Shown here one piece after another: positions 1 to 64,000 of a DNA stretch of 64,000 nucleotides. Position numbers and translations under genes: made by a program. The DNA lies in NCBI GenBank assembly GCA_018992685.1, contig JACVGT010000013.1, forward strand, positions 1 to 64,000. The letters run 5' to 3'. Each line of letters begins with the position of its first letter. The stretch's first letter is position 1. Origin of the DNA: Theionarchaea archaeon (GTDB lineage Archaea; Methanobacteriota_B; Thermococci; Methanofastidiosales; SZ-28-30). Below the pieces are notes generated by a model, which saw only the letters and a list, made by a program, of their open reading frames with translations, made no database searches and was not told where the DNA came from.

Positions 1-76
1 TCCAAAATAATGGCAAGATATATTCCCTTGTCATTGAGGATGAAGTCTGACGAACCAATAGTAGGAGGTAAAAAAG

Positions 77-3000
77 ATGGAAAACAAACCAGCGAAGAGA
101 GGCTTAAGCCTCTTCATATGCATCATACTGATCGGAAGCCTAGTTATACTTAGTCCACGAGAAGCCAATGCACAGCCGTACGCTATTGCCGGGTTGATTT
201 ATGCTGATGTTAATATGAACAGCATATATGATCCAGCAAACGGTGATTACGTCATTTCTGGTGAGCAATGGACGGATGGAGATGGAAATGACCGATTTGA
301 CTGGATTGACGCCAATGCCAATGGACTGATGGACGCTGGAGAAGTCAGTGAAGCATTCGTTGATGATGGTCTGGACGCTGCTGGAGGTACTCGTGATCTC
401 GGGGAAGGAGATACTGTATTTGAGGGCCCCGAGGTATGGCTGGATCAGCCAAATGCACCTACATCGCCCACCTGCACCGCAAATGAGACTGCAGGGTATG
501 CTGGTGCCTTACCTGCTGCAGTGGCAGCTGGCTGGACTCACAACTTATCCAATTACATGATCAGGAATCTGCAGCCTGGTTATCACTATGTCACTGTCAG
601 ATGCCCTGGCTTTTACACTCAGACCAAGAATGTCCATGTGCTTGGCAATGTGCCTGTCAACTTCGGGTTGATTCCCTTTGATTCTGTTGCCGGACGAATT
701 GTAAAGACTGATGGAACAGGGATCTGCGGAATGTGGGTAACTGCTACTGCTCAGTCTGCCCCCTACAGCAATCAGACACCTGCCTTCAATTTGAACATGC
801 TGTCTGATGCGGTGGGTAACTACGTACTGCAGGGGTTGCCCCCAGGACAGTACAGGATTGACGTGAACAAGGCAGAGTACATTCCACAACAGAAGCTCAA
901 TATCACTGTGGATGGACAGACATATCCCAATACGCCATTCATGGTCAATGCTCACACGACCACTGGAATCGATTTCATCAACATGAGCTACAACTACGGA
1001 AGTATCACGGGGATCGTAGCAGGTCCACCCAGCGTAGTTGTTGAGGTGCCTGGACTGGGACTATCTACCACTGCCGATGCGTCAGGGAGGTACACCATAT
1101 CGAATATTCCGGCGGGCTGGTACTACGTGGTCTTCAGAGCTGAAGGCTGGTATACTGGCGTGGAATACGTTTGTGTGGCCCCTGGCCCTGCAGCTACCAA
1201 CGTGAGAGGAGGAGTCCCGTATGTAATGACTTCCTGTCCCAGCTGTCCCACTACCACCATTGAAGGATCGATAACAGATGGAATCCAGGCTATTGAGAAC
1301 GCCATTGTAGAAGTTCCTGGAATGGGCTGGATATTTCAAGGTGTAAACAATGCTGCCAACAGGAACGTCATCAGCGACAAGGCAGGGTATTATATCTACA
1401 CAGACATCGGTCCAGGAAATCCTTCTCTGAGCTATGCTACCTGGGGAGGGTTCAGATATCAGTTCACACCTACGACAGGACGGTTCTTCGTTACTGTGCG
1501 CAATGAAGCAGGAGTGGTCTTTGATGAATGGGATGACCACCACAAAAGCACTGCTAGAGCTGTGGAAGTCGTAGCAGGCAGAGTGACCAGGGCTGACTTC
1601 AAGATGGAAGAAAACCCTGACTACAAATTCGGACGCGTTGTCGATACCAATGGAATTGGTGTGGAAGGTGCCAAAGTGTACATTCCCAACAGTCCATACA
1701 CCACTGTAACAGACAGCAATGGATACTTCTTCTTGCTGCTGCCCGCAGAAACCTACTCTGAGGACTGCGAAATGTCCTGGCAAGTTAGGATAAGACCAGG
1801 CAGAAGAGCAGAAGAAACACTGCTGTGTGGGTTCAGAGACGTATTCCAGAGGTTGATTGCTGCGCCACTGCCTGTACCTGAAGCCTCAAATCCGCACAGG
1901 ATGTACAAAGCCCGCTACCTCATCAAAGCTGAGAAATCCAATTACTTCGACGCCATGTTTATTCACATTTCCTCGCCTGGCCCAAAGGGAGTCAATCGAC
2001 CACCTCTGGATGAACAAGGGATACCCCGAGCCCCGGTAGACGATTGCGAACAGTGTATGAATGGCATTGTCATGACCATCAAAGCAGGTATCCTTAAAGG
2101 TCAGATCAAGGATGCCACAGGTAGTTACCTGAATGATGGATTCCTTTTCGTATGCGGAAGAGATATCCCCATCAGAGCCAATGGATGGTTTGAAAGCCTA
2201 GAAATGCCTGTAGGCACATACACTGCTGTGGTCACTGATGCCACAAAGTTGCAGGTTCTCGGTGTGATAGAAGGTGTTCAGGTCAAATATGACCAGATAA
2301 CCTACAAGAACGTGACGCTGCCCGCTACACCCCCAGGAAAGTTCATCTCAGGATTCGTTTACCACAACACTGTGAGAACAACTGTGGGACCTGACGCACC
2401 TGTTGATGGCACTGGTGCCTGGCAGGGATATATCATACCTGACCAGAATCTCTATTCCCCAGGGACAACGTTCCAGCCTGGAGAAGGAATATCAGGAGTA
2501 GCAGTGAAGACGACCTTTGGAGGCATCACCGCATACACTGACAGCTATGGGTTCTACATCATCAAGAACGTCATTCTACCCTCAGGGACATCCACGACCA
2601 CTATTGTGGCTACGAAAGCCGACTATGTCACACTGGCCAACCCCTCAGTAGGTCCTTCAGACGGGCTAAACTTCGTCAATGGGTTTGCGGGAGATTCAGG
2701 AGCAACTGTTTTCCCCATGTCCAAGCGACGAGGTACACTGAACGGGAGAGTGGTTAATGACGATGGTCGAGATGTTTCTGGCGCAGTGGTCTCAGTGTGG
2801 ATACCATGGGAACGGAAGGACGAAACCGACACCAATGGATTTTACATCTTCGAGAACCTGGAAATCGGCTCTTACTTGATGAAAATCTGTGGTGGAGGTG
2901 ATTGTGGTATTGACTACTGGGTTACTTACAGTGTCAACGAGTTTGGCCAGGGAGAGCCAGTCGTCCTCAACAGCATCGTGACCAAGGATTTCACCTACAA

Positions 3001-6000
3001 GAAGAGAACAGGGAGAGTCCATGGATTCGTCACTGATGTAGGAGGAAGTGTACTGGAAGATGTGAAAGTCGAGCTCTCAGGAAAGTACACTACGCTGACA
3101 GACTGCAGAGGATACTACACCGTGCTCAATGTGCCGACGGGAACGCACACGGGAACTGCATACAAGGCAGGTTACCAGATGCGGAAGTACCATGATCAGA
3201 ATGCCAGTATCGGCATTGGATGGTCGTGGTTCGGTGGTATTCCAGTACGAGCAGATTGGGCTGCAGTAGGTGCAGTACTACCTCCCATAGTACCCAACCC
3301 ACCGGCAGGTAATTTCCCCCTGCTGGTAATGACTGGTACGCCCACAACAGGATGGATCAGTGGATATCTCACTCTGGAACTCACTGATGGATTCTGTGAT
3401 GTCAACGTCAGAGTAAATCCAAGCGGCCAAGAAGCAGTAACGGACAGTGAAGGGTACTACCTCATTCTGAATGTACAGCCCTGGGATCAGTACTATCTGC
3501 ACATGGAGATCACCAACTACCTGGTCGAAACACAGGGACCCATTGCAGTCAGCGCAGGAATAGAGACCAAGGTCATCACATCCCACCTGAAACGGTACTC
3601 CTGCAATGTATCTGGATACATTCGGGAAGGATCGACACCGGTTGCGGGTGTGCAGGTCAAACTGTCTGACATGCAGAGAACACAGCTCGAATCATCCCTG
3701 TATGGTAGACATCTGGGATACTATATTACCACCACCGATGGAGCCGGATACTACGAATTCAAGGATGTGCCCTGGTCAGATGCGCAGGTATCTGATCTCA
3801 ACAAGACTTGGGCATGGAGTGTAGTAGCCCAGAAGACAGACTACTATGTTGGCGTCCTCAATGTTGTTGTGGTCTATCCAGACTGCAACGTAACAAATGC
3901 CAATATGGATTTGGTGTCCATGAATGGTGGTATCTCCGGTACTGTGACCTGGGACCCAAGCTGTGCTACTGAAGCAACAGTCACTGTGGCACAGGTTTTG
4001 GGTGGATCAGGAAGTGGAAGTGCCACTGTCAGCAACAGCGGCGACACCTACCTGATTAGTAATCTGCCCCCTGGCGCCTATGACGTGACTGCTACAGCAG
4101 GAAGCTGTGGCTTGGCAAATGCAGTCCCACCTCCGCCATATACCGGCGCATATGCTGTTCCTGTAAACTCTATCAAGACGGACATTGATTTCGCCTTCCA
4201 GAGTGCAGGAGCTCCTCAGCCGCCACCTGACCCACCTTCATTGGTAGCCCCAAGTAGTGGAGCCTCAGGTACCAGTTGTACTCCCACGCTGGACTGGAAT
4301 GATTCCACAGGTGCAACTGCCTACACTGTGCAGCTCTCTGTGTCTTCAGGCTTCAGTTCCACCGTGGTCAACCAGACAGTCAGCTCATCACAGTACACTG
4401 TCCCCGCAACAACCTTGACCAGTTATACCACGTATTACTGGCGCGTCAATGCCAGCAACGTCAATGGTACCAGCGGATGGTCCTCTGTATGGCACTTCAC
4501 GACTGGCGATTGTGGTGGAGCAACTGTACCCAACGCACCTACGCTGGTAGCGCCCAGTAATGGAGCCACCGATGTAAGCTGTGCACCCACCTTGGACTGG
4601 AACGACTCTGGAGGAGCTACATCATACACCGTGCAGATCTCCACCAGCAGTGCTTTCGGGTCTACATTGGTCAATGAGACAGTGTCGGTATCGACCTACA
4701 CAGTCCCCAACGGAACACTTTCAGGCCAAACCACGTACTACTGGCGGGTCAGCGCATCCAACTCAGCAGGCACCAGTGGCTGGTCTTCAGTGTGGAACTT
4801 CACCACAGGTGACTGCGGCTATGTCTGCCCGGGTAATGTGTGCGGTCACACAGATCCCCCTGAATGTACTGTACGGGCATACTTAGCAGGACACCTGAAA
4901 GATTCTGCAGCACCGTACTTCTACGAGACCACCTCAGACACCAACGGCGACTTCTACTTCAACCTGCCCACCACGTCCTGGGATCCTTTGTATGAACAGG
5001 AAAGAGAACCTTCCCTGTACAACATTGTGGTCTCCAAAGATGGGTATGTCGTTCAGTTCAAGACAGTAGAAGTAAGCAGTCTTACCGTTACCTGGTACGA
5101 CAATGCAGGCGGTGTTTCAGATGGCAACTTCACTCTTGGAAGCACGGGAACTGATATCTCAGGAACAGTCACTGATGGAACCTCCGGAATGCAGACTGTT
5201 GCAGTGAGAGCCTTTGACAAAGACTTCAAAGGAAGTCTTGTGAAAGTAGCTTCAGCCACAACAGATGCTTCAGGTGACTACACACTGACCTCATTACCCA
5301 CGGGAAGAACATACATTGTCAGTGCAAGCAAGGCCAACTATACCATCAAGAGCAATAACGTCAGTGCAACGACGAGCTCCAACAACTACACACTGCAGCA
5401 GGCAGATGGATCTTCAGTGATCTCCTACACAATCAAACTGAGATTCAATCCGGCAGACACACTGTATGACAAAGGGTGGAACATGGTGTCCATACCACTT
5501 AATGTAGATGCGAACACGCCACTCGCTGTCCTCATGTATGAACATGATGACAAGTGGATGCAGATGACCAGGTTGAGACCTGGAACTGGATTCACACCAC
5601 CTGGACACGCTTCAGGTGGAGCATGGCAGATCTACCCCAACTCTCCCTTTGCATCAGGGTCTGACAATGTGTTCACGCTGCACGAAACCACCTACAATGC
5701 TCAACCCTACAGGTACGGGTACTGGATCAAGGTAACAGGGAACTCAGCTGAAATAACATATGATTGGGTTGTCATTGGCACACCCAATACTCAGAAGACA
5801 ATTCAACTGAGAGCTGGATGGAACCTTATCGGACTCGCAACACAGACCAACAATCAGTCATTCACAAACGGAGGACAGATAACGTTCAGTCCCACTGCAC
5901 TGCTCCAGGTGTGGTCATTCGACGCTTATGCTGCAGGTGATACGCAACTAGGGACGCACTGGTACGCCTATATCGTTCAGGGATACCAGTCATCAGGGTT

Positions 6001-6070
6001 TACGGTGATGAAAATCGGACTAGCGTATTACGTGTACGTCTCACAAGACTGTACCATGTCCTACGCTTAG
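77..6070 (+). CDS. Giant secreted surface protein with carboxypeptidase-regulatory-like and FnIII repeats
   Basis: The 1997-residue product is probably an exported cell-surface or adhesin-like protein. Residues 1-32 form a signal peptide (basic start, hydrophobic core, ANA before Q33). Residues 40-90 contain acidic DxNxN/DGDGND loops that look calcium-binding. From about 200 to 1350 there are roughly ten carboxypeptidase-regulatory-like beta modules, each with a G-x-V-x-D..G..V..A core and a 'T-D..G-Y-Y' strand. Two adjacent fibronectin type III modules follow (about 1383-1480 and 1485-1580), each containing LDWND and TTYYWRV. Two more regulatory-like modules and a C-terminal domain with two GWN(M/L) motifs (about 1800-1997) end the protein. 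No C-terminal anchor is visible. A strong GGAGG lies 8 bases before ATG 77. Ligand and function are unknown; the next gene may be its membrane partner. Confidence 0.8.
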   Translation: MENKPAKRGLSLFICIILIGSLVILSPREANAQPYAIAGLIYADVNMNSIYDPANGDYVISGEQWTDGDGNDRFDWIDANANGLMDAGEVSEAFVDDGLDAAGGTRDLGEGDTVFEGPEVWLDQPNAPTSPTCTANETAGYAGALPAAVAAGWTHNLSNYMIRNLQPGYHYVTVRCPGFYTQTKNVHVLGNVPVNFGLIPFDSVAGRIVKTDGTGICGMWVTATAQSAPYSNQTPAFNLNMLSDAVGNYVLQGLPPGQYRIDVNKAEYIPQQKLNITVDGQTYPNTPFMVNAHTTTGIDFINMSYNYGSITGIVAGPPSVVVEVPGLGLSTTADASGRYTISNIPAGWYYVVFRAEGWYTGVEYVCVAPGPAATNVRGGVPYVMTSCPSCPTTTIEGSITDGIQAIENAIVEVPGMGWIFQGVNNAANRNVISDKAGYYIYTDIGPGNPSLSYATWGGFRYQFTPTTGRFFVTVRNEAGVVFDEWDDHHKSTARAVEVVAGRVTRADFKMEENPDYKFGRVVDTNGIGVEGAKVYIPNSPYTTVTDSNGYFFLLLPAETYSEDCEMSWQVRIRPGRRAEETLLCGFRDVFQRLIAAPLPVPEASNPHRMYKARYLIKAEKSNYFDAMFIHISSPGPKGVNRPPLDEQGIPRAPVDDCEQCMNGIVMTIKAGILKGQIKDATGSYLNDGFLFVCGRDIPIRANGWFESLEMPVGTYTAVVTDATKLQVLGVIEGVQVKYDQITYKNVTLPATPPGKFISGFVYHNTVRTTVGPDAPVDGTGAWQGYIIPDQNLYSPGTTFQPGEGISGVAVKTTFGGITAYTDSYGFYIIKNVILPSGTSTTTIVATKADYVTLANPSVGPSDGLNFVNGFAGDSGATVFPMSKRRGTLNGRVVNDDGRDVSGAVVSVWIPWERKDETDTNGFYIFENLEIGSYLMKICGGGDCGIDYWVTYSVNEFGQGEPVVLNSIVTKDFTYKKRTGRVHGFVTDVGGSVLEDVKVELSGKYTTLTDCRGYYTVLNVPTGTHTGTAYKAGYQMRKYHDQNASIGIGWSWFGGIPVRADWAAVGAVLPPIVPNPPAGNFPLLVMTGTPTTGWISGYLTLELTDGFCDVNVRVNPSGQEAVTDSEGYYLILNVQPWDQYYLHMEITNYLVETQGPIAVSAGIETKVITSHLKRYSCNVSGYIREGSTPVAGVQVKLSDMQRTQLESSLYGRHLGYYITTTDGAGYYEFKDVPWSDAQVSDLNKTWAWSVVAQKTDYYVGVLNVVVVYPDCNVTNANMDLVSMNGGISGTVTWDPSCATEATVTVAQVLGGSGSGSATVSNSGDTYLISNLPPGAYDVTATAGSCGLANAVPPPPYTGAYAVPVNSIKTDIDFAFQSAGAPQPPPDPPSLVAPSSGASGTSCTPTLDWNDSTGATAYTVQLSVSSGFSSTVVNQTVSSSQYTVPATTLTSYTTYYWRVNASNVNGTSGWSSVWHFTTGDCGGATVPNAPTLVAPSNGATDVSCAPTLDWNDSGGATSYTVQISTSSAFGSTLVNETVSVSTYTVPNGTLSGQTTYYWRVSASNSAGTSGWSSVWNFTTGDCGYVCPGNVCGHTDPPECTVRAYLAGHLKDSAAPYFYETTSDTNGDFYFNLPTTSWDPLYEQEREPSLYNIVVSKDGYVVQFKTVEVSSLTVTWYDNAGGVSDGNFTLGSTGTDISGTVTDGTSGMQTVAVRAFDKDFKGSLVKVASATTDASGDYTLTSLPTGRTYIVSASKANYTIKSNNVSATTSSNNYTLQQADGSSVISYTIKLRFNPADTLYDKGWNMVSIPLNVDANTPLAVLMYEHDDKWMQMTRLRPGTGFTPPGHASGGAWQIYPNSPFASGSDNVFTLHETTYNAQPYRYGYWIKVTGNSAEITYDWVVIGTPNTQKTIQLRAGWNLIGLATQTNNQSFTNGGQITFSPTALLQVWSFDAYAAGDTQLGTHWYAYIVQGYQSSGFTVMKIGLAYYVYVSQDCTMSYA
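4243..4815 (+). repeat. Tandem pair of FnIII-coding repeats inside the giant surface gene
   Basis: Two adjacent segments of about 290 bases encode near-duplicate FnIII modules (roughly 4243-4515 and 4540-4815). Both encode LDWND near the start, YTVQ(L/I)S in the middle and TTYYWRV near the end. The DNA copies remain clearly similar but differ at many third positions, so this is an old internal duplication rather than a recent one. Confidence 0.6.
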
Positions 6071-6099
6071 GTTGTGCCCCAAAGCGCAACCTTTATATT
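6070..6099 (+). terminator. Hairpin terminator merged with the TATA box of the next gene
   Basis: Starting on the last base of the giant gene's stop codon, GGTTGTGC (6070-6077) pairs with GCGCAACC (6084-6091) through one G-U wobble and a six-base loop. The T-rich stretch TTTATATTTTTC follows at once. TTTATATT is also centred about 31 bases before ATG 6127 (about 23 before GTG 6118), so the same bases can end one transcript and position the start of the next. Confidence 0.5.
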
Positions 6100-6126
6100 T
6101 TTCTCATCCAAAGGAACGTGATCAAA

Positions 6127-7719
6127 ATGAAAAAACTGATGGTATTGGCACTGGTGATGGTAGTAGTAGGAGTAGGAGTGATGCTGAACGTCGAAGCCGT
6201 GCCTACTGTACCCCCTATTCCAAGTATTTCCCCCACAAATCCGCCGGCGACCGAGCCTCCATCCGATGGAGGTGGGATTAAGACACCCACGGTTGAAGGG
6301 CTGCAGAAGTTTGAGGTAATCTCTGCGGAGGAGATCATGGAGGGGTATGCAGGCAGTTCTATTGACTACAATCTAAAGGTCATCCAGAAGGGATACCCTA
6401 ACCTCACAGTCACCCTTACTGCTGAAGTCCCCGATAAGTGGAAAGCCAGTTTCTCAAAGAATGATTTTATCCTCAAAGCGGATGATGCAGTGGAGCTACA
6501 ACTCTCTCTGTCCCTGCCAGAAACCATCTCTGCCGAGCAGCATGAGATCAAGATCCATGCAACGGGGAAAGGGGAAGAGAAAACGGTGGAAGTAGAAGAC
6601 TCAGTTACTGTGACTGCCATGACATACCTTGTGGACGTTGGCCTGACCAACTTCCAGCTCACACCGCCAAATCCCCAGGTGGGAGAATCAGTAACCATCT
6701 CTGTGACTGCTGTGAATTTCACCCAGAGGGCAATCTCCAACGTCGTGGTGGAACTTGTGGTGAACAGCACGCTTGCTTCCAGACAGACCATAGACTTGGA
6801 TGGTGGCATTTCTCAACCCATGACCTTTGGATGGAGGGCAGAATCTGGCACATTCAATCTCGTGGTGAGAGCTCAGGCTTCTGGTGACAACAATCGCAAG
6901 AATGACAGCGTAAGTCAGAGAATAACTCTTGGCGAGGCAACAGGCCAAGCTGACTCGCTGTTCAGCCAGGGATTGAGTCTGTTTACACAGGGGAAATATA
7001 CTCAAGCACAGAGCCTGTTCTCCAATGCCGCTATCCGCTACGTAGAAGTAGGAGATAGTGAGAGAGCAATGCAGGCCACCCAGTATGAGGAACTGTGCAG
7101 TTCTTACGTGAATGCACAGAATCTGATGAGCCAGGGAGACAGCGCATTCAATGCTGGTGACTTTGAAATGGCTGCCCAGTACTACACCCAAGCCAGAGAC
7201 AAGTACATGGAGATCGGTGACACAGATTTGCAGAGTGCAGCTCAGGAGAAGCTGGACAACGCCCTCGCTTCTACAGGATTTCCCATTGACATGAAGTATG
7301 TGGGGATCTCTGTGGCAGCTGTGGCAGTGATTGCTCTGGTGACCCTGTTGATCTCCAGAAGAAGAGGCCGCCCCATGCGCCCCGTTGAATCGTCTGCATC
7401 TCGATTCCGTCTGGAAGAACCCGAATCTGAGGCCCCAGCCCCACCAAGTAGCAGACCGGTGAGCACTTCTGCAAGAGAAGCTGCGCCTGCCCGTGACGTC
7501 TCACCCGCAGAACTAGTGCAATTCCATCAGAAGACTGAGGATGCGCTGAGCAGGTTCTCCAAATCATACATACGTGGGAACCTTCAGCAAGCCATGCGGG
7601 TCTATCTCTCACTGGAAGGAGAGAAAAAGCAGCTTCCGAGAGGAAGAGATCTGGAACTGGAGAGAATCATCAATGCCAATCTGAAGGAGCTAGAACACAG
7701 AATATTTGGTACTTTCTAA
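6127..7719 (+). CDS. Membrane-anchored protein with exported CARDB-like and TPR-like regions
   Basis: The protein has a signal peptide (about residues 1-24), a proline-rich linker, and two Ig-like beta domains (about 55-155 and 158-265), the second like CARDB/NPCBM-associated modules. A helical segment (about 270-385) carries two TPR-like units with the G-K/D-Y/F..A..YY pattern. One membrane helix (about 390-412) is followed by RRRGR and a charged cytoplasmic tail of about 120 residues. The topology therefore places beta domains outside and the tail inside. ATG 6127 was chosen because a TATA box at 6091-6098 would start the mRNA near 6120; GTG 6118 is an alternative. It follows the giant surface gene, so a role in anchoring or sensing it is plausible inference. 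Confidence 0.7.
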   Translation: MKKLMVLALVMVVVGVGVMLNVEAVPTVPPIPSISPTNPPATEPPSDGGGIKTPTVEGLQKFEVISAEEIMEGYAGSSIDYNLKVIQKGYPNLTVTLTAEVPDKWKASFSKNDFILKADDAVELQLSLSLPETISAEQHEIKIHATGKGEEKTVEVEDSVTVTAMTYLVDVGLTNFQLTPPNPQVGESVTISVTAVNFTQRAISNVVVELVVNSTLASRQTIDLDGGISQPMTFGWRAESGTFNLVVRAQASGDNNRKNDSVSQRITLGEATGQADSLFSQGLSLFTQGKYTQAQSLFSNAAIRYVEVGDSERAMQATQYEELCSSYVNAQNLMSQGDSAFNAGDFEMAAQYYTQARDKYMEIGDTDLQSAAQEKLDNALASTGFPIDMKYVGISVAAVAVIALVTLLISRRRGRPMRPVESSASRFRLEEPESEAPAPPSSRPVSTSAREAAPARDVSPAELVQFHQKTEDALSRFSKSYIRGNLQQAMRVYLSLEGEKKQLPRGRDLELERIINANLKELEHRIFGTF

Positions 7720-7852
7720 TTCTTATCTTCTAATTTTTTGTCATTTTTTTTACCCATTTTTTCATTCAACATGAATCTCGTACATAGTACAATAACCTTG
7801 CCAAATCTTTATGGTAATTCAAAATGAACACCACCTTATGACCTGATCCTTC
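7720..7852. other. T-rich convergent intergenic region
   Basis: This gap separates two converging genes. On the plus strand it contains T runs of six, eight and six bases just after the stop codon at 7719, the usual archaeal poly-T termination signal. I see no small gene in it. Confidence 0.4.
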
Positions 7853-8170
7853 TCACTCACACATCTCACAGGCTTTTGCGACTGTCTCTTTCAATTGTTC
7901 GTACTTTCTCAGCAACCTTTCACCTTCCTCAGTTAGACATGAACTCCCCCCTGATTTTCCTCCCCTTTTTCTCTCCACAACCTGCTTTCCAACATTCTTC
8001 TCTATGTGCCTGATTTTTCTCCATGCATGAGCGTATGATATGTTGAGAAGGTGGGCTGCCTCAGAAAGAGATCCTCTCTCTTTTATAGCCTGCAACAGCT
8101 GGGCTGTCCCTTCTCCCAGGAGGAATTTTCCCTGCTGGGACTCGAGCCAAATCTTATAACGCGGACGCAT
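7853..8170 (-). CDS. ModE-like winged-helix DNA-binding protein, HTH domain only
   Basis: This 105-residue protein matches the N-terminal LysR-type HTH of ModE (COG2005-like). The pattern GSLSEAAHLLNISYAHAWRKI at about 33-53 is the helix-turn-helix, followed by the wing with KRGGKSGG and LTEEGERLL. ModE proper continues into molybdate-binding MOP domains; these are absent, so the ligand, if any, is unknown. It ends in a CEMC tail with two cysteines that could bind metal. It starts 4 bases after the CPBP protease gene and is surely co-transcribed with it. Control of that gene or of a distant molybdate or tungstate transporter are both possible. Confidence 0.75.
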   Translation of the reverse strand: MRPRYKIWLESQQGKFLLGEGTAQLLQAIKERGSLSEAAHLLNISYAHAWRKIRHIEKNVGKQVVERKRGGKSGGSSCLTEEGERLLRKYEQLKETVAKACEMCE

Positions 8171-8174
8171 GTAT

Positions 8175-9242
8175 TCACATCCACATGCCCAGTATAGCCA
8201 CAGTGTTGTTTATGATATGAAAAAGAATGGAAGGATACAGTGACTGGGTTTTCTCATATACAAAGGCAAGGATTACTCCTGCCATCACGGCGTAGGGAAT
8301 CTGCCAGGGGATCATGTGATAGGTGCCAAAAAACAAGGCAGACACCAGAATGCCTTTTTTCACTCCATATTTTCTTCTAAGCGCTGAATAGGCAAATCCT
8401 CTGAAAAAAATCTCTTCACCCACTGGGCCCACGATTGCCAGATTGAGGCTCATGACTAGGGGATTTCCGGACACCAACTGCTCAACAAGCTCTTTCAGGG
8501 GGAATTGGCCCAAAAATCTTTCTGTAATGCGGTATACCAACTCATTCCCCAGTACCAAGACAACTAAGAGAGGAAGAGTCTTCATAACCCACAGGGTTTG
8601 CGGGTTTTTGAAACCCAGGGCCTTCACTGTCCTTTCATAGGGATACAGGACTAGAATCACAGGAAGCACAATGAAAAGAGATGAACCTGCCAGTGAAGAG
8701 ACTGTTTCAGAAACAAATGCAAGAAGAGTCGACAATACGAGAAAGGCCACAGCGATAATCAACACAGGCGTTCCACCCCAGTTTACTTCCCCTGGGAGCA
8801 CAGGATTCAACGGTTTCCTCTCAATGAACAGTCTGACACCCAGCACCACGAAGGTAGAAAGGCAGGCCACAGCTGCCAGGAGAACACCGAGGCCAGAGAG
8901 TAACGTTCCCAGAAAGAAGACAGCAGACCAGAAGACAGGCAGTGAACTCCCCAATCCCAACAAGCCCACTGCTCCTATAATCCAAGATATACCCAGAATA
9001 GCTACTGCAAAAAAAGATACCACAAATACTTTTTCTGAAGTGCTGTGAATCTTGAGCCTGTCCTCTATCTGCCTGCGTTTGATGATGGCCACTAGAATTG
9101 CCAACCCATCCAGAAAGAAGAACGTGAGTCCCACACCAAGGATAAGGGTGCGGTGAGCTTCTGCCCACCCTGTGAGTGTGGCAATCAAATCCATTCCTAT
9201 CTCCTCTTGCTGGAGAGAAACGAGAAGCGCTAACCAGTGCAT
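8175..9242 (-). CDS. CPBP family intramembrane metalloprotease
   Basis: The product is a multi-pass membrane protein with about eight hydrophobic helices. The C-terminal third has the CPBP/CAAX protease signature: GEEIFFRG (catalytic Glu pair and Arg), then FGTYH about 30 residues on, and a final HIINN motif, which together form the metal site. Family members cleave membrane-bound substrates; the substrate here is unknown. A TATA-like CTTTTTAAAATG at 9263-9272 fits a leaderless start at ATG 9242. An internal ATG at 9194 has a good GGAG six bases upstream and is a real alternative. The gene is the first of a two-gene operon with the ModE-like regulator. Confidence 0.8.
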   Translation of the reverse strand: MHWLALLVSLQQEEIGMDLIATLTGWAEAHRTLILGVGLTFFFLDGLAILVAIIKRRQIEDRLKIHSTSEKVFVVSFFAVAILGISWIIGAVGLLGLGSSLPVFWSAVFFLGTLLSGLGVLLAAVACLSTFVVLGVRLFIERKPLNPVLPGEVNWGGTPVLIIAVAFLVLSTLLAFVSETVSSLAGSSLFIVLPVILVLYPYERTVKALGFKNPQTLWVMKTLPLLVVLVLGNELVYRITERFLGQFPLKELVEQLVSGNPLVMSLNLAIVGPVGEEIFFRGFAYSALRRKYGVKKGILVSALFFGTYHMIPWQIPYAVMAGVILAFVYEKTQSLYPSILFHIINNTVAILGMWM

Positions 9243-9312
9243 TATTGTACTTTACTGTGCCATTTTAAAAAGGTTCTCACAGTCCTGCATCAATCCCCAC
9301 CAGTATCGATGT

Positions 9313-10548
9313 TCACTGTCCATATGTAGCACTATCTTCAAGGACTTCTTCAATTCTGAGGAGTTCGTTGTATTTTGCCGTTCGTTCTCCCCGAGCAGGT
9401 GCTCCCGCTTTGATCCATCCGCAGTTGAGGGCCACTGCCAGATGAGATATAAAGGTGTCTTCAGTCTCTCCAGATCTGTGGGACACTATCACCTGATAGT
9501 CATTGTCACATGCCAGGCCTGCAGCGTCACAAGCCTCTGAAAGCGTCCCGATCTGATTCACTTTCAGCAAAAGAGCATTGCACATACCGGTTTCGATGCC
9601 CTTCTTGAGTCGCTGGGGATTGCTCACAAAAAGGTCGTCACCTACCAGCATGATTCTGTCCCCCAATGCTGCAGTCGCACTCTGAAATCCTGCAGTGTCC
9701 TCCTCAAAAAGTGCATCTTCAATGGACACGATGGGATAGGTGTCTACCAGCTCCAGATATACTTCTATGAGCTCATCTGTGGTCAAAGGCCTTTCCTCAA
9801 GGGAATAGATCTTTCGTGCAGAATCATAGAAATAAGAAGGAGCACAATCAAGAGCTAATTTCACCTCATCTTCATATCCCAGCCTCTGCACTGCCTCTAT
9901 GATGGCATCGAGTGGTTCATGAACTTTGTCCATCTTAGGGGAGAATCCTCCTTCGTCGCCCAGTGATTGCTTTCCTCCCAGAATCGTTTCCAGCTCGTGG
10001 TATACCTCTGAGCCCATTCTCAAGGCCTCGGCAAAAGATGAAGCCCCCACGGGTGCAATCATGAACTCCTGGAAGTCCAGATGGTTGGAAGCGTGAGCTC
10101 CTCCATTAATGACGTTGAACATGGGCACAGGGAGGGTAGTTCCCTGTGGATTCAAGTAGCTGAACAGAGGGACCTGCAACCCATGGGCAGCACATCTTGC
10201 TGCAGCCAAAGAGACAGCCAGGATAGCATTGGCACCAAGGTTGGACTTGTAGTCTGTCCCATCGAGTTCCACCATCGATTCATCAATTCCTCTCTGATCT
10301 TCCACATCCTTGCCCACCATAAGCCCCGCTATCTTTTCGTTCACATTCGTGACCGCTGTCCTCACCCCTTTCCCTTGATAGTACTCCTTGTTGTCGTCTC
10401 TCAGTTCGCAGGCTTCATGGGCACCTGTTGAAGCACCAGAAGGGACTGACGCTCGTCCCCAATCGTTCTCTGTATATACCTCTGCTTCCACCGTGGGATT
10501 TCCTCTACTGTCCACAATCTGACGGGCTATAACCTTTCTTATTTTCAT
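9313..10548 (-). CDS. eno: Enolase
   Basis: This enzyme converts 2-phosphoglycerate to phosphoenolpyruvate in glycolysis and gluconeogenesis. At 411 residues it is close to the usual archaeal length. The family motifs are present: DSRGNPT (13-19), the mobile loop SGAST (38-42), GDEGGF with catalytic Glu199, magnesium ligands Asp234, Glu277 (SIEDALFEED) and Asp304 (GDDLFV), catalytic Lys329 in LLKVNQIG, and SHRSGE (356-361). The start codon lies 6 bases after the endA stop, with a GAGG overlapping the endA end, so translation is likely coupled. Confidence 0.97.
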   Translation of the reverse strand: MKIRKVIARQIVDSRGNPTVEAEVYTENDWGRASVPSGASTGAHEACELRDDNKEYYQGKGVRTAVTNVNEKIAGLMVGKDVEDQRGIDESMVELDGTDYKSNLGANAILAVSLAAARCAAHGLQVPLFSYLNPQGTTLPVPMFNVINGGAHASNHLDFQEFMIAPVGASSFAEALRMGSEVYHELETILGGKQSLGDEGGFSPKMDKVHEPLDAIIEAVQRLGYEDEVKLALDCAPSYFYDSARKIYSLEERPLTTDELIEVYLELVDTYPIVSIEDALFEEDTAGFQSATAALGDRIMLVGDDLFVSNPQRLKKGIETGMCNALLLKVNQIGTLSEACDAAGLACDNDYQVIVSHRSGETEDTFISHLAVALNCGWIKAGAPARGERTAKYNELLRIEEVLEDSATYGQ

Positions 10549-10554
10549 TTTGTG

Positions 10555-11055
10555 TCACATCCTCATTCTTTCTACTGAGTAATAAGTTATGTCACCTTCT
10601 TCGTCAATGAAAGCAAACACCATCAGTTTATTCACAGAATGTGCCAGTCGGCAGTGTTTGACAATGTCATACGTCTGGAATTCTCTCTTCTCGGGAATGA
10701 CATGGATCAGGTACTCTGCGTGCTCTTCGGGTCCTTTCCGATACACTCTGAAATGGCATCCATATTTGAACCCTGTCTTTACTATGAGACCCCTGTCCCG
10801 CAGATCCTTGTACACAAAGAAGCGGATGTCGAATTCGGCCTCAGACCTGGCAATTTCCAGCAATTGGGAGAAGTTTAGTGGTTTTCCTTCAATTTCCACC
10901 TCAATCTTGCCTTTTTCCAGGAGATACAAAGCTTCCAGAAAATTGAGATAGAGTTTCTTCTCCTTGATTTTCCCATAGAACCCCTTGCTGTGTAGCTTTG
11001 ACACTTCTGGTTCATTTTCAAAGACTATTTGAGATTCCATGAGTTTGCCCTTCAT
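10555..11055 (-). CDS. endA: tRNA-splicing endonuclease
   Basis: The protein cuts pre-tRNAs at bulge-helix-bulge motifs to remove introns. With 166 residues it matches the homotetrameric archaeal class. The conserved GFKYG-FRVY block is at about 95-105 and the probable catalytic triad is Tyr105, His112 (EHAEYL) and Lys143 (HSVNK). ATG 11055 was preferred because it follows GGTGGGC closely and gives the usual N-terminus; ATG 11109 and ATG 11040 are alternatives. It is followed directly by eno. The leader contains unusual nested inverted repeats (see 11065-11125). Confidence 0.92.
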   Translation of the reverse strand: MKGKLMESQIVFENEPEVSKLHSKGFYGKIKEKKLYLNFLEALYLLEKGKIEVEIEGKPLNFSQLLEIARSEAEFDIRFFVYKDLRDRGLIVKTGFKYGCHFRVYRKGPEEHAEYLIHVIPEKREFQTYDIVKHCRLAHSVNKLMVFAFIDEEGDITYYSVERMRM

Positions 11056-11064
11056 GAGCCCACC

Positions 11065-11125
11065 TGAACAAGTGATGTCCCCTCGCTGCGCGGGATAGGA
11101 ACATGACATCCAATCCCGCTGTTCA
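11065..11125 (-). promoter_or_regulatory. Nested and crossing inverted repeats in the endA-eno leader
   Basis: Three perfect inverted repeats occupy 61 bases. TGAACA (11065-11070) matches TGTTCA (11120-11125). GATGTC (11074-11079) matches GACATC (11105-11110). GCGGGAT (11090-11096) matches ATCCCGC (11113-11119). The second and third cross each other, so the RNA would form either a pseudoknot or two exclusive hairpins, just ahead of the chosen endA start. Confidence 0.4.
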
Positions 11126-11177
11126 CGATTTCTCTTGTCCTGGAGAAAGCAGGCTGCTCACGTTGGATATTCATACC

Positions 11178-11837
11178 CTACCTCTTCTTCACCGCAATTA
11201 CATAGAAATCCCTGAGCCATCCAGGACTTTTCAGAATCTCAATGCCTTTGTAGTCTCTCTGATACACTGAAAATCTGTATTTCTTGGGAGATTCCATTTT
11301 TTCAGTGAGAAGAGAACCCATCTTGAGAATGAGGTCCTGGGCAACCTTTTGCAATCGTTCTTCGTTCTTCCTGTACTCTTTTCGATGGGTGGAGTAGTAC
11401 ATCTTCATTCGGTCTTTGACAAAGGCTCGAATTACAACCACACACCACGCAACAGCTATGATCGCGTAGAGAATGTAAGGAAGGTGTTGTGGTGAGATGA
11501 AGGGCATCCTGGCACTCATGAAAGAAACAAGAAGTATAATCCCCACAATGAGGAAGGCCTGCTTCACGAGATACCTCATGAAAGCAAAGATATTGATGTA
11601 TAATTTCATTCTGGGTTCACTGTGGTACGGCAAATCAGTAATAGCCTTCATATCATTGTAAACCTGAGACCAGTTCTCCATTCGAGCAGATTCTCTCAGT
11701 GTTCGAGTTCTTTCTCTCAGTCCTTCTACGTCGACGCCCATCCCCACTCGATAAGAGTCGATTACTGAGATAAGCCAGGCAAGATTTTCCAGCTCCTCGT
11801 CCCTATTGAGAATCTTCCGTCTAAATTTGCTTAACAT
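11178..11837 (-). CDS. Two-helix membrane protein of unknown function
   Basis: The 219-residue product has a charged helical N-terminus (about 1-85), two hydrophobic helices (about 95-120 and 130-150) joined by a short loop, and a basic, probably cytoplasmic C-terminal part of about 70 residues. I do not recognise the family. ATG 11837 was chosen over the longer frame (12080) because it has an AAGGAGAGGAG sequence just upstream and a TATA box (ATATATAA, 11861-11869) about 28 bases away. The extra upstream codons would run through the promoter of the divergent permease gene. Confidence 0.6.
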   Translation of the reverse strand: MLSKFRRKILNRDEELENLAWLISVIDSYRVGMGVDVEGLRERTRTLRESARMENWSQVYNDMKAITDLPYHSEPRMKLYINIFAFMRYLVKQAFLIVGIILLVSFMSARMPFISPQHLPYILYAIIAVAWCVVVIRAFVKDRMKMYYSTHRKEYRKNEERLQKVAQDLILKMGSLLTEKMESPKKYRFSVYQRDYKGIEILKSPGWLRDFYVIAVKKR

Positions 11838-11860
11838 CCCACTCCTCTCCTTCCTTTCCT

Positions 11861-11869
11861 TTATATATC
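11861..11869 (-). promoter_or_regulatory. TATA box for the two-helix membrane protein
   Basis: Minus-strand GATATATAA lies about 28 bases before ATG 11837. Transcription would begin within a few bases of the start codon, although an SD-like purine tract also sits there. Confidence 0.5.
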
Positions 11870-12021
11870 TTTCTGAAATCGCAGCACAGACAGTAACATT
11901 TAGCTCCTCTGCAACCTCGTCGATCGCTAAAGCCCAGAAATAATAACTCTTCTGAAAATACCGAACAAAACGGAGGATGTTCACCCCCTGCCATGCCTTA
12001 GAAAAGCGCGTTAAAACCGAA

Positions 12022-12031
12022 AGTTTTATAT
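12022..12031 (+). promoter_or_regulatory. TATA box for the APC permease
   Basis: A GAAAGTTTTATATA element with an A-rich BRE-like flank lies about 72 bases before ATG 12099. It predicts a 40-50 base leader that contains the strong AAAGGAGG ribosome-binding site, unlike the leaderless genes nearby. Confidence 0.55.
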
Positions 12032-12098
12032 ACCTATTCCTGACACTAGATATGTCGAACACAATTTCGACAATACACAAAAAAAAGGAGGAAAAAAT

Positions 12099-13682
12099 AT
12101 GGCGAAAGAGGAACCCATAGTATTCACAAGGAGAGCGTCAGGTCTTGTCAGAGAAATCGGACTCTTCACTGCGATTGCCATTCCTTTGACTCACACCATT
12201 GGTGGAGGTATCAACAAACTTCTCATCATCGCAAGCTACGAACACCCTGGTGCCAATGTCCCCCTCGCATTCATTCTGGCTGGTATTCCTGTGATGGCTA
12301 CGGCAATATCTTACACAATGCTAGCTGTGAGCATGCCCAGAACTGGTGGTGACTATATCTACATATCACGAGGATTGAACCCTGTTCTCGGTTTCCTCAC
12401 GAGTTGGGGATTCTGGTGGACAGAGATCATGTCATTGGGTATCATCGCTATTTATGATGTGGACTTCTGGGGTCTCAGCTTTAGAATAGCCGGTCAAGCT
12501 ACAGACAGCGCAACATTAATGCACTATGCAGACGTGTTCAAAGGAGAAGGAGCAACTACAGGTCTGATAATCGGAATTCTCATTGTTATTGTATCAGGGC
12601 TGGTGACTTACTTCGGTGCCCGTGTATACTCTTGGATCATCAACATCGGGTTGGTCCTTGGCATTGTCGGCAGTATCATCATGGTCATCTTCTTCATATA
12701 CCGATCACCTGGTCAGGCTTCCACGCTGTGGAACGCGACCTATGGTGATGGTACCTATGAGAAGATCGTGCAGATTGCCAAAGACACAGGTTGGACGCCA
12801 ACGGGCTTCAGCTTTGGAGCCACGGCAGGAGCATCTATCGGTGCAGTGTGGGCATATATCGGATTTACAGCCGGTGCCTACATGGGTGGTGAAGTCAAGA
12901 ACCCATCCAAGGGTATGGTCTGGTCCATTTCTGTCAGTGCAATCCTTATCATACTGTACTACGCTTTTGTTGGTGTCATGGTATACAGAGCCTTTGGCGA
13001 CTTTATTCCCATGTACACACATGTCACCAATAACGCTCCCGACCAATTGGAAGCAATCATGGCATCATACCCAACACCATTGCTACCCACCTTCGCTGCA
13101 GCTCTTGCACCTGGACAGAGTGCACTGCAGTTCTTGATGGCTGCATCGGGTGCCATATGGCTGCTCAATGACATTCCTGCATTCTTCCTGGTGTGCTCAC
13201 GACTGGTGTTCTCGTGGTCCTTTGACCGATTCTTCCCCGAAAAGATCGCCGAAGTCAACGACAAGTGGCACAGCCCCCACTATGCTATTCTCCTGACCAC
13301 CATTGGTGGAGTGCTGGGAGTGATGTTCTACTACGGAAGGTCGTGGGTCGCTGCTGTGGACACCACCATGCTGTACATATTTGCAGTGATGTTTGGCTGT
13401 TTGGCTGCTGCAGTTACTCCTTATGTGCGGCGTGAAGTCTACGAACGAAGTATCAAATGGGAAGTCTTAGGAGTTCCATTGATGACCTTAGCTGGTATCA
13501 TTGGATTTGGCGGCAACTTCATTCTGGTGTTTGTTGCCGGCAAGGGAATCCCAGAACGTGACCTCTTCTTCCTGGCTATCTGGATGACCGTAGGTCTGAT
13601 CATCTTCTTGGCATACTATGCGCACAACATTCGCAAGGGAGTCGACGTCAAGACCATATACGCCGAGATTCCACCTGCTTAG
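12099..13682 (+). CDS. APC superfamily amino acid permease
   Basis: This 527-residue protein has about 12-13 membrane helices. The N-terminal helix contains GLFTAIAIPLTHTIGGGIN, which resembles the glycine-rich substrate-binding break of TM1 in APC permeases, and helix 2 is followed by SMPRTGGDYIYISRGL, the classic APC family loop. Such carriers import amino acids or related compounds by proton or sodium symport; the substrate cannot be read from sequence. An AAAAAAGGAGG sequence precedes the start, giving an unusually strong ribosome site. A long T-rich tract follows the stop codon. The gene stands alone, divergent from the two-helix membrane protein. Confidence 0.88.
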   Translation: MAKEEPIVFTRRASGLVREIGLFTAIAIPLTHTIGGGINKLLIIASYEHPGANVPLAFILAGIPVMATAISYTMLAVSMPRTGGDYIYISRGLNPVLGFLTSWGFWWTEIMSLGIIAIYDVDFWGLSFRIAGQATDSATLMHYADVFKGEGATTGLIIGILIVIVSGLVTYFGARVYSWIINIGLVLGIVGSIIMVIFFIYRSPGQASTLWNATYGDGTYEKIVQIAKDTGWTPTGFSFGATAGASIGAVWAYIGFTAGAYMGGEVKNPSKGMVWSISVSAILIILYYAFVGVMVYRAFGDFIPMYTHVTNNAPDQLEAIMASYPTPLLPTFAAALAPGQSALQFLMAASGAIWLLNDIPAFFLVCSRLVFSWSFDRFFPEKIAEVNDKWHSPHYAILLTTIGGVLGVMFYYGRSWVAAVDTTMLYIFAVMFGCLAAAVTPYVRREVYERSIKWEVLGVPLMTLAGIIGFGGNFILVFVAGKGIPERDLFFLAIWMTVGLIIFLAYYAHNIRKGVDVKTIYAEIPPA

Positions 13683-13808
13683 CTCTTTTTCTTTCTTTTT
13701 CTTCTTTTTCAATCTTCATGAAGAATAGAAACAAATTTAAGAACTGACAATTTTCAACTGTTGCAAAGAACAAGATGTATTTCTCGCACAATGTAGATCC
13801 ATCAAACT

Positions 13809-14966
13809 TTATCGAATGTGAACTTCAACAATGTCTCCATCTTGCAGGATATGGTCTGATCCTACTTTCTGTCCCTCATACTTTGCTGAAGGGCCCCAAA
13901 TCCTAGCATACTTGAATTTCCTCTGAAATTGCTTGTGAATTCTGCCAGCGGCTTCATGGACTGTGGACTGAGGCTTCATGGTGATGGGTGGGTACGCAAC
14001 CTGTTCCCCCGGGGTCTTGGTATACACTCTAATGATGTTTAGCCTGCGATAAATGGCTTCTTTCACGGGCTCCAGGTTAATACCCTTCTCTGCCGAAATA
14101 GGAACAACCTCGTAGGAACTGTACTGCCCCCTGAGCTGAACAAACTGCTCTTTGCTGTTCTTCAGGTCTCCCTTGGTAGCCAGGATGAGGGCAGGTCGAA
14201 AAGCAGTGGATTCATCAAGTGCTTCCTGAAACTGGTCTACTGTGGTGTCCCCTCTGAACACCACAATGGCATTATGCACCTTTTCTCTGAGCAAGAGTTC
14301 CTTTATGACCTGTTCATCCCCCTGAAGAAACTGTCTTCCCCTCAACTCAATCCCCCCTTCAGCCCTCTTTATTATTTCAATGTCAGGGGGATCCTCGTTC
14401 AGCCGAATACCTCCCTTTTCCAGTTCTTCCAGGATTACCGTCATCTGTTCCACTGAGTCCCGGGAAAGATCAATGACAATTGCCACAACATCTGCTGCTC
14501 TTACCGCACTCAGAATCTGAAGACCGAATCCTTTTCCCATTGACACATCCTGAATAAGTGCTGGAATCTCCACCAGCTGTATCTGCACATCCTTGTACTC
14601 AAGCATCCCTGGCGTAGGAATTGTTGTGGTAAATGGGTAGTTCCCCACTTGGACATCTGCGTTGCTCAACCGGGTTAGAACTGAGGATTTTCCCGAGTTG
14701 GGCAGTCCCACCAATGCCACCTGAGCTGCACCTTCTTTCTTCACATTAAAGACTGGACCATGCCCCATCTTCCTGGACCTGGCATCCATTTCTTCTTTGA
14801 CTTTGGATATCCTTCTCTTAATCTGCATCTGCATTTTCTCTGTTCCTTTGTGCTTGGGAATCAACGTGAGCATTTTTTCCAGTGCTCTCAACCGCTCCTT
14901 TGGATTTTTCGCCTGCCTGAACTCTTCTTCTGCAGCCTGATATTCCGGTGTCACATTGCTGGGCAT
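13809..14966 (-). CDS. OBG/DRG-type GTPase with TGS domain
   Basis: This ribosome-associated GTPase of the DRG/OBG group has a basic coiled N-terminus (about 1-65), a G domain with P-loop GLPNSGKSS (about 87-95) and a YPFTT switch, and a C-terminal TGS domain (about 310-385) ending in GDIVEVHIR. Two motifs are unusual: the G3 element reads EIPA instead of D-x-P-G, and G4 reads TKGD instead of NKxD. GTP handling may therefore differ from classical DRG. ATG 14966 was chosen because the palindromic TATA sequence at 14986-14996 is centred about 25 bases upstream, giving a leaderless mRNA. A role in translation or ribosome assembly is family-based inference. Confidence 0.85.
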   Translation of the reverse strand: MPSNVTPEYQAAEEEFRQAKNPKERLRALEKMLTLIPKHKGTEKMQMQIKRRISKVKEEMDARSRKMGHGPVFNVKKEGAAQVALVGLPNSGKSSVLTRLSNADVQVGNYPFTTTIPTPGMLEYKDVQIQLVEIPALIQDVSMGKGFGLQILSAVRAADVVAIVIDLSRDSVEQMTVILEELEKGGIRLNEDPPDIEIIKRAEGGIELRGRQFLQGDEQVIKELLLREKVHNAIVVFRGDTTVDQFQEALDESTAFRPALILATKGDLKNSKEQFVQLRGQYSSYEVVPISAEKGINLEPVKEAIYRRLNIIRVYTKTPGEQVAYPPITMKPQSTVHEAAGRIHKQFQRKFKYARIWGPSAKYEGQKVGSDHILQDGDIVEVHIR

Positions 14967-14985
14967 ATGTGTTTTACTGTGAGAG

Positions 14986-14996
14986 AATTTATAAAT
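14986..14996 (-). promoter_or_regulatory. TATA box for the DRG-type GTPase
   Basis: The palindromic AATTTATAAAT is centred about 25 bases before ATG 14966, which is the spacing expected for a leaderless transcript. It supports that start over the longer frame. Confidence 0.55.
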
Positions 14997-15057
14997 CTTA
15001 CATGTGTCGATTAAAATGCGGCACAAAGTCTTTTAATTTCCCCTTCCGCTAGAAATC

Positions 15058-15495
15058 ATGAACAGGAAAGAAGCACTCCTGACTGAAATGAAGACATCCG
15101 TGGAGAACCTCTTGGAAGCAGCTCAGGCAGTGAAAGGATTCGAATCCACTCCCGTAACGGGCACCTGGACCGCAAGTGAGGTTCTGTCTCATATAGCAGC
15201 CTGGGATCTCTATTTTAGAGAGCTCAGCAAGACCCTGAAGAGAGAAGATCCTCTACCAGAATGGCCTGATTTCAATGAATTCAATGAGAAAGCAGTTTCA
15301 GAAAGAAGGGACAAATCCAGAGATCAACTCGTTGAGGAAGTGAGGAAAACCAGGGACACGTACATACAGTTCATACAGGAGCTGCCTGAAGATGAGGTTT
15401 TCAACAAGGGAGTCCACAAATTCAGCATAGGAAGCCTGGCCAAGGACATCATTGACCATGATAAACACCACCTGAAACAGCTGAAAGCGCACTAG
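15058..15495 (+). CDS. DinB/YfiT-fold metal-binding protein
   Basis: The 145-residue protein has the four-helix-bundle pattern of the DinB/DfsB group. Candidate metal ligands are His45 (LSHIAAWD) and the pair in HDKHH near the end, matching the family's three-histidine site. Members include thiol-S-transferases that use bacillithiol or mycothiol, which is notable because a bacillithiol operon lies 19 kb away; the actual reaction is not known. A TATA box (CTTTTAAT, 15030-15037) is centred 25 bases before ATG 15058, so the mRNA is probably leaderless. Its stop abuts the stop of the converging pcp gene. Confidence 0.75.
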   Translation: MNRKEALLTEMKTSVENLLEAAQAVKGFESTPVTGTWTASEVLSHIAAWDLYFRELSKTLKREDPLPEWPDFNEFNEKAVSERRDKSRDQLVEEVRKTRDTYIQFIQELPEDEVFNKGVHKFSIGSLAKDIIDHDKHHLKQLKAH

Positions 15496-16113
15496 CTATT
15501 TGATCACCGAAATGCATTCCTCAAGAGCTATTGTGAGGGATTTTACCATGAGATCGAGGCTCATAGAAGCTTTTCCAGGTTTATCCGCTGCCTGTTGGGG
15601 CAAATAAGGAAGGTGCATGAATCCTGCTTGCACTGGCAGAGCATGGCGCTTTATGTAATGTAGCGTTCCATACAACACGTGGTTGCACAGGTATGTCCCT
15701 GCAGAATTGGAAATCACAGCAGGAATTCCTGCCCTCTTCAAGGCATCCACAATCCTCACCACAGGAATGGAGGCAAAGTATCCGTCCTGTCCCTCAGGTT
15801 CGATGATCTGATTCCCTCTTAGAATTCCTTTGTTGTCCTTGACTTTCGCATCATCACAGTTGATGGCAATCCGTTCGACTGCCACGTGGGTATATCCACC
15901 TGCTTCTCCCATGTGTAGAATGATGTCAGGCTTCACTTCTCTACAGAAAGCGATGGCTTGTTTTCTGGCCTCGTCAAAGACGACTGGTAGCTGTCTTGCC
16001 ACAATGTCAATGTCCAGCTTCAGCTCCAGTACTGCTTTGCATGTTTCCCACGAAGGGTTGACTGCTTCTCCTTTAAAGGGTTCGAACCCGGTTAGTAAAA
16101 CTCCCACACGCAT
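15496..16113 (-). CDS. pcp: Pyroglutamyl-peptidase I
   Basis: This C15 cysteine peptidase removes N-terminal pyroglutamate from peptides. The 205-residue length fits the family. The opening MRVGVLLTGFEPF is typical, and the catalytic triad is visible as Glu in VERIAIN, Cys in GTYLCNHVLY and His in GFMHLPYLP. ATG 16113 was chosen from the conserved N-terminus; it overlaps the TGA of the upstream Lrp gene by one base, so the two are translationally coupled. Coupling to an Lrp-type regulator suggests control by amino acid or peptide supply. Confidence 0.93.
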   Translation of the reverse strand: MRVGVLLTGFEPFKGEAVNPSWETCKAVLELKLDIDIVARQLPVVFDEARKQAIAFCREVKPDIILHMGEAGGYTHVAVERIAINCDDAKVKDNKGILRGNQIIEPEGQDGYFASIPVVRIVDALKRAGIPAVISNSAGTYLCNHVLYGTLHYIKRHALPVQAGFMHLPYLPQQAADKPGKASMSLDLMVKSLTIALEECISVIK

Positions 16114-16694
16114 CACCGCGGATTTGGCCAGAACTTGCCCCTGTACCATGGAGTTATAGGACAGCCCAGGCACCTGTTAGAGCTGTAGTAGGCACATTCT
16201 CTACAGTTGACCTCCAGTTCACAGGTCTGGTTTTCTATTTCCAGTTTCACGGGGAAGACAAAATCCTTGACAGGGGCTACAACCACATCAAAATTCACGT
16301 CCGATACCAATGGATTACTGCGCAAATGACGATCGATAATCGCCTCCAACGTGGCCACATCTTCGCCCATGAAAAACATGCACAAGTTGTGCTGACCAGA
16401 CGTAATGAGCCCGTTCAGGAAGAAGGGACAATCACTAAAGACCTCCAGAAGATGGGGTGTATTCTCGGCAGTCACATCAACCTTGGCCAAGTTGAGTCCC
16501 ACCGTCTTGAAATTCATTCCCACCATATAGTGAACAGCACCTTTTTCGCTGAGTTTCCTGATTCTCACTCCAACTGATGGCTGTGACAGGTTGACTTCCT
16601 TGGCGATGTCACTCTGAGACATCTGTGGGTTCTCCTCCAGAAGCGATATGATCTTTCGATCCTTTTCATCGAGGCCGAGCTTTTCTTTCAACAT
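16113..16694 (-). CDS. Lrp/AsnC-family regulator with C-terminal cysteine cluster
   Basis: Residues 1-60 form an AsnC-type HTH (DEKDRKIISLLEENPQMSQ, then VNLSQPSVGVRIRKL). Residues 70-145 form a RAM-like ligand-binding domain. The last 40 residues are extra and contain a cysteine-rich motif: CELEVNCRECAY, then CLGCP, which looks like a zinc or iron-sulfur site. Lrp proteins usually lack such a tail, so metal or redox sensing may be added to amino acid sensing. A TATA box (CTTATAAAG, 16714-16722) precedes ATG 16694 by about 24 bases. It is the first gene of the operon with pcp. Confidence 0.85.
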   Translation of the reverse strand: MLKEKLGLDEKDRKIISLLEENPQMSQSDIAKEVNLSQPSVGVRIRKLSEKGAVHYMVGMNFKTVGLNLAKVDVTAENTPHLLEVFSDCPFFLNGLITSGQHNLCMFFMGEDVATLEAIIDRHLRSNPLVSDVNFDVVVAPVKDFVFPVKLEIENQTCELEVNCRECAYYSSNRCLGCPITPWYRGKFWPNPR

Positions 16695-16856
16695 GATTTT
16701 CTGAACTATGTGTACTTTATAAGTCTATCCTCTAGGTTATTACTTTCCACCCCCAAATCTAAATAGTATGAGAGGATATGTGGACGATTGATCAATACAA
16801 ACCTCACCTCATCACACTGCACATAACTCTTTTAACAGGGGATACCTTCTTTCAAT

Positions 16857-17723
16857 ATGAAGCTCATTGGCCCCCGAACACCACTCTGTGTGGGTCTGGC
16901 CCGCAAGCTGGAATGTGATTTTGTTGAGATGGACAGGAGAATATTCCCTGATGGAGAGCTTAACCCCCGCATTGTGGAAGCTCCCAGAGAGGTATTGCTG
17001 GTGAACACTCTCTCTTCGGAGAGGTTTGACCCCAATAGATATTTGCTGGAATTCTATTTTTCCATAAAAAATCTCACAGAAAGAGGGACAGAATCCATTG
17101 TGGTACTCATGCCCTATCTGCCTTATTCTCGCCAGGACGCAGTATTCAGGGAGGGGGAGTCCTTTACTTCCAAGTATGTTCTTGAATTGTTCAGGGATCT
17201 TGGCATTGGTACCCTCTTTTCAGTGACCTTCCACCTTCATCGCCAGCAGACAGGCAACTTTGTGCCGGGGATCACTCTTCATGATGTCTCCGGCATTGAT
17301 GCACTGCGCGACTTCATCAAGAAACGATTCATCCAGGAAGAACAGCCGATCTTCATAGCCCCTGATGAAGAAGCTGAAAAATGGGCTCGAAGAGTGGCAA
17401 CTCCCCTGAATGGCGAAGTTTTCGTCTTTAGCAAACGAAGAAATCGCTCGAAAGGAGCAATAGAAACTCAAGGAGAGATACCAGAAGGACGTGATGTGGT
17501 CATCGTTGATGACATGATTTCTACAGGGGGGACTATCCGAAACGCTGTTAATATATGCAGAGTCTTCAAATCCAAGAAGATCTTGGTGTGTGCGGTCCAC
17601 GGCATTTCCTCTCAAATTCCATTCCAGGATATCGACATTGTTACCACCAATACCATAGACAATCCTTTTGCTGAAGTGGACATGACACCCTATCTCGCGG
17701 AAGCTCTGTCACAATATCTTTAA
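16857..17723 (+). CDS. prs: Ribose-phosphate pyrophosphokinase
   Basis: The enzyme makes PRPP from ribose 5-phosphate and ATP for nucleotide, histidine and tryptophan synthesis. The 288-residue length matches the short archaeal (class III-like) form. Visible motifs are FPDGE near residue 31, the catalytic flexible loop FSKRRNRSKGAIET and the PRPP-binding VVIVDDMISTGGT. A TATA box (CTTTTAAC, 16829-16836) is centred about 25 bases before the ATG, so the mRNA should be leaderless. The next gene begins 22 bases downstream but seems to carry its own promoter inside the end of this one. Confidence 0.95.
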   Translation: MKLIGPRTPLCVGLARKLECDFVEMDRRIFPDGELNPRIVEAPREVLLVNTLSSERFDPNRYLLEFYFSIKNLTERGTESIVVLMPYLPYSRQDAVFREGESFTSKYVLELFRDLGIGTLFSVTFHLHRQQTGNFVPGITLHDVSGIDALRDFIKKRFIQEEQPIFIAPDEEAEKWARRVATPLNGEVFVFSKRRNRSKGAIETQGEIPEGRDVVIVDDMISTGGTIRNAVNICRVFKSKKILVCAVHGISSQIPFQDIDIVTTNTIDNPFAEVDMTPYLAEALSQYL

Positions 17724-17745
17724 GGCAGCCTGCCGGTGTTCCAGT

Positions 17746-18477
17746 ATGAACGTGGTGTATCATCCCAGGTTCCTGGAGGATTACCCCACTGCCTCTTGTG
17801 AGTGTCCAGACAGGATTGTGAATATTCTTGAAGCACTGGAAGGGTATGCGCTGGTAGCACCAGAGGCTGCTTCTGACGCCCAGCTCAGCATGATCCACGG
17901 AGGTACCTATATCGAAACGGTGAAGAAGGAATGTCCTGATACCTACGCTGTTGCTGCACTTGCAGCGGGAGGAGCTGCGAAGACAGCTCTCCTCTCACTT
18001 GAAGAACCCGCGTTTGGGTTAATTCGTCCCCCAGGGCACCATGCCAGCAGAAACTCTGCATGGGGATTCTGTTTCTTCAACAATATGGCACTGTCTTTGA
18101 CGATGCTGAAGGAACAGGGGCTGATCAGAAATGCCCTGGTGCTGGACATTGACCTTCACTTTGGAGATGGCACGGTCGATATACTCGGCAGCGAGCCCTG
18201 GGTATCCATTTTCAATACAAGAGCACACGAAAGAACGCACTATATGGATGACGTAAGAAAAGTGCTGCGAGAACATGAATACGACGTCATAGGAGTCTCT
18301 ACAGGATTTGACACCTATGTGAGAGACTGGGGAGGCATCCTCACAACTGAGGATTATTTCATCATAGGGAGCCTTGTTAAGAAATCTAGTGAAAAGCGAT
18401 TTGCGCTCTTAGAGGGAGGATACTACCTCCCTGACCTTGGAAAGAATGTGCTGTCTTTCCTGAAAGGACTCTACTAG
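17746..18477 (+). CDS. Compact histone-deacetylase-family deacylase
   Basis: The protein has the arginase/HDAC fold of zinc deacylases (acetoin utilisation AcuC and amidohydrolase types). Catalytic features are RPPGHH with His98-His99, zinc ligands Asp136 and His138 in DIDLHFGDG, the third zinc Asp in STGFD, and EGGYY near the end. At 243 residues it is clearly shorter than the usual 300-375, mostly by missing loops. Possible substrates are acetyl-lysine, acetylpolyamines or acetoin-pathway proteins. A TATA-like TCTTTAAG overlapping the prs stop is centred 25 bases before ATG 17746, suggesting an independent leaderless transcript. Confidence 0.87.
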   Translation: MNVVYHPRFLEDYPTASCECPDRIVNILEALEGYALVAPEAASDAQLSMIHGGTYIETVKKECPDTYAVAALAAGGAAKTALLSLEEPAFGLIRPPGHHASRNSAWGFCFFNNMALSLTMLKEQGLIRNALVLDIDLHFGDGTVDILGSEPWVSIFNTRAHERTHYMDDVRKVLREHEYDVIGVSTGFDTYVRDWGGILTTEDYFIIGSLVKKSSEKRFALLEGGYYLPDLGKNVLSFLKGLY

Positions 18478-18506
18478 TGTCGGGCGCCACAGGATTATTC
18501 CGCATG

Positions 18507-19625
18507 TCACCTCTTGAGAATGATGAGTCCCCCAAGGAATGCGAAAATCGGAACCAAGACAAATGAAGTCTGCATGGACGACATGTCCGTTATTGCACCC
18601 ATCAATATGGGAGCAACTGAGGCCATAATATAGCCCACAGAAAAGAACAGTCCCAGTCCTGTGCCGTGCATTTCCTCTGGTGTCCGATCAGTGAGCAACC
18701 CGAACAGCGTGGGCCAGACACTGTTGAAAAGTAACCCAGCCAGACAAGCAAAGCCAATCATCGCATAGTATTGGGGTAATGAAAGTAACACATACATCAG
18801 CACTCCTGAAAGGATTGACATTACACAAACGATCTTGGGCTTTTCGTACATGTCAGAGAGCTGGCCTCCAATGATCTGTCCAACAACGCCGAACCCATTG
18901 AATAGAGAAAGGAACAATCCAAACGTTGCAGAAGTAAATGCAAGGTCAGCCAGCTTCAGAGGCAGGAAGATGGTAAGCCCTCGGGAGGCCATTGAGACAA
19001 AGCCCAGACTGATGATCACCAAAAAGATTTTTCGGACAAACAGGCTGCGTACAGCGACCTTCCGCTTTTCACCTGCTTCTTCTTTCACCAAACCCAGGAA
19101 CAGAATACATACAACAATCCCTGCCACCGGGAAAACTCTGAATACAAAACGCCATCCATACAGCTGGGCTAGTACTCCCGCAATCACAGGAAATATGGTC
19201 ATACCCAGGTTGCCTCCAGCTCCATGAATTCCCAGAGCTTTTCCTTTCTGGTGCTTGAATGCACTGGAAATAAGTGAAACGCTGACTGGATGGTATACGC
19301 TGGCTCCCAGACCAGCCAACAAGTTCCATATCACAAGTTGGGCATATGACTGAGAAATGCCCATAAAATAGAAGCTCACCGAAAGACACAGTAATCCACC
19401 GACGATGAGCATCTTGCGCTTCCCCGTATAGTCAGAGAGATACCCCGTGAAGAATTGACCTGCTCCAAGAGAGATGATCATGCATCCACCGAGCACACCT
19501 ACCTGCAGGTAGGACAGAGATAGCTCTTTGGCTATCAAAGGAAGCAGAGTGGGCAGGACCAATTCAAACCCATCATCAACCAGGTGGGCGAGAAAGGTCA
19601 ACCCCTGCATGCGGGCTAGTGACAT
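18507..19625 (-). CDS. Major facilitator superfamily transporter
   Basis: This 372-residue protein has about 11-12 hydrophobic helices and the MFS loop 2-3 motif (GYLSDYTGKRKML), with a related motif at the start of the second half (GQLSDMYEKPKI). It resembles sugar- or drug-type efflux carriers (the Fsr/FosB-like MFS group) but the substrate is not readable. A TATA box (GTTTTTAAAAAC-like, 19646-19656) sits about 26 bases before ATG 19625, giving a leaderless mRNA. It converges on the HDAC-family gene with a 29-base gap. Confidence 0.82.
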   Translation of the reverse strand: MSLARMQGLTFLAHLVDDGFELVLPTLLPLIAKELSLSYLQVGVLGGCMIISLGAGQFFTGYLSDYTGKRKMLIVGGLLCLSVSFYFMGISQSYAQLVIWNLLAGLGASVYHPVSVSLISSAFKHQKGKALGIHGAGGNLGMTIFPVIAGVLAQLYGWRFVFRVFPVAGIVVCILFLGLVKEEAGEKRKVAVRSLFVRKIFLVIISLGFVSMASRGLTIFLPLKLADLAFTSATFGLFLSLFNGFGVVGQIIGGQLSDMYEKPKIVCVMSILSGVLMYVLLSLPQYYAMIGFACLAGLLFNSVWPTLFGLLTDRTPEEMHGTGLGLFFSVGYIMASVAPILMGAITDMSSMQTSFVLVPIFAFLGGLIILKR

Positions 19626-19731
19626 GAAGTGAAAATCTTGATGGGGTTTTTAAAACTATTGTTGTAGAAAGAGGATAGGGCCCTTCACCGACCCTGTGAA
19701 CCTGTCTCTGACCGTTCAGAATCGTCTTGCA

Positions 19732-20043
19732 CTACGTCCTTGAGCCCACAATTACCAGTATTCCCACTACAAGAAAGAACAGGGCAGCAGCAATATACAT
19801 CGGAAACGCCATATATGCCCTCAAGACCCAGAGACCACCAACTACTGCCAGCACAATTCCCCAGGCGCGATCATAAAATGAAGCACCTGTCATGATCATC
19901 CATCCTCCCATCCCCAGGAGCGCCATGGGTATCACCATGACTACGGGCACATGAGCAATCCACACCACAAGCAGCCCCACAGCAAGGATGATGAGAAACA
20001 CTCCCCAAAATATCTTCTGCAGGAAGGCGTGATTTGAATCCAT
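19732..20043 (-). CDS. Small four-helix membrane protein
   Basis: The 103-residue product is almost entirely four hydrophobic helices (about 10-30, 31-50, 56-76, 78-100) with a short polar N-terminus. I do not recognise a specific family; it resembles small archaeal integral membrane proteins of unknown role. The start is supported by a TATA box (TGTTTATAAATG, 20063-20074) about 26 bases upstream, again leaderless. It is divergent from the GbsR-like regulator and shares a 148-base promoter region with it. Confidence 0.65.
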   Translation of the reverse strand: MDSNHAFLQKIFWGVFLIILAVGLLVVWIAHVPVVMVIPMALLGMGGWMIMTGASFYDRAWGIVLAVVGGLWVLRAYMAFPMYIAAALFFLVVGILVIVGSRT

Positions 20044-20140
20044 ACATCTCCAGTCTTAATAACATTTATAAACATTCCTTCATCATTCCTTCTTCTCTCC
20101 TGCTGACAACCAGTGGGTTCCCTCAGCCGCAATCGAAACC

Positions 20141-20180
20141 TTTATATATTCTAGAAATTTCTGAAATTTTAGAAAAATGT
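20141..20180 (+). promoter_or_regulatory. Promoter and palindromic operator of the regulator-tes operon
   Basis: TTTATATAT (20141-20149) is a strong TATA box. It is followed at once by TTCTAGAA (20149-20156), a perfect palindrome, then AAATTTCTGAAATTTTAGAAA, an imperfect inverted repeat running to 20177. The palindromes cover the expected start site, so a dimeric MarR/GbsR-type repressor bound there would block transcription; autoregulation is inferred. Confidence 0.5.
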
Positions 20181-20191
20181 GGAGGATATTT

Positions 20192-20680
20192 ATGAACGAC
20201 AATATTCGAGGCGAACTGGTACAGGAGCTCGTTGTCATGGCTCGATATTGGGGATTGTCTGAAGGAAGTGCAGCAGTATACGCTGTTCTCGCCCTGTCAG
20301 GGAACGCATTGAACATGAATGAACTGCAGAAGCTTACTGGATACAGCCTGTCCTCAGTGTCTACCCATTTGAAGTCACTGACTGAAAAATACCTGGTGAC
20401 CAAGATGAAAGAAGAGGGAGTGTACGTTTATAGGGCAGAAATGGATTTCGAGCAAATATTCAGGCTGCTTTCAAAAGAACTGCTGGACCGGAATATTCTG
20501 CCCCTGCACAGGAAGGTCAGAGAATTCAGAGAAGTGCAAGAAGGAGCCCTGAATCAGCACTTGTCTCGTCTCGAGCAGGAGATGTCAAAACTCATTGACT
20601 ACCTGACAAAGATCATATCTACGAGAGGTGAAGCTCATGGTATTGAGGAAAACAACATCCTTATGCCCAGTATGTCATGA
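20192..20680 (+). CDS. GbsR/MarR-like transcriptional regulator
   Basis: The protein carries an N-terminal winged HTH (about 20-90) with the recognition pattern MNELQKLTGYSLSSVSTHLK, and a C-terminal helical dimerisation region rich in charged residues. This layout is typical of the GbsR branch of MarR regulators. ATG 20192 was chosen over 20177 because GGAGG (20181-20185) is placed six bases upstream. The gene overlaps the tes start by 44 bases, so the two are co-translated, and palindromes lie at its own promoter. Control of membrane lipid tetraether synthesis is a reasonable inference from this arrangement. Confidence 0.78.
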   Translation: MNDNIRGELVQELVVMARYWGLSEGSAAVYAVLALSGNALNMNELQKLTGYSLSSVSTHLKSLTEKYLVTKMKEEGVYVYRAEMDFEQIFRLLSKELLDRNILPLHRKVREFREVQEGALNQHLSRLEQEMSKLIDYLTKIISTRGEAHGIEENNILMPSMS

Positions 20681-22121
20681 GGTCATAGAAGCAGATATCG
20701 TGGAAGAGAATGGCAAGGTGATGATGGAGAAGACCTGTCCTGATCATGGATTCTTCAAGGATCTCTATTGGGGAGATGCAGACATGTACAAGAAAGCCCA
20801 GAGATTCGTCCATGAAGGAAAAGGAATCTCAACTCCCATTACCACCAGAGAGAAAGGATGTCCTTTCGACTGCGGCATCTGTAATGAGCATAAGACCACC
20901 ACTATACTGGCAAACATTGACTTGACTAACAGGTGCAACATGCGATGTCCCATCTGTTTTGCCGATACCACCTCTGAATACCTGTATGAACCCTCATTTG
21001 AGGAAGTCGTGGAGATGCTCAAGGTTCTGCGCGGCGAAGCTCCAGTCCCCTGCAAGGCTGTTCAGTTCAGTGGGGGAGAACCAACAGTACGATCAGATCT
21101 TCCAGAAATTATTCGGAAGGCGAAAGAACTGGGATTTGCGCAGATACAGATTGCAACCAACGGATTAAAGCTTGCAGAGTCCCTGGACTTCTGCAAGGAA
21201 CTGCGTGATGCGGGATTGAACACGGTGTATCTACAGTTTGATGGGGTTACTCCAGATGTGTATGAAAAGACCAGGGGATTCAATGCCTGGCCAATTAAAG
21301 AGAAGGCCATTGAGAACTGTGAAAAAGCAGGGGCCACCAGCATCTGTTTGGTGCCCACCCTTGTTAAAGGAATAAACGATAACCAAGTCGGAGATATCAT
21401 TCGGTATGCATTTGACCATCGCAGAGTGGTGAGAGCAGTGAATTTCCAGCCCATATCGTTTGCTGGCCGTCTCAGGTATGAAGACCTCATGGACATGCGG
21501 ATAACCATTCCGGACTTTACATATCTGGTGGAAGAACAGACGAATGGACAGATAACTGCACAGGATTTCTATACAGTGCCCACAGTGGTTCCCATATCTC
21601 ATCTCGTAGAAGCCTTGACTGGGAAACCGCAGGTAGAGTTTACCTGCCATTTCACGTGCGGTGCTGCAACGTACGTTTTCAAGGATGGAGACAAGCTAGT
21701 ACCCATCACACAATTCATTGACGTAGTGGAGTTAACTGACTATCTGGAGGACTTGTCCCAAGAGAAGATTGGCGCCGTCAAGAAGCCGCTGGTGGCAGCC
21801 AAAGTACTGAACAAGCTGAGGAAAGTAATAGACAAGGACAAGAAACCTGGATACTTGAACATCGAAAAAATGCTGCTGGATATCTTCTTGGGCCGCTCAT
21901 ACCTGGATGAATTCAGTTATGAAGCTGTTCTCATTGGATGCATGCACTTCCAGGATGGATATAATTTTGATCTGGAACGAGTGCAGCGATGTGCCATTCA
22001 TTACGCACTTCCAGACGGGCGTGTCATACCGTTCTGTCCTTTCAACACTGTACACAGAAAGGAATTTGAACGGGAGTACGCCAGGCAGAAAGGTACACTG
22101 AAAAAAGAAGTCACAGTGTAA
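20637..22121 (+). CDS. tes: Radical SAM protein, probable tetraether lipid synthase
   Basis: This 494-residue enzyme matches the MJ0619/MA_1486 group shown to join two archaeol tails into tetraether (GDGT) lipids. The radical SAM cluster motif CNMRCPIC is at Cys100, Cys104 and Cys107, and a GGEPT motif follows. Further cysteines occur as CPVC (10-13), CPDHG, CPFDCGIC (about 79-86) and near the C-terminus (FTCHFTCGAA, CAIHY, CPF), fitting extra iron-sulfur clusters of that group. An older assignment of the family to pterin methylation in methanogens is the alternative. ATG 20637 was preferred over GTG 20628 because GAGGTG lies just upstream. Confidence 0.8.
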   Translation: MVLRKTTSLCPVCHEVIEADIVEENGKVMMEKTCPDHGFFKDLYWGDADMYKKAQRFVHEGKGISTPITTREKGCPFDCGICNEHKTTTILANIDLTNRCNMRCPICFADTTSEYLYEPSFEEVVEMLKVLRGEAPVPCKAVQFSGGEPTVRSDLPEIIRKAKELGFAQIQIATNGLKLAESLDFCKELRDAGLNTVYLQFDGVTPDVYEKTRGFNAWPIKEKAIENCEKAGATSICLVPTLVKGINDNQVGDIIRYAFDHRRVVRAVNFQPISFAGRLRYEDLMDMRITIPDFTYLVEEQTNGQITAQDFYTVPTVVPISHLVEALTGKPQVEFTCHFTCGAATYVFKDGDKLVPITQFIDVVELTDYLEDLSQEKIGAVKKPLVAAKVLNKLRKVIDKDKKPGYLNIEKMLLDIFLGRSYLDEFSYEAVLIGCMHFQDGYNFDLERVQRCAIHYALPDGRVIPFCPFNTVHRKEFEREYARQKGTLKKEVTV

Positions 22122-22259
22122 TCTCTTTTTCCTCACTTTCTTATTTCTTTCCTCTTCTTGTTTTTCTCCTTTTCTTGACTATCTTTGCCATCGCTCCGAG
22201 CAGGTGTGACAAGCGCGCTTCGTGCACCAGAGTCGTACTTGCAGACTGCATTCATCGTG

Positions 22260-22736
22260 TCATTGGGATAGAAAATCTCCTATTCCCAAGTGATAGGCCA
22301 TCAAAAAAGCAAAAATTGCCACGAATAGAGTCAAGATAGTCAAAATCTTGATTAATGTTTCACTTGGAGGAATATTTCCCACTCTATTGAACTTGACTAA
22401 CTGTTTGGCGCCATCTTGAAAGAAGATGTAGTGGAAAGCTCTATACCAGAAAAAGAACAAGGTAATCCATGCAAGAACCTGATATATCCCTATATCCTGC
22501 ATTACAACGTAAAATGGGTCTTTGTATCCTCCTGCATATTGAAACAGACCAAGTAGAAAGAAGGGAACCGTCATATACAAGAAATATCCTTTCAGGAACG
22601 CATTAGCCTCCTCTGTCCATTCTGGATGCTCCTTCAGGGTCTCTGAAAGACGGTATTTGCCCCAGAGCACATTGATCGCGCCCACCGGGACACCCAAAAA
22701 CCACAAATACTGGAATATGAATATGTTTTCAACCAT
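22260..22736 (-). CDS. Four-helix membrane protein of unknown function
   Basis: The 158-residue protein has four hydrophobic helices (about 5-23, 48-68, 82-105 and 128-150) separated by short charged loops, with aromatic-rich segments such as FFFWYRAFHYIFF. I do not recognise the family. The start is supported by an AAGGTGAT ribosome site about 8 bases upstream and a TATA-like CTTATTAAG near 22780-22790. It converges on the tes gene, with a T-rich 138-base spacer between them. Confidence 0.6.
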   Translation of the reverse strand: MVENIFIFQYLWFLGVPVGAINVLWGKYRLSETLKEHPEWTEEANAFLKGYFLYMTVPFFLLGLFQYAGGYKDPFYVVMQDIGIYQVLAWITLFFFWYRAFHYIFFQDGAKQLVKFNRVGNIPPSETLIKILTILTLFVAIFAFLMAYHLGIGDFLSQ

Positions 22737-23000
22737 GGACGATCACCTTGAGTTATGATTCAAGTACTCAGGGCTGGATTGTATCCTTAATAAGGTTTTG
22801 GATACCTTTCCTGCTGGATTGCCGACATGAACAGGGCAGAAGAAGAACTCTGGATATATCAGAACACTAGTGTGTTGTCACTGTCACGCCTCTAGGATAT
22901 GCATTGCGACGGTCTGAACCATGTCCCAAAGAGACCAGCCATCTTATATGGATAGCGTAAGGTGAGCACATCTTGAAGTCAATGCACCTGCTTCAGATAG

Positions 23001-23008
23001 TATTATAA
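23001..23008 (+). promoter_or_regulatory. TATA box for the D-aminopeptidase gene
   Basis: TATTATAA is centred 26.5 bases before ATG 23031 and only 5 bases before ATG 23010. This makes 23031 the start codon of a leaderless mRNA and rules out the longer frame. The rest of the 294-base gap back to 22737 holds the divergent promoter and no recognisable gene. Confidence 0.6.
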
Positions 23009-23030
23009 CATGGAGATGAGAGGCTCCATC

Positions 23031-23852
23031 ATGAAAGTCTACATCTCTGCAGATATTGAAGGGATATCCGGAGTCACCGATCTTGATCATATCAGGAGAG
23101 AAGGCAAAGACTATGACACTGCACGAATGCTCATGACCAACGAAGTCAATGCTGCTGTAGAGGGCGCCTTTGAAGGGGGGGCGTCAGAGGTTACAGTCAA
23201 TGATTCCCATGGGAGTATGATAAACCTGCTCATGGAAGAACTTGATCCTCGTGTTTCTATCATTTCAGGAGCACCCAAACCCTTGTCTATGGTTCAAGGT
23301 GTTCAGGGAAACGATGCTGCATTCTTCATCGGGTATCATTCAAAAGCAGGTACTGAGGACGCCGTCATGGACCACACCTACCACGGTCGAGTCGTCCATA
23401 CTATACGGGTGAACGGTGCAGAACTGGGCGAATTGGGAATCAATGCGGCTCTCGCTGGCCATTTTGGTGTTCCGGTAGTTCTGGTTTCAGGGGACGAGAG
23501 AACGACACAGGAAGCTGAAGCCTTGCTTGGCAACGTGGAGGTTGTGGCAACCAAGGAAGGAATAGGACGCTTTGCTGCCAGAAATGTCCATCCTGCAGCA
23601 GCCTGCAAGGAGATAAAAAGGAAAGCACAGAAAGTCATACAGGAATCCAGGCAAAGGAACCCATATATCATACCTCCGCCTCTCCGTCTGGAAATGGATG
23701 TACTCTTCAGTGACATGGCTGATCGAATTGTCATGGTTCCATCTGTCGAACGAGTTTCTGGAAGGTGTGTTGCATATCACTGTGAAGATTTCGTGACTCT
23801 TTACACCATGATGAGGGCCATGATTCTCATAGCTTCCACTGCTATGCGATAG
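23031..23852 (+). CDS. dppA: M55 family D-aminopeptidase
   Basis: This zinc aminopeptidase of the DppA family removes N-terminal D-amino acids from small peptides. The family ligands are visible: Asp8 and Glu10 in SADIEG, His60 in NDSHG, His103 in GYHSKAG, Glu134 in ELGELG and the likely nucleophile His115. The 273-residue length equals the Bacillus subtilis enzyme. Archaea lack D-amino-acid peptidoglycan, so the enzyme more likely helps degrade external peptides or bacterial wall debris; no peptide transporter is adjacent. Confidence 0.92.
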   Translation: MKVYISADIEGISGVTDLDHIRREGKDYDTARMLMTNEVNAAVEGAFEGGASEVTVNDSHGSMINLLMEELDPRVSIISGAPKPLSMVQGVQGNDAAFFIGYHSKAGTEDAVMDHTYHGRVVHTIRVNGAELGELGINAALAGHFGVPVVLVSGDERTTQEAEALLGNVEVVATKEGIGRFAARNVHPAAACKEIKRKAQKVIQESRQRNPYIIPPPLRLEMDVLFSDMADRIVMVPSVERVSGRCVAYHCEDFVTLYTMMRAMILIASTAMR

Positions 23853-23915
23853 ATTTTATTTCAGTGATGCATTCATACACTGAACCCCTCACGAACCTCG
23901 GGAGGAATGCAGGAG

Positions 23916-24575
23916 TCATAACAGTGCCTCAAAAAACTGGGAAAGCTTAATTCTGTCCAGGTGGCCTTCTGTTCTCACACCTGTACACACATCAACACCA
24001 AAAGGGCCTACTGCATTGATTGCGTCTCGTACGTTGGATGGGTTCAATCCTCCGGCCAGAAAGACAGGGGTGTGGACAATTTCCCGAATTTCCCTGCTGA
24101 TGCCCCAATCGTGAGACCTTCCGGTGCCTCCCAGCTCTTTCACCTTCAAGAACTGATTTCCTGAGTCCAAAAGCAGAGCATCCACATGATCAGCTGCTAG
24201 AATAGCTTCTTCAACTGCCTCTTTCCTCGTGATGTGAATCACCTGAACCAGAGAAACGCCGGGAAGCTCTTCTCGAAGCTCTTCATACGTTCCGTGGACA
24301 AGTCGGTCGCAAATCTGGATTGTATTGGCCCTTGTCCTTTTCTGCTGCTCAATGATCGGACGAGTGTCTTGCTTGCTGGTGAGAAGAAAGGAAGAAACTC
24401 CGGGTGGGACACGAGCAGCAATCTCAGCAATCAGTGCTTCCCCAATTACTCCCGGACCACTGGGCATGTCAGACACTAATCCCAGAGCTGAGGCTCCCTG
24501 CCTAATGGCTAGCCATGCCTCTTCAATGCTGGCTATACAACAAATCTTTACCCTGGGAATCTTGGTAGGGTCCAT
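23916..24575 (-). CDS. trpF: Phosphoribosylanthranilate isomerase-like protein
   Basis: The protein has the TrpF beta/alpha-barrel pattern. The N-terminal VKICC contains the general-base cysteine (Cys12) where the family has KICG, the general-acid Asp is in ALLLDSG, and the phosphate-binding end reads FLAGGLNPSNV and GVDVCTGVRTEG. The step would be isomerisation of phosphoribosylanthranilate in tryptophan synthesis. No other trp gene is in the window, and the ICG to ICC change, with loss of the usual LGxxF motif (here LGLVSDMPSGPG), leaves room for a related but different activity. A GGAGAAGGG sequence precedes the start. Confidence 0.8.
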   Translation of the reverse strand: MDPTKIPRVKICCIASIEEAWLAIRQGASALGLVSDMPSGPGVIGEALIAEIAARVPPGVSSFLLTSKQDTRPIIEQQKRTRANTIQICDRLVHGTYEELREELPGVSLVQVIHITRKEAVEEAILAADHVDALLLDSGNQFLKVKELGGTGRSHDWGISREIREIVHTPVFLAGGLNPSNVRDAINAVGPFGVDVCTGVRTEGHLDRIKLSQFFEALL

Positions 24576-24693
24576 AATTCATCCCTTCTCCTTGTTTTGA
24601 GGGAAGGTATTTCATCTCTGCCAACCCTTTATGAACAAGAGATTACCTTCATTACTGGATCGTGGGACTGTAATCAGTTTCGTGTCATTCATG

Positions 24694-25923
24694 TTATTCA
24701 TATATTTTTTCGTTCGCATTTGCCTCCATGGCATCCATCTCTACATTCCGGACTGCCTCAGGAAGGGAGAGGACCTCTCTGTAATACTCGTGCTGGATGA
24801 TTAGATTCATAACCTCGTTTGTACCTGTCCAGATCATCATTAATCGGGCATCCCGTAACATCCTCTCGATTGGGTACACGTTGGTATACCCAATCCCGCC
24901 CATGATCTGCATGGCGTGATTCACAATTTCCCAGGCTGTGTCAGTAGCACACTTCTTGGCCTCGGATACCAGCCTGCGCGTGTACCCAGTTCCTCCATAT
25001 CTATCAACTGCTACTGCTGCCCCGTGCACCAGCCCTGAAGCTGCATCCAACATGGTAATGCTGTCAGCAACTTTGAAAGAAACTCCTTCAAATTTCCGAA
25101 TAGTCTGTCCAAAGGCCTTCCTTCTGTCGCTGTATCGTGCTGCAATCTCCAATGCTGCCCTGGCCAGTCCAAGAGCTCCTGCTGCTGAGGTCATCCTCTC
25201 TGGAATCATCATCTGGTAGAAAATCTCAGAACCTTTGCCTTCACCGCAGAGTATGTTTTCAGCAGGAACTTCAGTATCTTTGAATACTAGTCTCCCTGCA
25301 CCTCCTCCTCTGGTGCCCATGATTCCGTACAGATATTCCACCTTGACACCCATGTCTCTTTCTACAATAAAGGTGCTCAAAGAGGTTCTGGGATCACCTG
25401 TCCCAGTCCGGGCATAGACGAGAAAGATGTCTGCACCTTCAGCTCCCACGACAAACCGTTTCTGTCCGTTCAGAATATAGTGGTCTCCCTCCCTGACTGC
25501 TTCAGTAGTGGTACCAAAGAAATCGCTGCCACCTCTGGGTTCTGTGAGGGCTTCTGCACAGCAGGTCTCTCCCCGTATCAAAGGTTTCAAGTACGCCTGT
25601 TTTTGCTGTTCTGAACCGAATACGTGGAGTGCCTCTCCCACAATGCTCACCAGAGAGTAGAGGCATGCCAGGGAAGCTCCCAGAATACCAACTTCTTCTA
25701 GAGCAATGATTTCATCCTGCCATTGTAGCCCTCGTCCATCATACGTATCATCAAATCGAAGACCTAAGAGGGTTCTGCGGGCTGCTTCAGCGATATATTC
25801 TCTGGGATACGTGACGTTATCAGAATCCATGTCAAGAAGGAGCTGTCGGGGAACCCACTTGACAAAATCTCGAACTTCATCACGGAGAACCTTCTGGGGT
25901 TCTGTCAAGAAAGCTTCGATCAT
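24694..25923 (-). CDS. Acyl-CoA dehydrogenase
   Basis: This 409-residue flavoprotein has the three-part fold of acyl-CoA dehydrogenases: N-terminal helices (1-115), a middle beta domain with [18 protein letters not shown] (FAD and substrate contacts) and a C-terminal helical domain with [20 protein letters not shown] and QIMGGIGYT. The catalytic base is the Glu in WTGTNEVM. It would introduce the alpha-beta double bond in fatty- or branched-acyl-CoA breakdown and pass electrons to ETF. No etf, thiolase or hydratase gene is adjacent. The dienoyl-CoA-reductase-like gene at 51.0-53.0 kb may be functionally related. Confidence 0.93.
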
Positions 25924-26060
25924 GTGTTCACCGTGATTGATTACTCTCTAAGGGTATTAACGTTTTTGATTTCGGCTATCTCAAAACTAAGTCTCGTAAT
26001 CTCGAGATGTTCTGGCTGAAAGAGAGCGATACTATTCTAGTAAATTTGGCTTACAATCTG

Positions 26061-26483
26061 TTATTTTTCTTTTGATGTCAGATTATCAAGAACCAATCCA
26101 AAGTCAAAATCGCTGCTTACATAGCAAAAGGACTGTGGTGGCATGAAGTCCTCGCAGATCGTGTGTGGATCTATTGGATCTTCAAATGCCTTAACCTCCC
26201 TAATTTTGATTGCAAAAGCCTTTTCTTTATTTTCGAAATAGCAGAGGTATTCTTCTCTTGACAGTCCTGCGTGAGAAGAACACTCTTCCCAGATCGTTTC
26301 AACAGATCCTTCAAGTATTTTATCCATTCTCAGCACACCCACGATTCTCTTGACGGGAGAGGTAGAATATATGTAAATACTCTCTACATCTTTCCTGAAG
26401 ATCCTTCTTCTGAATTCATACTTTTTCTCCCCATCCAAGATTCTTTCTGCGTAACGCGGTCTAACTGAAAGCAAAACGTTCAT
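26061..26483 (-). CDS. ASCH/PUA-like domain protein
   Basis: The 140-residue protein is a single ASCH-like (PUA-fold) domain. It begins MNVLLSVRPRYAERIL, followed by GEKKYEFRR, the conserved basic pocket motif, and YIYSTSPVKRIVG, the central strand motif. ASCH domains bind RNA or modified nucleosides. ATG 26483 overlaps the end of the PIN-GNAT gene by 23 bases, so the two form a coupled pair. The pair may be a toxin-antitoxin or nucleic-acid surveillance unit, but that is inference. The local sequence is slightly richer in A and T than its neighbours. Confidence 0.75.
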   Translation of the reverse strand: MNVLLSVRPRYAERILDGEKKYEFRRRIFRKDVESIYIYSTSPVKRIVGVLRMDKILEGSVETIWEECSSHAGLSREEYLCYFENKEKAFAIKIREVKAFEDPIDPHTICEDFMPPQSFCYVSSDFDFGLVLDNLTSKEK

Positions 26484-27942
26484 CAATGCCACCCTTTTTC
26501 TTTAGAAGTCTATATCCGCCTTCCCCAATCTGAATTATTGTCTGAGGTGCAGAGCGTAGGATTCTCTCTCTAGCCAATTCCTTTATGTCCAACGGATTCT
26601 TGAGGTGAAAATGATGCCTGAAAATGATCACTGTAACAGGCTTCTTTGTCAGGTCCCGGATCTCGTCGTAGGTGTAGACACTTCTCTTCCCCACAAGACG
26701 AACAATTTCATTCTCATCTGTAAGGCGCGGATACACAGCCTCTACGACTCCCAGCGAGGAGATTTTCTGTTGATCTTTGGATCGGTAGAAGAGCAAGATG
26801 TCACCTGGATGAATCTTTGTTATCTTTGAATGAGAGAGATAGGCTTTCGTGATGGTATTTCCCTGTATGTTGAGTTCCACGTATTCAGTTATTCTCATTT
26901 GCCTACTCCCGTAGTCTTGAAATAGACGATCATGAAATTCAGGAATTATGGGAACTACAAATTTGCGTATGCTGCTTCCATCCTTGAAACATGGGTAGAA
27001 TTTTCTGCTCATCTCCACGGGATCAATGTTGTCGCCATTTGCAGGCCTTAGTTTTTTCAGATAAACAGTCTCCCCTCTTCTGTTTTTTCCACATGATTCA
27101 AATCCGAACTCCGATACTAAATCAACTAAAAAGTCTTCTTCTTTCTCAAAATGTGTCAGATAAATTTCATCTATGTTTCGGTCTATACAATGCTGGAAAG
27201 CAAGTTTGAGGAGCAATTCTCCGATTTTGTATCCTATAAGATCTACTGTCAAAGTGGCAATCTTGAACCTTCTTTTCTTGGGTAGTGGTGGACCCGCATC
27301 CACAACCTCCTCCTCTTCTTTATATATGAGAATGGCTCTAATACTATCCTGTTCTTCATATACCCAGCATTTCCTACCTGCCCTTGACACTTTTTCAAAC
27401 CAACTAGTGAATTCGGCATATTCTCTTTTCAGTAAATCAAAAATGGGATCATTGACAGTAATGTTATACAAATACTCTTCTTTCAATAGTACATGGGAAA
27501 ATTGTCTCTCATGAAGCCTCTTGAAATATGCTAATGCAGAATTTATGTCCATGACTCGATCTCCAATATTGGTTTTTTGACTCTTATGCAAGATTCCGTT
27601 ATCTTGAGTGATTAGGATATCTGTGGCATTTCTATAAACCGCATACAAAATATGATTATCTGGATCTTTATTCGCTCTCATAGTATCGTGATCGACTATC
27701 TCCAAGAAATCTGTGCCTGGGGTAGGAGGAGATTCCAGGAGAGGATAAGACTTCAGCTTTGACATTATAATCTCTCTCCTTTTAGGGTCGGGATCATTCT
27801 CAATGTCCTGAACAGATCTTGGATGTACAAGAACCGTGTGCCCATTCTCTAGGATAATCCTGAGCAGTTCCTGAAGATCCTGTGCAACCAATCCCGAATC
27901 TTCACGGTAGATAAGAATATTCGTATCGATGAGAATTCTCAT
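26461..27942 (-). CDS. PIN-GNAT-PUA/ASCH triple-domain fusion protein
   Basis: The N-terminal PIN nuclease domain (about 1-150) has acidic residues in LIDTN (Asp6), in DPDNH and in ITQDNG, the usual metal-binding set. A GNAT acetyltransferase domain follows (about 165-305), with TLTVDLIGYKIGELLL as motif A and FGFES..GETVYLKK as the closing strand. The C-terminal part (about 340-490) has HPGDILLFYRS and SLGVVEAV, typical of PUA/ASCH/EVE-like RNA-binding folds. An RNase, an acetyltransferase and an RNA reader in one chain suggest RNA-targeted stress or defence. ATG 27942 has GGAGAGGA upstream; a TATA box (CTTTTATAG) near 28040-28050 implies an 80-base leader. Confidence 0.78.
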   Translation of the reverse strand: MRILIDTNILIYREDSGLVAQDLQELLRIILENGHTVLVHPRSVQDIENDPDPKRREIIMSKLKSYPLLESPPTPGTDFLEIVDHDTMRANKDPDNHILYAVYRNATDILITQDNGILHKSQKTNIGDRVMDINSALAYFKRLHERQFSHVLLKEEYLYNITVNDPIFDLLKREYAEFTSWFEKVSRAGRKCWVYEEQDSIRAILIYKEEEEVVDAGPPLPKKRRFKIATLTVDLIGYKIGELLLKLAFQHCIDRNIDEIYLTHFEKEEDFLVDLVSEFGFESCGKNRRGETVYLKKLRPANGDNIDPVEMSRKFYPCFKDGSSIRKFVVPIIPEFHDRLFQDYGSRQMRITEYVELNIQGNTITKAYLSHSKITKIHPGDILLFYRSKDQQKISSLGVVEAVYPRLTDENEIVRLVGKRSVYTYDEIRDLTKKPVTVIIFRHHFHLKNPLDIKELARERILRSAPQTIIQIGEGGYRLLKKKGGIDERFAFS

Positions 27943-28137
27943 CTTCACAATCCTCTCCACTTGTCGGTCTTGGGATTGCCACAATGAAGAGCGTTAGGTA
28001 ACTTATGCACACTTTTCATAATTAGAAGAAAAGTTCACCCTATAAAAGTTTGCCGGTCAAAAGGATTTCCTCATCACTCCCGGCTCTTTTCTAGATCAAA
28101 TTTGTGTTCTGGTTACAACTGTCATCTGATGAAAACT

Positions 28138-28145
28138 TTTTTATA
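28138..28145 (+). promoter_or_regulatory. TATA box for the zinc-ribbon membrane protein
   Basis: TTTTTATA is centred about 25.5 bases before ATG 28167. This fixes 28167 rather than 28104 as the start of a leaderless mRNA. Confidence 0.55.
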
Positions 28146-28166
28146 CACTCAGGCAGTGAAAGATAC

Positions 28167-29030
28167 ATGAATCAAACCCACCTTGTCTTCCTCTTTGTGA
28201 TCATAACTGCAGCGGCTGCAGTGGTCGCTATCTATACCGGGTACGCAGTGCCAGGATTTCTGGCAGCGGGAGTATCCTGTGCCCTGCTCATTGCTGCTAC
28301 AGTATATGATCGGCAGACGTCAAGACTTGAAGACAACATCATGAAGACAGGATTGATCCAGCAGTACCTCATTTCCAACTTCACTGTAGACCAATCCACT
28401 ATCCACTACCTCAAGAGACTGCTTAAAGAGGATTACAACCTCGACGTTACTGATAACCAATTGACTTCCGCAATACAGAAAGAACAAACCAGAAGAGAGA
28501 TAGAGTTGGAAGAAGAAGAATTCACAGACTTCAAGAATAAATTCTCTATTGGAAAGAGACCTGAAAGCCTGGAAGAATACATCAGGCAGTTTGTCTCTGT
28601 ATTTGGAAGAGGCTCAGTCCGCAATGTATACTACCTTAGGAAGCTGCTGGATGAGAACGATGTCAGCTATACCGAAAGAGAAGGGTTTGAAGACAAAATT
28701 ATTGCAGTGAAAAACTTGATTGAAGAGGAAATTGAGAGGAGAGGTGGGTCCCCCAGGAAAGAAGATCAAATGACCGTCAGTGTCTGTCCCAACTGTGGAA
28801 ATGAATATCCAAAAGTGCTGCTCTTCTGTCCTTTCTGTGAGGAAGGGACCGCCAAACAGTCAGAACCTGTTGGAGAGATAGTCTACTGTCCCCGCTGCAG
28901 CAGGCCCATGGTTCGCTCTATTTTGAAGAAGGAAGGCACCTTCGTCAAAGGGTATCAGTGCCGGAATCTAAAGTGTCTTCATGAAGTGACCTATGAGGAA
29001 GCCCACAATACCCAGAGAAGCATAGGGTAA
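28167..29030 (+). CDS. Membrane-anchored protein with two C-terminal zinc ribbons
   Basis: Two adjacent hydrophobic helices (about 6-25 and 28-45) anchor the protein. A charged helical segment (about 50-205) contains two related repeats, each with YLxxLLxxxxxxVxxxE(R/Q), which look like small winged-helix or SHOCT-like modules. The C-terminus carries two zinc-ribbon sites: CPNCG..CPFC (about 217-237) and CPRC..C..C (about 252-275). The function is unknown; protein or nucleic-acid binding at the membrane is likely. Its last 63 bases overlap the end of the converging presenilin-like gene, so one of the two may be translated from a mutually antisense pair. Confidence 0.65.
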   Translation: MNQTHLVFLFVIITAAAAVVAIYTGYAVPGFLAAGVSCALLIAATVYDRQTSRLEDNIMKTGLIQQYLISNFTVDQSTIHYLKRLLKEDYNLDVTDNQLTSAIQKEQTRREIELEEEEFTDFKNKFSIGKRPESLEEYIRQFVSVFGRGSVRNVYYLRKLLDENDVSYTEREGFEDKIIAVKNLIEEEIERRGGSPRKEDQMTVSVCPNCGNEYPKVLLFCPFCEEGTAKQSEPVGEIVYCPRCSRPMVRSILKKEGTFVKGYQCRNLKCLHEVTYEEAHNTQRSIG

Positions 29031-29723
29031 TGCAGGAGCTTCTGTTTTTCTGGTGGCGAGGAGCAATCCCGACAGTGAGAAAATCGAGGTGAGGACTGCC
29101 TCGAAAGCACTGTGATTGAAGAAGACAGATACCACCAGGATGGAAGGGAGAATAATATCTGCACTGCCGAGGACAAATGTCTCATCTTTGGTGTCAAACG
29201 TGAAAATTTGGGAACCTCCTCGCTTGTACACATCTTCTGCTATCACCTGCATGTGCTTCGTCTTCCTTACTGCCAACACATCATACACGGAAAGGAGTGC
29301 TAGAAAGATGATCACAGGCCAAACGGCCAGTGACACACCAAGCAGAGCAGCAATGCCTGTGGCAAGGATGACGACGCTGACTCTCTTAAACTGGGGAACG
29401 GTGTATCGGAGAACGGCTGCTATACCTGCTATAGCCAGTGATATGTAGAAATTGATGAAAACTGATAGAATGATTGCAGTCAAGACAAACAATCCCACAT
29501 ACTCAGTGAAATAGTAGAGCAGAAAACTGAGTTTGAATTTGATTAAGAGCAGGACCAACAGACTGCCAATGATAACCATAGCAAAGAGGAATAGTGAGGT
29601 GGAGGGACGATCCCCTGATTCTATGAGTACAACATCTGCAACCCAGAATTTCCTGGCCACCACAATGGCCAGGGCCTGCACGATAAGGTAGTTTGCGGTC
29701 AAATAGTATCTGAAGAGGTTCAT
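28968..29723 (-). CDS. Presenilin-type intramembrane aspartyl protease
   Basis: The protein has about eight or nine membrane helices and the three signatures of the archaeal presenilin/signal-peptide-peptidase homologues (A22, DUF1119). They are SVYDVLAV (catalytic YD), LGSADIILPS (catalytic Asp where GxGD is usual, here GSAD) and ALPYASLG, equal to the PALPY motif. These proteases cut transmembrane helices and clear signal peptides. The GxGD to GSAD change is uncommon. ATG 29723 was chosen; GTG 29732 is possible because the TATA box (CTTATATAC, about 29753-29761) would start the mRNA at about 29730. Confidence 0.83.
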   Translation of the reverse strand: MNLFRYYLTANYLIVQALAIVVARKFWVADVVLIESGDRPSTSLFLFAMVIIGSLLVLLLIKFKLSFLLYYFTEYVGLFVLTAIILSVFINFYISLAIAGIAAVLRYTVPQFKRVSVVILATGIAALLGVSLAVWPVIIFLALLSVYDVLAVRKTKHMQVIAEDVYKRGGSQIFTFDTKDETFVLGSADIILPSILVVSVFFNHSAFEAVLTSIFSLSGLLLATRKTEAPALPYASLGIVGFLIGHFMKTL

Positions 29724-29978
29724 GTAAATCACTAGACAGAGTTTCTTTGGTTAGTATATAAGAGTTATGATGGACGATGGCTCTTATTGGATCCAGTGCA
29801 GCATTTCTCCTTTTTCCCTTTTCGAACCCGAGGAGGATTGGTGACATAAAAAGACTACGAAACAGTACAGATGCGAGCCTCGGCGGAGAGTAAGTGAGGT
29901 AGAATAAACGGGCATTGTGAATCCAACAAGCTTAAATCGTAAAGATCATAAGAGAAGACACTTAAAGAAGGTGCTGAT

Positions 29979-31985
29979 ATGGAAACCTCTATTGAAAAAA
30001 AAGATGCTCCCTCTTGCAGATTCATGGCGAAGTGTAAAGCACGTTCAGACGTGCTTCTCTTTGTACTGATAATGCTTGCTGTTCTTTTCTTTCTGGAAAC
30101 AAGCCGGGAACTCCTTGGTGCCACCTACAACATGAATTTGACCACGTTCTCAATCAACAGTTCGGTCATAGTGATCTTGCTGTTCTTCTCACCTGTCTTG
30201 TTCTTTTTCAAGCCTCAACCGCTGAGAATACCCTTGTTGATGGCAGGCGCAGGATTGCTCTTGGGTCTTGCTCGGCTCCTGATGGCATGTAGCCTACCTG
30301 TTGAAAGCTATCTGGTTTGTAATGCCATTGCTGTGGGAAGTGGTGGAATCTTCTTTACTGCTTTGATTCTTGAGAGTAGAAATCACTTCACATCTCTTGA
30401 GGCTGCACTTGCAGCTGCTTCTGGAGTGAGCATTGATGTGGTCTCTCGTATCTTGGGGAATACATTCGCCGTTACACTGTATGGGGTTACTGCTCACGAT
30501 ACAGTGTCTGCGGTTCTTACCGTGGTTCTGGTTGCACTATTCCTCCTGGCCCTGGCAGGCTGGTACTGTATTGCCAGAGTATCTCCCTCCAAAGAAGAAC
30601 CCTCTCAGTTCAGACTCTCTTCCGGAGTCTTCCTGGGCTTCGGCATGGGTGCCCTCGCTTTTCTGGTTGTAGGATTTCTCTTGTATCCCAATACAGTCGC
30701 TCGATGGGTTGGAGGGAACTATACAGAAATTGCTGCACTGGAGGCTGCTGCCCTTGCTGCTTTCCTGGCAGTGTCTCTAACCCCGTACCGAAAACATCTT
30801 CTCACCAATCACGCCCTCACTCTGGGAGGTCTTCTGATTGGTATTGCTGCATTGTCCATGGCATACTTGAGTGCGCCTCTGGTTGTTGCCGGGCTGACTG
30901 CTCTCGGTGTATTCTTCCTTCCTGCCCAAGTAGAAGGGATCGTAAGACACTTCTCTCAGAAAAAAGCAACTTCCAAGCAAATCGCCCTTGTAATGCTTCT
31001 TGGGGCTTTTGTTTTTGTGATTCTTATCTTCCTCTCCGTGTTTTCACTTACCTGGGCATTTGTGGGATTGAGTTTTCTCAGAGATCAAGGAAGGACGATC
31101 ATTCTCTGTGCAGTTCTACTCTTCCTGATATTCACCCCAATACCGAGATACGGCCACCTGAAATTTGAACCTTTTGCAGCCCCCACGAACCCGTTCTTTG
31201 TGGCAAGCATTGCAGTCCTTGTTCTGATAGGCGGGCTTGCAGGAGCTTTTGGTTACACTGTGGCTCCTCCTTCATCTCAAGAGGGCACTTTGACTGTGAT
31301 GACCTATAACTTACACCAGGGGTACAGCATGGACGGCAGGATCGATCCCTGGCAGATATTGGAACCGATTCAGGATGTATCTCCAGATATTCTTGTTTTA
31401 CAAGAATCCGATATGAACAGAGTATCCAGTACCAATGTGGACATCGTGCAGTGGTTATCCTGTCAACTGGACATGTATTACTATTTTGGTCCTTCTACGG
31501 GAGATCAGATTTATGGGGTCTCTATTCTATCCAGGTTCCCCTTATCCAACATGGTGACCTACTTTATGCCCAGCATTGAAGATCAGAGAGTACTGGTCCG
31601 AGCTGACATCCAGTGGTCGAGTGCTACCCTGTCTATTTACGCTGTGCACATGGGGCTGAGTGAAGAAGACCGCACAGCTCAGATTGCTTTCATACTGAAC
31701 ATTCTGAACCAGAATAAGAATCCTGCACTCTTGATGGGAGATACAAATTCTGTGCCCGATTCCCCACAGATAGTGAAGATAACCTGTGAGCTGAAGGATG
31801 CCTGGGTTGCTGCAGGTAATTCGCCCCTGGATCCTGCTGGAAATACCTTTGATTCTTTAGAACTGAATAAGCGAATTGATTACATACTTATCTCCCCACA
31901 CTTGAGGGCTGCCAGCTGCCATGTTGTTCGAGGAGTCTATGGATCTGATCACATACCCGTCTGGGCTGAGATTACCTGGGAATAA
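29979..31985 (+). CDS. Polytopic membrane protein fused to an endonuclease/exonuclease/phosphatase domain
   Basis: The first 420 or so residues form about 11 hydrophobic helices. The last 245 residues are a complete EEP-fold hydrolase with motifs TYNLHQG, VLQESD, YAVHMGLS, LMGDTNSVPDS, RIDYILIS and GSDHIPVW, which supply the metal-binding and catalytic Asp and His residues. EEP enzymes cut phosphodiesters in DNA, RNA, phosphoinositides or sphingomyelin. A membrane lipid or lipid-linked sugar is therefore a plausible substrate. The EEP domain probably faces outward if the helix count is odd. An AAGGTG sequence precedes ATG 29979. Confidence 0.8.
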   Translation: METSIEKKDAPSCRFMAKCKARSDVLLFVLIMLAVLFFLETSRELLGATYNMNLTTFSINSSVIVILLFFSPVLFFFKPQPLRIPLLMAGAGLLLGLARLLMACSLPVESYLVCNAIAVGSGGIFFTALILESRNHFTSLEAALAAASGVSIDVVSRILGNTFAVTLYGVTAHDTVSAVLTVVLVALFLLALAGWYCIARVSPSKEEPSQFRLSSGVFLGFGMGALAFLVVGFLLYPNTVARWVGGNYTEIAALEAAALAAFLAVSLTPYRKHLLTNHALTLGGLLIGIAALSMAYLSAPLVVAGLTALGVFFLPAQVEGIVRHFSQKKATSKQIALVMLLGAFVFVILIFLSVFSLTWAFVGLSFLRDQGRTIILCAVLLFLIFTPIPRYGHLKFEPFAAPTNPFFVASIAVLVLIGGLAGAFGYTVAPPSSQEGTLTVMTYNLHQGYSMDGRIDPWQILEPIQDVSPDILVLQESDMNRVSSTNVDIVQWLSCQLDMYYYFGPSTGDQIYGVSILSRFPLSNMVTYFMPSIEDQRVLVRADIQWSSATLSIYAVHMGLSEEDRTAQIAFILNILNQNKNPALLMGDTNSVPDSPQIVKITCELKDAWVAAGNSPLDPAGNTFDSLELNKRIDYILISPHLRAASCHVVRGVYGSDHIPVWAEITWE

Positions 31986-32179
31986 CCTTTTTCTTTTCAT
32001 TTCTTTTCTTTGGCTTTTTCAACCCAGTCTTCATTTCTCTTTCCTTTTTCTCTCTGGTAATTGATAGTGACACAGCTTGATGGAGAGCAAATAGACCTCA
32101 ACTCCAACACTCTTTTGCTTTCTGCCGTGCACGAATTTCCCACGTACGCTTTCAAGGCAGAGAACCTTCCAGAGAAAAG

Positions 32180-32187
32180 TATTATAA
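32180..32187 (+). promoter_or_regulatory. TATA box for the Sir2 gene
   Basis: TATTATAA is centred 25.5 bases before ATG 32209, the spacing of a leaderless transcript. The stretch from 31986 to here is T-rich and otherwise empty. Confidence 0.55.
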
Positions 32188-32208
32188 CTCATCAGCAGAA
32201 CGTCACAC

Positions 32209-33000
32209 ATGGATACATCTTCTCTCCAGAACCTTGCCACTGCAATCAAGAAATCATCACGAATTGTCTCTCTTACGGGAGCTGGCATCTCTGTCGCTTC
32301 TGGCATTCCGGATTTCAGGTCGGAAGGAGGATTGTGGACCCGGTACGATCCTTCTCTGTATGCATCCTATTCAAAGTTCGTTGAAGACCCTTCCTACTTC
32401 TGGGAGATGCACATAGAGACCATGCGCCTCATTGACAGAGCCCGGCCCAATCCAGCCCACAGGGCGCTGGCCGATCTGGAAGAATTAGGTCTCCTCAAGG
32501 GAGTCATCACTCAGAATATTGACGGACTGCACCAGGATGCAGGAACCAGCACCGTTTACGAGCTCCACGGCACCAATAAGACCAGTTCCTGTATCATTTG
32601 CAGAAGACAATATCCCACAAAAGAGATTGCTGACCACATCTTCTCCTTCCAGAAGGAAGATCTCATCAGAAAAATGCGGAGGGGAAATGAAATTCCGGCC
32701 TGCGATTGTGGCGGATGGATAAAGCCAGACGTTATCCTGTTCGGCGAGAAAATGTCACATGAGGTTGCTGTCGCTGCGCAAGAGCTTGCGTCTTCCTGTG
32801 ACCTTCTCTTGGTAGTGGGAACGAGTCTGCAGGTTCAGCCCGCTGCGTCCCTTCCCTTCGCCACCAAGCACAACGGAGGCGCAATAGCCTTCATCAACAG
32901 AGAGCCCACCTTCTTGAACAGAATCGCCGACCACGTATTTCTGGGAAAGGCAGAAGAAATCCTGCCTGAACTAGTCAACATGCTGAATGCCGCTACCTGA
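32209..33000 (+). CDS. cobB: Sir2-family NAD-dependent protein deacylase
   Basis: This sirtuin removes acyl groups from lysines while consuming NAD. The Rossmann-fold motifs GAGIS (about 24-28) and GIPDFRS, the catalytic region TQNID and HG, and the late GTSLQVQPA are all present. The zinc site has one CxxC (CIIC, about 127-130) and a second pair in CDC, where CxxC is normal; the spacing may be slightly shortened. The gene is 263 residues, close to the family size. With the HDAC-fold gene at 17.7 kb, two unrelated lysine-deacylase types occur here. It overlaps the end of the converging gene by 8 bases. Confidence 0.92.
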   Translation: MDTSSLQNLATAIKKSSRIVSLTGAGISVASGIPDFRSEGGLWTRYDPSLYASYSKFVEDPSYFWEMHIETMRLIDRARPNPAHRALADLEELGLLKGVITQNIDGLHQDAGTSTVYELHGTNKTSSCIICRRQYPTKEIADHIFSFQKEDLIRKMRRGNEIPACDCGGWIKPDVILFGEKMSHEVAVAAQELASSCDLLLVVGTSLQVQPAASLPFATKHNGGAIAFINREPTFLNRIADHVFLGKAEEILPELVNMLNAAT

Positions 33001-33811
33001 GTGCAGATCTCACCTTTTCCGGGGTCAGAATTCCATACTCTGTGATAAATCCTCTAAAATACTTGAGAGGAGTTCCATCAAAGTAGTAGTTTTTCACTCG
33101 AATGTTCTCATGTTTTTCAACAAGGACTTCATCTGGGTCTCTTTCTTCAATGGTAACATTCCGCCTGGTAAACTTGCTGGTAGAACATGCTACATATGTG
33201 GGGTAACACTTCGCTAGCAATTTTGTGCCAATCTTGTTGATAACATAATCAGGGGTGACTGAGTCCGCACCCACCAAGACAAAATCTGGGTTGAACAGGG
33301 AGGCAGCAGCGTCCACGATGAAAATCACCTCTATGCCTTTGGCAGCTAGCGACTCCGCCAGTAATTTCCCCTCGTAGTTTGGTCTACTCTCTGTGACAAT
33401 CAGGTAAAATGGATTCTCCTTATATGCATGGACTAAGATCTTTTCCACTGTAGAGCTTCTGCTGTGGGCTAACACTGTGGCCCCTTTCCTGATAAGGGAG
33501 CTCCCATGCTGTACGATGATTTCTTCTGCTTTTTTCAGCAATTGAACCCTTTCTCTGGTGGTGGCTCTGACACGTTCCAGTGCTTCCTGCAGAGTTTTCC
33601 CTTCCACAGCTGCATCCAGGACATGAAAAAGCTCGTTTTGAAGAGAAACCATACTCCGGTGAGCATCCGAAATCTTGGAGCACTGTTCTTCAATGAGGCG
33701 GAGGAACTGCTCTCGTGATGTGAACTCTCTTTCAGTGAATCTAAATAAATGGACAAGGGCTTTTTCAGTCAGTACCGCAGCTCCAGATACGTTGTCCTCT
33801 TCAATGCTCAT
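32993..33811 (-). CDS. eIF2B alpha/beta/delta-family protein
   Basis: The 272-residue protein shows the IF-2B superfamily pattern in its C-terminal half: a GATVLAHSRSST strand-loop, ESRPNYEGKLLA, VIFIVDAAAS, DFVLVGADSVTPDYVINKIGT. The family includes ribose-1,5-bisphosphate isomerase (R15Pi), methylthioribose-1-phosphate isomerase and eIF2B-like regulators. The GAD(S) and NKIGT motifs are shared by all, so the exact role is open. R15Pi would link to AMP/NMP recycling, but no deoB-like AMP phosphorylase is adjacent. A TATA box (CTTATACAAT, about 33832-33840) gives a leaderless start at ATG 33811. Confidence 0.8.
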   Translation of the reverse strand: MSIEEDNVSGAAVLTEKALVHLFRFTEREFTSREQFLRLIEEQCSKISDAHRSMVSLQNELFHVLDAAVEGKTLQEALERVRATTRERVQLLKKAEEIIVQHGSSLIRKGATVLAHSRSSTVEKILVHAYKENPFYLIVTESRPNYEGKLLAESLAAKGIEVIFIVDAAASLFNPDFVLVGADSVTPDYVINKIGTKLLAKCYPTYVACSTSKFTRRNVTIEERDPDEVLVEKHENIRVKNYYFDGTPLKYFRGFITEYGILTPEKVRSALR

Positions 33812-33961
33812 GCATAAAGGTTCTTTTCATTGTATAAGAGGGTTTGGTTTCCGTTCATGGAATCGAACTCAGACTCAGTGCGATCCTCTTTCAACGTACA
33901 CGGATACATGGAAAGAGCCCCATGCATCCTGAGAACTGGACCAAATTGCTGATAACAAAAC

Positions 33962-33970
33962 ACATATAAA
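33962..33970 (+). promoter_or_regulatory. Promoter of the bacillithiol operon
   Basis: ACATATAAA is centred about 26 bases before ATG 33992. It is the only good TATA box ahead of the four overlapping genes, so a single leaderless transcript is expected. Confidence 0.6.
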
Positions 33971-33991
33971 CCTGAGCTGACATCGTAGTCC

Positions 33992-34441
33992 ATGGCAGAC
34001 ATTATCGTCAACAGGAAGAGCTTCAAGCAACTTCCCAGAATGACCAGGGACTTCATGAAGCGGGCTTCTTCAGAAATCGATATCATAACCCGCTCTTTTA
34101 CCTGGGCAGATGATGAGACTCTGGAAACCATGTACGCTCTGATAAACAAAGGTGTTAGGATTAACATTGTGGGAAAATATGGAGATGAATCGAAAGAAAT
34201 CATTAAGCAGCTGATAAAGCTTGGTGCCACAGTAAAGCTTCACGAATTCGCTGGTGAAGCCCGTTTCATGATCATTGATGAGAAAGAAGTCGTTTTCGCC
34301 ATCAGAGAACCTCTCACTCCAACAGAACGGCACTATGTTGGTATCTTGATGAAGGATGAATCCACCGCACGAACAGTAAAACAGTACGTTTTTGATGCAA
34401 TATTCAAGGAGGCTGAGGAAGCATCCTATGTTGTCTCTTGA
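33992..34441 (+). CDS. PLD-like single-domain protein heading the bacillithiol operon
   Basis: The 149-residue protein resembles the PLD-like domain found in TrmB-type archaeal regulators: IDIITRSFTW, then YALINKGVRINIVGKYG, then VKLHEFAGEARFMIIDEKEVVFAI. The catalytic HxKxxxxD of true phospholipase D is not intact, and no HTH is present, so it is more likely a ligand-binding or regulatory protein than an enzyme. It overlaps bshC by 14 bases and lies first in the operon, hinting at a role linked to bacillithiol production or use. Confidence 0.6.
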   Translation: MADIIVNRKSFKQLPRMTRDFMKRASSEIDIITRSFTWADDETLETMYALINKGVRINIVGKYGDESKEIIKQLIKLGATVKLHEFAGEARFMIIDEKEVVFAIREPLTPTERHYVGILMKDESTARTVKQYVFDAIFKEAEEASYVVS

Positions 34442-35948
34442 TCCTCGCCTTTACCTTTCAGGACTTCCCCTGGATTACTTCACCAACTTTTGCAAAGTTG
34501 CCTCCTATTTCTCTGCAGACTACCATACGATAATGTCAAAGAAAAGTGCTATATCTGATGAGGTTATTTCCTCCATTGAATCTTATAATAGAGAGATAGG
34601 AGCAAGTTCCCTCGTCTTTGAGAATATCGCCCGGTTGCAGGAGAACTCTCCCGTGGTGACCGGACAGCAGCCCTGCTTACTGACAGGACCATTGTTCGTC
34701 GTTTACAAGGCACTGACGGCAGTACTCCTGGCAGAAAAGCATGGGACGGTGCCCATATTCTGGAACGCCTCAGAGGATGATGATGCAGTCGAGGTAAACC
34801 ACATCTGGGTTCACAATACAAAGCTTGAAGAAATCTCCATTTCCCTTGAGTCAGGACCTTTCTTCACTTCAGATATCAGTCCTCAAGAGAAGACCCATGT
34901 AATCACCATGCTCAGAGAGTTGACACCCCCAACCGAGTTCCGCGAACCTGTTCTGGACATGATCAGTGCAAGTTCGGAAAGGTTTTCTCAGATGTTCTCT
35001 CAGCTCCTATCGACTTTGTGCAGCGAGTACGGACTTATCATGGTGGAACCACATCTTTTCTATGAACATGCTATTCCTCTCTATGAACAACTGATCACTC
35101 ATCCCTTGAGAGCCACAGCACTGGTGAATGAAGCGGGCAACCACCTTGAAGACATGGGATATAAAAGACAGGTGCACAAGCCAGCAGAGATGTGCAGTTT
35201 CTTCATTCTTGAACGTGGACACCGACATTCAGTAACCTTTGATGGAGTATTCCATGTGGAAGATGAATCGTTCACGACTCCAGAAATGCTGGCCTACCTA
35301 TATGATCATCCAGGACAGGTTATTTCGTCAGTGATCTCCAGGCCGCTCGTCCAGGACTTCCTCTTATCAACGGCGGCGTACTGTGCTGGACCAGGCGAGG
35401 TATCATATTTCGCCCAGATGAAACGCGTGTACGAGTTCTTCAAGGTCAAAGAACCTGCCATCGTGCCCAGGCTTGGAGCAACTCTCATGGAGCCCAAGGT
35501 GCGCAAAGTGCTGGAAAAGTACGCATTAGAGGTTTCTGAACTTAGAGAGCCGGAAAAGGTATTGAAATCAATAGTAAAGGAGAATATCGAAGAATTCTTT
35601 GATGTACAGAAGAAAGAGGTTTTTCAGATCATGGGAGGTATCCAGGAGTACATCACACAGGTAGACGAGAGTCTGAAAAGAACTGGGGCAGCCATGACAA
35701 ATCACATTCTGCAGGACCTCAAGAGGTTGGAAGACAAGACAGCCTCTGCTCTCAAGAAAAAAAACGAAATTGTACTGCAGCAGATAATGAAAGCCTCTTC
35801 CAACACATTTCCCAATAATGCTCTCCAGGAAAGGATGCTCAACATATTCCAGTATATAATCCGGTATGACACTGTCGTAGAAGCAATATACGAATCATTC
35901 CGTCACGCGGTTCCAGGAGAACACCTCATACTCCCCCTTGGTGATTGA
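34428..35948 (+). CDS. bshC: Bacillithiol synthase (cysteine-adding enzyme)
   Basis: BshC adds cysteine to GlcN-malate, the last step of bacillithiol synthesis. The 506-residue protein shows the family's characteristic blocks: VVTGQQPCLLTGPLF (about 77-91) and FWNASEDDDAVEVNHIW, followed by the C-terminal coiled-coil and cap (about 380-506). Usual length is about 540. ATG 34428 starts just after a GAGG and overlaps the PLD-like gene. It is followed without a gap by bshB. The match to BshC blocks is strong; activity in this organism is inference. Confidence 0.88.
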   Translation: MLSLDPRLYLSGLPLDYFTNFCKVASYFSADYHTIMSKKSAISDEVISSIESYNREIGASSLVFENIARLQENSPVVTGQQPCLLTGPLFVVYKALTAVLLAEKHGTVPIFWNASEDDDAVEVNHIWVHNTKLEEISISLESGPFFTSDISPQEKTHVITMLRELTPPTEFREPVLDMISASSERFSQMFSQLLSTLCSEYGLIMVEPHLFYEHAIPLYEQLITHPLRATALVNEAGNHLEDMGYKRQVHKPAEMCSFFILERGHRHSVTFDGVFHVEDESFTTPEMLAYLYDHPGQVISSVISRPLVQDFLLSTAAYCAGPGEVSYFAQMKRVYEFFKVKEPAIVPRLGATLMEPKVRKVLEKYALEVSELREPEKVLKSIVKENIEEFFDVQKKEVFQIMGGIQEYITQVDESLKRTGAAMTNHILQDLKRLEDKTASALKKKNEIVLQQIMKASSNTFPNNALQERMLNIFQYIIRYDTVVEAIYESFRHAVPGEHLILPLGD

Positions 35949-36611
35949 ATGGATGTCCTTGCATTTTCACCTCATCCCGATGATGCCGAATTGGGAACTG
36001 GCGGCTTCCTCTTAGAGATGCGAAAAAAAGGGTATACCACAGGAATTGTGGATCTAACAGCTGGAGAACTGAGCAGCGCTGCCACTGCTGAAATCAGGGC
36101 GGCAGAATCAGAGGAAGCTTCTCGCCTTCTGGATCTAGAAGTCAGGGAAACCATGAACTTCAGAGACGGCAGCCTTACAGATTCATTTGACTCCCGGTTA
36201 CAGGTGGCAGAAATCATCAGAAGGTATAAGCCCCGGGTTGTGTTGGCGCCATACCACGAAGACCGTCATCCTGACCATGTGGCCTGTTCTCTCACGGTAA
36301 AGTCTGCTGTCCTCTATGCACGCCTCAAGAAACTCGGAGAACCACATTACCTCACCCACCTCTACTATTACATGCTGAATACTCCTTTTGCACCAACCTT
36401 CATCATGGATATATCTCATTCCTTCGAAAAGAAGATGGAAGTCCTTTCATGTTATAGATCTCAATTCGGGGCAGAGATTCCCCTTCTCAAAGACTACATA
36501 CCGCACGCACGGACAAAGGCCTCCTACTATGGATCATTGGTCTCTGTGGCATATGGTGAACCCTTTGGGATAGAAGGATTTTTAAAAGTAAGTGACCCTG
36601 TTAATCCATGA
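35949..36611 (+). CDS. bshB: GlcNAc-malate deacetylase
   Basis: This zinc hydrolase of the LmbE/PIG-L fold removes the acetyl group from GlcNAc-malate. The metal-binding AFSPHPDDAELG is at about 5-16, with the third ligand in HEDRHPDHV (about 98-106). The length of 220 is typical for BshB1. The start codon follows the bshC stop directly (TGAATG) and its last four bases overlap bshA (ATGA), so the three are tightly coupled. Related LmbE enzymes act on other N-acetyl sugars; the operon context decides the assignment. Confidence 0.88.
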   Translation: MDVLAFSPHPDDAELGTGGFLLEMRKKGYTTGIVDLTAGELSSAATAEIRAAESEEASRLLDLEVRETMNFRDGSLTDSFDSRLQVAEIIRRYKPRVVLAPYHEDRHPDHVACSLTVKSAVLYARLKKLGEPHYLTHLYYYMLNTPFAPTFIMDISHSFEKKMEVLSCYRSQFGAEIPLLKDYIPHARTKASYYGSLVSVAYGEPFGIEGFLKVSDPVNP

Positions 36612-37687
36612 GAATTGGGATCACCTGTTACCCCACCTTTGGAGGGAGTGGCGTGCTGGCCTCAGAACTTGGCCGTCAGCTCTCCAAGACCCATGACGTG
36701 CATTTCATCTGCTATGCACGGCCCTTCCGTCTAGAAGGGACAGATATCCCTTTTCACAAAGTCGATGTTCTGGCATATCCCCTCTTTAAATTTCCCCCAT
36801 ATACGCTGGCGCTGGCCTCTAAAATGCTGGAAGTGGTCCAGGAAGAAACCCTGGATATCCTCCACGTTCATTATGCAGTTCCCCATTCCACATCTGCATA
36901 CTTGGCCAAGAAGCTACTCAAAGACTCCATCAAGGTCGTGACCACGCTGCATGGGACCGATGTCCAGCTCGTGGGACTAGATCCTTCGTACTACAGTATA
37001 ACGAAGTTCTCTATTGAACAGGCAGATGGTGTTTCTGCAGTCTCAGAATCTCTGAAGAATTCCACCAAGGAGAGATTCAACATTGAAAAGGATATTCAGG
37101 TCATTTACAACTTTGTGGATCCTGCTCGATACTGGACGGAGGACCATGAGAAAAAGGTAGTCACTCACATGTCCAATTTCAGGCATATTAAGAGAATTCC
37201 CGATGTTATTGATGCATTCTGTAAAATCTCGTCTTTGGTACCTGCAAACCTGTACCTGGTGGGTGATGGGCCAGACCTGCCGTTAGCTGAAGAAATGGTT
37301 AAGAAATGCAAGATACAAGACAAGACAACGTTTTTTGGAAATGTCTGCTCCATAGAGGAAATACTGGCCAGGACTGACATATTCCTTCTGCCCAGTGGAC
37401 AGGAGAGTTTCGGACTCGCAGCTCTTGAAGCTATGGCTTCCTCTGTGCCTGTGATAGCCACTAATGTAGGAGGACTACCTGAGTTTATCGATCATGGAGA
37501 AAATGGGTTCTTGTGCCCCTTGGGAGATACACAAGCCATGGCAGAATATGCAGTTGAGCTGCTCCGGGATGAAAACTATCGAAAGGAAGTTGGCAAGAAA
37601 GCCAGAAGAAAAGTCGAAAAATGGTTTACTCCTGAGATTATTGTACCCCAATATGAAGCTTTCTATGAATCAGTGTTAACAGCGTAA
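36608..37687 (+). CDS. bshA: L-malate glycosyltransferase of bacillithiol synthesis
   Basis: BshA joins GlcNAc from UDP-GlcNAc to L-malate, the first step. The protein is a GT4 glycosyltransferase of 359 residues. The N-terminus MRIGITCYPTFGGSGVLASELG closely follows the BshA signature (IG..CYPT.GGSGV.A.ELG), and HVHYAVPHS and LHGTDVQ(L)VG are also BshA-like. The C-terminal donor site has PSGQESFGLAALEAMA. It ends the operon. The UDP-GlcNAc it needs could come from glmM and glmU, 1.2-3.9 kb away. Confidence 0.9.
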   Translation: MRIGITCYPTFGGSGVLASELGRQLSKTHDVHFICYARPFRLEGTDIPFHKVDVLAYPLFKFPPYTLALASKMLEVVQEETLDILHVHYAVPHSTSAYLAKKLLKDSIKVVTTLHGTDVQLVGLDPSYYSITKFSIEQADGVSAVSESLKNSTKERFNIEKDIQVIYNFVDPARYWTEDHEKKVVTHMSNFRHIKRIPDVIDAFCKISSLVPANLYLVGDGPDLPLAEEMVKKCKIQDKTTFFGNVCSIEEILARTDIFLLPSGQESFGLAALEAMASSVPVIATNVGGLPEFIDHGENGFLCPLGDTQAMAEYAVELLRDENYRKEVGKKARRKVEKWFTPEIIVPQYEAFYESVLTA

Positions 37688-37770
37688 CAGTGATAGGAGA
37701 GATTTATATCCTCCTTCGAAGATAATATGCCAGCCATACCACAAAAATAGGGTAAAAAAAGGGAAAAGGA

Positions 37771-38682
37771 TTAGATTTCTACCTGCAGCCCCAGTTCATC
37801 CTGGAGCTCTTTGTATCTATTGCGGATGGTGACCTCAGTGACATTAGCCACATCTGAGACTTCCCGCTGTGTTTTTCTCTCGTCCTCCAAGATAGAAGCT
37901 ATGTAGAGCGAAGCGGCCGCGATGCCCTTAGGACTCCTACCAGAGAGTAGTTCTCTGTCGATTGCCTCTTTCAGTATTTCTGAAGCCTTCCTCTGGACTG
38001 CAGGGGATACTCCCAGTTGAGAGGCGAATCGAGGTAGGTAATCCATAGGATTAGTGGGAGGTAAATTGAAGCCCAGTTCCCGCATAATATAGCGGTAATC
38101 CTTGGCAATCTCCTTTTTTTCCACTCTGGCGTGTTCACTTATTTCATCCAGTGTCCGCGGCACTCTGCACTGGCGGCATGCAGCATAGAGGCAGGCAGAT
38201 GCCATCCCCTCTATGGATCTCCCTCTAATCAAATCTTCTTCCAGACACCGCCTGTACAGCACTGCTGCTGCTTCCCGAATATTCTTGGGTAATTTCAGAT
38301 GAGAGGACAGGCGCACAATCTCAGTCAGGGCAAAAGCCAAATTGCGAGCAGCTGAAGAGGAAACCTTCATCCTGCTCTGCCATTTGCGCATCCTGTAGAC
38401 CTGTGCCCTGCGCCTTGGAGAAAGGTCTCTGCCATGAACATCCTTGTTTCTCCAATCAATCTCTGTGGAAAGGCCCTTATCATGGATCATATATGTCATG
38501 GGGGCACCCGTGCGCTCCCTTTCATCTCTTTGCTCAGAGTCAAAAGCTCTCCATTCAGGACCCATATCGAGAATCCCTTCCTCGATCACCAACCCACAAT
38601 TGCTACACACTATCTCTGCCCTATCATAGTCCTGAACAAGGCCTTTGCTCTTGCATTCAGGACATATTTTGTCACGTAACAT
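37771..38682 (-). CDS. tfb: Transcription initiation factor TFB
   Basis: TFB bridges the TATA-binding protein, BRE and RNA polymerase. Residues 1-35 form the zinc ribbon (CPECK..CSNCG), residues 36-100 the B-reader/linker with EWRAFD and RxRTGAP, and residues 110-200 and 205-303 are two cyclin repeats (each with GRSxxGxAxASLY and related patterns). The 303-residue length is standard. The gene converges on bshA with an 83-base gap. It has an unusual upstream region with an inverted repeat at the BRE (see 38796-38840). Confidence 0.96.
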
Positions 38683-38795
38683 AACGTCACCTAATAATAT
38701 GGGTTAATCTGTGTCAATGTACACTACCTATTAGAATTCAATGTGTCCCGGGAACCCATTCCACTTCTCATGTTCTGACATATATTATAGTGAAA

Positions 38796-38840
38796 ACTAT
38801 ATAAAGCTTTCGGTTGCCGGTGCTATCGCTGTACCGAAAG
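38796..38840 (-). promoter_or_regulatory. Probable tfb promoter with inverted repeat at the BRE
   Basis: On the minus strand, CTTTATATAG (38796-38805) is a strong TATA box with the BRE-like CGAAAG just upstream. CTTTCGGT (38807-38814) and ACCGAAAG (38833-38840) form a perfect 8-base inverted repeat that includes the BRE. A dimeric regulator, or TFB itself, could be sensitive to it. The predicted leader to ATG 38682 is about 90 bases. The TATA is palindromic, so a plus-strand transcript is also possible. Confidence 0.45.
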
Positions 38841-38903
38841 TGGAAGGTATTCCATCTTTTATCTCTCTTTTTTCCTCCTCGACACTTCTCGAGGAAAGTC
38901 AGA

Positions 38904-40217
38904 TCAGACACTATCTTCCAAAAGCTTCTTCATCAGCTCCAGCTTCTTCTCTTTGGCAAATCGGAGTTTATTCATCTTCTTTAACTCTACCTGTCGGGTG
39001 AACAGCATGGTGTCAGGTTCCAGGTTCTCGTCCACCATGACATGAGACCCCACGATAGAATTGGGACCGATCCTCATCCCAGGCAAGATGGAAGCATTGA
39101 TGCCAGTCTTGCAGTTCTCCCCCATGACGCACCCGAACTTGTCCATCCCCGTTTCCACAGACTGCGCATTGATTTTCACCTTCACCTGCTTTTCATCAAA
39201 GCGGAAGTTGGCAGTGACTGTCCCCGACCCAAAAGAGCATCCATCGAGGATGATGGAGTCACCCACATAATTGGTGTGAAACCAGCAGTCGGCTCCGATG
39301 TAACAATTCTTTACCTCTGTAGAGAACCCAACCACTGTCCGTGCTCCGATATGAGAATAATCTCTCACCAGAGAGTTGTTCCCAATGATGCACCCTGGAC
39401 CCAGATACGCAGGCCCATGGACAGTGGCATACTCAAAGACTCTCACATCTTCTTCAATTATGACCTTGCCTTTTATGGTAGCTTTTTCAGAAATCTCCGC
39501 AGACTCTGCAACCCGGGGCAGTGCTGTGTCCATGAAATAACGTGTGGCTGCAAAGATGTGCCAGGGATACTTGACAGCAGTCCAGAACCCGTCATACATC
39601 ACGGGTGAAAACACAAATCCTTCCTTTATCATGGAAGTGAGGGCTTTCTCATACACGTCATCACGAGAACTTTCTGTCTTTTCCAGGAATTTCAACAGGG
39701 TATCGGCATCCCTGTGGTAGTGCACCACAAGGTTTACCAGATCGGAGGGTTCATTCCCCGCTCCGGGTTTTTCCATGATACCCTTGACTTTTCCTTGGTC
39801 AACTATGAGATACCCGCCCGGGAAGTATTTCTGCACCTTGTATCCAAGAATGCACGCATCACTCTCGCCTTCACGTGCAGCGAACATATTGTGGTACGCA
39901 GAAGATTCAAACAGGTCATTGGGGTTTACCACCAAGATTTCATCGCCTGAGATGACCTCTCTTGCAGCAAGGAGCGCATCTGCCATCCCTAGAGGATGTT
40001 TCTGCACCACGTAAGCATGAGCATTGCCAGCCACTTCTTTGATATCTGAAATATTCTCGGGGTTGGAGACGATGACAAAATCATTCACGCCTGCTCTCTG
40101 AGCCAGCTCGATTTGATGTAAGATGAGTTCTTTGCCCAGAAACTTTAGCAGACATTTCTCCTTTACAATAGGGAACATTCGTTTCCCCACGCCGCCTGCA
40201 AGGAAGACAATCTTCAT
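38904..40217 (-). CDS. glmU: GlmU-like sugar-1-phosphate nucleotidyltransferase/acetyltransferase
   Basis: The N-terminal half is a nucleotidyltransferase: FLAGGVGKRMFP (5-16), KEKCLLKFLG, NPNDLFE (metal Asp region). The C-terminal half is a left-handed beta-helix with many I-G-hydrophobic hexapeptides (about 245-400). Archaeal proteins of this plan (437 residues) activate GlcN-1-P to UDP-GlcNAc, or act on glucose-1-P. The nucleotidyltransferase motif is partly degenerate (GGVGKRM rather than GxGxRL/MxPLT), so the exact specificity is not certain. The start overlaps glmM by 4 bases, which supports the amino-sugar role. Confidence 0.8.
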   Translation of the reverse strand: MKIVFLAGGVGKRMFPIVKEKCLLKFLGKELILHQIELAQRAGVNDFVIVSNPENISDIKEVAGNAHAYVVQKHPLGMADALLAAREVISGDEILVVNPNDLFESSAYHNMFAAREGESDACILGYKVQKYFPGGYLIVDQGKVKGIMEKPGAGNEPSDLVNLVVHYHRDADTLLKFLEKTESSRDDVYEKALTSMIKEGFVFSPVMYDGFWTAVKYPWHIFAATRYFMDTALPRVAESAEISEKATIKGKVIIEEDVRVFEYATVHGPAYLGPGCIIGNNSLVRDYSHIGARTVVGFSTEVKNCYIGADCWFHTNYVGDSIILDGCSFGSGTVTANFRFDEKQVKVKINAQSVETGMDKFGCVMGENCKTGINASILPGMRIGPNSIVGSHVMVDENLEPDTMLFTRQVELKKMNKLRFAKEKKLELMKKLLEDSV

Positions 40218-41569
40218 GGATCCACCTTCTCGAGAGCTTTTTCTACTATTTGGTTTCCTTCATTCAAAAAGGTTTCCATAGCAGATAGAGATTCAGACTC
40301 ACAGAGTACCCGTATCACAGGTTCAGTCCCACTTGGTCTGATCAATAGCCAGGAATCAGTAAATTCAAGGCGAATACCGTCCAGCAAGCTGACGTTCTCA
40401 GGAGACAACTGGGACAGGGAAGATTGAACCTCACTCATGAGCTGTTCTTTCCTGTTGTTGGGGCAGCGGATGCTCGATTTCGCAAAGTACATGGTGGGCA
40501 ACGAGGCAATAAACTGGTGGATTTGATGAGGATGGTCGATGTGCTCAAGCAGGAGAAGTGCAGCATACAGAGAATCAGGATGCATGCCTATTTCGGGCAA
40601 GACGTATACACCAACTTGTTCTACTCCAATGCAGGCATGTTTTTCTTTCAGAAGCTGTGCAACGTGAACATCCCCTACTTTCCCACGTTCCACTGTCCCC
40701 CCTGCCTTTCCTACAGCGCAGTCCAGAAGCCGCCCTGTTTCCACTGTGGTGGCCACCACCTTTCTGGAGGACTCCTTCACCACCAAATATGAAATGAAGG
40801 CAATCATCTCGTTGTATCCCAGGAATCCCCGGTCATCGCAAAATACTACCCTGTCAGCGTCCCCGTCGAAGCAAACAGCAAGATCAGCTTTTTTGTCCTT
40901 GAGGTATTGCACGGTCTGCTTCAGGGTGTCTTCCTTGGGCTCCGAAGGTCGAGAGGGAAACCTACCATCAGGGACATCATTTATTGGCAATACAGAGATG
41001 CCCATCTCCTCAAATAACTGGGAGGCGATTCCGGAAGCAGCTCCATTTCCGGGATCAACTACTACCTTTAGCTGAGTATCAACTGAGATCTTATCCTTCA
41101 CTGCTTCAAAATAGTGAGTGTGGGCATTCTCCTGTTTTGTCATGTGCCCCAGACTGCTCCAGGGCGCTGTTCTAAATGCTTTATCGAAATAAATCCTTTC
41201 GATGTACTGTTCCTGTTCGACAGAATAGCCAATCGTTGAGGGATTCCATAATTTGACCCCGTTGAACTCAGGGGGATTATGGGAAGCAGTGATCATCATG
41301 CCGGAAGCCATTTCCAATTCCCTGGTCAGAAAAGCCAGACATGGGGTGGGAAGTATCCCGAAATCCACCACATTCACGCCTGCAGAGAGAACTCCCGCGG
41401 TCAGACTGCTCTTGATCATATCCCGTGACAGCCGCGGATCAGTCGCCACACAAACCTGGGAATCTGGAGGTAGCGAGGAGCCCACAGCCTTTCCAAGGTT
41501 CAACGTACTCTCGGTGGTGATCTCTTCATTGACTACTCCCCGAACTCCACTGGTTCCGAATAACCTCAT
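40214..41569 (-). CDS. glmM: Phosphoglucosamine mutase-like phosphohexomutase
   Basis: This enzyme of the alpha-D-phosphohexomutase family probably converts GlcN-6-P to GlcN-1-P. It begins MRLFGTSGVRG, has the phosphoserine loop ITASHNPP (about 93-100), the magnesium-binding DGDADR (about 236-241) and the C-terminal phosphate-binding RPSGTEPVIR. Phosphomannomutases of archaea share these motifs; coupling to the glmU-like gene favours GlmM. A GGTGG precedes the start, 8 bases after the end of gyrA, so all three appear to be one operon. Confidence 0.88.
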   Translation of the reverse strand: MRLFGTSGVRGVVNEEITTESTLNLGKAVGSSLPPDSQVCVATDPRLSRDMIKSSLTAGVLSAGVNVVDFGILPTPCLAFLTRELEMASGMMITASHNPPEFNGVKLWNPSTIGYSVEQEQYIERIYFDKAFRTAPWSSLGHMTKQENAHTHYFEAVKDKISVDTQLKVVVDPGNGAASGIASQLFEEMGISVLPINDVPDGRFPSRPSEPKEDTLKQTVQYLKDKKADLAVCFDGDADRVVFCDDRGFLGYNEMIAFISYLVVKESSRKVVATTVETGRLLDCAVGKAGGTVERGKVGDVHVAQLLKEKHACIGVEQVGVYVLPEIGMHPDSLYAALLLLEHIDHPHQIHQFIASLPTMYFAKSSIRCPNNRKEQLMSEVQSSLSQLSPENVSLLDGIRLEFTDSWLLIRPSGTEPVIRVLCESESLSAMETFLNEGNQIVEKALEKVDP

Positions 41570-41577
41570 TATACCAC

Positions 41578-43986
41578 CTAGTCTTCTTCGCTCTTCACCA
41601 CCGTGACAGCGCTGACCAGATCACTGTTCTCCAGTGTCATGGCGATGACGCCCTGGGTGGCCCTCCCCATCACTCTCATCCCTTTTGCAGGGATTCGGAT
41701 GAGTTTTCCCTGTTGCGATATGATCATTACCCCATCTTCACTGGTAACCGCCCTCATACCTGCGACGTTCCCGGTTCTGGAGGTGACTTTCATACATACC
41801 ACACCTTTCCCGCCTCTGTTCTGAATTGAATACTCAGAGAACTCTGTTCTCTTGGCATATCCTTTCTCCGTGACTGTCAGCACGCTTCCTTCTTCTGGTA
41901 TGGTAACCATTCCAATCACACCATCTCCGCGCCTCAATGTGATCCCTCTTACACCATGTGCGTTCCTTCCCATGGGGCGCACATCCTGCTCGTGGAACCT
42001 GATTGCCTTTCCTTTCTGTGTGGTGATGAACACTTCCTGGGTTCCATCAGTATGAATGACAGTGATCAGTTTGTCATCCCTGAGCTGGATGGCGATGATC
42101 CCACTGGGACGAGGATTGCCGAACTCGCTCAGTGCAATCTTCTTTATCATGCCCTCCCTGGTTGCCATGAGTAGGTATTCATCCTCAGGAAAATCATTCA
42201 CTGAAATGGCAGCAGTCACAGTCTCATCTGCAATCTTCAATAAGTTAATTAGTGGCTTTCCTCTCGCAGTTCGTGAAGACGTGGGAATCTGGTATGCTTT
42301 GGACCAGTACACCTTTCCTTTATCTGTGAAGAAGAGAATGTAGTCATGAGTAGAAACAATGAACAGGTGATCCACAAAATCCTCTTCCTTGGTTTCAATA
42401 CCGATAACGCCCTTTCCACCCCGACGTTGCCTGCGGTACTCGTCGATGGCTGTCCTCTTGATGTATCCGTCCCGGGTAATGGTGATTACCACATCTTCGT
42501 CAGAAATCAGGTCCTCCATGGTGAGGACAGCGCCTTCCTCAACAAGCTCCGATCTCCTCTCGTCTCCATAGTTCTCTTTGAGCTCAAGTAATTCACCCTT
42601 GATAACTTCCAGAATCGTCGCACGGCTAGCCAGAATTCCTTCCAGTCTACGTATCTCGCCTAGCGTTTCTTCCAGATCCCTGCGCAGGTTCTCGCGTTCC
42701 AGACCTACCAGTCGCTGCAATCGCATGTCCAGGATGGCTTTTGCCTGCTTTTCACTCAGGTCAAATCGAGACTGGAGCGCTTCTCTTGCTTCTTCCACCT
42801 TCTCAGATTGCCGTATTATGGTAATGACTTCATCAATATTATCCAGGGCTATGAGCAGTCCTTTCAGGATATGAGCCTTTTCCCTGGCTTTCTTCAGGTC
42901 AAACTCAGTTCTCTTTGTGATAACCTGTACTCGATATTCAATATACTGGTTCAGAATCTCTTTTAGTGAGAGAACTCTGGGTTCCCCTTCCACAAGGGCC
43001 AGCATGATTATGCCAAAGGTGGTTTGCAGCTGGGTGTGTTTAAACAATTGGTTCAGGACAATTTCAGGTGCGAAATCTCTGTGCACTTCAATGAGGATGC
43101 GCATTCCTTCCCGGTCAGACTCATCCCTCAGATCGGATATTCCCTCAATTCTCTTTCCTCTCACCAGAGTTGCTATGTCCTCTATGAGTTTTGACTTATT
43201 AACCTGGTAGGGGATTTCAGTGATCACGATTCGATTAACTCCATTTTTCTCAGATATGTCTGTTCTGGCCCGTAGGGTCAGTTTGCCTTTTCCACTGCGG
43301 TACGCCTTCTCAATACCATATTTTCCATAGATCAATCCTCCTGTAGGAAAATCTGGTGCCCTTATTACCTTCATCAGCCGAGTCATAGACACCTCTGGGT
43401 TGTCCGCCACCATAATCAAGGCATCCACAACTTCGCTCAAGTTATGAGGAGGAATATTCGTTGCCATCCCCACTGCAATTCCTGAGCTTCCATTAACCAG
43501 CAAATTCGGAAGTTTTCCAGGAAGCACAAGAGGCTCTGTTAAACTATCATCAAAATTTGGAACAAACTCCACAGTCTCCTTGTCAATATCTGCCAGAAGT
43601 TCCTGGGCAATGGGTGCCATCTTAACCTCGGTGTAGCGCATGGCAGCAGCAGAATCACCATCTACACTGCCAAAGTTACCCTGCCCGAAAACAAGAGGAT
43701 ACCGCAGGCTGAATTCCTGGACCATCCTGACCAGTGAATCATAGACAGCGGTCTCTCCATGAGGGTGATACTTACCCAAGACCTCTCCTACCACGCGTGC
43801 AGACTTCCGGGTGGGCTTATCTGCAGTGAGGCCCATCCGATCCATTGCATACAAGATTCGTCGGTGAACTGGCTTCAATCCATCCCTGACATCAGGAAGT
43901 GCACGACCCACAATAATTGACATCGCATAATCAATATATGACTCTTTCATCTCTCGTTCTAGGGTCGTTTCAATAACATTGGGCAT
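41578..43986 (-). CDS. gyrA: DNA gyrase subunit A
   Basis: The DNA-cutting subunit has the catalytic tyrosine at about Tyr118 in AAMRYTE, the 5Y-CAP domain signature DGLKPVHRRILY, and the gyrase-defining GyrA-box QRRGGKG (about residue 540) in the wrapping domain, which separates it from topoisomerase IV. Length is 802. ATG 43986 is preferred: the TATA-like CTTTAAATG (about 44010-44018) is centred 27-28 bases upstream. gyrB is not in the window; usually gyrB and gyrA are adjacent in euryarchaea, so this separation and pairing with glmM-glmU is unusual. Confidence 0.96.
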   Translation of the reverse strand: MPNVIETTLEREMKESYIDYAMSIIVGRALPDVRDGLKPVHRRILYAMDRMGLTADKPTRKSARVVGEVLGKYHPHGETAVYDSLVRMVQEFSLRYPLVFGQGNFGSVDGDSAAAMRYTEVKMAPIAQELLADIDKETVEFVPNFDDSLTEPLVLPGKLPNLLVNGSSGIAVGMATNIPPHNLSEVVDALIMVADNPEVSMTRLMKVIRAPDFPTGGLIYGKYGIEKAYRSGKGKLTLRARTDISEKNGVNRIVITEIPYQVNKSKLIEDIATLVRGKRIEGISDLRDESDREGMRILIEVHRDFAPEIVLNQLFKHTQLQTTFGIIMLALVEGEPRVLSLKEILNQYIEYRVQVITKRTEFDLKKAREKAHILKGLLIALDNIDEVITIIRQSEKVEEAREALQSRFDLSEKQAKAILDMRLQRLVGLERENLRRDLEETLGEIRRLEGILASRATILEVIKGELLELKENYGDERRSELVEEGAVLTMEDLISDEDVVITITRDGYIKRTAIDEYRRQRRGGKGVIGIETKEEDFVDHLFIVSTHDYILFFTDKGKVYWSKAYQIPTSSRTARGKPLINLLKIADETVTAAISVNDFPEDEYLLMATREGMIKKIALSEFGNPRPSGIIAIQLRDDKLITVIHTDGTQEVFITTQKGKAIRFHEQDVRPMGRNAHGVRGITLRRGDGVIGMVTIPEEGSVLTVTEKGYAKRTEFSEYSIQNRGGKGVVCMKVTSRTGNVAGMRAVTSEDGVMIISQQGKLIRIPAKGMRVMGRATQGVIAMTLENSDLVSAVTVVKSEED

Positions 43987-44182
43987 GAAATCCCATGCTT
44001 TTGTTACCATTTAAAGCTTTTCAGAATGTTGGCACCCTCTCATCTGGCGCCCTGAGTTATGAGATATACAAATCTGAATAACAACGATGGCTGGAGACCT
44101 TCATAGACGTAGGAGATTTCACTCCGTGACATGGTGCATTGCATTGGTACCACACGTAAAAAAGAAGGGGGTTACCCCCTCT

Positions 44183-44428
44183 TCATGGAAAGCCTGCTCC
44201 TATCATTCGATCATCTCTGTCCTTGAGTCTCTGGTACTCTTTCCACTGTGATTCCGTGATGATGTACAGTTCTCTCTTGTCGTAGGTAGGCTTGATTATC
44301 TTTACCAGCCCTTTGTTGATGTACTCTGCCACAACGTACTCCTTTATTTGTTCCAGATACTTCACTTCGCCTCTCAAAATGCAGGCAAAGTTGAATAGTT
44401 CTGAAAGATACTCCTTTTGGTCTTCCAT
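44183..44428 (-). CDS. Small protein with possible winged-helix fold
   Basis: The 81-residue product begins with a helical stretch (LSELFNFACILRGEVKYLEQI) followed by KEYVVAEYINKGLVKIIKP and DKRELYIITESQWKEYQRLK. The pattern of helices then a beta hairpin resembles a minimal winged helix, but I cannot name a family. GGGGTG lies 12 bases before the ATG and a TATA box (GTTTATAAAC, about 44489-44498) predicts a 38-base leader. It stands alone between gyrA and the HAD operon. The shifted frame on the same strand is a shadow. Confidence 0.55.
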   Translation of the reverse strand: MEDQKEYLSELFNFACILRGEVKYLEQIKEYVVAEYINKGLVKIIKPTYDKRELYIITESQWKEYQRLKDRDDRMIGAGFP

Positions 44429-44602
44429 CTTGTTTCACCCCGTTGTTCCAATGAAAAGGAATTGGGACTATCGTCAGTATTTGTCCGTGTTTATAAATGT
44501 TCCGTTTTATCTCTCAAAATATGCATCGTATGTATAGAAAAGGACATCAGTTGCATCATAGTGGAAAGAAAACGAGATTGTAGGTAAACTACCATTCAAA
44601 TC

Positions 44603-45274
44603 CTACAGCCCACACGGCGAAGTAAGCAAGGTCTCAATGTATTGATGAGCTTCCTCAAGTGAGGACACATGCGGGTTGTACTGACCGTATTCTCCCTCTA
44701 CCAACAGGGTAGGAAGTCCCAGAGCTCTTGCTCCTTCCAGGTCCACTTGAGGTTTGTCACCCACCATGAGAACAGTCGCAGGTGGGAAATTGAGTTTTTT
44801 CAGTACAAAAGAGTAGGGTTCGGGAGAGGGTTTGCACTGTTCCGTATCCTCACCTGCAACTACTATCAGATCAAAATAGTGGAGCAAGGGGAGAGAATTG
44901 ATTCTCCTCTTCTTGGAATGGCTCTCACCATCATAATCAGTGAGCAGAACCAGCTTAACCTGGGACTTCAAAGAAGCAAGGAGAGATTCTGCATACGGTT
45001 TTATGAAGGTAGTGGAGGTGACGGAGTCCCAGTAGAGGTCAGTCAGGTGCTGTTTTTGTGACGATGTAAGATCAATATCAAATTCTTCCCACCACTGGTT
45101 GCGATCATAAACACCCTCAACATTGAACCTGTAGTGAATCTCCTCCATTCTGCGAACGGTTTCCTCATGTCCGGCACCGCAGGCAACCAGCTGATCACAC
45201 ACTCTCCTCTTGGCCATTCCCAGGTCGCAGTCTGTGAGAGTCCCATCCAGGTCAAAAATCACTGCCTTAAGCAT
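44603..45274 (-). CDS. HAD-family hydrolase
   Basis: This phosphatase-like protein has the four HAD motifs: FDLDGTLTD (7-15, nucleophile Asp8), LLTDYD, a Lys in CKPSPEPY, and VGDKPQVDLEGA. A helical cap lies between motif I and motif II. The size and motifs fit phosphoglycolate- or pyrophosphatase-type HADs; the substrate is unknown. It is the last of a three-gene operon after the UPF0148-type zinc protein and a winged-helix protein, starting 14 bases after the latter. Confidence 0.85.
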   Translation of the reverse strand: MLKAVIFDLDGTLTDCDLGMAKRRVCDQLVACGAGHEETVRRMEEIHYRFNVEGVYDRNQWWEEFDIDLTSSQKQHLTDLYWDSVTSTTFIKPYAESLLASLKSQVKLVLLTDYDGESHSKKRRINSLPLLHYFDLIVVAGEDTEQCKPSPEPYSFVLKKLNFPPATVLMVGDKPQVDLEGARALGLPTLLVEGEYGQYNPHVSSLEEAHQYIETLLTSPCGL

Positions 45275-45288
45275 AATCTCACGAAAGA

Positions 45289-45516
45289 CTACATTCTGTG
45301 CATTCTCTTTTCAAGTTTATCTTTTTCCGACTCTTCCTCTTTCATTTGCCAGCATATTACGCCATTTTTTTCAATGCTTTCGATCTTCCCTTCTTCTGCC
45401 AGCCTCAGCAAATTTTTCCTGACTTCAAACACCTTGGTTCCAGTTTTCTCTGCGACCTCCGCTGTAGAAAGAGCGGAATCTGCTTGTTCCAAGATCTGCT
45501 CAATTTTTTGATACAT
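45289..45516 (-). CDS. Small winged-helix protein
   Basis: The 75-residue protein has a compact winged-helix pattern: LSTAEVAEKTGTKVFEVRK as the helix-turn-helix and EEGKIESIEKNGVICWQ as the wing, followed by a charged tail. Its ATG directly follows the TAG of the upstream zinc-ribbon gene with no gap. DNA or RNA binding is likely, but no target is apparent; regulation of this operon is possible. Confidence 0.65.
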   Translation of the reverse strand: MYQKIEQILEQADSALSTAEVAEKTGTKVFEVRKNLLRLAEEGKIESIEKNGVICWQMKEEESEKDKLEKRMHRM

Positions 45517-45780
45517 CTAAATCAACTCCTTGATAAAGTGAAGGCACTTCAGAATGTGTTCAATCTCATTTAAGTCTTTGGTTTCACTCAACCGTGTCAG
45601 GAGTTCTGCTCTTTTCAGATGGAGGGCGGCATCAGTTGCCAGCTGAGAGGATTCCTCTTCTTCCTCAGTACAATTGGCACAGATTATCTTCCCATCCTTT
45701 TCAAATAGTGGGTAGCCGCACTTCTCGCAGTGCCTCGACGTCATCCTTGCTCCGCTTAAAAGTAATCGCGAAATATCCAT
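45517..45780 (-). CDS. UPF0148/SSSCA1-like zinc-ribbon protein
   Basis: The family signature is clear: LLLSGARMTSRHCEKCGYPL, then IICANC, a C-x2-C..C-x2-C zinc ribbon also found in the eukaryotic autoantigen p27. A charged helical tail follows. ATG 45780 matches the domain start and sits 26-27 bases from a TTTTAAA box (45803-45809), giving a leaderless mRNA. A longer form from 45849 would add 23 residues and is not excluded. First gene of the operon with the winged-helix and HAD genes. Confidence 0.7.
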   Translation of the reverse strand: MDISRLLLSGARMTSRHCEKCGYPLFEKDGKIICANCTEEEEESSQLATDAALHLKRAELLTRLSETKDLNEIEHILKCLHFIKELI

Positions 45781-45860
45781 ATACTGGATAGAGGATAGCT
45801 CGTTTAAAAGACTATCTAGAACAGGATCATTTTGAGTTTGATGAATCAAAGAAGTGAAGA

Positions 45861-45895
45861 AAGAAAAACAAAAGCGTGAGTAAGAGAATCTTACC
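45861..45895 (-). terminator. Hairpin terminator facing minus
   Basis: On the minus strand GTAAG-ATTCT-CTTAC (45880-45894) forms a 5-base stem and is followed after a few bases by CTTTTGTTTTTCTTTC (45861-45876). It would end the transcript of the small gene at 45974-46159. Confidence 0.45.
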
Positions 45896-45904
45896 CAGGC
45901 TCGA

Positions 45905-45985
45905 AATCGCCAGTGATGAGCTCCGGGATGGCCGGACGGAACTAATCACTATGGCTGTAGCATCAGGTGCTGTTCACACCTTTAA
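45905..45985 (-). ncRNA. Candidate structured RNA or 3' untranslated region
   Basis: GCCA-GTGAT (45909-45917) pairs with ATCAC-TA-TGGC (45945-45955) through a bulge. TCCGG (45922-45926) pairs with CCGGA (45932-45936) inside it. GGTG/CACC flanks a third hairpin at 45967-45981, and the terminator lies just beyond. Together they form a compact folded element of about 110 bases at the end of the small gene's transcript. No known RNA family was recognised, and it may be simply a protective 3' end. Confidence 0.35.
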
Positions 45986-46159
45986 TGCGCGCGTTTTCTG
46001 CAGCATGGTGGATCCAGAGCCTGTGGTAGTCTGACAGGTATCATCCTTCTGCTTGCAGTTCTTAATGCTCTGGGCGAGTCTCCAGTTCTCTGCCTCTTTC
46101 TGGAGTTCCTGCATTTTTTGCTTTCCAATTTCATACGAGATCATCAGGAATTCATTCAT
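45974..46159 (-). CDS. Small charged protein, possibly regulated by the divergent HTH gene
   Basis: The 61-residue product is helical and basic, with KKMQELQKEAENW-type heptads in the first half and a threonine/serine-rich second half containing two cysteines. I do not recognise it. AGGAGGTGTGAGAATATG is an excellent ribosome site. A TATA box (GTTTATAAG, about 46240-46248) predicts a start near 46218, so the 28-base palindrome at 46186-46213 lies at the start of the leader. Confidence 0.5.
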   Translation of the reverse strand: MNEFLMISYEIGKQKMQELQKEAENWRLAQSIKNCKQKDDTCQTTTGSGSTMLQKTRALKV

Positions 46160-46460
46160 ATTCTCACACCTCCTGAGATTTTTATCATGATGAGTTTATA
46201 TTAACACATCATGCTAATAATAACTGGCTGTGTTCATGCTTATAAACTTTTCTGTTGTCATATGTAAAAGGCACTTTTGTTTCATTCTACAGTCGTTCTC
46301 AAGTAAAAAGAAGATGATTATGTTCAAAAAAAAAGGTATCATGTCATCATAATATAAACACATCATGTTATTATTATCTCTGTAGGCTCATAACAGATTC
46401 ATATGTTTATAACATCTTTCAATGCAAACATTTATATACTGTTCAATCGAAAGTAGTATT
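46160..46460. other. Divergent regulatory region
   Basis: The 301 bases between the small gene and the HTH gene hold no coding region. They contain the 28-base palindrome, a second half-site at 46354-46367 with an embedded TATA-like core, the minus TATA box near 46244, and the plus TATA box TTTATATA at 46431-46438. The latter is centred 26.5 bases before ATG 46461. Confidence 0.55.
46186..46213. promoter_or_regulatory. 28-base palindromic operator
   Basis: CATGATGAGTTTAT is followed by ATTAACACATCATG; the halves match at 12 of 14 positions when one is reversed and complemented. It lies 27 bases before the small gene. A half-site ATAAACACATCATG occurs at 46354-46367, between the two divergent genes. 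The symmetric, spaced layout is typical of a dimeric HTH repressor site. Confidence 0.55.
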
Positions 46461-47054
46461 ATGAAAAAACAGGAAATGGTCAAGGTTGTCAAAGACCCAA
46501 AGATCACTGATCTACTCAGTAATCCCAACATGCACCGCATTCTCAATATAATGAGACAAGGGGAGCTCAACGTGAAAGAAATCCACACATTGTTCAACAA
46601 GGACTACGAAGATAAGAAAACCCTGACATCAATATACCGATACATGGACACGCTTCTGGAAAACGATCTGGTGTTTGTGAGCAGAGAAGAACTGAAAAGG
46701 GGCCACTTGATGGAGCGAAATTATTCCAGAACAGCAATGTTCTTCCTTTTCGAGGAGACTTCTGACGAAGATCTTATTGATGCAACGTCCAGACTCTTCC
46801 AAAAGATCTACCACATTGATGACAAGAACGCAGAAGAGTTGAAGGCATTGATACAGGAAAGCGAAAAGAGCATGACCGAGCAATCGCATGGATTCTATGA
46901 GGTCCATGGGAAAGAGGTGTTGGACCTAGAAAAGGCGCACGGATTCAAGGCAGCGCGGGCAGCGACCAAAATACTGGTAGAATTCATCTTCTTCATCGAA
47001 AACCCCGAAATGATCAAAAAGATCCGTGAAATAGTGAAGAAAAGTTCTGACTAG
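46461..47054 (+). CDS. Winged-helix transcriptional regulator
   Basis: The 197-residue protein starts with an HTH (about 10-85): DLLSNPNMHRILNIMRQGELNVKEIH, then KTLTSIYRYMDTLLENDLV, an ArsR/PadR-like order. A long charged helical region follows (about 90-197). ATG 46461 was chosen because it is leaderless with respect to TTTATATA; the longer frame from 46422 would start inside the TATA box. Its likely target is the palindromic site upstream, so it may repress itself and the divergent small gene. Ligand unknown. Confidence 0.72.
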   Translation: MKKQEMVKVVKDPKITDLLSNPNMHRILNIMRQGELNVKEIHTLFNKDYEDKKTLTSIYRYMDTLLENDLVFVSREELKRGHLMERNYSRTAMFFLFEETSDEDLIDATSRLFQKIYHIDDKNAEELKALIQESEKSMTEQSHGFYEVHGKEVLDLEKAHGFKAARAATKILVEFIFFIENPEMIKKIREIVKKSSD

Positions 47055-47093
47055 CGTTGTTGGTTCAGAGAAACTCTAGCCGGGAAGGATAGG

Positions 47094-47618
47094 TCATTTA
47101 TGGGATACTATCCTGGGTTCTTTCCACTCTTCCCGCAGAATGCTGTACATGACGCCGTCGTGCCATCTTCCTTTGTTAAATACAGACTTTCTAATTACTC
47201 CTTCTTTAGTAAATCCCGCTTTCTCCAGCACTTTCTGAGAAGCTGCATTTTCAGGGCTTGCTTCTGCCTGGACTCTCACTATGTCTTTTGAGAGGAACAG
47301 GAAATCCACTAGTATCTTGACAGCCTCAGTGCAGTAGCCTTTCCCCCGTTCTTGGGGAGAAACGCAATATCCGACAGAAAAATGAGGGCCCTGCGGGGTG
47401 CACATGATCTGACCAATCTTGGTTCCATCCTTTTTTTCAATGATGAACCATCTTTCATCGGAGCTTAATCCCTCGTACCACTTCTCCATGTCACGAAGGG
47501 AATTCTGTTCTAGAGGCTCAAACTCGCCGCCGAATTGTGGATCATTACTCCATGTGGCAGCCAGCGGCAAATCCTCTTTTTCCAGGATTCGTAGGTTGAC
47601 AGTGACACCTTTTAACAT
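47094..47618 (-). CDS. GNAT acetyltransferase of the RimJ/RimL type
   Basis: The 174-residue protein has the GNAT fold: LRILEKEDLPLAATW at the start, GYCVSPQERGKGYCTEAVKIL as the acetyl-CoA-binding motif A (R/Q-x-x-G-x-G), and SQKVLEKAGFTKEGVIRKS as motif B, which is typical of RimJ/RimL and the antibiotic N-acetyltransferases. It probably acetylates a protein N-terminus or small amine. GGTGA sits at the right distance from ATG 47618. Confidence 0.85.
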   Translation of the reverse strand: MLKGVTVNLRILEKEDLPLAATWSNDPQFGGEFEPLEQNSLRDMEKWYEGLSSDERWFIIEKKDGTKIGQIMCTPQGPHFSVGYCVSPQERGKGYCTEAVKILVDFLFLSKDIVRVQAEASPENAASQKVLEKAGFTKEGVIRKSVFNKGRWHDGVMYSILREEWKEPRIVSHK

Positions 47619-47846
47619 TCTATCACCGTATCGTATGCATGATACCTTGCTCAGCTTATAAAATCTTTGATGTGTTCGGGGGAATAGGGTCTACCTTCTT
47701 GATCTAAGCTGTTGCAGGCTGAGGCTCACATTCCACAGCCAACCCACACTGACACGCAACGTGACCCAGGATACTCTTTCAACAGTTCCGAGTGGTCAGT
47801 GAGAAATTCATGAATAGAGTTATAATGGGTGATCATATTACAACAT

Positions 47847-48941
47847 ATGAGAATCACGCCATCCCTGGACTGTCGCAGACAGGGGGTCGCATTCCTTCTG
47901 GTCGGTTGTTTGTCCATGTTATATGCTGAATTGTTTTCAGGGGCGTCCAGCTTGTGGTTTCTTGATGCATGGTCGATCCTGGTTACCTTTCCCTTGTACA
48001 TGGTTCATGTCATCTTCTTTCTTAATATGGCTCTGCGGACTGCCAGGACATCGCCTGTCCACCTGTATCTGTGGGGCATGCTGTTCGCAATGTATGAATC
48101 CTGGATCACCCAGGTTTTGTGGGTGGGCTACACTGTCAACCAGCCACTTTTCGGAACACTTGGCGGAATTGCTATAGGCGAATTTCTTGGCTTGGTTTTG
48201 TTTTGGCACCCTGTCATGTCCTTTGTTGTACCTTTGATAATCTTTGAAGTGCTGGTCCTCTCTATAAGTATAGATAACCCAGAAAACAGAATATTGCCCA
48301 GTCACGTGCCCTTGTTGATTGCAACTCCCAGAAACAGGAAGATACTTGGCTTTCTATACATCCTAGGCTCAATATTCATGACAATAAGTTATCAAGGGAA
48401 TATTCTCCTGGGATTGGCAGTACTGGGAGGCACGTACGGAATAATATATGGGTTGTACAGAAAGGCCATCGCGTACCAGGTCACGATACACTCATTGCGT
48501 GTGGGAAAGAGAGGGTTCGCGTTTGCTCTAGGTTACCTGCTGTTATTATATACAGCTATGTTTTTCGGGTATGGATACCAGCATGGAAGAATCTCTGGTC
48601 CTCTTCCCATTGCAACCACTGTTTTTTTGTACATTGTTTTCATGTGGCTGATACTCTCTTCTCGCCCCGCTGAGGAATCTGTTGAAATACCTTCTTCCCT
48701 TATCGGACGAAGAATATCATCACGTATGTTAAGAACTGCTATTATCCTTCAACTGATCCTCATCTGTGGATTGGGCATCGTATACTCTGCAGTTCCGTTT
48801 GTTGCCCAAGGAGCCTTCCTCATCTTGTATGTTCTTATCTGTGGAGTAGGAATATACCTTTTCATGAAAGCCATTCGCCTGAGAAACAGCCAGACAGAGA
48901 ATTTTCTGAAACACACATTAACTCAGTTGTCTGAATCCTGA
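47847..48941 (+). CDS. Polytopic membrane protein of unknown function
   Basis: The 364-residue product contains about ten hydrophobic helices and short polar loops. Aromatic residues cluster in helices 2-4, for example LWGMLFAMYESW. I do not recognise a family. ATG 47847 is leaderless relative to GTTATAATG (47819-47826) and is preferred over 47829. It stands alone. Confidence 0.6.
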   Translation: MRITPSLDCRRQGVAFLLVGCLSMLYAELFSGASSLWFLDAWSILVTFPLYMVHVIFFLNMALRTARTSPVHLYLWGMLFAMYESWITQVLWVGYTVNQPLFGTLGGIAIGEFLGLVLFWHPVMSFVVPLIIFEVLVLSISIDNPENRILPSHVPLLIATPRNRKILGFLYILGSIFMTISYQGNILLGLAVLGGTYGIIYGLYRKAIAYQVTIHSLRVGKRGFAFALGYLLLLYTAMFFGYGYQHGRISGPLPIATTVFLYIVFMWLILSSRPAEESVEIPSSLIGRRISSRMLRTAIILQLILICGLGIVYSAVPFVAQGAFLILYVLICGVGIYLFMKAIRLRNSQTENFLKHTLTQLSES

Positions 48942-49137
48942 GTTCTGAATTAGGAAGATGGTAATCTAGAAAGCTTTCGTCAATCTTTGTTACTTTCTTT
49001 GATCATTCAGGAAAAGAAGCAGCTCTTGACTCCACTAACCCATGAGTGTCAATGTTCTCACACTGAGTGTCCTCTGACTACTTGTACTGCGCACCATAGA
49101 AGGATTTAAAAGGATGATTTGTCATAACCCAAACTCC

Positions 49138-50046
49138 ATGAAAGAGACTGTGATAGAAACTGTAAAGGGCTACACTGATCTTACCAGGATACACTTCTGG
49201 TTTGTATGGCCTCTATTATTCTGCTCTGGGCTGATGCTGGCATTCAAAGTCTATGGTAGCTTCACCTGGGGATTGACCGCAAAAGTCGCACTCATTGGTC
49301 TTCTGGGATTTGAAGCAGGATTTGTGCTGAATGATTATGTGGACAGAGATACAGACAAAAAGGACATCGAAAATAGTCTAACCAGGTACTGGAGACCTTT
49401 TAAGGAAAGACCGATACCCTCGGGGATAGTCTCCCCCAAGAGAGCTATTCAAACATTTTTCGTATTTGTAGCTGGGGCAAGTTTGCTGGCAATTACGCTT
49501 CCTTATCCTCATAATGTGTATGTTCTTGCTGCTGGAGGGTACTGCTACGCCATGGAATACTTCTACCAGATAAAAAAGAAGAATCAGACATTCCCCGTAG
49601 CCCAACTATTGGGAAGGACGGATTTTGTACTATTTCCTGTTGCAGGTTACCTGTGCTATGGTCATCCTGACAAATATGCTCTCCTGTTCTTTGCTTTCTT
49701 CTACCCTCTGGCTCTTGCCCACTTGGGCGTGAATGATATTGCAGACACGATAAATGATCAGGCCAAAGGTCTGAAGACGATCCCCGTCCTTTATGGCGCA
49801 AAAGGGACTGCATACTGGGTTCTGGGGTTCACAATATTACATGTGTCGATTGCGCCCTTCTTCCTGAGAGAAGTGGGAAACATTGCCCTGGCCAGCCTGG
49901 GAATAACCTCGGTGCTTCTGGGGATTGTCAATTACAGCGTATTGAAAGAAAAGAGTCCTCAAGCAGGGTTACGGGTTCTGCCCCTGATTCATATGACCAT
50001 GCTCATATATGGTATTTCTATTATCGCCAGCTATGCTTTTTCTTGA
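49138..50046 (+). CDS. UbiA-family prenyltransferase
   Basis: This integral membrane enzyme has about eight helices and both aspartate-rich motifs of the UbiA superfamily: NDYVDRDTDKKD (about 66-77) and NDIADTINDQAKG (about 200-212), plus RPIPSG just after the first. It transfers a polyprenyl chain to an acceptor; digeranylgeranylglyceryl phosphate synthase, a quinone ring or a haem acceptor are all family possibilities. No quinone cluster is adjacent. ATG 49138 was chosen because TTTAAAAG (49105-49112) lies about 29 bases before it. Confidence 0.82.
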   Translation: MKETVIETVKGYTDLTRIHFWFVWPLLFCSGLMLAFKVYGSFTWGLTAKVALIGLLGFEAGFVLNDYVDRDTDKKDIENSLTRYWRPFKERPIPSGIVSPKRAIQTFFVFVAGASLLAITLPYPHNVYVLAAGGYCYAMEYFYQIKKKNQTFPVAQLLGRTDFVLFPVAGYLCYGHPDKYALLFFAFFYPLALAHLGVNDIADTINDQAKGLKTIPVLYGAKGTAYWVLGFTILHVSIAPFFLREVGNIALASLGITSVLLGIVNYSVLKEKSPQAGLRVLPLIHMTMLIYGISIIASYAFS

Positions 50047-50148
50047 TCATGATTTCGTGGGCAAAATGTAAAGACTCGAGAGAGCACAGGAAAAATAACC
50101 TTATTCTGGGGATTCATTCTTAAGTCTTGTCTCTGAAGAACTGCCAAG

Positions 50149-50961
50149 GTGAACATCTTGATTTATGAACTGCGCGACAGCATGAGAATCCTTCCTCTGG
50201 CTGAAGCTCCACAGTTAGCGCTAGTCATGTCTTCAATTGGAGAAGGGAACACTCCAAATAGAATCTGGGTTGATGACCCTGACACCCCGAAAAGTGCCTT
50301 CGTTTGGGATACCACACACTGCTTGTACTTTCTGGGAAATCCAGGCGAACCCTTCCGAGAAGAACTTGAGAAAAAATTGGCCAGTGAAATTATTCCAGCT
50401 GCTGCAAGAAAGAAAATCTATGTCTTCAAGATCCACTTTACCCCTCATTGGGAAAAAAACCTCCCTGGAATTTTTGCATCCTTCGAAAAAAGGAAGCGGC
50501 AGCTCTATGCTTATATTGCGCCTTCTGTCGAGGTAAAATCACCGCCCAGAGGGTTTACAATCCAGAAAATCAACAAGGAATTTCTGGAATCCCCTCTCAA
50601 AAACAAGCTGGACCTTGTTGAAGAGATCGAATCATGCTGGAAATCTGTTGCAGATTTTCTGGATAATGGATGGGGATTCTGCATCACACATGAGGAAAGA
50701 ATTGTGTGCCGGTGCACAGCAGAATATGTCAGCCAAGGGGCATGCGGCATTGGCATAGAAACAGGAGAAGAATACAAACGAATGGGATGTGCTACAGCTG
50801 CTGCATCTGCTTTGGTGGATTGCTGCCTGTCACGAGGGATTACTCCTCACTGGGATAGCTGGGAGGATAACATCCCCTCTATTAGGACAGCCCAGAAAGT
50901 CGGGTTTGTAAAAATGTCTGATTTTTCTGTGTACTTTGGCAATCTCAATCTCGTAGAATAA
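50149..50961 (+). CDS. GNAT acetyltransferase with N-terminal extension
   Basis: The last 130 residues have a GNAT core: RIVCRCTAEYVSQGACGIGIET (beta4 strand), EYKRMGCATAAASALVDCCL (motif A) and WEDNIPSIRTAQKVGFVKM (motif B), like the PF12746-type acetyltransferases of Bacillus zeta kinds. The first 140 residues resemble the extra N-terminal domain of that family. GTG 50149 is a weak start; ATG 50182 is an alternative that would shorten it by 11 residues. Substrate unknown. Confidence 0.7.
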   Translation: MNILIYELRDSMRILPLAEAPQLALVMSSIGEGNTPNRIWVDDPDTPKSAFVWDTTHCLYFLGNPGEPFREELEKKLASEIIPAAARKKIYVFKIHFTPHWEKNLPGIFASFEKRKRQLYAYIAPSVEVKSPPRGFTIQKINKEFLESPLKNKLDLVEEIESCWKSVADFLDNGWGFCITHEERIVCRCTAEYVSQGACGIGIETGEEYKRMGCATAAASALVDCCLSRGITPHWDSWEDNIPSIRTAQKVGFVKMSDFSVYFGNLNLVE

Positions 50962-51035
50962 CGTAAGTAGCTAGCACTTTATGCAGAAGGGGAAAAAGAG
51001 AAGAGAATGGGAAAGAAAATGGGAAAGAAAAGAAG

Positions 51036-52997
51036 CTAAATTTGAAGAGCGGCGTTGGCCCCTTCATGAACTGCTCTCAGAATGGATTTTGGTTCCACAC
51101 AATCCCCTATTGCCCTTAGCTTGTAAAAATCTGTTTCAATCAGTTCCTCCAATATCTTTCTCTCTGGGTAGAATCCCACTGCCAGGATGACCGCATCTGC
51201 TTTCAGCAATCGCTCTCCCGAGGACTCTGCAATAATTACGCCTTCTTTCACAATTCTGACTGCTCTCGAATTGGGCAGCATGACAACTCCCAGATCTTTC
51301 AATGCCTCGCACGTTACATACCGTGCAGAAACTCCCATATCGGGACATATGACGGGCAGTTGTTCAATAAGAGTTACTTTCCCTCCTTTTTCCGCAATGA
51401 ATTCTGCCGTTTCTGCGCCCACTCGACCTCCACCGATGACGACCACAGCTCCCACGGGAACTGTGGCACCCTTGAGAACATCTTGAAATCCTTGTACACA
51501 TTCAGAATCAACTCCCGGTATTGAAAGTGTGGCTGGGACTGCTCCTGTGGCAACGATGACAACATCGGGAGACTGACTCACAACGAAGTCAGTGGTGACT
51601 TCCTTTCCCAAGACTATCGTGACTCCCAGGGCTTCAAGCTGATGAATCAGCCAGCTGAGAAACTCCTGCATTTCTTCTTTGTGGGGCGGCTTAACGCCTA
51701 GTACCATCTGTCCTCCCAGTTCCTTCCCTCGTTCATACAGAGTCACTGTGTGTCCTCGCATGTGTGCATACAGTGCGGCTGTCATACCGGCAGGGCCTCC
51801 ACCAATGACCATGACCTTTTTTGGGGTTTCCACTTTCCTAATTCGGAATATCCTTTCCCTCCCAAGTTCTGGGTTGATGGCACAGGTACATGCTGCAAAC
51901 CGGCTGGTATCCAGATCCAAACATTGGTTGCAGGCGATGCACTTTCTGATGTCTTCAGTTCTGCCTTCTTGCACTTTCTTTGGCAATTCTGGATCTGCCA
52001 GCAATGCTCGGGCCATTCCAACGAGATCCAGGTTTCCTTCAGACAGTGCCCTCTCTGCCAGCCAAGGATCATTTATCCTCCCAACTCCAATGACAGGGAC
52101 ATCGACAACCTCTTTTACTCCAGCAGACAGCCCCAGGTGCACGCCACGGGGTATTCGCATGGGAGGTATATTCCAGTTGGTGGCTTCAAGTATTGAACTT
52201 CCTGCAGAAACATTGAGCATGTCAGCGCCTGCCTCGACGAAATAGGGAGCCTGTTTCTTTGCTTCTTCAAGCTGGATGCCTGTCGGACCAAAGTAATCGT
52301 CACCATTCATGCGAAACGATATAGGAAAGGATTCCCCAGTTTCAGCCCGTACGCGCTCTATTATCTCTAGTGCAAAACGCATTCTTCCTTCAAAATTCCC
52401 ACCATATGCATCAGTTCTTTTGTTAGTATGGGGAGATAAGAATTGGTTGATCAAATACGAATGGGCCCCATGAATCTCTACCATGTCAAATCCTGCTCTC
52501 TTGATTCTCTGGGCTGCTTGCCCGTAGGCTTCCACAAGATCTTTGATGTCACGTGTGGACAGTCTGCGTGGGGTAATCATGGCCTTACCATGAGCTCCCA
52601 TAAAAGCTCCTGCATGGGCTACAGGGGAAGGCGCTACTGGTTCTGATCCATAGACAGACTCGGAAAGACGTCTGCCGCTGTGTATCATCTGTACTCCTGC
52701 TTTTGCCCTATAGTTGTGGAGGGCTCTTGCCAGTTCCTTCAATCCGGGCATGAGATCGTCACTATATACTCCTAACTGGTTCGGGCGGTACTTGGCTTCA
52801 GGGACTATATACGCACCCGCAGTCAGAATGAGTCCTGCCCCGCCTTCTGCCCTCCTTTCCAAATAGTCTATCATTCGAGGAGTAACGCTGCCATCGTAGT
52901 CTGCATACCTGACAATCATTGGTTCCATGACAATTCTGTTTTTCAGTTCCATGCCTCTTACAGACAGAGGACTGAACAGGTTTGGAAAGCTGTCCAT
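51036..52997 (-). CDS. Old-yellow-enzyme/2,4-dienoyl-CoA reductase-like flavoprotein
   Basis: This 653-residue protein has three parts: a FMN-binding TIM barrel (1-345), an iron-sulfur patch (CIACNQC..CTC, about 352-372) and an FAD/NAD(P) domain (385-653) with GGGPAGM and GGGRVGAE. The order is that of FadH/BaiCD-type enzymes which reduce enoyl or dienoyl CoA and other activated double bonds. The usual CxxCxxxC is one residue shorter here (CIACNQC). The acyl-CoA dehydrogenase at 24.7 kb could act in the same breakdown route. A TATA box (CTTTTATAG, about 53029-53037) serves ATG 52997. Confidence 0.88.
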   Translation of the reverse strand: MDSFPNLFSPLSVRGMELKNRIVMEPMIVRYADYDGSVTPRMIDYLERRAEGGAGLILTAGAYIVPEAKYRPNQLGVYSDDLMPGLKELARALHNYRAKAGVQMIHSGRRLSESVYGSEPVAPSPVAHAGAFMGAHGKAMITPRRLSTRDIKDLVEAYGQAAQRIKRAGFDMVEIHGAHSYLINQFLSPHTNKRTDAYGGNFEGRMRFALEIIERVRAETGESFPISFRMNGDDYFGPTGIQLEEAKKQAPYFVEAGADMLNVSAGSSILEATNWNIPPMRIPRGVHLGLSAGVKEVVDVPVIGVGRINDPWLAERALSEGNLDLVGMARALLADPELPKKVQEGRTEDIRKCIACNQCLDLDTSRFAACTCAINPELGRERIFRIRKVETPKKVMVIGGGPAGMTAALYAHMRGHTVTLYERGKELGGQMVLGVKPPHKEEMQEFLSWLIHQLEALGVTIVLGKEVTTDFVVSQSPDVVIVATGAVPATLSIPGVDSECVQGFQDVLKGATVPVGAVVVIGGGRVGAETAEFIAEKGGKVTLIEQLPVICPDMGVSARYVTCEALKDLGVVMLPNSRAVRIVKEGVIIAESSGERLLKADAVILAVGFYPERKILEELIETDFYKLRAIGDCVEPKSILRAVHEGANAALQI

Positions 52998-53421
52998 TTG
53001 AGTTCACCTATGATAGAAGACATATCTCGCTATAAAAGCCTTTGTATTGATAGTATTTGTATAATTAGAATTTAGTTTTTGTCCAGGATGATGAAATGCT
53101 AAGCTACAGGGAGATACCTGATAAATAGAAGAGGAATCCTCAGATGGGTGGGCTTTCTCTTTCAGGTTCTCATATTTCCAGTCCAGATTTCACTATTGGA
53201 GGCAGTGCTATCCAGAATAAAGCTATTTATGTACTGTGGACACTTCTCTCGTGATTTTCCACTCTCTAGTCAGGCCGCCAGTCCCGAAACGAGGAATGTG
53301 CCTGTGTACATATGAAGCAGCATATGGGGGGATTCACAAAATCATGACTCCATGAACACGAAATGGCAAGTATCTTGTCCTGAAAATGTATTTAAAGGAT
53401 ATCGATTCAATCAAGTAGTGA
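52998..53421. other. Gene-free divergent spacer
   Basis: The 424 bases hold the minus-strand promoter of the OYE-type gene at about 53029-53037 and the plus-strand TATA box TATTTAAA at 53389-53396 for the next gene. A box resembling C (ATGATGA) and D (CTGA) sRNA motifs at 53088-53121 is too incomplete to call. No open reading frame of note. Confidence 0.4.
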
Positions 53422-54108
53422 ATGCGCATGAGAAAATCTGTCAAGTATACGCTCATCGGAGTGGTAATTGTCACAGTGATGATATCATCATTCATGTACT
53501 GCGGACATACCCTCTATGAGAGAACGTATTCCAGCCAGTACTACTACGAGATTCAAATTGATCCCGACTCCTCATTGAACGGGGTTGTCCTGTATGTCCC
53601 ACTACCTGTCTGTGACAGTGTGTCACAGGTGGGAGACATCATTAAAGCTGGAAATGCCAAGAACCCAGAGAACATCCACTGCAGTGTAGTCTATACAGAA
53701 TATGGGGCGATGCTCAGAATCTTAGCCGACTACATAGATGAACCTGCAGTAATTGCAGTCTTGAAGCCTGCTGATACTACCATTGACACCAAGAACCCTC
53801 TCCAGACCGAAATGGTGCTCTCTCCAAAATATGATCTGATCCAAGTAGCATGCGACTTTCCTCATCCTGAAAAGTGGGATAACCAGCTAGCCTGTTTCGA
53901 ATACCAGACTATGCTCTATGCTGAGTTCACTCCTCTTGGGTCTCTCACGGTGTCTGTGACTTTAGAGGGAAGAAACACCTGGTGGATCCTGGGCTGGTCT
54001 GGCAACTCTTATCGAGACCAGATCCTGGCTACCGTGAATGGAGAGAGCGGATGGCATCGAGCGAGAGGAGAGCTCGTGCAAGGTGAAGGTCTCTATTCCT
54101 GGATTTGA
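53422..54108 (+). CDS. Membrane-anchored or secreted protein of unknown function
   Basis: A single N-terminal hydrophobic helix (about 8-28) follows a short basic start and is the only membrane segment; the remaining 200 residues are polar, beta-rich and include several cysteines (27, 64, 87, 145, 160), so disulfide bonding outside the cell is likely. No family was recognised. TATTTAAA at 53389-53396 predicts a leaderless or three-base leader mRNA from ATG 53422; ATG 53428 is almost as good. Confidence 0.6.
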   Translation: MRMRKSVKYTLIGVVIVTVMISSFMYCGHTLYERTYSSQYYYEIQIDPDSSLNGVVLYVPLPVCDSVSQVGDIIKAGNAKNPENIHCSVVYTEYGAMLRILADYIDEPAVIAVLKPADTTIDTKNPLQTEMVLSPKYDLIQVACDFPHPEKWDNQLACFEYQTMLYAEFTPLGSLTVSVTLEGRNTWWILGWSGNSYRDQILATVNGESGWHRARGELVQGEGLYSWI

Positions 54109-54227
54109 ATGAAAGTGGCCTACATCTATCCCCTTTCTCACTGATTGAGAGCTCTTGAATGTGAGACATTGCTTCTAGGAGACTGAGAGACAGAAAAGAA
54201 TTTATATAATGTACGACAAATGTGATC

Positions 54228-55391
54228 ATGAAAAACAGTGTGGTCGTTGTGGTATTTCTAGCCTTTGCAGCATCCATTGTCCTACTCTCCAGTCAGGCAT
54301 TCGCTGTCTCTGATGAACCCTTCACCATAACCATAGAAGTAGACAAAGGGTGCGGAGGCGACTATTTCGTTGGTGACATGCTCACTGTCACGTGGGTAGT
54401 CTCACACCCTTGCGAAATCGATTTCTGGGAAGAAGAACCTGACGGAATCAAGAGAAAACTCTCTTCAAGCATTATTTCGGGTGCAGGAAGTGGCTCTCGC
54501 GGGTGGACTCTGAAAGACTATGGATACGGAAGGAGAGTCATTCATGCAGAAGCAATCTCACCCTTTGGAATGGGAAATGCGTCATGTGAATATTACGTCC
54601 TGAAGAAGGCAGCAGATATTAGAGTTGAAGTCACTGACCAGGACGGGATGCCTATTTCTGCTGTAGAGGTGTTGCTGGACGACGCACACGTTGCAGCAAC
54701 TGATACCTCAGGAAGTGTCGTCATCCCAGAAGCAGAATTCGGAGAACACACCATTACAGCACGATATGGCGGAGAAGAGCAATCCACGAGAATTAGAATA
54801 GCTTCTACTCAAACTCAATTTGTGGATTTCGTGTTCACAATTGAGAAACAGGGATCCATCAAGATCCAGGTGGTAACCCAGAATGGAGATCCGGCCGCTG
54901 ATGCAGATGTATACGTTGACGGATTCAAAGAAGGTCGGACAGATTCAGAGGGCGTTTTCACCGTGACAGTTCCTGCTGGTGATCACACAGTAGAGGCCAG
55001 ATGGCAGAATCAATCAGACGAACAGCATGTTACCGTTTTAAGTAATCAGATGAGCTTTGCTGACCTCACGATCACCGTGCCTGTCGAGGCTGTACTGACC
55101 ATACGCGTTGAAGATGACGCAGGAACTCCTCTCAGCGACGCCAACGTGTATGTGGACAATGTCTTTGCAGGAAGAACTGACGCACAAGGGTTGGCCCAGT
55201 ACAGGACTGTTCCAGGCCCCCACACGCTGCGAGCAGAAAAGCAGGGATACATCACATCTTCAATGAATGTCAATGCAGGCGAAGGACAGACTGATGCAGC
55301 CTTGGTTCTGGCCCAGGAGGGAAAAGCGGCACTGTCGACAATTCTCGTACTCATAGGGCTGGGCTACATGCTCATGAGGAAGCGTGCATGA
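54228..55391 (+). CDS. Secreted repeat protein with a C-terminal membrane helix
   Basis: A signal peptide ending near SQAFA (about 1-27) leads to an N-terminal beta domain (about 30-120), three carboxypeptidase-regulatory-like repeats (about 125-205, 208-285, 288-365; each with a V-x-D-G..A..T-D..G pattern), and a C-terminal helix (about 368-382) followed by MRKRA. The final helix with a basic end looks like an archaeal surface anchor or an archaeosortase-like sorting signal without the conserved motif. The modules resemble those of the giant surface protein at the left edge. ATG 54228 fits TATA AATTTATA at 54199-54206. Confidence 0.72.
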   Translation: MKNSVVVVVFLAFAASIVLLSSQAFAVSDEPFTITIEVDKGCGGDYFVGDMLTVTWVVSHPCEIDFWEEEPDGIKRKLSSSIISGAGSGSRGWTLKDYGYGRRVIHAEAISPFGMGNASCEYYVLKKAADIRVEVTDQDGMPISAVEVLLDDAHVAATDTSGSVVIPEAEFGEHTITARYGGEEQSTRIRIASTQTQFVDFVFTIEKQGSIKIQVVTQNGDPAADADVYVDGFKEGRTDSEGVFTVTVPAGDHTVEARWQNQSDEQHVTVLSNQMSFADLTITVPVEAVLTIRVEDDAGTPLSDANVYVDNVFAGRTDAQGLAQYRTVPGPHTLRAEKQGYITSSMNVNAGEGQTDAALVLAQEGKAALSTILVLIGLGYMLMRKRA

Positions 55392-55453
55392 TTGAGAAGG
55401 GATAGTTCCGAGATTTCATTCATGCAGAACCGCATGTGGCAGACCCCAACATA

Positions 55454-55461
55454 TTTATATG
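55454..55461 (+). promoter_or_regulatory. TATA box for the TPR protein
   Basis: TTTATATG is centred 26.5 bases before ATG 55484, which is typical of the leaderless genes in this window. Confidence 0.55.
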
Positions 55462-55483
55462 GTGAGCACCTCCTAGTGGCACT

Positions 55484-57262
55484 ATGAGATGTAAGGCATG
55501 TATGAGAACAATTGCTCCCAGCCAGAGTCAGAGATTCTCTGGATTTGACTTCTGCACTGCATGTTACGAAGCTCTGGAATTGGGACAACTGACAGATGGA
55601 GAAAAAAGCTCAGATAACTACATTATATCTTTCTCAAATGAGAATAACCATCAAGTCTTTGAAGCACTCCTTAGAATAGCTTCCAAATTTAACAAAGGGG
55701 CAGCCGATACCCTTCTCTTGAGATGCAATGAAATGATTGGTCGTGATGTAGCAGGGCCCCAGGAAGTGCTGGCCTGTTTGTTGGCTGCCCATGCACTGCA
55801 GAAAAGTACAGGTGAGCAGCCGTTAACTACAGTTGGTGAACTAGCAGTTTATAATATTGGCAAAAGACTGGCTGCAGAAATATTCAAGTCAAATAATACG
55901 CCGATGCCCGATGAACCGCTTGATGACGAGGCCATGAGGAATCTATTTACCCAGCTGTCGTGGCAGCGATACACAACCTGCATTGACGTGTTCGACCATA
56001 TTGCTCAATCTGAGATTACTGAGCCGATACGAGAATTCCTTGTCAACCTGACTGAGATGTGCCAATCCATGGCAGAAGTGAAGGAAGTAGACTGTTCTCG
56101 TGTTGATGAGGGTGTGTACCTTGACTTTCCTCCTGAACTCACCCCCTCTCTACTTGAGACACTGGGGAATGAACATACATTTTCTTCCTGGAATGGATTC
56201 AAGGAAATCTTCCAGAAATTCCAGGATATGTTCCTAAGTAAGAAGATTAACCTGCTCTTTCCAGAAGGAGTCCAGGATGACAAAGAAATACACGTTCTGA
56301 TTGAAGAAGGAGAGCTGTATGTCACCTCACAGTGGAGAAAGATTAGGGAAAACCTTGATGCTGAAGGTGCAGACTTTGTGGCGACATTGATGAAAGAGGT
56401 CCCCCGTTTTGTGGTGGAAAGGGCTGCAGGAGGGATCGATACCCTCCGATCCATCGTCGAAGAGGGAGTGGCTGACACTGAGAACGCTGACCTGATCCTG
56501 TTGCAGAGTTCGTTCCTGAAAGAACAGGAGACCGTGGAACAGGCGGTCACCATGCTGGAAGAGAAGGTTGCTGCCATTGGTGATAAACCTTCCTTGCTGG
56601 TTGAGCTGGCTCTTCAGTACATTGAAACAGGTGAGGTGGACAAGGCCATTGACACACTGAAGAGAGTGGCTGAAATGGAGCCAGCTAACTGGCTTCATCC
56701 TATGTTCATTGCTGAAGTGTACGAGAACAGCGGTCGGTTCAAAGAGGCTGCAGAATACTACAGAAAGGCCAGCGCCTTGACCTCGCCTGACCCCTATTTG
56801 TTGAGCTCCCTGAAGAGGGCAGAAACGGGAGAAATACTGGCTGAGATTGAAGATCTGATCTCCAAAGAAGAATATCAACGTGCATTAAATCTGGTGGAGA
56901 AGCATTTTGATCCTTTTGAAATAGACATCTTTCACTATTATAAAGGGGTTGTCCTTGCGAGAATGAGAGAATCCAGAGATGCCCTGAGGGTGATGACTGA
57001 TTACCTGGACATATACAGTGATGACGAAGAAGGATGGCTCGAAAAAGCGGGGATCTACCTAGATCTGGGCAATTTCGCGGCTGCTGCCCGCTCGTTCAGA
57101 CAGTGTTTTATACTTACACCAAAAGATGTTCGCCCTCTGGTGTGGGAAGCCCTCTGTCATAAGAAACTGGGGAGATCCAGATACTACAAACGATGCATTA
57201 ATCAGGCTCGAAAAACTGATCCTGAGAAGACTAAAGCACTCCTCAAGGAACTTCCTTTTTAG
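55484..57262 (+). CDS. TPR protein with N-terminal zinc ribbon
   Basis: The 592-residue protein begins with a zinc ribbon (CKAC..CTAC, Cys3, Cys6, Cys24, Cys27), followed by a helical region of unknown fold (about 50-345). Residues 360-592 carry about six TPR-like units, with patterns such as LLVELALQYIETGEVDKAID and FIAEVYENSGRFKEAAEYYR. TPR arrays bind protein partners. The product lacks a signal peptide or membrane helix and is probably a cytoplasmic scaffold. The downstream HEPN gene has its own promoter, so linkage is only suggested. Confidence 0.75.
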   Translation: MRCKACMRTIAPSQSQRFSGFDFCTACYEALELGQLTDGEKSSDNYIISFSNENNHQVFEALLRIASKFNKGAADTLLLRCNEMIGRDVAGPQEVLACLLAAHALQKSTGEQPLTTVGELAVYNIGKRLAAEIFKSNNTPMPDEPLDDEAMRNLFTQLSWQRYTTCIDVFDHIAQSEITEPIREFLVNLTEMCQSMAEVKEVDCSRVDEGVYLDFPPELTPSLLETLGNEHTFSSWNGFKEIFQKFQDMFLSKKINLLFPEGVQDDKEIHVLIEEGELYVTSQWRKIRENLDAEGADFVATLMKEVPRFVVERAAGGIDTLRSIVEEGVADTENADLILLQSSFLKEQETVEQAVTMLEEKVAAIGDKPSLLVELALQYIETGEVDKAIDTLKRVAEMEPANWLHPMFIAEVYENSGRFKEAAEYYRKASALTSPDPYLLSSLKRAETGEILAEIEDLISKEEYQRALNLVEKHFDPFEIDIFHYYKGVVLARMRESRDALRVMTDYLDIYSDDEEGWLEKAGIYLDLGNFAAAARSFRQCFILTPKDVRPLVWEALCHKKLGRSRYYKRCINQARKTDPEKTKALLKELPF

Positions 57263-57321
57263 ACTGTTATGACACCCGAAGTAGCCTAAAAGTATTTAAG
57301 CTCGTTCCAGCAGTCCACACT

Positions 57322-57705
57322 ATGAGCAAAATAGATCAGCTTCTGGATGCTGCATCAGACAAGTTCACAGCCGCTGAGGTCTTGATCAACCAGGAATTCC
57401 ACGAAGATGCTGTTTCAAGATTGTTTTACGGTCTCTTATTCTGTGCCAGAGCCCTTCTGCTGACCAAGGAAGTTTCGACAGAGAATCCTGATGAAATCAT
57501 TGCAGGATTTGAAAGTCAATTCATCAAAAAGGGTGTCATTGACAAGGAACTGGGTTCTCTCATAAAGGATACAAAGAAACTGGCAGAAAAGGCAGATTTT
57601 TCTCCTACCTTCAGCATGCCTGAGGATAAGATGAAAACTATGATGGAGGATGCCCAGTTGTTCATGGAACAGGTGGAAGACGTTATTAGTGAGATAGAGG
57701 AGTAG
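57322..57705 (+). CDS. HEPN-like small helical protein
   Basis: The 127-residue protein resembles HEPN domains: LLDAASDKFTAAEVLINQEFHEDAVSRLFYGLLFCARALLLTKE. The HEPN nuclease motif Rx4-6H is not present, since the usual His-containing position after SR.FY reads CARALL. No MNT nucleotidyltransferase partner is adjacent. It may be an inactive HEPN used for protein or RNA binding. TATTTAAG (about 57293-57300) gives a leaderless start at ATG 57322. Confidence 0.6.
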   Translation: MSKIDQLLDAASDKFTAAEVLINQEFHEDAVSRLFYGLLFCARALLLTKEVSTENPDEIIAGFESQFIKKGVIDKELGSLIKDTKKLAEKADFSPTFSMPEDKMKTMMEDAQLFMEQVEDVISEIEE

Positions 57706-57796
57706 TATCCCTTTTTTATTTTTATTCCATTGGCTTAAGCTGACTCTTTTCTGGGATTAGCAGTACATCCCTCAAAAAGACAACCCCATCCAAAGT

Positions 57797-57804
57797 CTTA
57801 TATA
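57797..57804 (+). promoter_or_regulatory. TATA box for the ABC transporter operon
   Basis: CTTATATA is centred 25.5 bases before ATG 57826. It is preceded by a T-rich stretch ending the HEPN transcript. Confidence 0.5.
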
Positions 57805-57825
57805 GAACAGGAAATTCCTCATAGT

Positions 57826-58485
57826 ATGCCCGCAATTACCTGTACATCACTTACAAAAATCTTTGACAAGAATCCGGTGGTGGATGACATCACGTTTGAG
57901 GTTGAGGAGGGTGCCATCGCAGGTATCGTTGGTGACGATGGTGCTGGAAAGACAACACTGCTGAAACTTCTCACTGGACTGCTGAGACCCACATCAGGAA
58001 CATGCACACTCTTTGACACTGATGTTACTCGCAACCCCGCCAGAGGATTGAAAGGAGTGGGGTGTCTCGTTGGGGAGCCTGCATTCTACGAAGAATTCAC
58101 TGCCCAGAAAAACCTGGAACTGTTTGCTGCCTTGGCACAGGTGGACTCAGACGGAGTTACTGATCTCCTTGGCATCACCTTCAAGTCCACCAGAGTTCGA
58201 TATCTCACCCCCGCCATGAAGAAGCTCTTGGGAATCGCTGTTGCGTTTCTGGCAGAGCCCAAGCTGCTCATCCTGGACGAACCGCTTAACCTCAACGCAT
58301 CTGCCCAGGGTCTTGTGAAAAAGCTGCTGAAGGAACAGAAAGAAAAGGGGAACACGATCCTGTTCACCACAGGCATTCCTGCCGACGTGAAGGAGCTGGC
58401 CACCTATGGGGTTGTCCTGAAAGAAGGAAAGGCTGTCTCTCAGGGGGCACCCAAAACCCTTGACTTCAAGGGGGTGAATCCATGA
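57826..58485 (+). CDS. ABC transporter ATP-binding protein with degenerate motifs
   Basis: The 219-residue protein has a good Walker A (GDDGAGKTTLL, about 36-46) and Walker B (LLILDEP, about 147-153). The signature motif (usually LSGGQ) reads LTPAMKK, the D-loop reads LNASAQG, and the switch His is replaced in TILFTTG. ATP binding is likely, but normal hydrolysis is doubtful. Its start and the next gene's overlap by four bases (ATGA). Together they form a two-subunit ABC-2 type exporter. Confidence 0.82.
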   Translation: MPAITCTSLTKIFDKNPVVDDITFEVEEGAIAGIVGDDGAGKTTLLKLLTGLLRPTSGTCTLFDTDVTRNPARGLKGVGCLVGEPAFYEEFTAQKNLELFAALAQVDSDGVTDLLGITFKSTRVRYLTPAMKKLLGIAVAFLAEPKLLILDEPLNLNASAQGLVKKLLKEQKEKGNTILFTTGIPADVKELATYGVVLKEGKAVSQGAPKTLDFKGVNP

Positions 58486-59231
58486 ATGTGTACCGCGTGA
58501 CGAGATTTGAAGTCAGCAAGCTATTCAGGCAGAGAATAGCCCATGCAGGCTTCATCGTTGTCTTTCTTGTGTGCTGCGTATACTGTGTGATAAACTGGAT
58601 GACCCGCCCTGTTGGATCTTACAGTGGAGTCATGATTATTACCGACAACATCAGTTTCCAGAACAGTCTGCTGATTCTGCCGTTTCTGGCCATTCTGGTG
58701 GCAGCCAACTCTGTCAGCGGAGAACTATCTTCAGGAACCCTGCGAACCCTGCTTACCAGACCGGTGAAGCGAGATAATGTGATAGTAGGGAAGTTTCTGG
58801 CCGAATTCTTGTACATGTGCCTGGTTGTGTATGGAATTGCACTGCTCTCCTTTCTGTTTGCAATCAGATGGGGATTTCCCGAGGACTTCATATCCTTCAT
58901 TCCCAGATTGCTTCTGATCTGCCTGGTGTATGTCCTGATTAACATGATATTGGCGGCCTTCACCTTTGTGGTAGCATCTCAGAGCACCAGCATCGCTCTC
59001 ACTGCCTTTGCGTCCTTGGGATTCTACATGATATCAATGCTTGTGGAATTCTTCAACAAGATCCAGACGTATATGTTCCTCAATAACGCCCAGACTCTGT
59101 TCCAAATGCTGATGGGAGGACCATTTGAATTGAGGTCTACCTACTTTTCTGTGGGAGTAATTCTCATCTACACACTGGGTCTCCTGTTAATTGCCTCGGT
59201 GTTATGGGAAAAAAGAGATATCAGGTCCTGA
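58482..59231 (+). CDS. ABC-2 type transporter permease
   Basis: The 249-residue protein has about six hydrophobic helices and the ABC-2 signature SVSGELSSGTLRTLLTRPVKR (about 76-96), followed by KFLAEFL. It is co-transcribed with the degenerate ATPase and would export an unknown lipid, polysaccharide or drug. It ends 16 bases before a hairpin terminator. Confidence 0.88.
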   Translation: MNVYRVTRFEVSKLFRQRIAHAGFIVVFLVCCVYCVINWMTRPVGSYSGVMIITDNISFQNSLLILPFLAILVAANSVSGELSSGTLRTLLTRPVKRDNVIVGKFLAEFLYMCLVVYGIALLSFLFAIRWGFPEDFISFIPRLLLICLVYVLINMILAAFTFVVASQSTSIALTAFASLGFYMISMLVEFFNKIQTYMFLNNAQTLFQMLMGGPFELRSTYFSVGVILIYTLGLLLIASVLWEKRDIRS

Positions 59232-59247
59232 ACAATGGTCATTCGTT

Positions 59248-59280
59248 GCCCATTCTGTATGGAGAGAATGGGCTTTTTTC
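59248..59280 (+). terminator. Intrinsic terminator after the ABC transporter
   Basis: GCCCATTCT (59248-59256) pairs perfectly with AGAATGGGC (59265-59273) and six T residues follow. This strong bacterial-style hairpin terminator is unusual for archaea, which mainly use T-tracts alone. Confidence 0.7.
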
Positions 59281-59654
59281 ATCCTCTATTGCTCCAGGAG
59301 CTCCAAGACCATGATCACAGCGAGTAATCACTTTCTGAACGAACACAACTTACCAGCAGAGATAGAAATTCTTCAAATACCCTGAAAATTTTCCCATTAC
59401 CGTCTGTCATCACCCATAAAAAAAGTCAAGAATCTCGCAAGCAGATTTGAACAGTTGTACCATCATGCAAACATTTATATATCGATTTTGAGCTTTATGA
59501 AGTGGAGGAAAAGACGAGAGACGAGATACTGTGTGTTTCCACGGGGTTCATCGGGCCCCCTTGAGGCAAGAAAGCGGTCCAATATGCCCCGGTTATGGTG
59601 GCGTTCTGGTCGTTGAGCCTTTTCTCACAGTATTTCTCTCCAGAGGTGAGAGAG
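59281..59654 (+). other. Long leader region before the GH3-like gene
   Basis: No credible gene lies between the ABC terminator and ATG 59655. TTTATATA (59474-59481) predicts transcription starting near 59504, giving a leader of about 150 bases, in contrast to the leaderless genes around it. TTTCTCAC (59621-59628) can pair with GTGAGAGA (59646-59653) and cover the ribosome site GAGGTGAG. A 39-codon frame at 59497-59616 begins slightly before the predicted start and is doubtful. Confidence 0.4.
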
Positions 59655-60854
59655 ATGAGTTCCATCCTGAATGTACTGCAATGCGTTGACGAGCCCGCCT
59701 GGATGAAGAGTCCGGTAGAAACGCAAGAAAAGATACTTGAGGACATTGTCCACAGAAATAGGAATACTCGATTCGGAAGAGAGTATCTATTTAGAGAGAT
59801 TAGAAGTACAGAAGATTACAGAAAATGCGTTCCTCTTTCTATGTACTGTGATATTGAACCATATGTACAGAGGATGGTGTATGGGGAAAAGGATGCTTTG
59901 GTCATGGAGCAGGCCACAGCATGGATCGAGTCTGTGAGACTCGACAGAAAATCACGGTTGATTCCATACACTCAGGACATGGCTGGTGGATTCAGGGATG
60001 CATATCTGAGGTTGTTTGCCTCCAGAACAGAAGATTGGGCGTACGTTTCGGGAAAGGTGATTGCTGGATTGGAACATCCCATCCACATGGTAGGGGGAAA
60101 TCCAGCAGGAGACATACTTGCTCTGGGAAGCAGCACGCTGAGATCAACGCCAGTCTTGGGAAAGGTAATCACTCCTCGGCTGACAGAATCTGATGCTGAT
60201 TGGGAAAAACGGTGGAAGAAGGCTGCTCAACAGGTTTCAAGACAGAATGTAATTTCTGCTATTGTTGATCCAGTTCTCTTTCTGAAATTCCTGCGGATGA
60301 TTCAATCCAACAGCGGAGTGGCTGACATTCGTCAATTGTGGCCTGATTTCTCCTTGGTAATGACGACAGTAAACACAAGGCCTTTTGAGAACGTGCTTCA
60401 ATCTCTTCTGGGTCATGTGGAGTTCAGGAGGCTATTCTGTACTGATGAGGTTGTCGTAGCCGTCCAGCTGGATGAAAAAGGTGTGGTGCCCTTGCTTGAC
60501 CACTGCTATCTTGAGTTCATTCCTTTGAAGCAGTGGAGAGATATGGAACTTGAAGGAGGAACCTACAGGGAATACGGATTTGACATTGAGACTATCGACA
60601 CTGCTGTTTCAGGAGAAGAATATGTTTTAGTCGTTACTACATCTGGGCTGTACCGGTATATCTCTGGAGACATTGTCACTATGGTTGATAGTCTGCACAT
60701 GGAACCAACTGGGTTCATTGACGAATGGGCAGTTCTTCCTGAACTCGCGCAGCAAATCGTACTACTGAGGGAAGTGGCACGAGACACATCTCGGACAGAA
60801 CATCAGCTGGTGGCTGTGGAATCTGAACCCATGAGATTTCTGTTCAAAATCTGA
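59655..60854 (+). CDS. GH3-fold adenylase-like protein without P-loop
   Basis: The protein follows the GH3 layout: VPLSMYCDIEPYVQRMVYGEKDALV, matching GH3 up to the ATP loop. At that place the usual SSGTT-x-G-x-x-K reads ESVRLDRKSRLIP (about 92-104), so the phosphate-binding loop is lost while the following IPYT is kept. A later LYRYISGD (about 333-340) matches GH3 motif 3. The C-terminal lobe is short (about 60 residues). It is about 399 residues compared with 500-600. Adenylation activity is doubtful; it may be a binding or decoy protein. GAGGTG precedes ATG 59655. Confidence 0.72.
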   Translation: MSSILNVLQCVDEPAWMKSPVETQEKILEDIVHRNRNTRFGREYLFREIRSTEDYRKCVPLSMYCDIEPYVQRMVYGEKDALVMEQATAWIESVRLDRKSRLIPYTQDMAGGFRDAYLRLFASRTEDWAYVSGKVIAGLEHPIHMVGGNPAGDILALGSSTLRSTPVLGKVITPRLTESDADWEKRWKKAAQQVSRQNVISAIVDPVLFLKFLRMIQSNSGVADIRQLWPDFSLVMTTVNTRPFENVLQSLLGHVEFRRLFCTDEVVVAVQLDEKGVVPLLDHCYLEFIPLKQWRDMELEGGTYREYGFDIETIDTAVSGEEYVLVVTTSGLYRYISGDIVTMVDSLHMEPTGFIDEWAVLPELAQQIVLLREVARDTSRTEHQLVAVESEPMRFLFKI

Positions 60855-61149
60855 ACCTGGTAGGAGTACGAACCTCGGAGTGTGACATGCAAGGGGAAGG
60901 GGACTGGTTCCATGAGAGACTGTACGGTTCCCGTGAATATGGACACTTTGTGACTGATAGAATCCTCGAAAGAATCCTGTGGTCAATCCCACGATACATG
61001 GACGGTTCAACTTCTGGCTCATGCATTCTCTTTTTCCACAAGATCTGAAGAGAGTTTCATGAATATCGGCTAGTCCGTACCCCTACCTCCACTAGTTCTT
61101 GTGTTCTATGTACAATCTCAGTGAAAGCAATCTGTTCAAAAAAGGAATG
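60855..61149. other. Gene-poor spacer before the RNA-like repeats
   Basis: About 295 bases with no credible coding frame on either strand and no tRNA. A short GTGG/CCAC inverted pair occurs near 60980 but nothing longer. The open minus frame overlapping the GH3-like gene end appears to be a shadow. Confidence 0.35.
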
Positions 61150-61275
61150 AAAGAGTGGGATTGAGAACAAGACGAAGGAGGTGAAATCCATGGAAGTGGT
61201 AACTTGTTTTCTTCCCACTCTTTGGAGTTGTTACTCCGCATATTCTTTGTCATGTCCCTTTTTAAACTTTTGCAG
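61150..61275 (+). ncRNA. Structured RNA-like element, copy 1
   Basis: AAAGAGTGGGA (61150-61160) pairs perfectly with TCCCACTCTTT (61213-61223). Inside it AACAAG (61166-61171) pairs with CTTGTT (61203-61208). The enclosed apical loop (61172-61202) contains GAAGGAGGTGAAATCC and ATG 61190. A second hairpin GGAGT-TGTT-ACTCC (61224-61237) and a CCCTTTTTAAA stretch (61256-61266) follow. Forty-four bases (61166-61209) are identical in copy 2. The strand is inferred from the position of the T-run. An overlapping frame (61190-61366) starts MEVVTC. Confidence 0.5.
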
Positions 61276-61469
61276 TATTCGATACCCGTCACATCGTACT
61301 GATTTGTGTAGTTTTTACTCTAATCAGGAGGGAGCACAAAATTACCATCCAGAAAAGTGCAACTAGTATTCTTTTATCTGGAAAACATTCGTGAGAAGAA
61401 GGATTGAGAAGAGTGGGATTAAATAAACAAGACGAAGGAGGTGAAATCCATGGAAGTGGTAACTTGTTT
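61166..61469. repeat. Direct repeat of 44 bases, two copies 260 bases apart
   Basis: The sequence at 61166-61209 recurs without change at 61426-61469. The flanking bases differ except for AAGAGTGGGATT (61151-61162 and 61409-61420). Two copies and unrelated spacers do not fit a CRISPR, and no integrase or transposase is near. Confidence 0.7.
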
Positions 61470-61530
61470 ACCCACTCTCCTCAGTGTTTAACTACAATGG
61501 CACATTAGTGCCACTCCTTTTTAAGTCTTT
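61405..61530 (+). ncRNA. Structured RNA-like element, copy 2
   Basis: GAGTGGG (61411-61417) pairs with CCCACTC (61471-61477), extended by further pairs to TTGAGAA with one mismatch. TAAACAAG (61424-61431) pairs with CTTGTTTA (61463-61470); the change from copy 1's shorter stem keeps pairing. The apical loop is invariant. TGGCAC-ATTA-GTGCCA (61498-61513) followed by CTCCTTTTTAAG (61514-61525) is a terminator-like hairpin. A TATA-like TTCTTTTATC lies near 61370. A 13-codon frame (61450-61491) starts MEVVTC. Confidence 0.5.
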
Positions 61531-61720
61531 GTAATGCTAATGTAATCAAATTTTCGGAATTAAAAAATATGACCTATTTTATGGTTCCAAGTGCACATTA
61601 TTTCTCAATTAGACTTTTTATTTAGATAACTCTATCTCAAAGCGATTTCCCTATTCCTGATTCGCATATTGATCTGTGCAGGCTAATTCATTCCTGACCA
61701 GTACGTGAGATTTACGCATT
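61531..61720. other. AT-rich spacer
   Basis: AT-rich bases follow copy 2 of the RNA-like element up to the stop codon of the next minus-strand gene. No gene or hairpin was recognised. Confidence 0.35.
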
Positions 61721-62284
61721 CTATTCCTGGACAAAGTGCCATTCACACCATACATCTCCTGAATGCTCGTCAGGGGGACAGCGCACGCAGACACACGTGA
61801 TATGAGGGTTGATTTCTCTTACAAAATTGGAGAGGTAGTTGTATCTCACCTGTTTGCAGGGGAACTCTGGAAATCCTTTCTTTAACCGAGTTAACTGTGT
61901 CTTGCAATTGAGGATCCTCAGAATGCCTGTACCATTTTCCACGGTGATGATTTTCTCCTGTTGATCAAGTGCCCAGCTCGTGGTCTGCAGAGCTCTCATG
62001 AGAGTCTCAACAGAAGGGTCTTGCAGGTTCAAGATACGCTTGAGGGCTTTTGCTTCAAGAGTTCCCATGGCATTCCACACTTCGGCATCAATTTCTGCAG
62101 CAGCCTCTGTCCCAAACCGGTTCTCAATACCCAGAAAGTACAACCCATCTACTCTCCAGATGTTCCTGTTATTGAACATCATAATCTCAATGAGCTTATC
62201 CCTAGGCAATGCTTCCAACATGTCTCTGTCTTCGTCACTGATGTACGACATTGAGTCACCGAATCTGGCTTCACTCTTCACCAT
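61721..62284 (-). CDS. DUF6125-like protein
   Basis: The 187-residue protein ends with CVCVRCPPDEHSGDVWC-EW, a cysteine-rich signature of the DUF6125 group seen in many archaea and anaerobic bacteria. Conserved-looking patterns also occur at MFNNRNIWRVDGLYFLGIENRFG and AQTTSWALDQ-type segments. Four or more cysteines near the end may bind metal or an iron-sulfur cluster. Its function is not known. ATG 62284 has GGAGGG 13 bases upstream; ATG 62251, with GGTGAC, is another candidate. It follows the flavoprotein gene with a 49-base gap and may share its transcript. Confidence 0.65.
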   Translation of the reverse strand: MVKSEARFGDSMSYISDEDRDMLEALPRDKLIEIMMFNNRNIWRVDGLYFLGIENRFGTEAAAEIDAEVWNAMGTLEAKALKRILNLQDPSVETLMRALQTTSWALDQQEKIITVENGTGILRILNCKTQLTRLKKGFPEFPCKQVRYNYLSNFVREINPHITCVCVRCPPDEHSGDVWCEWHFVQE

Positions 62285-62333
62285 ATAAGTGTTACCCTCC
62301 AAACCAGAGTATGAAGGTCGCTCAAAGAGCCAC

Positions 62334-63641
62334 TCACACCCCCCCACAGGCTGTGGCAAGGGTTCTCCATTGTGGAAACCTCTTTGGGTTTTTTGGATAT
62401 CGACTGTAAACAGCCCTTAGGATACCCATCTTGCCGAGAGCACAGGCCAATTTGAAGAGGAGGGAAGGGGTTTTTGCTGCATTAGCGGCTGTGGTAAGGA
62501 TGTCAGTCAACGTAAAGGAGGGTTCTTTTTCCTCCAGCTGAGACAAGACTTCATCAGTGATGACATTCTGCAACAAGGATTGGAGTTCTTTGCTGGTAAG
62601 AGACACCATGAAGTCTCTTAAAGGCAGTGATGATCCAAGAAGCGCACCGTATCTCTGCATGAAATCATAGTTGTACTTCCACAATACCTCCAGAGAGGTG
62701 TCTTTGCTGTGGATGGCCTCTGCTGCCGTTGTAGCTGCCATGTGGCCTGCAGTGAAGGCAGGTGCTATTCCTTCTCCTGTCAAGGGATTCGTGTGCCTGG
62801 CAGCATCACCACAGGCCAAGAGACCTGGAGCCACCATGGAAGGAAGAGAACCTCCAAGGGGGAGAGCACCATAGCCTGCTTGGGTTTTCTCCTTGATTTT
62901 GAATCGTGTGTGTTCGTGGAGCGCCTGAGCCACTGCCTTTCTGAAATGGGTACTGCGCTGTTCCATCCCTCCAGCACCCACGTTCAATTCATAGGTTCCC
63001 TTGGGAAAGAACCAGAAATACCCTGAAGGCACGAAGGAATTGTCAAAAACGATGGTTGCGTATTCCTGAGATATTGCCTCTTCCAGGATGATGTTCTCCT
63101 TATATCCCAATCCGATACGTGATGGGCTGCCGCGCCCACGTCTGAGCTCCCTACTGAGGACAGAGAAAACCCCACTACAATCCATGGTCAATGTCCCAAG
63201 GTAGGACGCATCATGAGTCTTAACACCATGTACTTCATTTTTCCCAACAGACCCCCGTACGACTCCTTGGTGAAGTTCTGCTCCTCTTCTGAGAAGCTCC
63301 TTTACCATGGTCTGCCCAAACTGCCATCTGTCTATAGTGCATAGAGGGTCGGTCACCCGAACGATGCCATGGTCACCGTCCATAAGTCCAGAAAAGGTGC
63401 AGACTTGCAGGCCTTTCAAAGGATAATGATCAACAGAAATCTGAAATTCATTCTTGAGCCATTTCACGATCCTCATGGGCATGAGTTCTCCACAAATCTT
63501 TCTGCCGACAAATTCTCTCCCTTTACGTTCTATGATACAGATGGTGAGATCCTCTCTCAGTGCTGTTAGGCCTGCAGCTGCTCCTGCAATTCCGCAGCCA
63601 ACAATAACGAGATCATAGGGAGCAATCGTCATATCACTCAT
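62334..63641 (-). CDS. Geranylgeranyl-reductase-family flavoprotein
   Basis: The 435-residue protein has the FAD-binding GCGIAGAAAG (about 15-24), the IERK segment, and the family motifs DCSG, PSGYFWFFPKG and GDAARHTNPLTGEGI (about 275-289). It probably reduces double bonds of geranylgeranyl chains in archaeal lipids or of related isoprenoids. Proteins of this class usually also have a cysteine-rich reductase region, which is not seen. ATG 63641 was chosen; ATG 63632 is also possible since the weak TATA (CTTAAAC, about 63657-63663) is about 26 bases from it. The TFB, UbiA and Tes genes in the window make a lipid role fitting. Confidence 0.82.
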   Translation of the reverse strand: MSDMTIAPYDLVIVGCGIAGAAAGLTALREDLTICIIERKGREFVGRKICGELMPMRIVKWLKNEFQISVDHYPLKGLQVCTFSGLMDGDHGIVRVTDPLCTIDRWQFGQTMVKELLRRGAELHQGVVRGSVGKNEVHGVKTHDASYLGTLTMDCSGVFSVLSRELRRGRGSPSRIGLGYKENIILEEAISQEYATIVFDNSFVPSGYFWFFPKGTYELNVGAGGMEQRSTHFRKAVAQALHEHTRFKIKEKTQAGYGALPLGGSLPSMVAPGLLACGDAARHTNPLTGEGIAPAFTAGHMAATTAAEAIHSKDTSLEVLWKYNYDFMQRYGALLGSSLPLRDFMVSLTSKELQSLLQNVITDEVLSQLEEKEPSFTLTDILTTAANAAKTPSLLFKLACALGKMGILRAVYSRYPKNPKRFPQWRTLATACGGV

Positions 63642-64000
63642 GATTAAGGAATTGTTGTTTAAGAATCTTATCATTTAGTAATCATGGCTTGTAGAATCTT
63701 TAACTTAATTGACGGTTCTCTCTAAATTCTTCATTCGATGCAAAAAGCGCTACACGAAAGTTCTAAGATCGTTGTAAACTTTTCACGACATTTTGATTGA
63801 GGAATGTTTTCAGCCTGCAAAAGCTCTCACCCCGCTAGATCATTCTCCCATCCGGATTGTCAGTCCGTGGGCTGCAGAAACCGGCGGAGGATGTTGAGAG
63901 GCCGAACCTCGAGACTCGCTTTCTGAGCATCATCCAATGCTCAGTGCGCAGTGCAAAAGATTTATTACAGGATGCGTAATAGACTGTGGAGGTTACAGTA
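63642..64000. other. Right-edge intergenic region with a promoter for the next gene
   Basis: No gene is seen. CTGAGCAT (63923-63930) and ATGCTCAG (63937-63944) form a perfect inverted repeat. TTTATTA (63960-63966) follows, with a GGAGG (63990-63994 region) and no start codon inside the window, so a plus-strand gene begins just beyond 64000. GAGG-CCGAA-CCTC (63898-63910) is another small hairpin. Confidence 0.45.

What the first reader, a model, noticed from the sequence alone, without database searches (positions are those of the whole stretch)
33992..37687. Complete bacillithiol biosynthesis operon in an archaeal genome
bshC, bshB and bshA sit in one tight operon (14-base overlap, zero gap, 4-base overlap), behind a PLD-like gene and one leaderless promoter. 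Bacillithiol is established mainly in Firmicutes, Deinococcus and Bacteroidota relatives. A full set in a genome with TFB, EndA and other archaeal genes suggests that this archaeon makes bacillithiol or a variant as its low-molecular-weight thiol. The PLD-like leading gene has no known role in the pathway. Seen directly: motifs and overlaps. Inferred: product and use.
Basis: partly seen in the sequence, partly recalled or inferred. Interest (0 to 1): 0.8.

Follow-up and report, generated by a model that had tools for sequence, protein, structure and literature searches.

The report
Archaeal bacillithiol-making gene operon
A Theionarchaea genome carries a complete, conserved operon of the three enzymes that make bacillithiol, a protective small thiol so far demonstrated only in bacteria, which means that this archaeon can probably make it too; some Asgard archaea carry closely related operons.

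Summary
Confirmed. At 33992-37687 lie four overlapping genes: gene 1, bshC, bshB and bshA. All three Bsh proteins exceed NCBI's equivalog cut-offs, and the known BshA and BshB motifs are intact. The host is archaeal (TFB and EndA on the contig; 0.71% contamination). A second MAG of the genus, named 'Theionarchaea archaeon SZ_28-30', carries the same operon, neighbours and promoter, and the genes evolve under purifying selection (dN/dS 0.06-0.12). Archaeal glmU-like and glmM genes, which make UDP-GlcNAc, lie 1.2 kb away.

BshC is absent from the other 113 genomes of the phylum. DinB/STL proteins, the bacillithiol-transferase superfamily, occur in just the same two genomes. Gamma-glutamylcysteine synthetase, bacilliredoxin and a true YpdA were not found.

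In trees the operon groups with Aerophobetes and with C-B-A operons of two Asgard families, so it arrived by horizontal transfer with direction unresolved. Gene 1 is not an enzyme: it is a cysteine-free, stand-alone TrmB-type sensor domain.

Most likely the archaeon makes bacillithiol from UDP-GlcNAc, malate and cysteine. The product is inferred, not shown. A 2020 review predicted archaeal bacillithiol from Asgard BshA and BshC hits; a 2025 survey found no complete archaeal pathway. This is a new member of a known kind.

The parts
33951..33991 (+). Conserved promoter block: BRE-like AACAAAACAC and TATA-like ATATAAA (33964-33970), about 25 nt from TATA centre to the ATG of gene 1; probably leaderless
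   Evidence: Near-identical in the sister genome while the upstream spacer diverges; transcription start inferred, not measured
33992..34441 (+). Gene 1: stand-alone TrmB-type sensor (half-PLD fold) domain, 149 aa, no wHTH, no HKD motif, no cysteine
   Evidence: PF11495 25.0 bits over its cut-off; about 33% identical to the C-terminal part of a full-length TrmB regulator of the same genome; 95% identical in the sister genome, dN/dS 0.034
34428..35948 (+). bshC: cysteine-adding enzyme, 506 aa
   Evidence: TIGR03998 342.7 bits, cut-off 265.8; PF10079 and PF24850; B. subtilis BshC 4WBD E 2e-39
35949..36611 (+). bshB (BshB1): N-acetylglucosaminyl-malate deacetylase, 220 aa
   Evidence: TIGR04001 213.3 bits, cut-off 182.5; HPDD and RHPDH metal/catalytic motifs conserved with 2IXD
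36608..37687 (+). bshA: N-acetylglucosaminyl L-malate synthase (GT4), 359 aa
   Evidence: TIGR03999 485.1 bits, cut-off 273.7; B. anthracis BshA 3MBO E 4e-113; GT4 EX7E motif (ESFGLAALE) intact
38904..40217 (-). Archaeal GlmU-like sugar-1-phosphate nucleotidylyltransferase/acetyltransferase; likely UDP-GlcNAc supply, not part of the operon
   Evidence: TIGR03992 282.5 bits, just under its cut-off of 292.1; same place in the sister genome
40214..41569 (-). Archaeal phosphoglucosamine mutase GlmM; likely UDP-GlcNAc supply, not part of the operon
   Evidence: TIGR03990 449.5 bits, cut-off 439; same place in the sister genome
15058..15495 (+). DinB/STL-superfamily protein, candidate bacillithiol S-transferase (145 aa); unlinked
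   Evidence: PF12867 over its cut-off; in the phylum only the two bsh genomes have this family; three-histidine pattern (SHIAAWD, HDKHH) read from the sequence

Best explanation
The operon encodes a working bacillithiol pathway in a Theionarchaea-type archaeon. BshA joins GlcNAc from UDP-GlcNAc, probably supplied by the neighbouring archaeal GlmM and GlmU-like enzymes, to L-malate. BshB, a zinc deacetylase, frees the amine. BshC adds L-cysteine to give bacillithiol (Cys-GlcN-malate), which would serve as this archaeon's dedicated low-molecular-weight thiol. Possible uses are redox and metal buffering and conjugation by DinB/STL transferases; oxidised bacillithiol would have to be reduced by general thioredoxin-reductase-like enzymes, because no bacilliredoxin or true YpdA was found. 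The genes form one transcription unit led by a stand-alone TrmB-type sensor domain, which I suggest binds a sugar or pathway intermediate and adjusts operon expression or enzyme activity. The operon arrived by horizontal transfer: it belongs to a C-B-A operon branch shared with Aerophobetes bacteria and two Asgard families. Shown by computation: gene content, families, conservation, selection, host and tree position. Inferred: the product, its use, the role of gene 1 and the direction of transfer.
For: All three enzymes exceed curated equivalog cut-offs. Each has its characterised counterpart as best or near-best PDB match: 4WBD for BshC, 2IXD and 6P2T for BshB, 3MBO and 5D00 for BshA. BshB metal/catalytic motifs and the BshA GT4 EX7E motif are intact. 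Operon, neighbours and promoter are conserved in a second MAG, with dN/dS 0.06-0.12 for the bsh genes. The host is archaeal: TFB, EndA and archaeal GlmM/GlmU-like on the contig, contamination 0.71%, sister contig titled Theionarchaea. Glm genes lie nearby. DinB/STL occurs in the same 2 of 115 phylum genomes as BshC. Gamma-glutamylcysteine synthetase is absent. C-B-A order and tree clade are shared with other bsh operons.
Against: No thiol has been measured in any Theionarchaea, and according to the 2020 review (PMC7278568) bacillithiol had not been detected in any archaeon. Specific bacillithiol reducers (YpdA over its cut-off, bacilliredoxin PF06491) are missing, although the Aerophobetes relative also lacks them and the search controls found PF06491 only in B. 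subtilis. BshC is only about 25% identical to the B. subtilis enzyme, so acceptor or amino-acid specificity could have shifted. The DinB co-occurrence rests on a single lineage and is not independent evidence.
Confidence: 0.85

Rival explanations
1. The operon makes a bacillithiol variant: a different acid acceptor, a different amino acid, or a later modification such as N-methylation.
For: BshC is 25-35% identical to every relative outside the genus; N-methyl-bacillithiol exists in bacteria (PMC6282198, PMC12719100).
Against: BshA, which fixes the malate step, is highly conserved and far over its cut-off; no methyltransferase lies in the operon. NmbA was not searched genome-wide.
Confidence: 0.1
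2. The enzymes were recruited to another pathway, such as glycoconjugate synthesis, and no free thiol is made.
For: The genome holds ten other GT4-type glycosyltransferase matches; no dedicated bacillithiol reducers were found.
Against: All three dedicated enzymes are kept together under purifying selection; to my knowledge BshC has no use outside thiol synthesis, and in the controls it rings in B. subtilis, Thermus and Deinobacterium only.
Confidence: 0.04
3. The operon is a bacterial contaminant or a chimeric contig.
For: The nearest relatives of the enzymes include a bacterium (Aerophobetes).
Against: Two MAGs share the operon inside identical archaeal gene neighbourhoods, directly beside TFB; base composition of the bsh genes matches the window (46-48% against 47%); contamination 0.71%.
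Confidence: 0.01

Closest known systems
Bacillithiol biosynthesis in Bacillus, Staphylococcus, Thermus and Deinococcus (BshA, BshB1/B2, BshC)
   Same: All three enzyme families, above equivalog cut-offs, with conserved BshA and BshB motifs
   Different: The host is an archaeon; the genes form one overlapping C-B-A operon led by a TrmB-type sensor domain; no bacilliredoxin or YpdA was found
C-B-A bsh operons of bacteria such as Dethiobacter, Aminicenantes, Planctomycetota and Hydrogenedentes (Aerophobetes has C-A)
   Same: Same gene order, and the closest trees among bacteria
   Different: No gene 1; bacterial hosts; Theionarchaea fall in a separate branch with Aerophobetes and Asgard
Asgard bsh genes, noted in the 2020 review (PMC7278568) as BshA and BshC homologues
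   Same: Families f128 and f140 carry canonical C-B-A operons that join the Theionarchaea operon in one clade
   Different: Most other Asgard BshC proteins score far below the cut-off and, in f42, carry a zinc-ribbon-like insertion; the genes are arranged differently
TrmB family sugar-sensing transcription regulators
   Same: Gene 1 matches the TrmB sensor domain and a TrmB regulator of its own genome
   Different: Gene 1 has no winged-helix DNA-binding domain and no cysteine

Membership tests
Bacillithiol biosynthesis pathway | BshA equivalog with GT4 catalytic motif | tested here: met
   485.1 bits against 273.7; ESFGLAALE motif
Bacillithiol biosynthesis pathway | BshB deacetylase with HPDD and HPDH metal/catalytic motifs | tested here: met
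   213.3 bits against 182.5; motifs aligned with 2IXD
Bacillithiol biosynthesis pathway | BshC equivalog with Rossmann-like and coiled-coil domains | tested here: met
   342.7 bits against 265.8; PF10079 and PF24850
Bacillithiol biosynthesis pathway | Proteins fall inside Bsh clades in trees | tested here: met
   BshC, BshA and concatenated trees
Bacillithiol biosynthesis pathway | Bacillithiol is produced | not testable with these tools
   Needs bimane HPLC-MS or enzyme assays
Bacilliredoxin/YpdA reduction system | PF06491 bacilliredoxin and a YpdA equivalog in the genome | tested here: not met
   No PF06491 match; best YpdA match 80 bits against 339.9
TrmB transcription regulator (gene 1) | C-terminal sensor domain PF11495 | tested here: met
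   25.0 bits, cut-off 22.2; homologous to the C-terminal part of a TrmB regulator
TrmB transcription regulator (gene 1) | N-terminal winged helix PF01978 | tested here: not met
   Absent from the 149-aa protein
Phospholipase D (gene 1) | HxKxxxxD catalytic motif | tested here: not met
   The matching stretch reads EARFMIID; PLDc_2 is under its cut-off
TrmB sensor fold (gene 1) | Predicted fold matches solved TrmB sensor or PLD structures | tested here: inconclusive
   AlphaFold2 model poor, pLDDT 49.8; no significant match

The most novel reading that the evidence does not exclude
Bacillithiol synthesis has a broad and old history in archaea. A distinct C-B-A operon branch is shared by Theionarchaea, two Asgard families and Aerophobetes, a deeper divergent BshA/BshC set is spread through other Asgard families, and in Theionarchaea the operon acquired its own cysteine-free TrmB-type sensor that reads a pathway metabolite.
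Probability: 0.3. Interest if true: 0.65.

Novelty: new member of a known kind. Interest (0 to 1): 0.52.

Why it matters
Which small thiol protects archaeal cells is largely an open question. [quoted passage not shown] The 2025 NmbA survey (PMC12719100) found no archaeon in RefSeq with a complete pathway. A full, conserved operon in Theionarchaea, and sister operons in Asgard archaea, show that complete archaeal gene sets exist in MAGs outside that survey's reach and give a compact, directly testable gene set for showing archaeal bacillithiol. They also mean that comparative surveys of thiols should include archaeal MAGs.

Tried and rejected
(1) Gene 1 as a PLD enzyme: rejected, HKD motif missing and PLDc_2 under its cut-off. 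(2) Structure of gene 1: the model was too poor to use and its fold search gave nothing. (3) Viral contigs for BshC: none. (4) 'Only Theionarchaea among archaea have a canonical BshC', suggested by the 396-genome sample: withdrawn after the Asgard phylum search found nine more over the cut-off. (5) 'Simple gift from a bacterium', suggested by the first BshC tree: weakened after adding Asgard operons. The union of Theionarchaea, Aerophobetes and Asgard f128/f140 is well supported (100/99), but its inner order is not (AU p 0.041 for archaea without Aerophobetes, 0.081 for Theionarchaea with Aerophobetes). (6) Gene 1 next to other bsh operons: no match in any fetched locus. (7) Window DinB protein against PDB: no match. 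(9) A BshA tree rooted on GT4 paralogues of the same genome was distorted by very long branches and was replaced.
Full report
What is there. The four genes lie exactly as described: gene 1 at 33992-34441, bshC at 34428-35948, bshB at 35949-36611 and bshA at 36608-37687, with overlaps of 14, 0 and 4 bases. bshC begins at an in-frame ATG at 34428; the longer mechanical ORF starts at a TTG upstream. Against NCBI's curated equivalog models the proteins score 342.7 (BshC, cut-off 265.8), 213.3 (BshB1, cut-off 182.5) and 485.1 bits (BshA, cut-off 273.7). In the PDB, the best BshC match is B. subtilis BshC 4WBD, BshB matches 1UAN, 2IXD and 6P2T, and BshA matches 2JJM, 3MBO and 5D00. The HPDD and RHPDH motifs of BshB and the EX7E motif of BshA are intact. 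That these are the metal/catalytic motifs of their families is my own knowledge, not a result obtained here.

The host. The contig carries TFB, tRNA-intron endonuclease EndA and archaeal GlmM and GlmU-like genes. The assembly is 91.2% complete with 0.71% contamination. A second genome of the same genus has the operon in the same neighbourhood, between a Sir2/IF-2B-like pair and TFB, glmU-like, glmM and gyrA. Its contig matches in length and match position a public record titled 'Theionarchaea archaeon isolate SZ_28-30'. Contamination is therefore excluded for practical purposes.

Constraint. Between the two genomes the protein identities are 95% (gene 1), 78% (bshC), 80% (bshB) and 89% (bshA), with dN/dS of 0.034, 0.116, 0.104 and 0.061. 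The 40 bases before gene 1, with an AACAAAACACATATAAA block whose TATA centre lies about 25 nt before the ATG, are nearly identical while the spacer upstream has diverged. The operon is maintained and probably transcribed from one archaeal promoter; leaderless initiation is inferred from spacing only.

Gene 1. Pfam's TrmB sensor family is over its cut-off (25.0 against 22.2 bits) and PLD-like is not. The PLD motif HxKxxxxD reads EARFMIID. The genome's only other relative found is a 279-286 aa regulator with a TrmB winged helix, and gene 1 aligns with that protein's C-terminal part at about 33% identity. Gene 1 is thus a stand-alone sensor domain. It has no cysteine, so it is not itself a thiol switch, in contrast to OxsR, a single-winged-helix TrmB protein that is a thiol-based regulator (PMC9426492). 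It was not found beside any other bsh operon fetched here. A structure model failed (pLDDT 49.8). Its function, binding a sugar or pathway intermediate, is a hypothesis.

Pathway context. UDP-GlcNAc, the sugar donor of BshA, can be supplied by the glmU-like gene that begins 1.2 kb beyond bshA and the glmM gene next to it. Asgard family f42 also has glmM two genes from its bsh set, a parallel that may or may not be meaningful. Gamma-glutamylcysteine synthetase was not found in either Theionarchaea genome, while the Haloferax control rang. Bacilliredoxin was absent and YpdA-like hits stayed far below the cut-off. DinB/STL proteins, the superfamily of bacillithiol transferases (PMC5815605), occur in the phylum in just the two genomes that have BshC; one lies in this window at 15058-15495. 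Because both genomes belong to one genus, this is one observation, not two.

Distribution. BshC over the cut-off was found in 2 of 115 genomes of the phylum and 2 of 396 archaeal genomes sampled across the domain. A dedicated search of the Asgard phylum (Asgard identity inferred from ESCRT-II EAP30) changed the picture: 120 of 227 genomes have some match to BshC at E 0.001 or better, the weakest of which may be chance, and nine exceed the cut-off, eight in family f128 and one in f140. In the five f128 loci read and in f140 the genes again stand as C-B-A; the f140 contig is only 5.3 kb long, so contamination is not excluded for that one. Most other Asgard sets read here have a BshA-type enzyme (over its cut-off in the two f42 proteins scored) next to a much diverged BshC-like protein (57-62 bits in the two f42 proteins scored) with, in some families, a diverged BshB. 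The model of one such BshC-like protein (pLDDT 74) has 4WBD as its only significant PDB match (E 4.5e-15), so the fold is BshC's.

Trees. BshC: Theionarchaea, Aerophobetes and Asgard f128/f140 form one group (SH-aLRT 99) near C-B-A operons of Planctomycetota and Hydrogenedentes, away from Bacillota. Concatenated C+B+A: the same group is separated from twelve other bacterial operons at 100/99. BshA alone joins Theionarchaea with Aerophobetes (95/87) and places f128 and the diverged Asgard forms outside (midpoint root). The AU test neither firmly accepts nor rejects an all-archaeal group (p 0.041) or a Theionarchaea-Aerophobetes pair (p 0.081). Absence from the rest of the phylum and kinship with distant phyla argue for horizontal transfer into Theionarchaea; the donor is unresolved. 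Bacterial sampling was limited to the 80 best BshC loci, without Bacteroidota or Chlorobiota in the operon trees.

Literature. The 2020 review (PMC7278568) lists 39 archaeal hits each for BshA and BshC, most in Asgard, and no detected bacillithiol in archaea. The 2025 paper (PMC12719100) reports no archaeon with the complete pathway in RefSeq. In the searches run here no paper turned up that describes Bsh genes in Theionarchaea.

Verdict. It is a new archaeal member of a known pathway, in an unexpected host, with a new leading gene. The product remains to be shown by chemistry.

Noticed in passing
L151-L156 (Asgard families f128 and f140): Canonical bshC-bshB-bshA operons in Asgard archaea, closely related to the Theionarchaea operon; complete archaeal bacillithiol gene sets that the surveys read here do not report.
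   Followed up: partly
L105-L110 and L157-L161 (Asgard families f42, f123, f125, f129): A BshA-type enzyme beside a much diverged BshC-like protein, in f42 with a zinc-ribbon-like insertion and altered GQQ motif, and in some families a diverged BshB; the f42 BshC-like model matches 4WBD.
   Followed up: partly
window:15058-15495 and L147, L148, L150: DinB/STL-superfamily proteins (candidate bacillithiol transferases) occur in the phylum only in the two genomes with bsh genes.
   Followed up: partly
window:41578-44010: DNA gyrase subunit A (TIGR01063, 1168.6 bits) next to glmM in an archaeal genome; conserved in the sister genome.
   Followed up: no
L121 and L122: Full-length TrmB regulators whose sensor half is the only other relative of gene 1 found in the phylum; possible partner of gene 1.
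   Followed up: partly
L105-L110 (Asgard f42): A 423-aa ORF (a class I/II aminotransferase in the one copy scanned) lies convergent to bshC in all six loci, and a GlmM-sized ORF (GlmM in the copies scanned) lies two genes from bshB in the longer loci.
   Followed up: no
window:51036-52997: Large flavoenzyme of the FadH/OYE type, close to BaiCD and mycofactocin-associated OYE models but under their cut-offs.
   Followed up: no
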